Assembly: GCF_900187885.1 (NCBI RefSeq) | Contig: NZ_FYEK01000031.1 | Span: 1-32,664, forward strand | Length of the DNA: 32,664 nucleotides | Reading direction: 5' to 3' | From: Thermoflexus hugenholtzii JAD2 | GTDB lineage: Bacteria > Chloroflexota > Anaerolineae > Thermoflexales > Thermoflexaceae | In this document: piece after piece, positions 1 through 32,664 of the stretch | Layout: every line of letters starts with the position of its first letter | Position numbering within the stretch: the stretch's first letter is position 1 | Notes under the pieces: model-generated | The model's input: only the letters and a program-made list of their open reading frames with translations | The model's database searches: none | What the model was told of the DNA's origin: nothing | Program-made: the position numbers and the translations under genes

Positions 1-1
1 T

Positions 2-400
2 TTTTACACTCCCGATGTGGCCCCGCTGGATTATGCGGCGACCCAGAACAATCTGGGGATCGCGTATCGGCAACTGTCTGAGCATGAGGATCCGGTGGGG
101 AATATCGAGCGCGCCTTGCAGGCGTTTCGGGAGGCGTTGCGTTTCCGCACCCCGGAGCGGACCCCTCTCTTCTATGCGGAAGCGCAGCATGAAATCGGGC
201 GGGCCTACCAGCGGCGGGCGGAGCTCCAGGCGGACCCGGCCCGGCGCTGCGCGGACCTGCAGGCGGCGGTCCGGGCCTTCCGGGAGGCGTTGCGCTTCCG
301 CACGCCGGAGGCCACGCCCCGCGGGCATGAGGAGACCCGCAAAGCCCTGGAGGAGGCCGAAGAGGCCCTCCGCGGAGCCGGATGCCCGGAGGCCGGCTGA
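2..400 (+). CDS. TPR-repeat protein, C-terminal part only
   Basis: The reading frame is open from the first complete codon of the window, so the gene begins upstream and only about 132 C-terminal residues are visible. The sequence shows two copies of a roughly 50-residue helical unit built around an A-F-R-E-A-L-R-F-R-T-P-E core (near residues 40 and 92 of the visible part), preceded by an NNLGIAY segment typical of tetratricopeptide repeats. Such repeats form a protein-binding superhelix. Chloroflexota often carry long TPR proteins of this kind, sometimes fused to CHAT or NB-ARC domains, but no catalytic domain can be seen here. The apparent GTG at 17 is simply an internal Val codon. Partner and role are unknown. 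The gene ends 154 bases before the next one, and nothing identifiable lies in that gap except the next ribosome binding site. Confidence 0.8.
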   Translation, partial: FYTPDVAPLDYAATQNNLGIAYRQLSEHEDPVGNIERALQAFREALRFRTPERTPLFYAEAQHEIGRAYQRRAELQADPARRCADLQAAVRAFREALRFRTPEATPRGHEETRKALEEAEEALRGAGCPEAG

Positions 401-554
401 GGACCCGCCCCACGCTTTTCCGACGGCACTCTCCAGACCCCTCTCAGGGCGCGCAGGCGGGCCCATGGCCGCTCCCGATGAGGGCATTCCGCTGGAACCC
501 CTCCCCGGGCCCCAACGTCTTTCCGGTGAGATCCTCTTCTCAAGGAGGTGTCCG

Positions 555-1496
555 ATGCGCCCGCTGCCCGTTGGGATGATCCTCCTGATGCTGATGGCCG
601 CCTGCGCGCCGGCGCGGGCCACGCCGGCGGCGTTGCCGCGGGCTCCGGCCTCCGGAGGGGAGGTCGCAGTCCCGCCGGTCGGAATGGGGCCGGCCGCTCA
701 GCCGCCCCAGCCGTTGAAGGAAGAGGCCGCCGCCCGGGACCGCCTGGCGGCCACCCCGATGCCGCCCGGAGTGAACCCGCCCGGCCTGGTCCCCAACCCG
801 GCCGCCCGCATGATCATCAAGAACGCCGAGATGCGCCTCATCGTCTCCCACGTGGATGAGGCCCTCACCCGCATCGAGGGCCTGGTGGCCGACCTGGGGG
901 GCTACATCCTCAACAGCCGCACCTGGTTCCAGGAGGGGGAGAAATATGCCGCTCTGACCTTCGCCGTGCCCTCAGAGCGCTTCGAGGAGGCCCTGGGCCG
1001 GCTGCGGCGCATCGCCCTGCGGGTGGCCGACGAGAACACCTCCGGCCAGGATGTGAGCCCGGAATACGTGGATCTGGAAGCCCGCCTGGCCAACCTGGAG
1101 GCGGCCGCCGCCCGCCTGCGCGAGTTCCTCCAGCAGGCGAAATCGGTGGAGGAGGCGCTGGAAGTGGAGGCCCGGCTGCGGGAGCTGGAGGGGGAGATCG
1201 CCCAGGTGAAGGGGCGGATGAACTTCCTGAAAGGCCGCTCGGCCTACTCCCTGATCACCGTCACCCTGGAGCCCATGCGCCCGACCCCCACGCCCACGCC
1301 CACCCCCACCCCCGTGGTCTGGAATCCGGGGCAGACCTTCCAGGAGGCCACGGAGGTGCTGGGGGTCATCATGCGGGCGCTGGTGGACCTGAGCATCTGG
1401 GTCCTGGTGCTGGGCGGGCCCTTCATTCTCCCCGCCGGCCTGTTGACCTTCGTGGTCTACCGGCTCCGCAACCGCCACCCGCCGAAGGCGGGATGA
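555..1496 (+). CDS. DUF4349 domain lipoprotein
   Basis: A 313-residue predicted lipoprotein. The start at 555 is chosen because AAGGAGG lies at 542-548 and because translation from it gives a clean lipoprotein signal with a lipobox ending L-M-A-A-C at Cys17; longer versions of the frame run through the preceding gene. A Pro/Ala-rich linker follows, then a DUF4349-like domain (about residues 85-235) with a predicted coiled coil at about 172-225. A Thr-Pro repeat lies near residues 242-253, and one C-terminal membrane segment at about 280-303 ends in R-L-R-N-R. DUF4349 proteins have no established biochemical function; the layout suggests a membrane-tethered extracytoplasmic coiled-coil protein. 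It carries both a lipid anchor signal and a C-terminal membrane helix, which is common in this family. A hairpin follows the stop codon. Confidence 0.88.
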   Translation: MRPLPVGMILLMLMAACAPARATPAALPRAPASGGEVAVPPVGMGPAAQPPQPLKEEAAARDRLAATPMPPGVNPPGLVPNPAARMIIKNAEMRLIVSHVDEALTRIEGLVADLGGYILNSRTWFQEGEKYAALTFAVPSERFEEALGRLRRIALRVADENTSGQDVSPEYVDLEARLANLEAAAARLREFLQQAKSVEEALEVEARLRELEGEIAQVKGRMNFLKGRSAYSLITVTLEPMRPTPTPTPTPTPVVWNPGQTFQEATEVLGVIMRALVDLSIWVLVLGGPFILPAGLLTFVVYRLRNRHPPKAG

Positions 1497-1505
1497 ATCC
1501 GCCGG

Positions 1506-1540
1506 AGGGGCGGGGCGTCCGGGAAGAATGCCCCGCCCCT
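1506..1540 (+). terminator. Hairpin after the DUF4349 gene, possible terminator
   Basis: An 11-bp perfect inverted repeat, AGGGGCGGGGC with its complement, flanks a 13-base loop 10 bases after the DUF4349 stop codon. There is no run of T after it, so it is at best a non-canonical terminator or an mRNA 3'-end stabilising hairpin. Confidence 0.5.
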
Positions 1541-1584
1541 GAAGATCCCCGTCTTGGGAGGAGGGACGCTGGTCCCGAGTGGAT

Positions 1585-1680
1585 GCCGAAACGAATTTCG
1601 GCTTACATCGGGGGCTTCAGCCCCGAACCCTGCGTCTTCGATGTCGCGATGGGTCGCGGCGGAAGCCGCTCCTGCCGAAA
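1585..1680. repeat. Cloverleaf-like palindromic repeat (REP-like)
   Basis: Three short hairpins, each with a 4-base loop, lie in under 100 bases: GCCGAAA/TTTCGGC at 1585-1602, GGGGC/GCCCC at 1611-1624 and GCGGC/GCCGC at 1656-1669. In addition TTTCGGC at 1596-1602 can pair with GCCGAAA at 1674-1680, enclosing the two inner hairpins in a cloverleaf. This lies in the only gene-free stretch over 400 bases (1497-1936). Such structures are typical of dispersed extragenic REP-like elements, but copy number elsewhere cannot be seen from this window. A 129-codon open frame crosses the repeat and is not considered a gene. Confidence 0.55.
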
Positions 1681-1856
1681 ACCGATTACTGTTGGAGCGC
1701 CGAGGGCATGGATGTCGGGCGCTGGGGCGGGCGGACTCCTTCGGGCCGCCGGGTTGACGGGATCGACGGCGTGGGGCCCCCTGGGCCAGCGCGATCGGGA
1801 TCGCGCGCCCGAGGGCAGCCCCGTGGTTGGAAGAGATAGGACGAGTTGCCCTCACG

Positions 1857-1885
1857 TTGTCAGACCCGCCTTCTTCGATTAGATT
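1857..1885 (+). promoter_or_regulatory. Predicted sigma-A promoter for the MNT/HEPN pair
   Basis: TTGTCA at 1857-1862 and TAGATT at 1880-1885 are separated by 17 bases (5/6 and 4/6 matches to consensus). This is the only good match between the repeat and the nucleotidyltransferase gene that starts at 1937. Confidence 0.5.
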
Positions 1886-1936
1886 GGGAATGGATCCGGG
1901 AGAAGGGCGTTCAGACCCATAAGGGGGATGCGGTCC

Positions 1937-2416
1937 ATGCGCAAGGGAACGGCCGTCAAAAAGGAGGAGCGGCTCGTCCGTTTGGAGGATCTGCCGGACC
2001 TGGCCCGGGCGGCGGGTTTCTCCTCCTGCTGTGTGGTCCGCTTAGAGGCGGGTCGCCTCATCGTCCTTCCGGTGGAGCGGCAGGAGCAGATCCCGGTGCA
2101 GATCCGTGAAGCCCTGCAGAAGTGGGCGGCTCATGTCCGCCGCCTCTATGGAGCGCGATTGCGGGCGCTCTATCTGTTCGGTTCTTACGCCCGGGGAGAA
2201 TGGCGGGAGGACTCCGATGTGGATGTGGCGGTGGTGTTGGATGAGGTGGAAGATCCTCTCGAGGAGATCCATCGCATCCATGAAGCGACTTCCCATGTGG
2301 CCCTGGAAAGCGAGCTGCTGATCTCGGTAGTGCCGATTTCCTGGACGGAGTTTCTGCATGGAATCCATCCACTTAGCGCTCGGATTCGGGAGGAAGGCAT
2401 TGAAATTACGCCCTGA
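1937..2416 (+). CDS. MNT-type nucleotidyltransferase, putative antitoxin
   Basis: A 159-residue protein with a minimal nucleotidyltransferase (MNT) domain in its C-terminal half. The motif G-S-Y-A-R-G-E followed by S-D-V-D-V-A-V-V supplies the Gly-Ser loop and the two metal-binding aspartates. The N-terminal 60 residues are not recognised. ATG 1937 is preferred over ATG 1928 because AAGGGGG at 1921-1927 is 9 bases from the former and directly abuts the latter. The HEPN gene follows and overlaps its end. In characterised MntA-HepT systems the MNT protein is the antitoxin, transferring AMP to the HEPN ribonuclease toxin; that role here is an inference. Its partner gene carries a frameshift, so this gene may now be an orphan antitoxin. 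The catalytic motif itself looks intact. Confidence 0.85.
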   Translation: MRKGTAVKKEERLVRLEDLPDLARAAGFSSCCVVRLEAGRLIVLPVERQEQIPVQIREALQKWAAHVRRLYGARLRALYLFGSYARGEWREDSDVDVAVVLDEVEDPLEEIHRIHEATSHVALESELLISVVPISWTEFLHGIHPLSARIREEGIEITP

Positions 2417-2821
2417 AGATATTCCAGCGTTGATTCGCAAAGCGCGGAGATTTCTTGAAGCGGCAGATCGTGATATTAGAGCCGAGGACTACACATCTGC
2501 GCCTTCTCGTATGTATTATGCAATGTTTCATGGCGCACAGGCTATCCTGCTCGCAAAAGGTTTCCGGTTTTCCTCTCATATCATAAGGGTGTGATCAGTG
2601 GCTTCGGCAGGCATATCGTGAAAGCAGGGCTTATGCCTGTGGAGTCCGCTCGGTGGCTCAATGAGGCTTTCAATGATCGAATGCTTGCGGATTATGTCCC
2701 TTCCGTCTTGTTCTCCCCCGAAAGAGTCCGTCACCTGAGGGAGTGTGCGGCGTTGTTCCTCAGGTGGTGTGAAGACCTTTTGATCCGTGAGGGGTGGTTG
2801 CAGGCGACGGATGAATGGTGA
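2400..2821 (+). pseudogene. HEPN-domain gene broken by a 5-bp tandem duplication
   Basis: Two frames together encode one HEPN-domain protein. The first half ends in a stop at 2592-2594 and the second half continues in another frame to 2821. The break is at 2576-2585, where TCATA is repeated directly. Removing one copy restores an uninterrupted reading through S-S-H-K-G-V-I-S-G-F, a hallmark of this HEPN family, and gives about 139 residues. The conserved Y-Y-A-M-F-H segment lies in the first half. The TTG at 2400, placed behind a GGAGGA and overlapping the end of the nucleotidyltransferase gene, is the likely start; an ATG at 2358 in the same frame lies deeper in the overlap. By family knowledge HEPN partners of MNT proteins are ribonuclease toxins. 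The frameshift could also be a sequencing error, but the exact tandem repeat suggests replication slippage. Confidence 0.82.
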
Positions 2822-2910
2822 GGATGGGGTCCCCCTGCGAAGCGGCATAGACCTGCTCTGTCTGTGAGGACAGTGCGGATCTTGAACGCGGGATCGGATG
2901 GAGGATGCGG

Positions 2911-3651
2911 ATGGGCCTCTGGTTGCTGGGGACCTCCGGTGCGGTCCCGGATGGCCGGCGGGACTACGTGGGCCTGGTGGTGGAGGCAGCCGACGGGCTG
3001 ATCCTCATTGAGGCCGGGGGATCGCCGTTGCACCGCCTCCGTCGGATGGGCCTGGACCCCATGCGGTTGCGGGGGATCTTTCTCTCCCACCGTCATCCGG
3101 ATCACCTGAGCGGCCTCCCCGGGCTGCTGATGGGCCTCTGGCTGCTGCGGCGGGCCGATCTCCTCTGGATCGCAGGGCCCGAGGACGCGCTGGAGCGGGC
3201 CCGGGCGCTGCTGGACCTCTTCGAATGGCGCTCATGGGCCGGCATGTTCCCAGTGGACTGGCGGCCGATCCCTCCGGAGCCGGATTCCCTGGTGGAAGCT
3301 TCCGGCTTCGTCCGCTTGCTGGCCACCCCGGTGGTCCACAGCGTGCCCACCCTGGCCCTGCGGATCGAGCTTCCCGAGGGCACGGCAGCCTATTCCGCGG
3401 ATACCGAACCGTGCCCGGCGATGGCCCGCCTCTCCCGGGGGGTTGAGGTGCTGATCCACGAAGCCACGGGCGCTTATCCCGGGCACACCCCACCGGAAGG
3501 CGCCGGGCGGATCGCCCGGGAGGCTGGCGCCCGCCGGCTGATCCTGGTCCATCTGCCTCCGGAGGTGGATGGGGAGGCGTGGATCGCCCGCGCCCGCGAG
3601 ACGTTTGAGGGTCCGGTGGAGATCGGATGGGATGGGATGCGGGCGCTGTGA
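2911..3651 (+). CDS. MBL-fold hydrolase, RNase Z-like
   Basis: A 246-residue metallo-beta-lactamase-fold protein. The metal-binding signature S-H-R-H-P-D-H is visible near residues 53-59, and further expected ligands are the H in T-P-V-V-H-S, the D in Y-S-A-D-T-E and the H in L-V-H-L. The order and spacing resemble the ribonuclease Z / arylsulfatase branch (Lactamase_B_2 type), and the N-terminal G-T-S-G-A-V-P segment also matches that branch. The flexible exosite arm of true RNase Z is not evident, so tRNA 3' processing is not claimed. ATG 2911 is favoured over ATG 2905 because GGAGG at 2900-2904 is six bases from the former and abuts the latter. The gene stands alone between the broken HEPN gene and the ABC operon promoter. 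The substrate is unknown. Confidence 0.85.
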   Translation: MGLWLLGTSGAVPDGRRDYVGLVVEAADGLILIEAGGSPLHRLRRMGLDPMRLRGIFLSHRHPDHLSGLPGLLMGLWLLRRADLLWIAGPEDALERARALLDLFEWRSWAGMFPVDWRPIPPEPDSLVEASGFVRLLATPVVHSVPTLALRIELPEGTAAYSADTEPCPAMARLSRGVEVLIHEATGAYPGHTPPEGAGRIAREAGARRLILVHLPPEVDGEAWIARARETFEGPVEIGWDGMRAL

Positions 3652-3672
3652 AGGGCGGAGCCCGGAGCGGAT

Positions 3673-3702
3673 TTGACAGCTCTCCCCTCGCTCGCCTATA
3701 AA
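3673..3702 (+). promoter_or_regulatory. Sigma-A promoter of the ABC export operon
   Basis: A consensus TTGACA at 3673-3678 is followed after 18 bases by TATAAA at 3697-3702, which gives an AT-rich island in GC-rich surroundings. It lies about 190 bases before the ATPase start, implying a 5' leader of about 180 bases in which no further structure was recognised. Confidence 0.75.
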
Positions 3703-3887
3703 ATCATGTCCGGACTCGGAGGCGGATGTCGCGGCCGATCGATGGGCGTTGCGGATCTTTTCCAGCCGGGTGTGTCCTCCGGTTCCGCCCGTCGCCAACC
3801 GCCTCCTTGCGAACCATCTCCGGTGGGGCGCCCACGATCGGGGCGGTGTGGTCTTTCCCCCATGATCCTGGAGCGGGGTGAGCGGTC

Positions 3888-4808
3888 ATGATCGAAGCGG
3901 AGGGGTTGACCAAGATCTACGGCAACCAGGTGGTGGCCATCGAGGATGTGACGTTCCGCGTCGAGCGCGGACAGATCGTCGGGTTCCTGGGCCCGAACGG
4001 GGCCGGGAAGACGACGACCATGCGCATCCTCACCGGCTACATGCCGCCCACCCGGGGCCGCGCCCGCATCGCCGGCTATGACACGGTCCTCCAGTCCCTG
4101 GAAGCCCGCCGCCACATCGGTTACCTCCCGGAGACCGTCCCCCTGTATCCTGAGATGAGCGTCCGCGCCTATCTGGGTTTTATGGCGGAGATCCGGGGGA
4201 TCCCGAACCGCAAGGCCGCGGTGGAGCGGGCCATGGCCCTCACCGGGCTGGAGGATCGGGCGGACGCGCTCATCGGGAAGCTCTCCAAAGGTTACCGGCA
4301 GCGGGTGGGCTTAGCCCAGGCCATCCTGCATAACCCCGACGTCCTGATCCTCGACGAGCCCACCATCGGCCTGGATCCCCGACAGGTCCGGGAGGTGCGC
4401 GAGCTGATCCAGGAGCTGGGCAAAACCCACACCATCCTGCTCTCCACGCATATCCTCGCGGAGGTCCAGCAGATCTGCGATCGCGTTTTGATCATCCACC
4501 GGGGGCGGATCCGGGCGGACATGACGCTGGGGGAGGCCCTGCGCAGCCGGCGGCCGGACCGCATCTTCCTGCGGGTGGACGGGGCGGACGCGCAGGTCCC
4601 GGAGGCGTTGCATGGACTCCCCGTGGTGCACCGGGTGGAGCGGCTGGAGCGGGGGGTGTATGAGATCCAGGTGGCCCCCGAGGCCCGGGAGGATCCCAGT
4701 CCGGTCCTCGCCGAGGCCATCGTGCGCCGCGGGTGGCGCCTGCTGGAGCTCCGGCCCGTCGGCCTCACCCTGGAGGATCTGTTCCTTCAGGTGACCGCTC
4801 AGGACTGA
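3888..4808 (+). CDS. ABC transporter ATPase, GldA-like
   Basis: A 306-residue ABC ATPase. Walker A G-P-N-G-A-G-K-T is at residues 35-42, the signature L-S-K-G-Y at 132-136, Walker B L-I-L-D-E-P at 153-158 and the switch His at 188 in L-S-T-H. Beyond about residue 215 it has a C-terminal accessory domain of the CcmA/DrrA type. All catalytic motifs are intact. Three genes follow in close order: a permease, a GldG-like protein and a DUF4340 protein. This arrangement matches Gld-type ABC exporters, named from Bacteroidota gliding genes but widespread in Chloroflexota with unknown cargo. Transcription probably starts at the TTGACA/TATAAA promoter at 3673-3702. Confidence 0.93.
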   Translation: MIEAEGLTKIYGNQVVAIEDVTFRVERGQIVGFLGPNGAGKTTTMRILTGYMPPTRGRARIAGYDTVLQSLEARRHIGYLPETVPLYPEMSVRAYLGFMAEIRGIPNRKAAVERAMALTGLEDRADALIGKLSKGYRQRVGLAQAILHNPDVLILDEPTIGLDPRQVREVRELIQELGKTHTILLSTHILAEVQQICDRVLIIHRGRIRADMTLGEALRSRRPDRIFLRVDGADAQVPEALHGLPVVHRVERLERGVYEIQVAPEAREDPSPVLAEAIVRRGWRLLELRPVGLTLEDLFLQVTAQD

Positions 4809-4819
4809 GGAGGGCATCG

Positions 4820-5548
4820 ATGCGCAACGTGTGGGCCATCGCCCGTCGCGAGCTCGGGGCCTATTTCGTCTCGCCCATCGCCTATCTGGTGGGCGCGGCC
4901 TTCCTGGCCATGATGGGCTTCTTCTTCTACACCGACGTGGTCTTCACCGTCCTCAGCCGATCGGAGCCGACCATGCGATATGTCTTCGGGGTGATGACCA
5001 CCATCCTGCTCTTCGTTGCCCCGGTGCTGACCATGCGCCTGCTGGCAGAGGAACAGCGGCTGGGGACCCTGGAGCTGTTGCTCACGGCGCCGGTGCGGGA
5101 CTGGGAGGTGGTGCTGGGGAAGTATCTGGCCGCCCTGGTTTTCTATCTCGGGCTTCTCCTGGCCACCGCCGTCTATCCCCTGCTCCTGTTCTGGATGCGG
5201 GGCAACCCGGACGTCGGCCCCATCCTCTCCGGCTACCTGGGGATGGCCCTCTTCGGGGCAGCGTTGCTTTCCATCGGCCTGTTCTCCTCCTCCCTTTCCC
5301 AGAACCAGGTGGTGGCGGCGGTGGTGGGGATCGGGCTGGTGATCCTGCTGGCGGTGGCCAGCCTGCCCGCGGATGGGATCACCAACCCCACCCTCCAGCA
5401 GATTCTGAACCATTTAGATCTGCGGAACCACCTTCTTAACTTCCGTCGGGGCTTGATCGACACGGCGGACATCGTGTATTACCTGAGCGTCACCGCAGCT
5501 TTCCTGTTCCTCACTGTGCAGATCCTGAATTCGCGGAGGTGGCGATGA
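4820..5548 (+). CDS. ABC transporter permease, GldF-like
   Basis: A 242-residue integral membrane protein with about six hydrophobic segments: residues near 20-35, 55-75, 105-125, 140-160, 165-180 and 218-235. It matches the ABC-2 permease fold of the GldF/NosY group. The conserved E-E-Q-R-L-G-T-L-E-L-L-L-T-A-P segment, typical of these permeases where they contact the ATPase, is present at about residues 75-90. ATG 4820 is chosen because a GAGGAGGG ribosome binding site sits just upstream and the gene then begins 11 bases after the ATPase. It overlaps the next gene by four bases (ATGA), so the two are probably translationally coupled. It is inferred to form the channel with the ATPase. Confidence 0.9.
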   Translation: MRNVWAIARRELGAYFVSPIAYLVGAAFLAMMGFFFYTDVVFTVLSRSEPTMRYVFGVMTTILLFVAPVLTMRLLAEEQRLGTLELLLTAPVRDWEVVLGKYLAALVFYLGLLLATAVYPLLLFWMRGNPDVGPILSGYLGMALFGAALLSIGLFSSSLSQNQVVAAVVGIGLVILLAVASLPADGITNPTLQQILNHLDLRNHLLNFRRGLIDTADIVYYLSVTAAFLFLTVQILNSRRWR

Positions 5549-7119
5549 ACCTGGCCCGGCCGTCCGAAGCGATCCTTCGGGCGCTGTGGGGGCTCGCCCT
5601 TCTGGCCCTCGTCGCCGCCGTGGTCGCCTGGACCATCGAGGGGCGGCTCGGCGCGCCCAGCGTGGTCGCCCTCCTCCTGGCCGTCCTGCTGGGGGGGATC
5701 GCCATCTACCTTGCCCCGGAGTCGGTCCGCGCCTGGATCCAGGGGCGTCCCTTCGCCTTCGGCGCCAACGCCGCCCTGGCCAGCGCGGCCTTCATCGGCA
5801 TCATGGCCTTGTTGAACATCCTGGCCGTCCGCCACGCCCAGCGCTGGGATGTGACCGCGGAGCGGCGCTTCTCCCTCTCCCCTCAAACCCTTCAGATCCT
5901 CAGCGCCCTCCCCCAGCCGGTGGAGGCCTTGGCCTTCTTCTCCCAGAACTTCCAGTTCGCTCGGGAGAACGCCGAGGATCTGCTGGATCAGTATCGGCAT
6001 CACAGCAATGGGAAGTTCTCTTACCGATTTATCGATCCGGTAGCCCAGGCCTCCCTGGCCCGGCAGTGGGGGGTCACCCAGGACGGGACGATCCTCTTCG
6101 TGATGGGGGATCGACGGCAGCAGGTCACCCTTTACAACGAGCAGGAGTTCACCTCGGCCCTGGTGAAGCTGATCCGCACCACCCAACCCAAGATCTACTT
6201 CCTCGCCGGCCATGGGGAGCGGGACATCCAGGAAGAAGGGGACAACGGCTACGCCCAGGTCCGTCGGGCCCTGGAACGGGAAGGATATGCGGTGGAGCCC
6301 CTGAACCTGGCGGTCACGGCGACGGTGCCCGCGGATGCGGCGGGGGTGATCCTGGTTGGCCCCACCCGCCCGCTGCTGGATCGCGAGGTCGAGGCCTTGA
6401 AAGGCTATCTCAACGCCGGTGGGCGGATGCTGATCGCGCTGGATCCCGCCCTCCAGAACGTCGGAGCCGGGGTGACCGAGTCCATCAACCGGGTGCTGGC
6501 GGACTGGGGGATCGCCTTCCGGGAGGATGTGATCGTCGATCCGGTGAGCTCGATGTTCACGGACCCGCTCACCCCGGTGGCCGGCCGCTACGGGTTCAGC
6601 CCGATCACGGAGAAGCTGCGCGGGATCGCCACGGCCTTCCCGGCCGCGCGCTCCATCGACGACAGCCGTGTCCCTTCGGATCGCTTCCGCGTGGTCCGGC
6701 TGGTGGAGACCAGCAATCAGAGTTGGGGCGAGACGGATCTGAACGCGTTGCGCCAGGGGTTAAGCCAGGGACGGCTGCCGGGGCCGGGCGGCAAGCCGGT
6801 GGGACCTCAGGCCCTGGCCGTGGCGGTGGAGCAGGTGAACGGGAAAGGCCGCCTGGTCCTTTTCGGAGATGCGGATTTCGCCGCCAACCAGAACGTGGGG
6901 GCGAACCTGCCCTTCGCCAACCTGGATCTGTTCGTCAACGCCGTCAACTGGCTCTCGGAGTCTGAGGTCCTGATCGGGTTGCGCCAGTCTCCCTCCGCCA
7001 CCGTCCGCGCCCTGAGCGCCACGCCGGCCCAGGTCCGCACCGTCTTCATGCTGACGGTGGTGGCCATGCCGCTGCTGGTCCTGGCCGCCGGCGCCATGGT
7101 GTGGTGGCAGCGTCGCTGA
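5545..7119 (+). CDS. GldG-like ABC accessory protein
   Basis: A 524-residue membrane-anchored protein of the GldG family (ABC_transp_aux type). It has three N-terminal hydrophobic segments in residues 12-100, a large extracytoplasmic region, and one C-terminal membrane helix that ends W-W-Q-R-R. The segment around L-L-N-I-L-A-V-R and R-W-D-V-T-A-E-R-R-F-S-L-S-P is the conserved entry to the soluble domain, and A-G-H-G-E-R-D lies in the middle of it. ATG 5545 overlaps the permease stop codon and has GGAGG at 5535-5539. In characterised Gld systems GldG works with GldF and GldA, but the transported substrate is not established. The soluble domain probably captures or presents a substrate outside the membrane. 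Confidence 0.88.
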   Translation: MNLARPSEAILRALWGLALLALVAAVVAWTIEGRLGAPSVVALLLAVLLGGIAIYLAPESVRAWIQGRPFAFGANAALASAAFIGIMALLNILAVRHAQRWDVTAERRFSLSPQTLQILSALPQPVEALAFFSQNFQFARENAEDLLDQYRHHSNGKFSYRFIDPVAQASLARQWGVTQDGTILFVMGDRRQQVTLYNEQEFTSALVKLIRTTQPKIYFLAGHGERDIQEEGDNGYAQVRRALEREGYAVEPLNLAVTATVPADAAGVILVGPTRPLLDREVEALKGYLNAGGRMLIALDPALQNVGAGVTESINRVLADWGIAFREDVIVDPVSSMFTDPLTPVAGRYGFSPITEKLRGIATAFPAARSIDDSRVPSDRFRVVRLVETSNQSWGETDLNALRQGLSQGRLPGPGGKPVGPQALAVAVEQVNGKGRLVLFGDADFAANQNVGANLPFANLDLFVNAVNWLSESEVLIGLRQSPSATVRALSATPAQVRTVFMLTVVAMPLLVLAAGAMVWWQRR

Positions 7120-7187
7120 GGGGATTCGGGGATCCCGATGCGGTCTTTTCTCATAGAAGCCGGGCATCGGATCGGAGGTGATCAGCG

Positions 7188-7814
7188 ATGAAGCGATGGG
7201 GGACGCTGGGCCTGGTGATCGCTTTCCTGATCCTGGCCCTCTTTGTATACTTGGAACCGAGGATCACTGCTCGTCCCACGCCGACGCCGGCGGGCGCATC
7301 CCGTAACCTCTTGGAGGTGAGCAGCGCTGCCATCCAGCGCATCCGGGTCATCGACCACGCCGCCGGGCGGGAGGCGGAGGTGGAGCGGGATGCCAGCGGG
7401 CAGTGGTTCATGATCGCGCCCACCCACCATCTGGTTCGCCAGGATACCCTGGACACCCTGGCCGGAGGGCTGGCGACGCTCTTCGTTCAGCAGGTGATTT
7501 CCGACGTCACGGATCTCTCCGCCTATGGGCTGGTGACACCGACTTACACGATTGTGATCAGCGCCACGGATCGGGTGTTCACCCTGACGGTGGGGACGGC
7601 GACGCCGATTGGGGGTGGCTATTACGTGCGCCGGGAGGGGGATCCGGCGGTGTATGTGGTGGGGACCTTCGCCATCGATGAGGCCCGGAAGCTGATCACG
7701 GAGCCGCCGCTGGCGACCCCCACACCTACGCCGACGGTGACCCCTACGCCGACGGCCACGCCCACCCCCACGCCCGGCCCTTCGCCCATCCCGGGTGTGA
7801 CTCCGACACCTTGA
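7188..7814 (+). CDS. DUF4340 domain protein with Thr-Pro tail
   Basis: A 208-residue protein with an N-terminal membrane anchor (residues 6-22), a DUF4340 domain (about 40-170) and a C-terminal tail of about 30 residues made almost entirely of Thr-Pro repeats. A strong GGAGGTGATC site precedes ATG 7188. DUF4340 proteins commonly follow GldG-like genes and are thought to be extracytoplasmic parts of the same exporter. The protein is shorter than many family members, which contain two or more copies of the domain. The Thr-Pro tail ends the protein without a cell-wall or membrane anchor. Its codons form near-perfect short repeats, so its length could vary by slippage. It is the last gene of the export operon; the sigma factor gene begins 35 bases further on. 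Confidence 0.85.
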
Positions 7815-7849
7815 TCGAAGCGGTCAAACCTGAGGGAGGAATCGGCTTC

Positions 7850-9025
7850 ATGCTGGAGGGAATCCTGAGCCCGCATCGCACGACGCTGGACCAGCTCCTC
7901 GCCCTGGGTCGATCCCGGGGGTATGTCACCTTTGAGGAAATCCTGGAGTTCTTCCCCGAGGCCGAGAACGACCTGGATCGGCTGGATGAGATCTTCGCGG
8001 CCCTCCTGGAGGCAGGGGTAGAGGTTACGGACGCTCCCGAGGAGGAGGGTCCGATCTCCGCGGAGGAGGAGGTCGACGAAGAAGGCCTCTGGGAAGAGGA
8101 GCTGGAGGCGGAGCTGGACTCCGATGACCTCCTCAGCCTCTATCTCAAGGAGGTGGGGCGGATCCCCCTGCTGACGCCGGAGGAGGAGGTGGAGCTGGCC
8201 CGGCGGATCGAGCGCGGGCGGGCGGCCGAACGGCGCCTGGCCCAGGGGGGGCTCTCCCCCGAGGAGCGCCGTCGGCTGGAGGAGATCGTCGCCGACGGGC
8301 GGGCGGCCCAGGAACACCTCATCCTGGCCAACACCCGATTGGTGATCAGCGTGGCCAAGAAATACGCGGGCCGGGGCCTTCCCCTTTCGGACCTCATCCA
8401 AGAGGGCAACATCGGCCTGATCCGGGCGGTGAAGAAATTCGACTGGCGCCGGGGCCACAAGTTCTCCACCTACGCCACCTGGTGGATCCGCCAGGCGGTC
8501 ACCCGGGCCATCGCCGACCAATCCCGCACCATCCGCGTCCCTGTCCATATGGGGGATCAGATCAACAAGCTCATGCGCCTCCAGCAGCAGCTGGCTCAGG
8601 AGCTGGGCCGGGAGCCGACGCCGGAGGAGCTGGCGGAGGCGATGGGCATCCCCCGGGCGCGGGCGGAGCAGTTGCTCCAGATGGCCCGCCAGCCTCTCTC
8701 CTTGGAGACCCCCACGGACGATGAGGAAGAGAGCGTGCTGGGGGACTTCATCGAGGATCGGGGGACGGCCTCCCCGGCGGAGGCGGTGAGCCAGCAGATG
8801 TTGCGGGAGATCCTGCACGAGGCGCTGGCCACCCTCTCTCCGCGCGAAGCCCGCATCCTCCAGCTGCGCTATGGGCTGGCGGACGGGCGTCCCTACACGC
8901 TGGAGGAGGTGGGGCGCAAGCTGGGGGTCACGCGGGAGCGGGTGCGACAGATCGAGGCCCAGGCCCTCGCTCGCCTGCGGCATCCCACTTATGCTCGTAA
9001 GCTCCGGGAGTTCCTCCGCGAATAA
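7850..9025 (+). CDS. rpoD: Primary RNA polymerase sigma factor (sigma-70 group 1)
   Basis: A 391-residue sigma factor. Residues 1-60 look like a short region 1.1 with a helix-rich T-L-D-Q-L-L start and an acidic linker. Region 1.2 begins near residue 88 ([10 protein letters not shown]), region 2 spans about 155-235 with the core-binding and -10-recognition stretch ending W-W-I-R-Q-A, region 3 follows ([10 protein letters not shown]), and region 4 lies at about 320-380 with the helix-turn-helix [10 protein letters not shown]. The presence of regions 1.1 and 1.2 and the strong conservation point to the primary factor. ATG 7850 is chosen for GGGAGGA at 7834-7840; a TTG at 7811 is in frame but overlaps the preceding gene. 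It may be cotranscribed with the export operon, or have a promoter inside it that I could not identify. Confidence 0.95.
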
Positions 9026-9071
9026 TCTCCTCTGTAAGGAACCGCGCAGGTCATTCGTGGAGCATCGTGTG

Positions 9072-9107
9072 GGGGCCGGATGGCGCCTCTTCGGGCGATC
9101 CGGCCCC
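9072..9107. terminator. Hairpin between convergent rpoD and xdhC-like genes
   Basis: GGGGCCGGAT at 9072-9081 pairs with ATCCGGCCCC at 9098-9107, and the stem can extend inward through CGCC/GGCG. It lies midway between two convergent genes and could serve both, although no long T run follows on either strand. Confidence 0.6.
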
Positions 9108-9138
9108 TGCTTCTCCGCCGGGTCGCCGCTTCCGGAGC

Positions 9139-9963
9139 TCATCCGGGGATCGCTTCCCGCAGGAGTTCCCGGATATCTGCGGTCATCGGCGCGCCGCTCC
9201 CCCCGCGCCGGACGGCGATGATCTCCGCTATGATCGAGACGGCGATCTCCTCCGGCGTTTCCGCCCGGAGCTCCAGGCCTACGGGTGAGCGCACCCGGGC
9301 CAGGCGCTCCGGGGGGATGCCGCGTTCCATCAGGGCCTTCGCCGTCAGCAGCCAGCGCCGCCGGGAGCCGATCACCCCGATGTAGGGCGCTGGGGAATCC
9401 AGGATCAGCGGGAGGATCCGCACGTCCAGGGGATGGTTCCGGGTGGTGAGGACAATGTAAGTTTGATGGTGGATCGGGGCCTGGGGGAGGACCTCCTCGG
9501 GCGGCCCCACCAAGAAGCGGTCCGCTTCAGGGATCCATTCCGGGGTGCAGCGCTCCGGCCGGTCATCGCTCACCAGGACGCGGAAGCCCAGCCATTTGGC
9601 CAGGTGGGCGAGGGCCCGGCCGACGTGTCCGGCCCCGATGATCAGCACTGCGGGTGGCAGGAGGGGTTCGATGAAGATTTCCATCTCCCCGCCGCAGACC
9701 CCGGGGTCGCCCTGTAGGGGGTCGGAGAGGGTGTAACGGACCAGCCGAGGATGCCCCTCCTGAATCGCGTGGAGCGCCTCCTGGATCACCCGCGCCTCCA
9801 TCTCCCCGCCTCCGATGGTCCCCTGGATCCGGCCATCGGGGTAGACGAGCATTTTGGCGGCCTCGTGGCGGGGGACGGAGCCGCGGGTCCGGATCACGGT
9901 GCACAGCGCCACCGGCCGGTCTTCCTCATACGCCCGCAGGATGGCTTCATACAGCGCTCGCAT
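9139..9963 (-). CDS. XdhC/CoxI family protein
   Basis: A 274-residue XdhC/CoxI-family protein. The N-terminal XdhC_CoxI domain (residues 10-75) contains T-I-G-G-G-E-M-E, and a central G-V-C-G-G-E segment with Cys90 is conserved in the family. The C-terminal half is a Rossmann fold with G-A-G-H-V-G at residues 110-115. Family members such as Rhodobacter XdhC bind the molybdenum cofactor, promote its sulfuration and insert it into xanthine dehydrogenase-type enzymes. No molybdenum hydroxylase gene lies in the window, so the client is not visible. An AGGAGG site precedes ATG 9963, and a possible TACAAT -10 lies about 55 bases upstream. Confidence 0.9.
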   Translation of the reverse strand: MRALYEAILRAYEEDRPVALCTVIRTRGSVPRHEAAKMLVYPDGRIQGTIGGGEMEARVIQEALHAIQEGHPRLVRYTLSDPLQGDPGVCGGEMEIFIEPLLPPAVLIIGAGHVGRALAHLAKWLGFRVLVSDDRPERCTPEWIPEADRFLVGPPEEVLPQAPIHHQTYIVLTTRNHPLDVRILPLILDSPAPYIGVIGSRRRWLLTAKALMERGIPPERLARVRSPVGLELRAETPEEIAVSIIAEIIAVRRGGSGAPMTADIRELLREAIPG

Positions 9964-10017
9964 TTAGCCTCCTGAGGCTCAGGGGGATGGATTCACCTTG
10001 CAGACGCTGGCTCCTTC

Positions 10018-10023
10018 ATTGTA
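10018..10023 (-). promoter_or_regulatory. Possible -10 element for the xdhC-like gene
   Basis: TACAAT reads on the minus strand at 10023-10018, about 55 bases before the xdhC-like start. No convincing -35 hexamer lies at the right distance, so this is a weak call. Confidence 0.35.
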
Positions 10024-10055
10024 GCGCGAACGGAGGTTAAGGGTCCTGGGGAAAA

Positions 10056-10080
10056 GGGGCCGGATCCGCGGTCCGGCCCC
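10056..10080 (-). terminator. Intrinsic terminator of miaB
   Basis: On the minus strand, GGGGCCGGA and its complement TCCGGCCCC form a 9-bp stem with a 7-base loop, followed directly by TTTTCCCC. It lies about 35 bases after the miaB stop codon and before the probable xdhC promoter, so it separates the two transcripts. Confidence 0.75.
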
Positions 10081-10115
10081 TTCGTTTTCGAAGATGCCGG
10101 AGAAGGCCGAGGGTT

Positions 10116-11474
10116 TCAGCGTGGGGATCGACCGGGCTCCAGACTGGGCTCCACCGGGACTCCCTGGAGGGACCAGGGGCCGGCGGAGGTGATGCGGACG
10201 GAGACGAGCTGCCCCCGCCAGTCGCGGTCGCCATCCTCGAAGAAGACCAGCTTGTTGTTGCGGGTCCGCCCGAACCACTTGCCCTTCTCGTTGCGGTCCT
10301 CCACCAGGATCTCCACCGTCTGCCCGATGAGGGCCTCGTTCTTGCGGCGGGAGATCCGCTCGTAAAGCTCCTCCAGCATGCGGAAGCGGCGCTCTTTCTC
10401 CTCGGGCGGCACATCGTCGGCCATGGTGCGCCAGGCCACCGTCCCCGGCCGGGGGGAGTATTTGGCGATGTGCACCACGTCGAACTCCAGCTCCTCCACC
10501 AGCCGGTAGGTGTCCATGAACTGCTCCTCGGTCTCGCCGCAGAAGCCGACGATGATGTCCGTGGCGATGGAGGCGTTGGGGATGCGCCGGCGGATCTTCT
10601 CCACCACGCGCTTGTAGTCGGCCACCGTGTAGCCCCGGCGCATGCGGGCCAGCACCTCATCGTTGCCCGCCTGAACCGGGATCTCGATGTGCTCGCAGAC
10701 CTTGGGCAGCTCCGCCACCGCCTCGATGATCCGGTCGGTCATAAAACTGGGATGGGAGGTCAAGAAACGAATGCGCTGGATCCCCTCCACCTCATGGACT
10801 GCGCGGAGCAGATCCGCCAGGTCCGGGCCGTCGGGGATGTCCTTCCCATAACGGTCGACGATCTGGCCCAGCAAGGTGACCTCCCGGACGCCCTGCTCGG
10901 CCAGGGCGCGCACCTCGGCGACGACCTGGCCCACGGGGCGGCTGCGCTCCGGGCCGCGGCGGTAGGGGATGATGCAGAAGGTGCAGCCGAAGGAGCAGCC
11001 GTGGACCACCGGCACGTAGGCGGTCACCTTGCGGCCCCGCTCCGAGAGCGGCAACACCAGCTCTTCGTCCTGGAGGGCGTAGCGGACCATGCGCTCCAGG
11101 TCCGCCACCGCCCGGCCCTCATCGACCCGCCGGGCCAGGAACTCCACCAGCGGCCGGGGGTCCGCGGGCGGCATGAAGACGTCCACCCAGGGGAAGGCCC
11201 GGCGCAGCCCCTCGTTGCCCTTCACGCCCACCAGGCAGCCCATGACGGCCACCACGCGGTCGGGCCGCCGCTCCTTGAGGGGCCGGACCATGTGGAGCCA
11301 CCCGTAGGCTTTCTCCTCGGCCGACTGGCGGACGACGCAGGTGTTGACGACCAGCACGTCCGCCTGCTCCGGCCGCTCGGCCATCTGATAGCCGAGCTTC
11401 TCCAGGGCCGAGGCCAGCCGCTCGCTGTCGGCCACGTTCATCTGGCAGCCGAAGGTGTGAATGTAATACCGCAT
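10116..11474 (-). CDS. miaB: tRNA (N6-isopentenyl adenosine(37)-C2)-methylthiotransferase MiaB
   Basis: A 452-residue radical-SAM methylthiotransferase. The N-terminal UPF0004 domain carries Cys10, Cys46 and Cys80 for the auxiliary iron-sulfur cluster. The radical-SAM motif is C-S-F-G-C-T-F-C with Cys160, Cys164 and Cys167, followed by I-I-P-Y-R-R-G. A TRAM domain lies at about 375-440. MiaB methylthiolates i6A37 next to the anticodon of tRNAs that read UNN codons. MtaB or RimO are the alternatives, but the motif context and length fit MiaB best. ATG 11474 is preferred to GTG 11483 because AAGGTG lies seven bases before it. A good promoter lies at 11549-11577 and a terminator at 10056-10080, so the gene appears monocistronic. 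Confidence 0.93.
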   Translation of the reverse strand: MRYYIHTFGCQMNVADSERLASALEKLGYQMAERPEQADVLVVNTCVVRQSAEEKAYGWLHMVRPLKERRPDRVVAVMGCLVGVKGNEGLRRAFPWVDVFMPPADPRPLVEFLARRVDEGRAVADLERMVRYALQDEELVLPLSERGRKVTAYVPVVHGCSFGCTFCIIPYRRGPERSRPVGQVVAEVRALAEQGVREVTLLGQIVDRYGKDIPDGPDLADLLRAVHEVEGIQRIRFLTSHPSFMTDRIIEAVAELPKVCEHIEIPVQAGNDEVLARMRRGYTVADYKRVVEKIRRRIPNASIATDIIVGFCGETEEQFMDTYRLVEELEFDVVHIAKYSPRPGTVAWRTMADDVPPEEKERRFRMLEELYERISRRKNEALIGQTVEILVEDRNEKGKWFGRTRNNKLVFFEDGDRDWRGQLVSVRITSAGPWSLQGVPVEPSLEPGRSPR

Positions 11475-11548
11475 CCCGCTCACCTTGAATGGGTCAGGGA
11501 GGTCCCATTGGGAAGATTGGGGCTGGAAAAGGGATCTATTCGTTCATC

Positions 11549-11577
11549 ATTTTAGAGGGATGGGGAGGCCTCGTCAA
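11549..11577 (-). promoter_or_regulatory. Sigma-A promoter of miaB
   Basis: On the minus strand TTGACG (11577-11572) and TAAAAT (11554-11549) are separated by exactly 17 bases, each 5/6 to consensus. The expected transcript starts about 65-70 bases before the miaB ATG. Confidence 0.75.
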
Positions 11578-11701
11578 ATCCATCGGACGCCGGGATGAGG
11601 GCCCCCTCGTCCGTTTCAGCATCCCCTTCCGGAAGGGTGGGTGGGATCGGCAGGCCGGAGGCATCGAAGAAAATCCATGAACCCTGGGCCGGGCGGTCCG
11701 G

Positions 11702-11707
11702 TATAAT
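11702..11707 (+). promoter_or_regulatory. -10 element for the second HEPN/MNT pair
   Basis: A perfect TATAAT stands at 11702-11707 in GC-rich surroundings, 34 bases before the HEPN start codon. The best -35 candidate is a poor TGAACC at about 11678-11683, so the upstream half of the promoter is uncertain. Confidence 0.5.
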
Positions 11708-11741
11708 TCCCGGTGAAGGATTCGCGCCCCGCGGGGGATCC

Positions 11742-12140
11742 ATGGCCAACCGCTGGAAGGGCTGGTATGAGCGGGGGAAGCGGGATCGCGAACGGGCGCT
11801 TCTGGACATTCAGTATGGATACTACGAATGGGCGTGTTTCACCCTCCAGCAGTCCGCGGAGAAGGTCGTCAAGGCGCTGGGGCTCGCGCTGGGCTTGACG
11901 CTGTGGGGACATTCCCTGACCGAGATGCTGAAATGGATCGGACAGCGGATCGAGGTTCCCCCTGAGATCCTGGATGATGCCCGCCTGCTGGACCTTTATT
12001 ACATCCCGCCTCGTTATCCCAACGGCTTCCCCTCCGGCAAGCCTGCGGATTATTTCACGGAAACTCAGGCCCGGGAGGCGCTTCGTGCGGCGGATCGAAT
12101 CATCCGGTTCTGTGAAAGCTATCTCCCTGGATCGGGATGA
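11742..12140 (+). CDS. HEPN-domain protein, putative toxin of a HEPN/MNT pair
   Basis: A 132-residue HEPN-domain protein (PF05168-like). Typical features are the L-Q-Q-S-A-E-K-V-V-K-A-L helix near residues 36-47, the W-G-H-S-L-T-E-M-L segment, and Y-Y-I-P-P-R-Y-P-N near residues 85-93. ATG 11742 is the natural start because it lies just after the TATAAT box and a GCGGGGG site, and it gives the usual family length; upstream extension of the frame has no support. It overlaps the following nucleotidyltransferase gene. HEPN/MNT pairs act as toxin-antitoxin modules in several bacteria; toxicity is not shown by the sequence. Unlike the pair at 1937-2821, the HEPN gene comes first here and both genes are intact. 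The two HEPN proteins share little beyond family motifs. Confidence 0.85.
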   Translation: MANRWKGWYERGKRDRERALLDIQYGYYEWACFTLQQSAEKVVKALGLALGLTLWGHSLTEMLKWIGQRIEVPPEILDDARLLDLYYIPPRYPNGFPSGKPADYFTETQAREALRAADRIIRFCESYLPGSG

Positions 12141-12459
12141 GCTCCTCCGGCGGTTGCGGGAGGCGGCCGCCGAGGCACTGGAGGCCTTCCCGGAGCTCCT
12201 GGAGGTGCGGCTGATCGGCTCCCTGGCGGCCGGGACGGCCACCGGGACCAGCGATGTGGATCTGCTGCTTCGGGTGAAGGAGATCTCCGGGAACCCTCTG
12301 GAGGCGATGAAGCCGTATTTTTTCTTCTTCTCCCGCCGGCTGGAGATCGGCCTGGACCTTTTGCTGGTGGGCCCCGATCTTCCTCCTGGTCTGGAGGAGG
12401 CACTGCGGGGGAGCATCATGCTGGCCCGGCGCGGCGAACCGGAAGGGACGCCGGGTTGA
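12085..12459 (+). CDS. MNT-type nucleotidyltransferase, partner of the HEPN protein
   Basis: A minimal nucleotidyltransferase of about 124 residues. The motif G-S-L-A-A-G-T-A-T-G-T-S-D-V-D-L-L-L has the Gly-Ser pair and both metal-binding Asp residues; the third Asp is likely in the G-L-D-L-L-L-V strand. The start is uncertain. GTG 12085 has GGGAGG six bases upstream and overlaps the HEPN gene by 56 bases, while GTG 12112 gives a protein beginning directly with the first conserved helix but lacks a clear ribosome site. Overlap with the HEPN gene implies coupled expression, as is usual in these modules. Family knowledge suggests it neutralises the HEPN protein by nucleotidylation; this is an inference. 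The gene ends 36 bases from the convergent COG2403 gene. Confidence 0.83.
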   Translation: MRRIESSGSVKAISLDRDELLRRLREAAAEALEAFPELLEVRLIGSLAAGTATGTSDVDLLLRVKEISGNPLEAMKPYFFFFSRRLEIGLDLLLVGPDLPPGLEEALRGSIMLARRGEPEGTPG

Positions 12460-12495
12460 TCGAGCGATGAAGAGAGGTTCCCCCTCACCCGGGAT

Positions 12496-13854
12496 TCAAT
12501 TTCGGCCTGCACCGGAATCCGGCGGCTGTGGGCCGCGCCCCAGGCGCTCCACCAGCACGTCAGCCAGGGTCGGGCGGCCGATCTCCTGGATCTCGTAGCG
12601 CACCCGCACCACGGGGTGGCGCACCCGCAGGATGCGGGCCAGATCCACCGGCGTGGCCGTGAGCACCAGGTCGCAGGGAGCTTGGTTGATGGTCTCCTCC
12701 AGCTCGCGGATCTGCGCGGCGCCGTAGCCCATGGCCGGGAGCACGGGGCCGGTCTGGGGATAGCGCTGGTAGACCTCCCGGATGCTGCCCACCGCGTAAG
12801 GCCGGGGGTCCAGGATCTCAGCCGCCCCGAAGCGCCGGGCGGCCACCCACCCTGCCCCGTAGGCCATCTCCCCGTGGGTGAGGGTGGGCCCGTCTTCCAC
12901 CACTAAGACTCGCCGGCCGCGGATGGCGTCGGGATCCTCCACGAAGATGGGCATGGCGGCCTCGATGAGGACCGCCTGGGGGTTGACCTGTTGGACGTTC
13001 TCCCGGACCTGATGGATGGCCTCCGGGGAGGCGGTGTCGATCTTGTTGATCACCACCACATCGGCCATGCGCAGGTTGGCCTCGCCGGGATGGTAGCGCA
13101 GCTCGTGGCCCGGCCGATGGGGATCGACGACCACGATGTGAAGGTCGGAGACGAAGAAGGGAAAGTCGTTGTTTCCCCCATCCCAGAGGATGAGGTCCCC
13201 CTCCTCCTCCGCCGCATGCAGGATCCGCTCGTAATCCACCCCGGCGTAGACGGTGAAGCCGTGGGCCAGATGGGGCTCGTATTCCTCCCGTTCCTCGATG
13301 GTGCATTCATAGCGATCGAGATCCTCAAATGAGGCGAAGCGCTGCACGACCTGTTTGCGCAGATCGCCGTAGGGCATGGGATGGCGCACGATCACCGGGC
13401 GCCAGCCGAGCTCCCGCAACAGCCGGGCCACCCGCCGGGTGGTGGGGCTCTTGCCGCTGCCGGTGCGCACCGCGCCGATGGAGACCACGGGTTTGCGGGA
13501 TTTCAGCTGGGTGGCGCGGGGGCCCATCAGCCAGAAATCCGCCCCGGCCGCGTGGGCGATGCTGGCCCGGTGCATCACATACTCGTGGCTGACGTCGCTG
13601 TAGGCGAAGACCACGCGATCGACCCGAAAGCGGCGGATGAGCTCCGGAAGCTCCTCCTCGGGGTGGATGGGGATGCCCTCGGGATACAGGGAGCCGGCCA
13701 GCTCGGGCGGATACCGGCGCCCTTCGATGTTCGGGATCTGGGCGGCCGTGAAGGCCACCACCTCGTAATCCGGGTTGTCCCGGAAGAAGACATTGAAATT
13801 GTGGAAATCCCTTCCAGCGGCGCCCATGATGATCACGCGGATGCGATCGGCCAT
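12496..13854 (-). CDS. COG2403 GTPase, cyclic 2,3-diphosphoglycerate synthetase-like
   Basis: A 452-residue protein of the COG2403 family, often annotated cyclic 2,3-diphosphoglycerate synthetase. Residues 1-120 form a Rossmann-like domain. A P-loop G-A-V-R-T-G-S-G-K-S lies at residues 127-136, W-D-G-G-N-N-D at 224-230, and N-K-I-D, the guanine-specificity motif, at 270-273. In hyperthermophilic methanogens the cpgS product makes the thermoprotectant cyclic-2,3-diphosphoglycerate; whether bacterial COG2403 proteins do so is not established. It is the last gene of the fabG-nusB-tat operon, 34 bases after tatC, with a GGAGGG site before ATG 13854. A role in thermoadaptation is attractive but inferred. 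Confidence 0.8.
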   Translation of the reverse strand: MADRIRVIIMGAAGRDFHNFNVFFRDNPDYEVVAFTAAQIPNIEGRRYPPELAGSLYPEGIPIHPEEELPELIRRFRVDRVVFAYSDVSHEYVMHRASIAHAAGADFWLMGPRATQLKSRKPVVSIGAVRTGSGKSPTTRRVARLLRELGWRPVIVRHPMPYGDLRKQVVQRFASFEDLDRYECTIEEREEYEPHLAHGFTVYAGVDYERILHAAEEEGDLILWDGGNNDFPFFVSDLHIVVVDPHRPGHELRYHPGEANLRMADVVVINKIDTASPEAIHQVRENVQQVNPQAVLIEAAMPIFVEDPDAIRGRRVLVVEDGPTLTHGEMAYGAGWVAARRFGAAEILDPRPYAVGSIREVYQRYPQTGPVLPAMGYGAAQIRELEETINQAPCDLVLTATPVDLARILRVRHPVVRVRYEIQEIGRPTLADVLVERLGRGPQPPDSGAGRN

Positions 13855-13888
13855 GATGCTCCCTCCGAAGCGAGCTGGAGCGCATGCG

Positions 13889-14629
13889 TTATGCCAGGGC
13901 AGCCAGCAACACGCTGAGCAGGTAAAGCCCGAGCAGCGGCAACATCACGATGCTCATGTTGACCGGGTCCACGGTGGGCGTGATGGCGGCGGCCAGGACG
14001 GCGATAGCCAGCACGGCGAAACGCCACCCGCGCAGCAGCTGGCGGGCCGTGATCAGGCGGGCCTTGGCCAGGGCGAAGGTCACGAGCGGCATCTCGAAAC
14101 TCAAACCCAGCCAGAACATCAAGGAGACCACAAAGGTGAGATACGTGGAGGGCCGGGGCTGGGTCCGGATGCCGGCAAAGGTGGTGAGAAAGGGGATGGC
14201 CACCGGCATCATCACGAAATACGTGAAGGCGGCACCTCCCACGAAGAGCAGGGTGGCCAGGGGCACCAGGAGGAGGACGACCCGGCGTTCATGGGGAAGC
14301 AGCCCCACGTAGATGAAGGCGAGGATCTGATAGACGATGTAAGGGAAGGCCAGGGTGAACCCGGAGAGCAAGGCCACGCGCATGTACGCGGCGATGCTCT
14401 CCGTAACGTCTACGGAGACCAGCCCGGCCCGCCCGCCCACCGGCGCCGCCAGGACGTCGATCACCCGGTCCGCGATGAGCAACCCCACCCCGGTGCCGAT
14501 CCCCAGGGCGACCAGGCTCCGCAGCAGCCGCTGGCGCAGCTCCTCCAGATGCTCCAGCAGCGGCCGGGGCTGATCCACCTTTCGGGGCTTAACGGCTTTC
14601 CCTGGGCTCTGAAGACGAGGGATCCGCAT
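13889..14629 (-). CDS. tatC: Sec-independent protein translocase TatC
   Basis: A 246-residue integral membrane protein with six predicted membrane helices. TatC hallmarks are L-L-E-H-L-E-E-L-R-Q-R-L at residues 24-35 (the cytoplasmic N-terminus that binds the twin-arginine signal), the F-P-Y-I-V-Y-Q segment, and L-S-F-E-M-P-L-V, whose Glu lies at the cytoplasmic border of a helix. TatC is the receptor of the twin-arginine translocase that exports folded proteins. Its 5' end overlaps the tatA 3' end by 41 bases in another frame, which suggests coupled translation. It is slightly longer at the N-terminus than the minimal family member, with a basic leader (K-A-V-K-P-R-K). Confidence 0.94.
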   Translation of the reverse strand: MRIPRLQSPGKAVKPRKVDQPRPLLEHLEELRQRLLRSLVALGIGTGVGLLIADRVIDVLAAPVGGRAGLVSVDVTESIAAYMRVALLSGFTLAFPYIVYQILAFIYVGLLPHERRVVLLLVPLATLLFVGGAAFTYFVMMPVAIPFLTTFAGIRTQPRPSTYLTFVVSLMFWLGLSFEMPLVTFALAKARLITARQLLRGWRFAVLAIAVLAAAITPTVDPVNMSIVMLPLLGLYLLSVLLAALA

Positions 14630-14906
14630 GGGTGATCCCCGAGGAGGGGGGCAGCTGATAAGTGGCGACGGTTGGCGGGAGGAAGGTCTCGGGGGGCGTT
14701 GTGGCGGCCTGCTCTACCTCCCGGGCGACCTCCTGGACCTCCGCCTCCCACTCCCGTCGGAACTCCGCATAGAGGAGCTGGGCCTGTCGAGCCCAGCGCC
14801 CCAGCTGATAGGCCAGGCGCGGGAGATCCCGTGGCCCCAGCAGGATGAAGGCCAACAAGAAGATAAAAGCCAGCTCCATCGGGCCGATGCCGAACAGGCT
14901 TTCCAT
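14589..14906 (-). CDS. tatA: Twin-arginine translocase subunit TatA/TatB
   Basis: A 105-residue protein with the TatA/B signature: a short N-terminal helix with I-G-P-M-E-L (residues 7-12), a hydrophobic stretch, then L-L-G-P-R-D-L-P-R-L (hinge), followed by an amphipathic helix of about 45 residues and a Pro-rich tail. TatA and TatB cannot be separated safely on sequence; the G-P-x-x-L-P hinge is shared and only this one copy lies here, so a bifunctional TatA-type protein is possible. It follows nusB by 11 bases and overlaps tatC by 41 bases. The C-terminal Ser/Pro-rich tail is encoded in the overlap with tatC and is probably not under strong constraint. Confidence 0.9.
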   Translation of the reverse strand: MESLFGIGPMELAFIFLLAFILLGPRDLPRLAYQLGRWARQAQLLYAEFRREWEAEVQEVAREVEQAATTPPETFLPPTVATYQLPPSSGITHADPSSSEPRESR

Positions 14907-14917
14907 ATGTATCCTCC

Positions 14918-15415
14918 TCAGGGCCCGCTCTGCCTGCCATCTCCCGACTCCATCTCATCAGCAATGCTGCCCAGCACGCCATTGACGAAGCGTGGGGTAC
15001 TCTCGGAGCCGAAGAGCTTCCCCAGCTCCACGGCCTCATTGATGGCCACCGCCGGGCTCGTGCGCCGGGCGATGACGAATTCAAAGATGGCCATGCGCAG
15101 GATGTTGCGGTCGATGATGGCCATCTGGGCCACCGGCCACGCCGGAGCGTAGCGCTGGATCAGCCGATCGATCTCCTCGCGATGGGCGAGGACCCCGGTG
15201 ACGATCTCCTGAACGAAAGCGCGGGCCTCGGGGGGCAAGGGCTCCGCCTGGAAGCGGGTCGAGAGGACCTCGCCGGGCGGGTGGCCGGCGGCGTCGATCT
15301 CATAAAGGGCTTGCAAGGCCACCATGCGGGCCCGCCGCAGCAGCGGGATCCCCCCGCTCTCCCGGGCGCCTCCTTCAGGGTCGTTCTTCCGAGCCGGAGG
15401 CGGTCGACGGGCCAC
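14918..15415 (-). CDS. nusB: Transcription antitermination factor NusB
   Basis: A 165-residue NusB protein. The body (residues 25-155) shows the helical NusB fold with R-R-A-R-M-V-A-L-Q-A-L-Y-E, I-D-R-N-I-L-R-M-A-I-F-E, A-I-N-E-A-V-E-L-G-K and F-V-N-G-V-L-G. NusB binds boxA RNA with NusE (S10) during rRNA antitermination. The N-terminal 25 residues are rich in Arg, Pro and Gly and overlap the Asp23-like gene by 41 bases; a start at the internal ATG just before the V-A-L-Q-A-L helix would remove them, so the N-terminus is uncertain. It lies between the Asp23-like gene and tatA, an order seen in several Gram-positive-type operons. Confidence 0.93.
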   Translation of the reverse strand: MARRPPPARKNDPEGGARESGGIPLLRRARMVALQALYEIDAAGHPPGEVLSTRFQAEPLPPEARAFVQEIVTGVLAHREEIDRLIQRYAPAWPVAQMAIIDRNILRMAIFEFVIARRTSPAVAINEAVELGKLFGSESTPRFVNGVLGSIADEMESGDGRQSGP

Positions 15416-15776
15416 GGGCTTCCACCTCCACGTCCGCGATCAGGATGTTGACCGCCTCGACCTCCAGGCCGGTCAGGTCCCGGAGGGCCCGGGCCACCTC
15501 CTCCTGGACCTGTCGGGCGACCTCGCGGAAGCGGGTCTCCGGACGCACCACCAGGGCGACGTCCACCCGCACCCGATGTTCCACCACCGTCAGACGGACC
15601 CCTTCGGCGAGGGGCCAGGGCCCGACCCGCATCGGGGCCAGGCGCGCGACTCCAGGGACCTGCAGGGCGGCCTGCCGGACGATGGTTCGCAGCACCTCGG
15701 GGGCGACGATGACGCGGCCAGGGATCGGCCCGTGCTCCTCCACCCCACCCATTCCCGGTTCTCCCTGTCCGCTCAT
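15375..15776 (-). CDS. Asp23/Gls24 family protein
   Basis: A 133-residue Asp23/Gls24-family (DUF322) protein. The family core is I-V-A-P-E-V-L-R-T-I-V-R-Q-A, V-P-G-V, then V-D-V-A-L-V-V and V-A-R-Q-V-Q-E-E-V-A-R-A-L, ending V-N-I-L-I-A-D-V. Family members are associated with envelope stress or membrane anchoring in Firmicutes; a precise function is not known. ATG 15776 overlaps the fabG stop (ATGA), while ATG 15782 in the same frame adds two residues. Asp23-like genes next to nusB are common. The gene is part of the fabG-nusB-tat operon. Confidence 0.87.
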   Translation of the reverse strand: MSGQGEPGMGGVEEHGPIPGRVIVAPEVLRTIVRQAALQVPGVARLAPMRVGPWPLAEGVRLTVVEHRVRVDVALVVRPETRFREVARQVQEEVARALRDLTGLEVEAVNILIADVEVEARGPSTASGSEERP

Positions 15777-16522
15777 ACGCATGTCATCCCGCCGTCCACG
15801 GTGAGGACATGGCCGGTGATGAAGGCAGCCTCATCGGAGGCCAGGAAGGCCACTGCGTAGGCCACGTCCTCCGGCGTCCCCAGGCGCCCCAGGGGGGTCA
15901 TCCGCAGGGCCGCCTCCTTGAACTCCTGGGGCAGGGGCTCCGTCAGGTCCGTGGGGATCAGGCCGGGAGCCACGGCGTTGACGGTGATGTTGCGGGAGCC
16001 CACCTCTTTGGCCAGGGATTTGGTGAAGCCGATGAGGCCGGCTTTGGCGGCGGCGTAGTTGGTCTGGCCGGCGTTGCCCACCAGGCCGGCGATGGAGGTG
16101 ATGTTGATGATGCGCCCGTAGCGTTGCCGCATCATCGGCCGCAGGGCGGCCTTGGTGCAGTTAAAAGCGCTCTTCAGGTTGGTGGCCAGGATGAAATCCC
16201 AGTCCTCCTCTTTCATCAGGGCCAGCAGGTTGTCTCGGGTGGCCCCCGCGTTGTTGACCAGGATGTCCACGCGGCCGAAGGCCTCCAGGGCAGCGCGGAT
16301 CAGACGCTCGGCTTCCTCATAGCGGCTGACATCGGCCTGCACGGCGATGGCTTCCCCGCCGGCGGCCCGGATGGCCTCCACCACCTCGCGGGCGGCGGCC
16401 TCGTTCTGCCGGTAGTTCACCACAATCCGGGCGCCCCGCCGGGCCAGCTCCAGGGCGATGGCCCGCCCCAGCCCCCGCGAGGCCCCGGTCACCACCGCCA
16501 CACGGCCCTCCAGGTTCCCCAT
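15773..16522 (-). CDS. fabG: 3-oxoacyl-ACP reductase FabG
   Basis: A 249-residue short-chain dehydrogenase. The cofactor loop T-G-A-S-R-G-L-G is at residues 12-19, N-N-A-G at 90-93, and the catalytic set is Asn115, Ser143, Tyr156 and Lys160 in Y-A-A-A-K. The Arg in the S-R-G-L-G loop and the basic residues near position 38 fit NADPH use. FabG reduces beta-ketoacyl-ACP in fatty-acid elongation; SDR enzymes for polyhydroxyalkanoate synthesis are similar, but the length and motifs fit FabG. It leads the operon running to the COG2403 gene. A candidate promoter lies about 65 bases upstream, and a GGAGGGAG site precedes ATG 16522. Confidence 0.92.
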   Translation of the reverse strand: MGNLEGRVAVVTGASRGLGRAIALELARRGARIVVNYRQNEAAAREVVEAIRAAGGEAIAVQADVSRYEEAERLIRAALEAFGRVDILVNNAGATRDNLLALMKEEDWDFILATNLKSAFNCTKAALRPMMRQRYGRIINITSIAGLVGNAGQTNYAAAKAGLIGFTKSLAKEVGSRNITVNAVAPGLIPTDLTEPLPQEFKEAALRMTPLGRLGTPEDVAYAVAFLASDEAAFITGHVLTVDGGMTCV

Positions 16523-16578
16523 CGAGGCTCCCTCCTGTGTGGAGCTAAGATCCGTGACAGCCGGAGCCCTCCGGCCAC

Positions 16579-16607
16579 TTGAAGGATTTTACCTCAAAGC
16601 CGAGAAT
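16579..16607 (+). promoter_or_regulatory. Possible promoter of the DUF71-glycosyltransferase-folate operon
   Basis: TTGAAG at 16579-16584 and GAGAAT at 16602-16607 are spaced by 17 bases, each 4/6 to consensus, and lie about 45 bases before ATG 16651. It overlaps the divergent candidate for fabG, so the two promoters might compete. Confidence 0.4.
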
Positions 16608-16615
16608 GAGGATAA
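16587..16615 (-). promoter_or_regulatory. Possible promoter of the fabG operon
   Basis: Minus-strand TAAAAT (16592-16587) is the best -10 in the divergent intergenic region; a weak TTATCC lies 17 bases upstream of it. The distance to the fabG start fits a short leader. Confidence 0.4.
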
Positions 16616-16650
16616 GGCGGTTGATCCTCTTCACCGGCAGGGAGGCATCG

Positions 16651-17346
16651 ATGATCGCGCTGGCCTGGAGCGGTGGAAAAGACAGCATGATGGCCCTGCA
16701 CGCCTTGCGGCGGCGGGGCGAGCGCGTGGCCGTGCTGCTGGTCACCCTGAACGAGGCCTTCGATCGCGTCAGCATGCACGGGGTGCGCCGCTCCCTGATC
16801 CACGCCCAGGCCGCGGCCCTGGGCCTTCCCCTCTATGAGGTGTGGCTCCCCCATCCATGCCCCAACGAGATCTACGAGCAACGGATGGGCGAGGCGGTCC
16901 GGGCGCTCATGGATCAGGGGATCCGCCGCTTCGCCTTCGGCGACCTGTTCCTGGAGGAGATCCGCGCCTACCGGCTCCGCCACCTCCTCCCGCTCGGCGC
17001 CGAGGTCCTGTTCCCGATCTGGGGCGAGCCCACCCATGACCTGGTGCGCCGCTTCCTCGCCCTGGGGTTCCGGGCCCTCACCGTCTGCGTGGACGGGAAC
17101 CGGCTGGGCCCAGCCTTCCTGGGGCGGACCCTGGATCTGGGCTTCCTGGCCGACCTTCCCCCGGAGGTCGATCCCGCGGGGGAGAACGGGGAGTTCCATA
17201 CGTTCGTGTATGACGGCCCGGGCTTCCGGGAGCCGGTGGCCTTCACCCGGGGCGAGCAGGTCTATCGGGACGGCTTCTGGTTTCAGGATCTGGTTCCGGT
17301 GACGGTGCCGGCCCTTCCGGTCCTTCCCCGGAAGGGGAGCCTCTGA
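16651..17346 (+). CDS. DUF71 / ATP_bind_4 family ATPase (diphthine-ammonia ligase-like)
   Basis: A 231-residue adenine-nucleotide alpha-hydrolase. The PP-loop S-G-G-K-D-S is at residues 7-12, and family segments F-G-D-L-F-L-E-E-I-R and G-E-N-G-E-F-H-T-F-V (near residues 187-196) are the DUF71 (COG2102) signature. In eukaryotes and archaea this family includes diphthine-ammonia ligase (Dph6), but bacteria lack diphthamide, so the bacterial member must act on something else. The substrate is unknown. ATG 16651 has GGGAGG six bases upstream and yields the PP-loop close to the N-terminus, as usual. It heads a plus-strand operon with a glycosyltransferase, a PTPS-like gene and folKP; the context does not reveal its role. 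Confidence 0.85.
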   Translation: MIALAWSGGKDSMMALHALRRRGERVAVLLVTLNEAFDRVSMHGVRRSLIHAQAAALGLPLYEVWLPHPCPNEIYEQRMGEAVRALMDQGIRRFAFGDLFLEEIRAYRLRHLLPLGAEVLFPIWGEPTHDLVRRFLALGFRALTVCVDGNRLGPAFLGRTLDLGFLADLPPEVDPAGENGEFHTFVYDGPGFREPVAFTRGEQVYRDGFWFQDLVPVTVPALPVLPRKGSL

Positions 17347-17372
17347 GCCTTCCCGAGGGGGTTGGGTCAAGG

Positions 17373-18503
17373 ATGCGGGTGCTGATCAGCGGATGGTTCC
17401 TGGGATATCCGGATACCGGCACTGGACAGTATGTGCGGGAGATGATCGCACGCCTCCCCGTCGTCCGGCCGGGCTGGGAGATCGGCGTGGCTTTCCCGGA
17501 AGGGTGGGGGAGTGCGTTGCCGGAGGGAGTGACGCCGGTGCCCATCCGGCTGCCCCGGGCGCCCCGCGCCCTCCGGAAGATCTGGTTCGAACAGTTCGCC
17601 CTGCCGCAGGCCGCGGCCCGCTGGCGGGCGGACCGCTTGTTCGTCCCTTACTGGGCGCCGCCTCTGCGCGCCCCGGCGCCGATCATCGTCACGGTCCACG
17701 ACTTGATCCCATTGCGCTTCCCGGAATATCGGTCGGGCTTCGGCGTGCGGCTGTATACCGCCCTGGTGCGGGCGGCCACCCCGGGCGCCGCCCGCATCCT
17801 GACGGACTCCGAGGCCTCCCGTCAGGACATCCTTCGCTGGCTCCGGGTTCCCCCAGAGCGGGTGGTGGCGATCCCCCTGGGGGTCTCGGAGCGGTTCACC
17901 CCGCGCCCGGATCCCATCGCGGACGCCCGGGTGCGGACCCGATACGATTTGCCTCCGGCGTATGTGCTGTATCTGGGGGGCTTCGATCGGCGCAAGAACA
18001 TCGAGACCTTGCTGGCGGTCTACACCTGGGCTCAAGAGGCGATCGGTTACAATTTCCCGCTGGTGATCGCCGGGCGCCTGCCCGAGGGCTCCCATCGTCT
18101 GTTCGTGGATCCCCGCCCCCTGGCCCGGGCGTGGGGACTTGAGGAAGTGGTCCGATGGATCGGCCCGGTGGACGAGGTGGACAAGCCGGCGCTGTATCGG
18201 GGCGCTTCGGCCTTCCTGTATCCTTCCCGGTATGAGGGGTTCGGGTTGCCGGTGCTGGAGGCGATGGCCTGCGGGGTGCCGGTGGTGGCTTCGGAGATCC
18301 CGGCCCTGGCCGAGCTGGCCGGCGACGCCGCCTATCTGGTCCCGCCGGACGACGCCCGGGGGATGGCGGGGGCACTGATCGCTGTCCTGGTCGATGCCCA
18401 TCTGGGGCAGACGTTGCGGGAGCGCGGGCTGCGGCGGGCTGCGCAGTTCTCATGGCGGGCCTGCGCCGAGCGCACGGCGGAGGCCATCGAAGGCAGCGTA
18501 TAG
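17373..18503 (+). CDS. Glycosyltransferase family 4 (GT-B fold)
   Basis: A 376-residue GT-B fold glycosyltransferase. The N-terminal acceptor domain begins with R-V-L-I-S-G-W and contains G-T-G-Q-Y. The C-terminal donor domain shows L-Y-L-G-G-F-D-R-R-K-N at about residues 192-202 and the E-G-F-G-L-P-V-L-E (EX7E) motif with Glu288 and Glu296, typical of GT4 enzymes that use nucleotide sugars. No signal or transmembrane segment is seen. Likely roles are capsule, glycolipid or exopolysaccharide assembly; acceptor and donor cannot be predicted. Start ATG 17373 has CAAGG just upstream. It lies 26 bases after the DUF71 gene and 40 bases before the PTPS-like gene, so it probably shares their transcript, but a pathway link is not evident. 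Confidence 0.88.
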   Translation: MRVLISGWFLGYPDTGTGQYVREMIARLPVVRPGWEIGVAFPEGWGSALPEGVTPVPIRLPRAPRALRKIWFEQFALPQAAARWRADRLFVPYWAPPLRAPAPIIVTVHDLIPLRFPEYRSGFGVRLYTALVRAATPGAARILTDSEASRQDILRWLRVPPERVVAIPLGVSERFTPRPDPIADARVRTRYDLPPAYVLYLGGFDRRKNIETLLAVYTWAQEAIGYNFPLVIAGRLPEGSHRLFVDPRPLARAWGLEEVVRWIGPVDEVDKPALYRGASAFLYPSRYEGFGLPVLEAMACGVPVVASEIPALAELAGDAAYLVPPDDARGMAGALIAVLVDAHLGQTLRERGLRRAAQFSWRACAERTAEAIEGSV

Positions 18504-18543
18504 CCGGACGCGAGGCGGAAGACCTCTCGAGGGAGGGCTGTGG

Positions 18544-19032
18544 ATGGATCGCGTGCAGGTTGCTCAGGACAACCTGGTGTTCTGCGCCGGGCATTTCATG
18601 ATCTTCCCGCAAGGGAGCGAGCCGCTCCACGGCCACAACTACCGGGTGTCGGTGGCCCTGGAGGGTGAGCTCCGGGACGACATGGTGATGGACTTTGTCG
18701 CTCTGAAGCGCCTGGTGAAGGCGCTGGTGGAGGAGCTGGATCACCGGGTGCTGCTGCCGGCGGAGCACCCGCGGCTGCGCCTGCGGATCGAGGAGGATCA
18801 GGTGGAAGCGGAGGTGGATCGCAAGCGCTACGTGTTCCCCCTGGAGGATGTACGCATCCTGCCTATCCCCAACACGTCGGCGGAGTGGCTGGCCCGCTAT
18901 CTCGCGGGGCGGTTGCGGGCGCGCCTGCCGGAGGGGCTCCGTCTGCACGCCCTGGAGGTCGAGGTGGAGGAATCCTTCGGCCAACGCGCGATCCACCGGG
19001 AGGTGCTCCATGCCGCCGCTGCGGCGTCGTAA
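18544..19032 (+). CDS. 6-pyruvoyl-tetrahydropterin synthase / QueD family protein lacking the catalytic Cys
   Basis: A 162-residue T-fold protein. Zinc ligands are His17 in C-A-G-H-F and His29/His31 in H-G-H-N-Y. The L-D-H-R-V segment is at about residues 70-74, and a late Glu lies in V-E-V-E-E-S. In PTPS and QueD a catalytic Cys sits four residues before H-G-H; here that position is Ser25, followed by Glu26. Known bacterial PTPS paralogues (PTPS-III type) in which Glu replaces the Cys take the place of FolB by making 6-hydroxymethyl-dihydropterin. The gene overlaps folKP by 23 bases, which favours that role; the exact subgroup is an inference. GAGGGAGG precedes ATG 18544. A queuosine-pathway role is less likely from context. 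Confidence 0.83.
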   Translation: MDRVQVAQDNLVFCAGHFMIFPQGSEPLHGHNYRVSVALEGELRDDMVMDFVALKRLVKALVEELDHRVLLPAEHPRLRLRIEEDQVEAEVDRKRYVFPLEDVRILPIPNTSAEWLARYLAGRLRARLPEGLRLHALEVEVEESFGQRAIHREVLHAAAAAS

Positions 19033-20395
19033 GCATCGCGTGGGCATCGCCCTGGGGAGCAACCTGGGGGATCGGGACGCGGCCCTGCGGGAGGCCCTGG
19101 AGCGCCTCCTGGAGATCGTGGAGATCGAGGCCGTCTCCTCGTTCTATGAGACGGAGCCCGTGGGCTACACGGACCAGCCCATGTTCCTGAACGCCGTCTG
19201 CGTGGGCACCACCGATCACTCCCCTTATGATCTGCTGACAGCCTGTAAGGCGATCGAGGCGGCGATGGGACGTCAGCCGGGCCCGCGCTGGGGTCCTCGC
19301 CCCATCGATCTGGATGTCCTGTTCTACGACGATCTGTGTCTGGACGATGAGGTGCTAACCCTGCCGCATCCGCGCATGGCCGAGCGCGCCTTCGTGATGA
19401 CGCCGCTGGCGGAGGTAGCCCCGGAGTGGCGACACCCCCGTCTGGGACGGACGGCGGCGGACCTGGCCGCCGGTTTGCCCGCCGTCGGGATCCGTCTATG
19501 GGCTCGGGCGCCGATGCGCGTGGGGCGGGGTTTCCTTTACTGGGGACGGGAGACCCTGGTGATGGGCATCCTGAACGTCACCCCGGACTCTTTCTCCGGG
19601 GATGGGTTGCTGAAGGGGCCGGGCTGGGTGGAGGCGGCCCTGGAGCAGGCGCGCCGCTTCAAGGCCGCGGGGGCCCATCTGCTCGACGTGGGCGGGGAGA
19701 GCACCCGACCCGGCGCGGAGCCGGTGCCTGCAGAGGAGGAGATGCGCCGGGTGCTGCCGGTGATCCGACGGCTGGCGGAGGAGGGATTGGGCCCCATCTC
19801 CATCGACACCTATAAAGTGGAGGTGGCCCGGGCCGCCGTGGAGGCTGGGGCGGACCTGATCAACGACGTCTGGGCGATGCGGGCGGATCCCGCCATGGCG
19901 GAGACCGTGGCCGAGCTGGGCGTCCCGATCGTCCTGATGGACAACCGGAGCCGCCGGGAGGCGGTGGTGCGGGACCCCCGGCTGGGCGCTCGCTATGAGG
20001 GCGCGGTGCAGGAAGACATCGTGGCGGCGGTCAAAGCGCATCTTCAGGAACGGGTGCAGGCCGCCCGCGCCGCCGGGATCCCCCCTTACCGGATCATCTT
20101 GGATCCCGGGCTGGGGTTCGGCAAGACCGTGGCGCAGAACCTGGAGCTGATCGACCGCCTGGGGGAGCTGCGGGAGCTGGGCTTCCCCATTCTGGTGGGG
20201 CCCTCCCGCAAATCCTTCATCGGCTACACCCTGAACCTCCCGCCGGAGGAGCGGCTGGAGGGCACGGCGGCCGTCGTGGCCCTCTGCATCGCCCGCGGGG
20301 CCGATATCATCCGGGTTCACGATGTCCAAGCGATGGTCCGGGTCGCCCGCATGGCCGACGCCATCGTCCGCCGCGGGCCACCGTGGACGGCCTGA
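19010..20395 (+). CDS. folKP: Bifunctional FolK-FolP (HPPK-DHPS) fusion
   Basis: A 461-residue fusion. Residues 9-135 are hydroxymethyl-dihydropterin pyrophosphokinase: G-S-N-L-G-D at 16-21, F-Y-E-T-E-P-V-G, and R-W-G-P-R-P-I-D-L-D-V-L. A linker follows, then dihydropteroate synthase: M-G-I-L-N-V-T-P-D-S-F-S starting near residue 185, G-G-E-S-T-R-P-G-A near 228, D-P-G-L-G-F-G-K-T, and S-R-K-S-F-I-G near 400. The fusion performs two successive folate steps, activation of the pterin and joining to p-aminobenzoate. Such fusions are known in several bacteria and eukaryotes. ATG 19010 lies within the PTPS-like gene with GGGAGG upstream. It is the last gene before the convergent FHA gene. Confidence 0.93.
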   Translation: MPPLRRRKHRVGIALGSNLGDRDAALREALERLLEIVEIEAVSSFYETEPVGYTDQPMFLNAVCVGTTDHSPYDLLTACKAIEAAMGRQPGPRWGPRPIDLDVLFYDDLCLDDEVLTLPHPRMAERAFVMTPLAEVAPEWRHPRLGRTAADLAAGLPAVGIRLWARAPMRVGRGFLYWGRETLVMGILNVTPDSFSGDGLLKGPGWVEAALEQARRFKAAGAHLLDVGGESTRPGAEPVPAEEEMRRVLPVIRRLAEEGLGPISIDTYKVEVARAAVEAGADLINDVWAMRADPAMAETVAELGVPIVLMDNRSRREAVVRDPRLGARYEGAVQEDIVAAVKAHLQERVQAARAAGIPPYRIILDPGLGFGKTVAQNLELIDRLGELRELGFPILVGPSRKSFIGYTLNLPPEERLEGTAAVVALCIARGADIIRVHDVQAMVRVARMADAIVRRGPPWTA

Positions 20396-20448
20396 CCGTC
20401 GCGGCGCTCAGGGGGGGTGGACCTTCGCGGGGATCACGGGGGAGACGT

Positions 20449-20904
20449 TTACTCAATGTGCACGTGGGCGACGATGCGGCCGAAGCGCAGCTCATCTCCA
20501 TCCTGGAGGGCGTAGGGGAGCCCGGAGACCAGGCGCTTGTTGTTGAGATAGGTTCCGTTCGTGCTTCCCAGATCCTCGATGTAGAAATGTCCGTCGTGGT
20601 AGAAAATGCAAGCGTGACGTCGGGAGACCCAGATGGCCTCCGGGCCCTCCTGAGAGAGATCGAGATCCGGAAAGAGACCGAGGCCGGGGTCCGGCCGCCC
20701 GATCTCACAGACCTGGGAAGTGCGCACCTCGATGGTGCGGCCGCTCTGGGCGATCCGAAGGCGCAGCAACGTCGCCGGGGCCTTGGGGGATGGGCTTTCC
20801 GCCTCGGTTTCCCCCTCGGCCAGCGGAGCGGTCTGCCAGCGCTCGGCATCCGGGGGCGTTAGATTCCCGGAGGACTCCGGGGTTGTCGGTTCGATCTCCG
20901 CCAT
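20449..20904 (-). CDS. FHA-domain protein
   Basis: A 151-residue cytoplasmic protein. The N-terminal 42 residues are Pro/Glu/Ser-rich and probably disordered, and contain Thr residues that could be phosphorylated. The FHA domain (about 45-150) has E-I-G-R at 67-70, S-R-R-H at 94-97 and G-S-T-N-G-T-Y-L at 113-120, the residues that read phosphothreonine. FHA proteins connect to Ser/Thr kinases, but no kinase lies in the window. The layout, a Thr-rich leader plus an FHA domain, recalls GarA/OdhI-type regulators, which are switched by phosphorylation of an N-terminal Thr; the T-T-P-E and L-T-P-P stretches do not clearly match the E-T-T-S motif of those proteins, so this is only a possibility. 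A good extended -10 promoter lies upstream. Confidence 0.88.
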   Translation of the reverse strand: MAEIEPTTPESSGNLTPPDAERWQTAPLAEGETEAESPSPKAPATLLRLRIAQSGRTIEVRTSQVCEIGRPDPGLGLFPDLDLSQEGPEAIWVSRRHACIFYHDGHFYIEDLGSTNGTYLNNKRLVSGLPYALQDGDELRFGRIVAHVHIE

Positions 20905-20962
20905 GCCGGATTCCTGCCTTTACGAGAGGTTCGCGTCTCTTCGACCCGACCCGCTTGTTTTC

Positions 20963-20971
20963 ATTATATCA
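20963..20971 (-). promoter_or_regulatory. Extended -10 promoter of the FHA gene
   Basis: On the minus strand TGATATAAT (20971-20963) is a perfect TGn-TATAAT extended -10, about 60 bases before the FHA start. The -35 region is poor, as is usual for extended -10 promoters. Confidence 0.6.
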
Positions 20972-20998
20972 TCCCCGACATTCCGGTAAGGGAGTGTG

Positions 20999-21952
20999 AT
21001 GATCGCCGTCACCGGCGCCAGCGGCTACATCGGGTCCCGCCTGCTCGAGCGGCTGGCCGGCGCGGCAGTGCTAGCCCTGGACATCCGCTCGCCGCGCCAT
21101 CTTCCGGAAGGCGCGGAGTTCGTCCGCCATGATGTGCGACAGCCCATGGGCGCCCTGTTTCGGGCCCGTGGCGTGAAAGCGGTGATCCACTTGGCCTTCG
21201 CCGTGGATCCCATGCGGGATCGGCGGGCGGAACGGGCGCTGAACGTGCTGGGGACCACCAACGTGTTAGCGGCGTGTGCGGAGGCGAGGGTGGAAACCGT
21301 GATCCTCCTCAGCAGCGCCACGGTCTACGGGGCGTATCCCGACAACCCGCCTGCGCTGACGGAGGACGCGCCGTTGCGCGGGTGCCCGGGGTTCGGATAT
21401 GTGGAGGACAAGTTGGAGCTGGAGCGAATGGCGGCGCGTTACGCCCGCGAGCATCCGGAGGCCCGGGTGATCCTCGTGCGACCGGTGGTGGTCGCCGGCC
21501 CCCATATGCGGAACTATCTCTCCCGCGCCCTGGAGAAACCCTTTGTGTTTCTCCCTTGGGGGGCCAACCCGCCGCTCCAGCTGGTCCATGAGCAGGATGT
21601 GGCCCAGGCCCTGGCGACGTTGCTCCATGAAGGACCGTCGGGCCCCTACAACCTGGGGGCCCCGAACCCCATTCCGTTCCAGGAAGTGGTCCGGCGCGCC
21701 CGAGCCCGGGCCGTGGCGCTCCCCTGGGTCCTCTTATATCCCTTGGCCGCGGTAGCCTGGCGGATGGGATGGCGGGCGGTCACCGAGGCGCCGCCGGCGC
21801 TGCTCCATTACCTGCGCTGGCCGTGGGTGGTGGATGGGAGCCGCATCACCCGGTTGACTTCCTTCGCTTATCAATTCGACACCCCGGCCACCCTCGCTGA
21901 TTACCTGGAGGCCCGGGCGGGTCGGGCAGGCGGTGGAGGGACGTATCGGTGA
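20999..21952 (+). CDS. NAD-dependent epimerase/dehydratase (extended SDR)
   Basis: A 317-residue extended short-chain dehydrogenase. The cofactor loop T-G-A-S-G-Y-I-G is at residues 5-12, the Ser of L-L-S-S-A-T-V-Y is near 106, and catalytic Tyr134 and Lys138 lie in Y-V-E-D-K. Substrates of this family are usually nucleotide sugars (e.g. UDP-glucose 4-epimerase type), but some act on other ketones or alcohols; this one cannot be assigned. The C-terminal half, with many Trp and Leu residues, resembles SDR a-type substrate domains. ATG 20999 is preferred over GTG 20996 because AAGGGAG at 20988-20994 is spaced better. It overlaps the following lipoprotein gene by four bases (GTGA). Confidence 0.88.
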   Translation: MIAVTGASGYIGSRLLERLAGAAVLALDIRSPRHLPEGAEFVRHDVRQPMGALFRARGVKAVIHLAFAVDPMRDRRAERALNVLGTTNVLAACAEARVETVILLSSATVYGAYPDNPPALTEDAPLRGCPGFGYVEDKLELERMAARYAREHPEARVILVRPVVVAGPHMRNYLSRALEKPFVFLPWGANPPLQLVHEQDVAQALATLLHEGPSGPYNLGAPNPIPFQEVVRRARARAVALPWVLLYPLAAVAWRMGWRAVTEAPPALLHYLRWPWVVDGSRITRLTSFAYQFDTPATLADYLEARAGRAGGGGTYR

Positions 21953-22917
21953 GGAAGAGGCTTGCGGGTTTCCTGATCGGGCTCCTGGGGCTGACCGCGT
22001 GTCGCTCCCCGGAGCTCTGGACCATCGGCCTGGTCGCTCCGTTCGAGGGGCGGGATCGGGCGATCGGTTACGATCTGATCTTTGGGGCTCGCTTGGCCAT
22101 CCGAGAGTGGAACGCCCGGCATCCGGAGGGGCCGTGGGCGATGCTCCTCGCCCTGGACGACGGGGGGGATCCGGAGCGGGCGCGGGAGCGGGCGCGTCAG
22201 ATCACGGCCGTTCCCGGTTTGATCGCGGTGATCGGCCATTTCCGGCCGGAAACCACACGGGCAGCCGCTCCGGTTTACCGGGAGGCCGGCGTCCTGTGGA
22301 TCGCCCCCCTGCTTCCGGCGGACCGGGTTCCTGCAGGGGCGATGGCCACGGCGGTGGACACCTCCACGATGGTGGAGGCCTTGATGGGTAGCCTTCCCCA
22401 AGCGTCCAGATCGCGCTTTTGGATGGTCCGGGATGGGGAGGAGCAATGGTTCGGGCCGGAGGCTGTGGCCGTGATCCGCGCTCGGGGATGGCGGGTGGTG
22501 GAGGCGCGGTGGACTGAGGCGGATCCCTGGGGAGAGGAGCCGGTGCTCTTCGATGGCCGGGCGGTCCACGCGGGGGAGGCTGCGCGGCGCTGGCGGCAGG
22601 CGGGCTGGCGGGGCCTCCTGCTCGGTGGCCCGGGCCTCCTGCACCCGGATCTTCAGGTGTTAATCCCGGGGGATCCCGGGATCCGGGTGGTGGCGGAGAC
22701 CCGGCGGGTGGACGATCCGGGGTGGGTTGCCGCCTATCGGGCGCTCTCCCTGGGGACGCCGCCGGGGCCTTACGCCGCCCTGGGCTATGATCTGGTGTGG
22801 GCGCTGCTGCAGGCGCACGGATCCCCTTCCTTCCGCTGGGAGGGCCGAACGGGGATCTGGGAGGGGGGCGGAGGGCAGCTGCGCAAGGTGCCGGCCCTGT
22901 GGGTGAACGTGCCGTGA
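21949..22917 (+). CDS. Periplasmic-binding-type lipoprotein (Peripla_BP_6-like)
   Basis: A 322-residue predicted lipoprotein with a lipobox L-T-A-C ending at Cys18. The mature part has the fold of type I periplasmic binding proteins related to LivJ/branched-chain amino-acid receptors: I-G-L-V-A-P-F-E-G near residue 26, G-A-R-L-A-I-R-E-W-N, I-A-V-I-G-H at about 92-97, and G-Y-D-L-V-W-A-L near the end. It starts with GTG overlapping the epimerase stop codon, so it is translationally coupled. No permease or ATPase gene follows, so this is an orphan binding protein. It may supply a remote transporter or act as a sensor. The ligand is unknown. Confidence 0.85.
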   Translation: MRKRLAGFLIGLLGLTACRSPELWTIGLVAPFEGRDRAIGYDLIFGARLAIREWNARHPEGPWAMLLALDDGGDPERARERARQITAVPGLIAVIGHFRPETTRAAAPVYREAGVLWIAPLLPADRVPAGAMATAVDTSTMVEALMGSLPQASRSRFWMVRDGEEQWFGPEAVAVIRARGWRVVEARWTEADPWGEEPVLFDGRAVHAGEAARRWRQAGWRGLLLGGPGLLHPDLQVLIPGDPGIRVVAETRRVDDPGWVAAYRALSLGTPPGPYAALGYDLVWALLQAHGSPSFRWEGRTGIWEGGGGQLRKVPALWVNVP

Positions 22918-22949
22918 CGCGGTGAACGGAAAGGCGTTCGGAGGGGGAG

Positions 22950-23642
22950 ATGCCGCAGCCCGGACTGCATGGTCTGTTCGCCCTGGGCGTCCTTCGGCTC
23001 CGTCCGGCTCCCCGGGGGTTCGCCTTGGGGTTGATGGCCGGGGCCCTGCTGCCTGATCTGGATACATACCCTCAGGGCATCGCGGTGGTGCTGGGAATGG
23101 ATCCGGCTCGGGCAGAGGCGCTGTTCCATCGCACCCTGACCCACTCCCTCTTTTTCGCCATCGGCGTCGCCCTGGCGCTGGCCGGCAGCGCCCGCCTTCG
23201 CGGGGATCGCGCACAGATGGCGTTCGCTGGAGGATGGCTCCTGGGAAGCGTGGGGCTACACATCCTCCCCGATTTGCTCGCCTGGTTCGATGGCGTGGGG
23301 ATCCTCTGGCCCTTGTGGTCGGTGAACCTGTGGGCGGGCGTGGCCCTGCCCCATCCGGTTCCGAACCTGTTGCGGGCGATGAACTTCTACGCCTTTGCAG
23401 CCTATCTCTTCGCCCTGGGGAAAGAGGCCCGGCGTCGTGGCATGGACAGGAGGGGGCTCATCTCTCTGAGGAAAGAGGTGAAGGTCCAACTGGGGCTTGG
23501 CGCCCTGTTCACCCCTCTGGCCCTTCTTCTTCCGACATCGCAGTATAACCTCCTCGATGGCGCTGCCTTCCTCCTCTGGGCTTATCCCCGCGTCCTCTGG
23601 ATCACATGGCGGATGCGGAGCGTCATCGAGGCGATGGGCTGA
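22950..23642 (+). CDS. YdjM-like membrane-bound metal-dependent hydrolase
   Basis: A 230-residue integral membrane protein of the YdjM/PF04307 family. The motif L-L-P-D-L-D (about residues 33-38) and H-R-T-L-T-H-S-L (about 60-67) supply Asp and His residues that could bind metal; another conserved H-I-L-P-D-L is near residue 108. Around five hydrophobic segments are seen. Family members are annotated as membrane-bound metal-dependent hydrolases, without a firmly established reaction. It follows the binding-protein gene by 32 bases and probably ends this operon. The 190 bases after it hold only a loose CCCGGCT/AGCCGGG inverted repeat and no clear promoter for the muramidase gene. Confidence 0.83.
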   Translation: MPQPGLHGLFALGVLRLRPAPRGFALGLMAGALLPDLDTYPQGIAVVLGMDPARAEALFHRTLTHSLFFAIGVALALAGSARLRGDRAQMAFAGGWLLGSVGLHILPDLLAWFDGVGILWPLWSVNLWAGVALPHPVPNLLRAMNFYAFAAYLFALGKEARRRGMDRRGLISLRKEVKVQLGLGALFTPLALLLPTSQYNLLDGAAFLLWAYPRVLWITWRMRSVIEAMG

Positions 23643-23832
23643 ACGGAGCCTGACCGCGCAGTGAAAAAGCGCCCTACCCTTTCCCCTCCCGGCTGCTCCT
23701 CATCCCTCATCCCGCACCCCTGATCCGGCCCCGAGCCGGGAAGATGGAGCGACCGTGGTGCCTATCATTTTTATGAGCGAAAACGCATCTTGCGAGATCC
23801 GACTTTGGGAAACGCTCTGAGGGAGGCCGGTT

Positions 23833-24762
23833 ATGGAAAAGGGTCTGCAGATCGATCTGGAGGGGATACGGGAGGTGATCCGGCAGCTGCGGGCGTGGGC
23901 CCCCGTCTGGGAGGAGACCTTCCGGCGGGCCCAGCGGGTGGGGATCGCCCTGGTGCGGACGGTCCGCGCGGTCCCCGGGCGGCGGTTCGAGGAGGAGACA
24001 GAGGGCCCCAAGGGACGTCTGAGCCAGGCGGCGGAGCGGGTGCGGATCCTGGCCGACACCATGGAGCAGGCCCTCCTCCACCTGGAGGCGGCCTTCCTGC
24101 AGGCGGCCCAGATGGTGGAGCGCGCGGGGGAAAGCGTTGGGGAGGGGGCGCTCCCCACGGCCGCCCTCTCGGCGTCCTTCGAGGAGGCCTACGCCTTCGT
24201 CCGCCGATGGGAAGGCGGATACGTCCACGACCCCGATGATCCCGGCGGCGCCACGAACATGGGGATCACCCAGGGCACCTATGATGCCTGGCGCCGCGAG
24301 AAGGGGTTACCTCCTCAGGACGTCCGCGCCCTCACGCCGGAGGAGGCCCGGGCCATTTACCTGGAGAGATACTGGGCGTCATCCGGGGCAGCCACCATCC
24401 CTTCTCCAGCCCTGGCCATGATCCACTTCGACACGGCGGTGAACATGGGGGTGGGGCGCGCCCGGGAGTTCCTCCAGCGGATCCAGGAGGGGGGTCGTTC
24501 CAGCCCTCGGGAGATGGTGGAAGCCTATCTGGATCTGCGGTTGAACCGCTACCTGGAGATCGCCGATCAGTACCCTTCCCAGCGGAAGTTCCTCGCGGGT
24601 TGGCTGAACCGGCTGCGGGATCTGGCCGAGGCCGCTACGGGGGAACCGGAGTTCGCGGCCTCCTTTGAGCGGAAGGTGGAGCAGGCCCTGGAGGCCCGGG
24701 CCGCCGAAGATCCCGCTTATGCGACGATCCTGGAGCGCTTCCGCAGGATGTGGAGGAGGTAA
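23833..24762 (+). CDS. GH108 muramidase with an N-terminal WXG100-like helical domain
   Basis: A 309-residue protein. Residues 118-309 form a phage-type muramidase of glycoside hydrolase family 108: W-E-G-G-Y at 126-130 with the probable catalytic Glu127, followed by D-P-D-D-P-G-G-A-T-N-M-G-I-T-Q, and then a helical part that in the family is a peptidoglycan-binding domain. Residues 1-105 are all-helical, with leucine-rich stretches around 9-50 and 64-97 that resemble WXG100/ESX-type or phage tape-measure helices; no W-x-G turn is present. There is no signal peptide or lipobox. It precedes a TPR lipoprotein by three bases. It could be an endolysin of prophage origin or a secreted effector; the N-terminal domain call is tentative. 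Confidence 0.8.
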   Translation: MEKGLQIDLEGIREVIRQLRAWAPVWEETFRRAQRVGIALVRTVRAVPGRRFEEETEGPKGRLSQAAERVRILADTMEQALLHLEAAFLQAAQMVERAGESVGEGALPTAALSASFEEAYAFVRRWEGGYVHDPDDPGGATNMGITQGTYDAWRREKGLPPQDVRALTPEEARAIYLERYWASSGAATIPSPALAMIHFDTAVNMGVGRAREFLQRIQEGGRSSPREMVEAYLDLRLNRYLEIADQYPSQRKFLAGWLNRLRDLAEAATGEPEFAASFERKVEQALEARAAEDPAYATILERFRRMWRR

Positions 24763-24765
24763 GTG

Positions 24766-26205
24766 ATGCGAACGATCCTTTTGAGCCTGATCGCCATAAG
24801 CGTGCTCGTTGGTTGTGGGTGGCCTTCCTCCCCCGAGGGAGGAACGCCCATCGTGGTGAAAGCCACGACTTCGCCAGGGCCGGAAGAGATAGGGGGAACA
24901 CCCACTGTGGTGAAGAGCCCGGCCTCCCTGACGCAGGAGAGGCTGCAGGCGCTGGAGGAGGCGATCCGAAGGGGGGAGTGGGCGGCGGCTCGGACGGCGT
25001 ATGAGGCCGCTGGCGCGCCGCCATTGCCAGCCGAGCGCCTCAACGCATGGATGGAACAGGCCCTTCGCGAGATCATCCGAGCACAGAAGAAGGGACAATA
25101 CGAGGAAGCCGATCGCATCCAGGCGGACGCCCTCGCTCTGTTGGGCCAGGGATGCCGGTGTCTGGATCCCCAGGGCGGCCTCCGCCCGGATGCTGCGCCC
25201 GCCGGCTTGCGGGTGGAATGGGTCCTGGCCCTCTCTCTGGCGGGACGGCCGGGAGGCGCGGCGCTGGGAGGCACCGAGCCCCTACCTGAGTGGGGACGGA
25301 AGTGGATCGCCGCGCGCTTCGGCCGAGAGCCGTCCACGATCCCTCCGTTGGTGGACGTGCAGATCTGTCCGATCGCCGATCACCTCTTCCTGGTCGTGGG
25401 CTTCTATATCCTCCAGCTGGACGGCCCGTTTCAGGGGGAGGCGCCCGGGCTGTCGGCGCTGCAAGAGGAGGAGCGGGATCCCGAACGGTATTACGTGCTC
25501 TGCGAGGCGGATCGCATCCAGTGGGTGAACGCGATGAGCGGAGGAAGGGGGACAGCCCTGGAGGCGGAGTGGGACGGGAAGGGCTTCCGATCGATGGGAG
25601 TGGAACGGGCGAACCCGGCCGCGGACACCTATCAGGAGGTCCGACGACATGTGGAAGCCGGGGAGCTCGAGGAGGCCCTGCGGGCGTATGAAGCGGGAGC
25701 CTTCACCCGTCGGGTGGATGAGGATCCCGAGCTGGCCACGGAGGCGTTGCGCCAGGGGCTGGCGGTGGCCCAGCGACGGGCCGAGGCCGGGGACGCAGCG
25801 GGGGCCGCGCGGGCCCTTCACGCCGCCCTCACCCTCGCCTCGATCCCCTATGAGCTGGAGGGGCCGACCTTCCTCCCCCAGGACTGGGCCATTCGGTCGC
25901 GTTCCCTGGAGGAGTGGGCCCGAGAAGCCTTCTATGGCCCCGCTCTGGATCCAGCGCTCTATCGGGAGACCCTGGCCCATTACGCCCGTTACTTAGCCCA
26001 AAGCGGAAGGGCCCGCGAGGCGGAGCCCATCCTGCGGGGTTTGATCGTCCTCTCTCCAGACTACGCGCCGGCGTATCTGGATCTGGGCGATGCCCTGTGG
26101 GACCTGGGGAAGCAGGAGGAGGCGCGGGAGTTCTACCGGCGATATCGGACGCTGCGACCTGGGGAGGAGCCGCCCCCGCGGGTGCGGGAGCGCCTGGGCC
26201 CATAG
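24766..26205 (+). CDS. TPR-containing lipoprotein of unknown function
   Basis: A 479-residue predicted lipoprotein with a lipobox L-V-G-C ending at Cys17. A linker (residues 25-60) contains an imperfect tandem repeat of 18 codons, whose G-G-T-P-x-V-V-K unit starts at 24841 and again at 24895. Residues 60-115 and 295-380 are helical; 395-465 contain at least two TPR units (Y-L-D-L-G-D-A-L-W-D-L-G). The central part has the conserved-looking C-P-I-A-D-H and Y-V-L-C segments but is not recognised. ATG 24766 has GGAGGAGGT at 24752-24760. It is probably cotranscribed with the muramidase and ends at a strong terminator. A role in envelope assembly together with the muramidase is an inference. Confidence 0.82.
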   Translation: MRTILLSLIAISVLVGCGWPSSPEGGTPIVVKATTSPGPEEIGGTPTVVKSPASLTQERLQALEEAIRRGEWAAARTAYEAAGAPPLPAERLNAWMEQALREIIRAQKKGQYEEADRIQADALALLGQGCRCLDPQGGLRPDAAPAGLRVEWVLALSLAGRPGGAALGGTEPLPEWGRKWIAARFGREPSTIPPLVDVQICPIADHLFLVVGFYILQLDGPFQGEAPGLSALQEEERDPERYYVLCEADRIQWVNAMSGGRGTALEAEWDGKGFRSMGVERANPAADTYQEVRRHVEAGELEEALRAYEAGAFTRRVDEDPELATEALRQGLAVAQRRAEAGDAAGAARALHAALTLASIPYELEGPTFLPQDWAIRSRSLEEWAREAFYGPALDPALYRETLAHYARYLAQSGRAREAEPILRGLIVLSPDYAPAYLDLGDALWDLGKQEEAREFYRRYRTLRPGEEPPPRVRERLGP

Positions 26206-26216
26206 GCGGGGTCTGG

Positions 26217-26259
26217 GGCGGGGGGCGGATGCGCATCGGTCCGCCCCCCGCCGGCTTTT
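26217..26259 (+). terminator. Intrinsic terminator after the TPR lipoprotein gene
   Basis: A 13-bp perfect stem (26217-26229 with 26240-26252) encloses a 10-base loop and is followed by GGCTTTT. It ends the transcript of the muramidase-lipoprotein pair and lies just after the convergent hicA gene. Confidence 0.8.
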
Positions 26260-26265
26260 CCCGCC

Positions 26266-26493
26266 TCAAAGGAGCTTCAGAAAGCCATCCACGCTCCATC
26301 GAGCTTGCTTCCGGATATGAGCGGGGGTTGAACGTTTCACGGGGCGGTGAGCTGGGATTGTGATCTTCAACACCTCAACACCTACCCTTTTCTGCAGACG
26401 AATATGGCTCCTGCGCTGGCGAACCACAGTCCATCCATCCCGCTGAAGCGCGCGGATGATCCCATCGTAAGGGAGGCTGGGGATCTTTGTCAC
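26266..26493 (-). CDS. hicA: HicA-type mRNA interferase toxin
   Basis: A 75-residue HicA-family (PF07927) protein. It shows the double-stranded-RNA-binding-like fold: L-x-x-D-G-W near residue 20, S-H-I-R-L with the catalytic His30, I-T-I-P-A-H and the end S-V-D-G-F-L-K-L-L. The usual Gly before Ser-His is Arg here, a modest variation. Family members cleave mRNA in translation-linked fashion and are neutralised by HicB. It starts with GTG and overlaps the hicB stop codon (GTGA), so the antitoxin is made first. The gene is intact. Confidence 0.88.
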   Translation of the reverse strand: MTKIPSLPYDGIIRALQRDGWTVVRQRRSHIRLQKRVGVEVLKITIPAHRPVKRSTPAHIRKQARWSVDGFLKLL

Positions 26494-26699
26494 AGATCGA
26501 TCTCCTCAAGCAGCGCGGCTTCGCTAAGGAGGGGAACCCGGTCATCCTCCACGGGCTCCAGATACAGCTCAATGGCCTCCCGAATGTTTCGCAGCGCCTC
26601 TTCAATCGTTTCTCCCTCACTGATGCATCCGGGTAATGAGGGCACATATACCGTATATCCACCCTCATCGCTGGGTTCCAGCACAACTTTCAGGCGCAT
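26490..26699 (-). CDS. hicB: HicB-type antitoxin
   Basis: A 69-residue HicB-family protein made of the partial RNase-H-like fold: L-x-x-S-D-E-G-G-Y-T-V-Y-V-P-S-L-P-G-C-I-S-E-G-E-T-I-E-E-A pattern through residue 34, followed by a helix E-A-L-R-N-I-R-E-A-I and a short acidic end. It lacks the C-terminal DNA-binding domain seen in longer HicB proteins, so it may not autoregulate alone. AAGGAG lies eight bases before ATG 26699. Order hicB-hicA is one of the two known arrangements. Together they form an intact type II toxin-antitoxin pair of probable horizontal origin, located between core genes. Confidence 0.88.
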   Translation of the reverse strand: MRLKVVLEPSDEGGYTVYVPSLPGCISEGETIEEALRNIREAIELYLEPVEDDRVPLLSEAALLEEIDL

Positions 26700-26735
26700 G
26701 CGAAGGCTCCTTTCCGTGCCTGGGTCACGGAAGCG

Positions 26736-26770
26736 CCCGGGCGCCTGCGCCGGAGGCCTCGGCGCCCGGG
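26736..26770 (-). terminator. Hairpin after groES, possible terminator
   Basis: CCCGGGCGCC at 26736-26745 and GGCGCCCGGG at 26761-26770 form a 10-bp stem with a 15-base loop in the gap between groES and hicB. No long T run follows on the minus strand, so termination strength is uncertain. Confidence 0.5.
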
Positions 26771-26832
26771 TTGGGGGTCTTGCGCCATCGGAATGGGATC
26801 TGCCCGACTGGGAGCCGCAGGGGGCTCGATCC

Positions 26833-27168
26833 TTATGCCTTGCGCCGGCCTTTGCGCGCGGGCTTCGGCTCCGGCAGCGTGGCCCGCGTCTCCGCGTCGT
26901 AGGCCAGCAGGTCGTTGGCGTCGAGGATGAGATACTCCACGCCGTTCACCTTCACCTCGTTCCCCGAGTATTTGGGGAACAGCACTCGATCCCCGACACG
27001 CACCTTAATGGACTCATCGTCGCCGACGGCGACCACGATCCCGACCTGGGGCTTCTCCTTGGCGGTCTCCGGGATGATCAGGCCGCTCGGCGTGCGGCTC
27101 TCCTGCTCCACCGGGCGGATGACCACCCGGCTGCCGAGGGGTTGCCACGGGAAGCGCTCCTCCGCCAT
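26833..27168 (-). CDS. groES: Co-chaperonin GroES (Hsp10)
   Basis: A 111-residue GroES. The body (residues 5-95) contains [10 protein letters not shown], the mobile loop [11 protein letters not shown] that contacts GroEL, and [12 protein letters not shown] basic tail of about 16 residues ends K-G-R-R-K-A and is longer than in E. coli GroES. ATG 27168 is chosen for the GGAGGG site; an upstream in-frame start would add 18 residues of no family likeness. No groEL gene lies beside it, and no CIRCE element was found upstream. It caps GroEL rings during folding. Confidence 0.92.
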
Positions 27169-27200
27169 CGCTGTTCCCTCCTCTTCATTGAAGATCCACC

Positions 27201-27243
27201 GCCGGGATCCGGAGCGATGCATGCTTCCTCTCCGGATCCCGGC
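27201..27243. other. 13-bp inverted repeat between glutaredoxin and groES genes
   Basis: GCCGGGATCCGGA at 27201-27213 and its complement at 27231-27243 make a perfect 13-bp stem with a 17-base loop. It follows the glutaredoxin gene and lies about 35 bases before the groES start. On the minus strand no T run follows, so it may be a processing site or a weak terminator; an operator role cannot be excluded. Confidence 0.5.
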
Positions 27244-27279
27244 TTCTTTGCGGCGTCAGGAGATCGCACAGCGCGTCGT

Positions 27280-27540
27280 TTACTTTTTCCTCAACCCGAG
27301 CAACGCGTCGATCTGGGGTCGGTTGAAGCCGATGACGATTTTACCACCGATATCCAGCACCGGCACGCCCATCTGGCCGGTGCGGCGCACCAGGTCGCGG
27401 GCCGCCGCCGCATCCCGGCTGACATCGACCTCCTTGAAGGGCACCCCCCGTTGTCGGAGGTATTCTTTGGCGGCCCGGCACCACGGGCAATTGGGCGTGG
27501 TGAAGATGATCACCCGAGGCCATTTCCCGGTCCCCGCCAT
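27280..27540 (-). CDS. Glutaredoxin-family protein
   Basis: An 86-residue glutaredoxin/NrdH-like protein. The redox motif C-P-W-C is at residues 18-21 after I-I-F-T-T-P-N, and G-V-P-V-L-D with the cis-Pro at residue 60 completes the active site. The final I-D-A-L-L-G-L is typical of Grx-like YruB/UXX-star proteins. It would reduce protein disulfides or mixed thiols in the cytoplasm. ATG 27540 is chosen for GGAGGAG six bases upstream; the longer frame adds 17 residues without family likeness. It lies upstream of groES and could be cotranscribed with it, although a hairpin lies between them. Confidence 0.88.
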   Translation of the reverse strand: MAGTGKWPRVIIFTTPNCPWCRAAKEYLRQRGVPFKEVDVSRDAAAARDLVRRTGQMGVPVLDIGGKIVIGFNRPQIDALLGLRKK

Positions 27541-27734
27541 CGCGGCTCCTCCTCGGAAACCAGAAGGTTTGCCTCCGGACGGGCCATCCACGCCCAGAGG
27601 GGCGTCGAGAGCGGCCGATCGCCCGGATGAATTCTCAATATTTTAGATGCCCGAAGGCCTGAAGGGGTGACACGATCCGGAGGGCCGAGGGCGCGATCCC
27701 GCATGGATCTTCGCGCATGGCCCAGGCGCGTGAT
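27541..27734. other. Divergent intergenic region, no gene recognised
   Basis: No gene is supported in 27541-27868. The first part holds a possible minus-strand -10, TAAAAT at 27645-27640, for the glutaredoxin gene, without a convincing -35. The remainder up to the slyD promoter shows nothing distinctive. Confidence 0.4.
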
Positions 27735-27763
27735 TTGCTTTTCACAGCAGCTTCGGTTATGAT
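27735..27763 (+). promoter_or_regulatory. Sigma-A promoter of slyD
   Basis: TTGCTT at 27735-27740 and TATGAT at 27758-27763 are spaced by exactly 17 bases. Transcription would begin near 27770, giving a structured leader of about 100 bases before the slyD start. Confidence 0.65.
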
Positions 27764-27776
27764 AAGGGCAACCGCG

Positions 27777-27851
27777 CTGCCGGTTTTGCGGCAGGGGCTT
27801 TTCGCAAGAGGGGCGCTCTTCCGTAAGCCGGGAGGCGCCCCTTTTAACTTT
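27777..27851 (+). promoter_or_regulatory. slyD leader with a terminator-like hairpin before the ribosome site
   Basis: Two hairpins occupy the leader. The first, CTGCCG/CGGCAG, is at 27777-27794. The second, GGGGCGC at 27810-27816 with GCGCCCC at 27835-27841, extends inward through CTTCC/GGGAG and is followed by TTTTAACTTTT, the form of an intrinsic terminator. The slyD ribosome site CCGGAGG begins within about ten bases of the T tract. A further GGGGC at about 27795-27799 could compete for the 3' arm, so an alternative fold is possible. No known riboswitch class was recognised. Confidence 0.6.
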
Positions 27852-27868
27852 TCCGGAGGTTCAAACCC

Positions 27869-28354
27869 ATGCTGCAAGAGCGATTGACGGTCCAGGACAA
27901 CATGGTGGTGACCCTGGCCTACACCCTTCGCCTGAAGGACGGCCGGGTGGTGGAGTCGTCCGAGGAAAGCGAGCCCATCACGTTCATCCAGGGTGCCGGC
28001 GAGATCCTCCCCGCCCTGGAGGAAGCCCTCTACGGAATGGCCGTGGGGGAGGAGAAGGAGGTCTGGCTGGCCCCTGAGGACGCGTATGGGCCACGGCGCG
28101 CGGACGCCTATCAGGTGGTTCCCCGCAGCGAGTTCCCCGAGGATTTCCCGCTGGCCCCGGGCGTCGGCTTGTATGTCTACACCGAAACCGGCGAGGCGTT
28201 CCCGGCCTACATCGCAGAGGTGGGGCCGGACACGGTCACTCTCGATTTCAATCACCCCTTGGCCGGGGAGGAGCTCCATTTCACGGTGAAGATCCTGGCC
28301 CTGCGTCCGGCGACCCCTGAGGAGCTGGAGCACGGCCATCCCCACGAGGGCTGA
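27869..28354 (+). CDS. slyD: FKBP-type peptidyl-prolyl isomerase, SlyD-like
   Basis: A 161-residue SlyD-type FKBP. The FKBP half begins M-V-V-T-L-A-Y-T-L and contains E-S-S-E-E-S-E-P-I-T-F-I-Q-G-A-G-E-I-L-P-A-L-E; the inserted IF chaperone domain occupies about residues 70-125; L-D-F-N-H-P-L-A-G near residue 126 is a SlyD hallmark. The C-terminus carries only a short H-G-H-P-H tail in place of the long His-rich metal-binding tail of E. coli SlyD. The protein acts as a folding catalyst and chaperone, possibly in nickel handling. CCGGAGG precedes ATG 27869 by about nine bases. Confidence 0.92.
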   Translation: MLQERLTVQDNMVVTLAYTLRLKDGRVVESSEESEPITFIQGAGEILPALEEALYGMAVGEEKEVWLAPEDAYGPRRADAYQVVPRSEFPEDFPLAPGVGLYVYTETGEAFPAYIAEVGPDTVTLDFNHPLAGEELHFTVKILALRPATPEELEHGHPHEG

Positions 28355-28398
28355 TCTCCGGCCGATCGCGTTTCTCCCACCGGCCGGTGCCTCCCCGA

Positions 28399-28536
28399 TT
28401 CGGGGCGTCCCGCTGAGAAACAGCGCTTTCCGGAACGCCCCGAACGGCGATAAGATATCGGGGGTAGGTCTTCCTGCGGTTTGCAAGCCCCCAGCTCCCC
28501 TCCCGCATTAGGACGTTCGGCCGATCGGGAGGGGAG
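28399..28536 (+). promoter_or_regulatory. Three successive GC-rich hairpins before the MoeB/ThiF gene
   Basis: Hairpin 1 pairs TTCGGGGCGT (28399-28408) with ACGCCCCGAA (28435-28444), enclosing a small CGCTG/CAGCG hairpin. Hairpin 2 pairs GGGGG (28460-28464) with CCCCC (28488-28492). Hairpin 3 pairs CTCCCCTCCCG (28495-28505) with CGGGAGGGGAG (28526-28536). Hairpin 1 may serve as the slyD transcript end, though no T run follows. A weak -10, TAAGAT at 28451-28456, would place hairpins 2 and 3 in the leader of the next gene. Confidence 0.45.
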
Positions 28537-28560
28537 GATCTTTCGCCGGAGTCGGTGAGG

Positions 28561-29379
28561 ATGTTCCCGCTGAGCGAGGAGCAGATCCGCCGCTATGCTC
28601 GGCACATCGTCCTGCCAGGGGTGGGCGGGCGTGGGCAGCGCCGGCTGCTGCAAAGCCGGGTGCTGCTCATCGGGGTAGGGGGGCTCGGATCCCCCATCGC
28701 CCTCTATCTGGCCGCCGCCGGGGTGGGCACCATCGGGATCATCGATCCCGACGTGGTGGATCTCAGCAACCTGCAGCGCCAGGTCCTCTTCCGCACAGAG
28801 GACCTCGGGCGCCCGAAGGCGGAGGTCGCTCGGGAGCGGCTTCAGGCCCTGAACCCGGATGTGCAGGTGATCCCCTATGTGACCCGCTTCACGGCTGCCA
28901 ACGCCCGCCAGCTGGTTGCAGACTACGACCTGATTATCGATGGAAGCGACAACTTCCCCACGAAGTATCTGGCCAGCGACGTGTGTGTCTGGGAGCGGAA
29001 GCCGCTGATCTGGGGGGCGATCTTCCAATATGAGGGGCAGGTCAGCATGGTCCCGCCGGGTGGGCGCCCGTGCTATCGCTGTCTGCTGCCTACTCCGCCG
29101 CCTCCGGATCTGATCCCGGATTGCCAGCAGGCAGGCGTCTTGGGCGCGGTCCCCGGAGCCATCGGGGCGCTCCAGGCCCTGGAGGCCCTGAAGTGGTTGC
29201 TCGGGCTGGGGACCTCCCTGGCCGGCCGGCTGCTGGTCTTTGATGGGCTCCGGGCGGAATGGCTGAGCGTTCAGGTGGAGCGCCGTCGGGATTGTCCGGT
29301 GTGCGGAGATCACCCCACGCTCTTCGAGCCCATCGATTACGAGGTGTTCTGCGGCCTGGCCCCGCGAACGCCCGCGTGA
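28561..29379 (+). CDS. ThiF/MoeB/HesA-family adenylyltransferase
   Basis: A 272-residue E1-like adenylyltransferase. The nucleotide loop G-V-G-G-L-G-S is at residues 38-44, D-P-D-V-V-D-L-S-N-L-Q-R-Q at 62-74, and a conserved Lys86 follows. Zinc Cys pairs are C-Y-R-C (171, 174) and C-P-V-C (245, 248). A further Cys in P-D-C-Q-Q-A-G-V-L-G matches the ThiF/MoeB catalytic-Cys region. These enzymes adenylate the C-terminus of a small ubiquitin-like sulfur carrier (MoaD or ThiS). No rhodanese domain is fused. The carrier is not in the window, so MoeB and ThiF cannot be separated. ATG 28561 lies nine bases after GGAG; GTG 28555 is an alternative. Confidence 0.9.
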   Translation: MFPLSEEQIRRYARHIVLPGVGGRGQRRLLQSRVLLIGVGGLGSPIALYLAAAGVGTIGIIDPDVVDLSNLQRQVLFRTEDLGRPKAEVARERLQALNPDVQVIPYVTRFTAANARQLVADYDLIIDGSDNFPTKYLASDVCVWERKPLIWGAIFQYEGQVSMVPPGGRPCYRCLLPTPPPPDLIPDCQQAGVLGAVPGAIGALQALEALKWLLGLGTSLAGRLLVFDGLRAEWLSVQVERRRDCPVCGDHPTLFEPIDYEVFCGLAPRTPA

Positions 29380-29412
29380 GGCAGAGCGAGAAGCGCTCAA
29401 CAGGAGGAGGGG

Positions 29413-30084
29413 ATGGGGTCCGTGTGGATGCTGATCCTCGGCGCGTATCTGATCGGATCGTTCCCCACAGGCTGGCTGGTGGTTCGCCTGCTGACCGGGC
29501 AGGATGTGCGGCGGATCGGCAGCGGCCGGACGGGCGGGACCAACGCGATGCGCGCCGGGGGGCTCCCGGCCGGCTTGCTCACCGGCCTGGGAGATCTTGT
29601 CAAAGGATTCCTGGCCATCGAATGGGCCCGGATGCTGTTTCCGGGCCAGCCCCTGGCCGGGGCGGTGGCGGGCATCTTGGCCGTGGCCGGCCATAACTGG
29701 CCGATCTGGCTGAGGTTCCGGGGCGGGGCGGGGACCGCTCCGAACCTGGGGACGGCCATCGCCCTCTGGCCCCTGGTCGCGGCCGTGCTGTTGCCTCTGG
29801 TTCCTCTCCTTGCTGCCCTCACCGGATACGCATCGATGACTTCCTTGATCCTCGCTTTTGTGGTCCCTGGGCTCTTCGCCCTGCGCGCGGTGGCCTTCGG
29901 GGGGCCATGGGCGGAGGTCCTGTATGGGCTTGGCACCCTCGGGCTGATCGTCTGGGCCCTGCGCCCGAACTTTCGGCGCCTCCGGGAGGGGACCGAGCCC
30001 CGCCTGCGCCTCTCCGGGTGGCCCAAGGCCCCCGTCCCTTCCGGGCTGGCGGAAGGCAATGAGCGGTCCAGGACGTCGGCCTGA
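29413..30084 (+). CDS. Divergent PlsY-like glycerol-3-phosphate acyltransferase
   Basis: A 223-residue integral membrane protein of the PlsY family, with about five hydrophobic helices. Motif 1 is I-G-S-F-P-T-G, motif 2 is I-G-S-G-R-T-G-G-T-N-A-M-R (usual G-S-G-N-x-G-A-T-N-x-x-R) and motif 3 is G-H-N-W-P at 93-97 followed by F-R-G-G-A-G-T-A at 102-109 (usual F-K-G-G-K-G-V-A). The Ser, His and Asn that are essential in studied PlsY proteins are kept, but the Lys of the G-G-K-G loop is Ala106 and the Asn of motif 2 is Arg. PlsY acylates glycerol-3-phosphate from acyl-phosphate. Activity may be altered. GAGGAGG precedes ATG 29413. The C-terminal 35 residues are an unusual Arg/Pro-rich extension. 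Confidence 0.82.
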   Translation: MGSVWMLILGAYLIGSFPTGWLVVRLLTGQDVRRIGSGRTGGTNAMRAGGLPAGLLTGLGDLVKGFLAIEWARMLFPGQPLAGAVAGILAVAGHNWPIWLRFRGGAGTAPNLGTAIALWPLVAAVLLPLVPLLAALTGYASMTSLILAFVVPGLFALRAVAFGGPWAEVLYGLGTLGLIVWALRPNFRRLREGTEPRLRLSGWPKAPVPSGLAEGNERSRTSA

Positions 30085-30155
30085 CCTTGCGTGAGACCTC
30101 GGGAGAGGTCCACTCTCCTATCCTCCGCTCAGGGATTCCCCTCCGAGGACAGAAC

Positions 30156-30830
30156 ATGCGCTGGGAGACCCTGGATGGCATGATGGCAGGGGATTATCGG
30201 ATCCGGGTGCGAGAGGAGGGCCGGAGCGTCACAGCCGGCCAGCGCTATGTGGCGTTTTACCTGGAGCGCGAGGGCCTCCTTTCGGAGCGCCCCATCCTGC
30301 GGGGGCTTTCCGCCGGTCCGCGTCCGCAGCCGATCCCCGGCTGGCTCGATGGCTTCTTTCAGAACCCGGTTCGCTTCCAGGGCGTGCCCGTGGCGCTTCC
30401 GGAGCGGGTGGTGCGAGCGTTCTTCCGACGCATCGGCGAGTTGATCCCGCCGGGAGGGTGGTTGGGGCTGGCCTACGAGACGTTCGGCGAGAGCCAGCCG
30501 ATCCATCGGGAGACCGAGCAGGCCCTCCGGCTGGGGATCCCTCCGATCCTGACCCCGCTGGGGATGTGCTTGTTCTATGCCGGGTGCGCCTTCCCCATCC
30601 GCGACTGGTCCATCGCGGAGGGGTGGCGGGAGGGCCCGCGCAAGCTGCAGGGGTTCAAGCCCCGGGATCGGGAGCGCTATCTGGATGTGGTCGATGCGCT
30701 GTGGGAAGAGATCCGGGCTTTTCTGCGCCGCACCGAGGGATCCTCCCGGCCCGAGTTCGCGGCCGCCCGACGCCGCGTCGAGGATCTCCTCTCCCTTTGG
30801 AGCTCCCGCGGGGCCGACGAAGCGCTCTGA
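30156..30830 (+). CDS. Protein of unknown function, possibly DUF1122
   Basis: A 224-residue soluble protein. Segments G-W-L-G-L-A-Y-E-T-F-G-E-S-Q, L-G-I-P-P-I-L-T-P-L-G and I-A-E-G-W-R-E-G-P-R-K-L-Q-G-F-K-P suggest the DUF1122 family found in archaea and some Chloroflexota, but this is from memory of the family and is tentative. No signal peptide or membrane segment is seen. Two Cys residues lie close together in M-C-L-F-Y-A-G-C. ATG 30156 follows a weak GAGGA; a TTG at 30087 in the same frame would add 23 residues. It follows the plsY-like gene by about 70 bases and converges with the serine-hydrolase-like gene. Confidence 0.7.
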   Translation: MRWETLDGMMAGDYRIRVREEGRSVTAGQRYVAFYLEREGLLSERPILRGLSAGPRPQPIPGWLDGFFQNPVRFQGVPVALPERVVRAFFRRIGELIPPGGWLGLAYETFGESQPIHRETEQALRLGIPPILTPLGMCLFYAGCAFPIRDWSIAEGWREGPRKLQGFKPRDRERYLDVVDALWEEIRAFLRRTEGSSRPEFAAARRRVEDLLSLWSSRGADEAL

Positions 30831-30851
30831 TGGAAGGGGATCCCCTGACTT

Positions 30852-32297
30852 TTACTCCGAGGGCGTCCCCAGGAAGAACTGGGATGTGATCCGGGAGAGA
30901 TCCCCCATCATCCGTACGGCCTGTTCCCATTCCATCAGGATGGGGCGGTGCAGGAAGACCACCAACACATACTCGGCGCGCCCGGCGAGGACGATCCCTG
31001 CGTCCGCCCGGGTTTCGTTCGTCCAGCCAGGCCGACGGGCGAAGGCGATGCCGGGGGGGAGGCCGGCGGCCAGCAGGGTGGGCTGACCCTGGGGATCCAG
31101 CAGGCGATTCTGGGTCATCGCCTCCAGGATGAACTGGCATTCCCCGGGTTGAACGGCGCCCTCGGAGACGAGGGGGAGCGGTCCGCCCTCCTGAGTGCAT
31201 TGTCGGAGCATCTCCAGGAGCACCCCCAGGTCCTCCGGGGTGGTCTGCTGGCGCGGATCGGGATGGGTGGGAAGCTCCGGCCGGCTGTTGGCTGGGGTCA
31301 CCACTGCAGGCGGGGTGCCCGGCTGGTCGAAGGGCCACGCCATGAAGGAGTTCACCAGCCCCAGCTCCCGCAGGAGCGCGGTCACCCGCTCCGCCCCTTT
31401 CGCTGGGTCACCTTCCCCGAGGTCTGTTAGGAGCGTGTCCACGGCTGGCAGGGCGGTTTCATCGGTTAGCATCCGGAACACTGTCTGGCGGCGCGCCTCG
31501 TCGTGGATGAGGTCCCGGGCCCGGGCGACCGCGAGGGCCACGGGCAGGCGCATCACCCCCACTCCGGAGAACGGCAGGTCCCCGTTGTGCATCCAGGTCT
31601 CCCCCCGACGCAGGTCTTTGATGAAGATCCCGGCGGTGCCGTCGAAGGCGCTCAGGTAAGCCTCGAAGAACCGACCCAGGGCGGAGAGGGAAAGGGGCGG
31701 GGCGGGCTTCTCGTCCACCACCAGGGCGACCTCGCGGGGGGCCGCCTGGGCCAGGGCGGCCTGGAGGCGCTCCGCGGAGCGGCTGATGTTCAGCACGTGG
31801 CCCGGGCGGCCTGGCGTGAAGGCGAAGCGCTCCAGGTCCGGCTGGGGCTCCACCGGTGGCTCATCGAAGCGGCGGGCGACCTCCAGCAGCCACAGGCGGA
31901 TCTTCTCCGGGGAGGCCTGGATCGCCACCGGGAGATCCCGGGGTGGGGGCGGCTGGCGGAAGAGGAATTGCAGGAAAGCGCCCGGGCGCTGGCGCTCGGA
32001 TAAGGCCTGCTGCAGCAGCTCCCGGCTTTTACCCCGATCGAGCCGCGCCTCCACATCCGCGGGGTCCAGCATCAGGGTGTGATCCTGATACTGCACGCGC
32101 AGCGGAGCGGCCAGGGCGCGCTCCACCGCGTCCAGCGCCTCCTCGATGGAGCGTCCGCCCACAGCCAGCCCGGCCACGGTCCAGGTCCGGGGGATCCGCT
32201 GCAGCTCCTGCTGGAAGAGGGCGAACTGCCAGATCAGGAAGCCCACCAGCAGGAGGGCGACCCCGCGGCTGAGCCATCGGTTCCACGCGCGCGGCAT
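30852..32297 (-). CDS. Serine-hydrolase (class A beta-lactamase) fold protein lacking the SxxK motif
   Basis: A 481-residue protein with an N-terminal membrane segment (residues 13-29), then a VanW/PG_binding_4-like region (about 40-210), and a C-terminal domain with the fold of class A beta-lactamase-related enzymes (about 215-475). At the expected S-x-x-K site the sequence is F-S-G-V-G-V-M-R-L-P-V-A: position 247 is Gly and 250 Arg, so neither nucleophile nor general base is present. The S-D-N motif region reads L-P-A-V-D-T-L-L and is also changed. The fold-typical L-G-E-G-D, L-L-R-E-L-G-L and N-E-T-R-A-D-A-G-I-V segments remain. It is therefore probably a non-catalytic envelope protein. 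AGGAGGGG precedes ATG 32297. Confidence 0.85.
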   Translation of the reverse strand: MPRAWNRWLSRGVALLLVGFLIWQFALFQQELQRIPRTWTVAGLAVGGRSIEEALDAVERALAAPLRVQYQDHTLMLDPADVEARLDRGKSRELLQQALSERQRPGAFLQFLFRQPPPPRDLPVAIQASPEKIRLWLLEVARRFDEPPVEPQPDLERFAFTPGRPGHVLNISRSAERLQAALAQAAPREVALVVDEKPAPPLSLSALGRFFEAYLSAFDGTAGIFIKDLRRGETWMHNGDLPFSGVGVMRLPVALAVARARDLIHDEARRQTVFRMLTDETALPAVDTLLTDLGEGDPAKGAERVTALLRELGLVNSFMAWPFDQPGTPPAVVTPANSRPELPTHPDPRQQTTPEDLGVLLEMLRQCTQEGGPLPLVSEGAVQPGECQFILEAMTQNRLLDPQGQPTLLAAGLPPGIAFARRPGWTNETRADAGIVLAGRAEYVLVVFLHRPILMEWEQAVRMMGDLSRITSQFFLGTPSE

Positions 32298-32375
32298 CGA
32301 TGACCCCTCCTCTCTATTGAGGTCTGAGCACCCACCCATTTAGGACTTACGTTGTTTCCTGGGTATTCCGGTCGT

Positions 32376-32399
32376 GGCCTTGGGTTTTAGCCCGAGGCC
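32376..32399 (-). ncRNA. Hairpin over the tnpB stop codon, possible omega-RNA element
   Basis: GGCCTTGGG and CCCGAGGCC form a 9-bp stem with one G-T pair around a TTTTAG loop, reading over the tnpB stop. TnpB guide RNAs usually derive from the 3' end of the gene and the right end of the element, so this is a candidate part of one. Neither the RNA ends nor the element boundary can be fixed from this copy. Confidence 0.35.
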
Positions 32400-32664
32400 A
32401 GAGGACCGGCCACCGGGGTTGCCCACCGACCCCTGCCTCGAAGGCCCAAGCCCCCGAGGAATTCCACCCCCCTGCGGGCGATGTTCACCGCCGCCGCCGC
32501 GTGACGGCTCATCCTCACCCCGCAAGGGCACGTCAGGACGTGTCCCCTTAGCCTTTCACCCACCTTGCCGCATACCGGACACGCCCGGGACGTGTTCTGC
32601 GGATCCACAAAAATCACCGGAACCCCGTAAAACCTCGCCTTCTGAACCAGAAGGCGATGGAAAG
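32387..32664 (-). CDS. tnpB: TnpB-family (IS200/IS605 OrfB) protein, 3' part only
   Basis: The frame is open to the window end, so the 5' part is missing; 92 residues are visible. Features are H-R-L-L-V-Q-K-A, then V-I-F-V-D-P-Q-N-T-S-R-A-C-P-V-C-G, a zinc ribbon (C-P-V-C ... C-P-C-G), and an end rich in Gly and Arg. In TnpB the RuvC-III motif after the ribbon is D-R-D-x-N-A-A; here it is S-R-H-A-A-A-A-V-N-I, so the catalytic Asp is His. TnpB is an RNA-guided nuclease of IS200/IS605 elements; this copy may be inactive. A hairpin at 32376-32399 spans the stop codon and could be part of a guide RNA. The tnpA gene is not in view. Confidence 0.82.
   Translation of the reverse strand, partial: FHRLLVQKARFYGVPVIFVDPQNTSRACPVCGKVGERLRGHVLTCPCGVRMSRHAAAAVNIARRGVEFLGGLGLRGRGRWATPVAGPLASG

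Follow-up and report, generated by a model that had tools for sequence, protein, structure and literature searches.

A putative maintained pseudoenzyme of the class A beta-lactamase/PBP-A fold in Thermoflexus and the loss of the catalytic serine among its Anaerolineae relatives

We analyzed the gene at 30852-32297 of a 32,664-nucleotide stretch of DNA, referred to below as the window, and found that its product lacks the catalytic residues of the serine-hydrolase fold to which it belongs. Sequence and structure model together strongly indicate that this Thermoflexus protein is a maintained pseudoenzyme, since the genus has the replacements fixed, purifying selection acts on the gene and its product keeps the fold. 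The best explanation, to which we assign a probability of about 0.5, is that it derives from a PBP-A-like peptidoglycan DD-peptidase and binds the wall without cutting it. The initial annotation had already read the protein as a maintained pseudoenzyme; its observation is right and understated. The features of the gene, all on the minus strand, are as follows.

30852..32297 (-): coding sequence of the putative pseudoenzyme, 481 aa plus stop; open frame, Beta-lactamase2 PF13354 match with E 5.4e-13, kept in 9/9 genomes of the genus
32306..32311 (-): ribosome-binding site AGGAGG, 8 nt 5' of the ATG, from the sequence
32205..32276 (-): hydrophobic N-terminal helix, residues 8-31, from the sequence; AlphaFold helix 2-31
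31698..32201 (-): PG_binding_4-like domain, residues 33-200; PF12229 E 0.0095 (sub-threshold) and its own model
30867..31694 (-): class A beta-lactamase/PBP-A fold domain, residues 202-477, from AlphaFold and structure matches
31548..31559 (-): G247-V-M-R250 replacing S-x-x-K at the start of active-site helix 247-260, from alignments and the model
31449..31457 (-): degenerate S-x-N site, residues 281-283, Asn replaced by Leu283, from the family alignment
31287..31298 (-): T334-P-A-N337, retained motif of the omega-loop region, kept in active and dead members
31197..31199 (-): Cys367, paired with Cys387
31137..31139 (-): Cys387, paired with Cys367
31026..31034 (-): R422-P-G424 replacing KHG (the KTG box), from the family alignment

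Catalytic-site replacements and their conservation in Thermoflexus

An uninterrupted frame runs from 32297 to 30852 (30855-32297 without the stop), and the intact frame behind a good ribosome site that the initial annotation described was found as claimed. Canonical members of the family carry S-x-x-K, S-x-N and K-H-G. The codons of residues 247-250, GGG GTG ATG CGC, give G-V-M-R, which in alignments falls opposite S-T-V-K in the Sphaerobacter enzyme of known structure (4ewf) and opposite S-x-x-K in 124 homologues, confirming the reported Gly247 and Arg250 at this site. The reported change in the S-D-N loop was likewise borne out, position 283 being Leu in the window protein and Asn in 100% of 120 canonical homologues; these were selected for Ser, Lys and Lys, and the Asn at 283 is thus the sole independent observation among them. 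A further replacement, absent from the initial annotation, was detected in the KTG box, where the lysine is Arg422. Four catalytic residues are therefore lost: the nucleophilic Ser, the Asn of SxN, and the two active-site lysines (each replaced by Arg).

We examined whether these residues are conserved in orthologues, a check that had been proposed for Gly and Arg. Gly247, Arg250, Leu283 and Arg422 were invariant in 9/9 Thermoflexus genomes, whose orthologues are 78-99% identical to the window protein. Since the nine separately assembled genomes agree and their codons vary synonymously at Gly247 and Arg422, a sequencing error is excluded. The median pairwise dN/dS was 0.13 for the whole gene and 0.117 for the C-terminal catalytic-fold domain. 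Of the columns conserved in the 120 canonical members, Thermoflexus has kept, among others, T334-P-A-N337, Q351-T-T353, Cys367, Cys387 and Asp432. The loss of catalytic residues is also what a decaying gene on its way to loss would present, but the full-length frame is intact in all nine genomes, dN/dS is about 0.13 and the gene order is conserved in the genus, so that decay is already contradicted and barely credible. It is also improbable that the protein is an enzyme with a displaced nucleophile, such as Ser244, or with some other chemistry. Ser244 is invariant in the nine genus members and the pocket is still charged; however, active homologues with Ser247 have Ala, Ser or Thr at position 244, and neither the general base Lys nor the SxN Asn is left. 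Because Ser occurs at 244 in active homologues as well, it is not new to the dead clade.

The gene belongs to no wall operon and stands by itself, converging with DUF1122-PlsY-ThiF-FKBP genes; this location indicates no partner for the protein. When gene neighbourhoods were compared beyond the genus, no neighbour indicating a partner was recognised across families. The DUF1122 protein is encoded at window 30087-30830 (+) and is convergent with the pseudoenzyme gene in most Thermoflexus genomes read. Directly upstream of the latter, at window 32387-32662 (-), lies the C-terminal piece of a TnpB-like protein (Cas12f1-like_TNB, E 8.7e-15) that runs off the contig end. Elsewhere in the window we noted a GH108 lysozyme-like protein with a PG_binding_3 domain at 23833-24762 (+), usually a phage-type lysin but here on a chromosomal contig, and a bacterial Diphthami_syn_2 (diphthamide synthase-like) protein at 16579-17346 (+), adjoining a glycosyltransferase and an HPPK-DHPS fusion.

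An active paralogue, which the initial annotation suggested looking for, was not found: neither a protein search (E<=10) nor PF13354 matches over the cut-off identified a second family member in the source genome. A third PF13354 match, C27, was weak (E 0.1) and lies over a Transpeptidase domain; it was rejected as a candidate. The congener G004, assembled in a single contig with 98% completeness, also has one family member. The source genome encodes six transpeptidase-type PBP domains and two YkuD domains, which means that it synthesises and cross-links peptidoglycan. None of the six genomes sampled, whether or not they carry the dead form, yielded an S11 DD-carboxypeptidase (PF00768), so this absence does not explain the loss.

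Domain architecture, predicted fold and known relatives

The AlphaFold model of the whole protein, built from an alignment of 33 proteins, had a mean pLDDT of 90.2, and the window protein scored 49.2 bits against Beta-lactamase2 PF13354 (Pfam cut-off 22). The C-terminal domain matched LRA-5 with Z 28.8 and PBP-A (2j7v) with Z 27.2, rmsd 2.4 and 25% identity over 231 residues; class A beta-lactamases also matched (Z 27-29 overall). These values agree with the earlier statement that the rest of the fold is maintained. In the model, helix 247-260 starts at Gly247, the position from which the catalytic Ser starts the same helix in class A and PBP-A enzymes. Cys367 and Cys387, which probably form a disulfide, were both present in 195/197 readable family members, live and dead alike.

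The hydrophobic N-terminal helix is likely a membrane anchor. It is followed by the part that the initial annotation called VanW/PG_binding-like, where PG_binding-like seems right and VanW does not: VanW (PF04294) was absent from the Pfam matches of the window protein up to E 10. Modelled alone, this domain reached pLDDT 88.7 and matched domain I of the E. faecium L,D-transpeptidase (1zat) with Z 8.7, unrelated entries giving at most 4.4, a result that favors PG_binding_4 over VanW. The PG_binding_4 score was 16.5 bits in the window protein and 22.2 in the G004 orthologue (cut-off 22.1), and PG_binding_4 was detected at E<=0.01 in 21/31 family members. The fold of residues 33-200 is likely that of 1zat, although the sequence match is weak, and in Thermoflexus this part is fused to a serine-hydrolase fold and not to a YkuD domain.

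Among known systems, PBP-A of Thermosynechococcus (2j7v) shares the fold, and the family resembles it in lacking the omega motif of class A enzymes: the Glu166 motif (ExxLN) was found in 0/143 Ser-bearing family rows (duplicates included) and not in the omega-loop region of the window protein. PBP-A has the catalytic serine S61 (PMC11189452), whereas the Thermoflexus protein has Ser, Asn and both Lys replaced and carries in addition the N-terminal anchor and the PG_binding_4-like domain. Class A beta-lactamases and the LRA-5 precursor (8eo5/8eo7) have the fold and a PF13354 match over the cut-off in common with it, but 0/3 class A catalytic motifs are intact in the Thermoflexus protein. Cpe/Orf12 of Streptomyces clavuligerus likewise combines an additional N-terminal domain with a class A-like domain, and its pocket holds a ligand non-covalently (PMC6478378); it differs in being cytoplasmic and in keeping S-x-x-K, SDN and the KTG-box Lys. 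Also comparable are homologues in Anaerolineae (e.g. L010 and L012) with the same architecture and length and 37-39% identity, which have S-x-x-K, SxN and KHG and, judged by these residues, are presumably active.

Loss of the serine across the family

The family profile matched 276/396 genomes and 145/222 genera of the class Anaerolineae. We compared 168 distinct near-full-length members, drawn from many genera and not independent of one another. Ser was kept (S-x-x-K) in 124 and absent in 44, with 26 Gly, 16 Asp, 1 Asn and 1 His at the site. The KTG-box residue was Arg in 42 of the 44 non-Ser members and Lys in 120 of the 124 Ser members. This co-occurrence is descriptive and not proven correlated evolution, since an independent-pairs test of Ser loss against the KTG Lys-to-Arg change did not reach significance (5 usable pairs, median p 0.25).

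After the motif columns were taken out, a tree of 107 rows required a minimum of 8 changes of state between Ser and non-Ser, and a single clade of all non-Ser rows was rejected (p-AU 1.4e-5). The initial annotation had regarded S-x-x-K in orthologues as the evidence that would speak against it. S-x-x-K does occur in homologues from other families of the class, but Thermoflexus (f1) and two sister families (f4 and f21) have Gly throughout, and in a tree of 37 rows these three Gly-bearing families split from all others with 95/95 support. Ser being present in class A enzymes and in PBP-A, the simplest reading is that the common ancestor of the three lost it once, long ago, and by the alignments the Thermoflexus state is a derived loss, not a misalignment. 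Further cases of Ser loss were found in f34, one genus of f31, f35, and members of f50 and f54. Relatives lost these residues independently, and dead versions of the enzyme therefore seem to arise repeatedly and to be retained. Separately, we observed frames of ~1,020-1,080 aa a few kb downstream of an S-x-x-K family member (L213 10239-13379, L216 10326-13349 and L212 8469-11468), in which repeated PG_binding_4-like stretches are followed by a matching C-terminal part.

In f35, two adjacent same-strand copies were found in 17 genomes of 12 genera (L078, L088, L092, L094, L096-L099, L101, L105, L108, L112 and L123-L127; L022 and L123 are the same genome), with gaps mostly of 2-61 nt and of 155 and 193 nt in two. 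The upstream copy was dead in 16/17 pairs, with Asp (15) or His (1) at the Ser site and Arg in the KTG box, while the downstream copy was always intact (S-x-x-K, S-[S/G]-N and K-H-G). In the 17th pair (L112), the upstream copy has kept S-x-x-K and its KTG box is already Arg. The upstream copies nest in the 37-row tree as L089 (Ser, Lys), then L112 (Ser, Arg), then the Asp forms, an order which suggests that Lys-to-Arg preceded the loss of Ser in this lineage. The arrangement also suggests that the dead and intact copies are a working pair.

The f35 pairs bear on the main rival explanation, a pure protein-protein scaffold whose pocket is dead for ligands too and which would use the surface of its fold to regulate or position PBPs, in the manner of enzyme/pseudoenzyme pairs. 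We regard it as possible but less likely than not. A dead copy just upstream of an intact one in 16/17 pairs and the degraded SxN loop of Thermoflexus are in its favor; however, Thermoflexus has no intact copy for pairing, pocket-side T334-N337 and D432 are conserved, and Lys gave way to Arg and not to random replacements.

Possible role at the cell wall

For the reading of a former DD-peptidase that binds the wall without cutting it, we counted the conserved pocket-side columns that are kept, the low dN/dS, the confident fold, the peptidoglycan-making genome and the KTG Lys-to-Arg change that goes with Ser loss in 42 of the 44 dead members. Against it we counted the loss of the SxN loop, a contributor to ligand contacts, the sub-cut-off PG_binding_4 match in the window protein, and a gene that stands alone without a partner. 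PBP-A is a DD-carboxy- and endopeptidase (PMC11189452). Ser70Gly mutants of class A enzymes bind beta-lactams, and crystal structures show them with both the intact and the hydrolysed compounds (3huo, 3hvf); CTX-M-14 K234R retained substrate carboxylate contacts and ampicillin turnover (PMC11843585).

The protein would be anchored in the membrane by its N-terminal helix, with the PG_binding_4-like module and the class A/PBP-A-fold domain outside. Both Lys-to-Arg changes would retain the positive charge of the pocket, and a pocket without Ser but with Arg could hold a carboxylate-bearing stem peptide without acylation. Given such a pocket and the PG_binding_4-like module on a membrane anchor, the pseudoenzyme would serve as a non-cutting tether of the wall or as a partner steering active PBPs. 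A cell-wall binding role is what we infer for it, and the peptidoglycan-binding scaffold or sensor proposed in the initial annotation is a plausible hypothesis.

More tentatively still, this may be a class-wide Chloroflexota wall-enzyme family that repeatedly becomes nucleophile-less, Arg-pocket peptidoglycan-binding proteins, forming a dead/live operon pair in some lineages and the dead form alone in others such as Thermoflexus; these would make up a class of non-covalent penicillin-fold receptors, a doubtful generalisation at present. A limited literature search, with subscription journals outside its coverage, found no published description of a class A/PBP-A-type protein from Chloroflexota that is catalytically dead. 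Penicillin-fold proteins have been studied as enzymes or drug targets. In this natural, long-maintained family the nucleophile has disappeared on several occasions; the same Lys-to-Arg change mostly went with it, and in one lineage an intact twin lies next to the dead copy. The family offers a test of whether the penicillin fold also serves as a non-covalent receptor for the wall or as a regulator of its active relatives.
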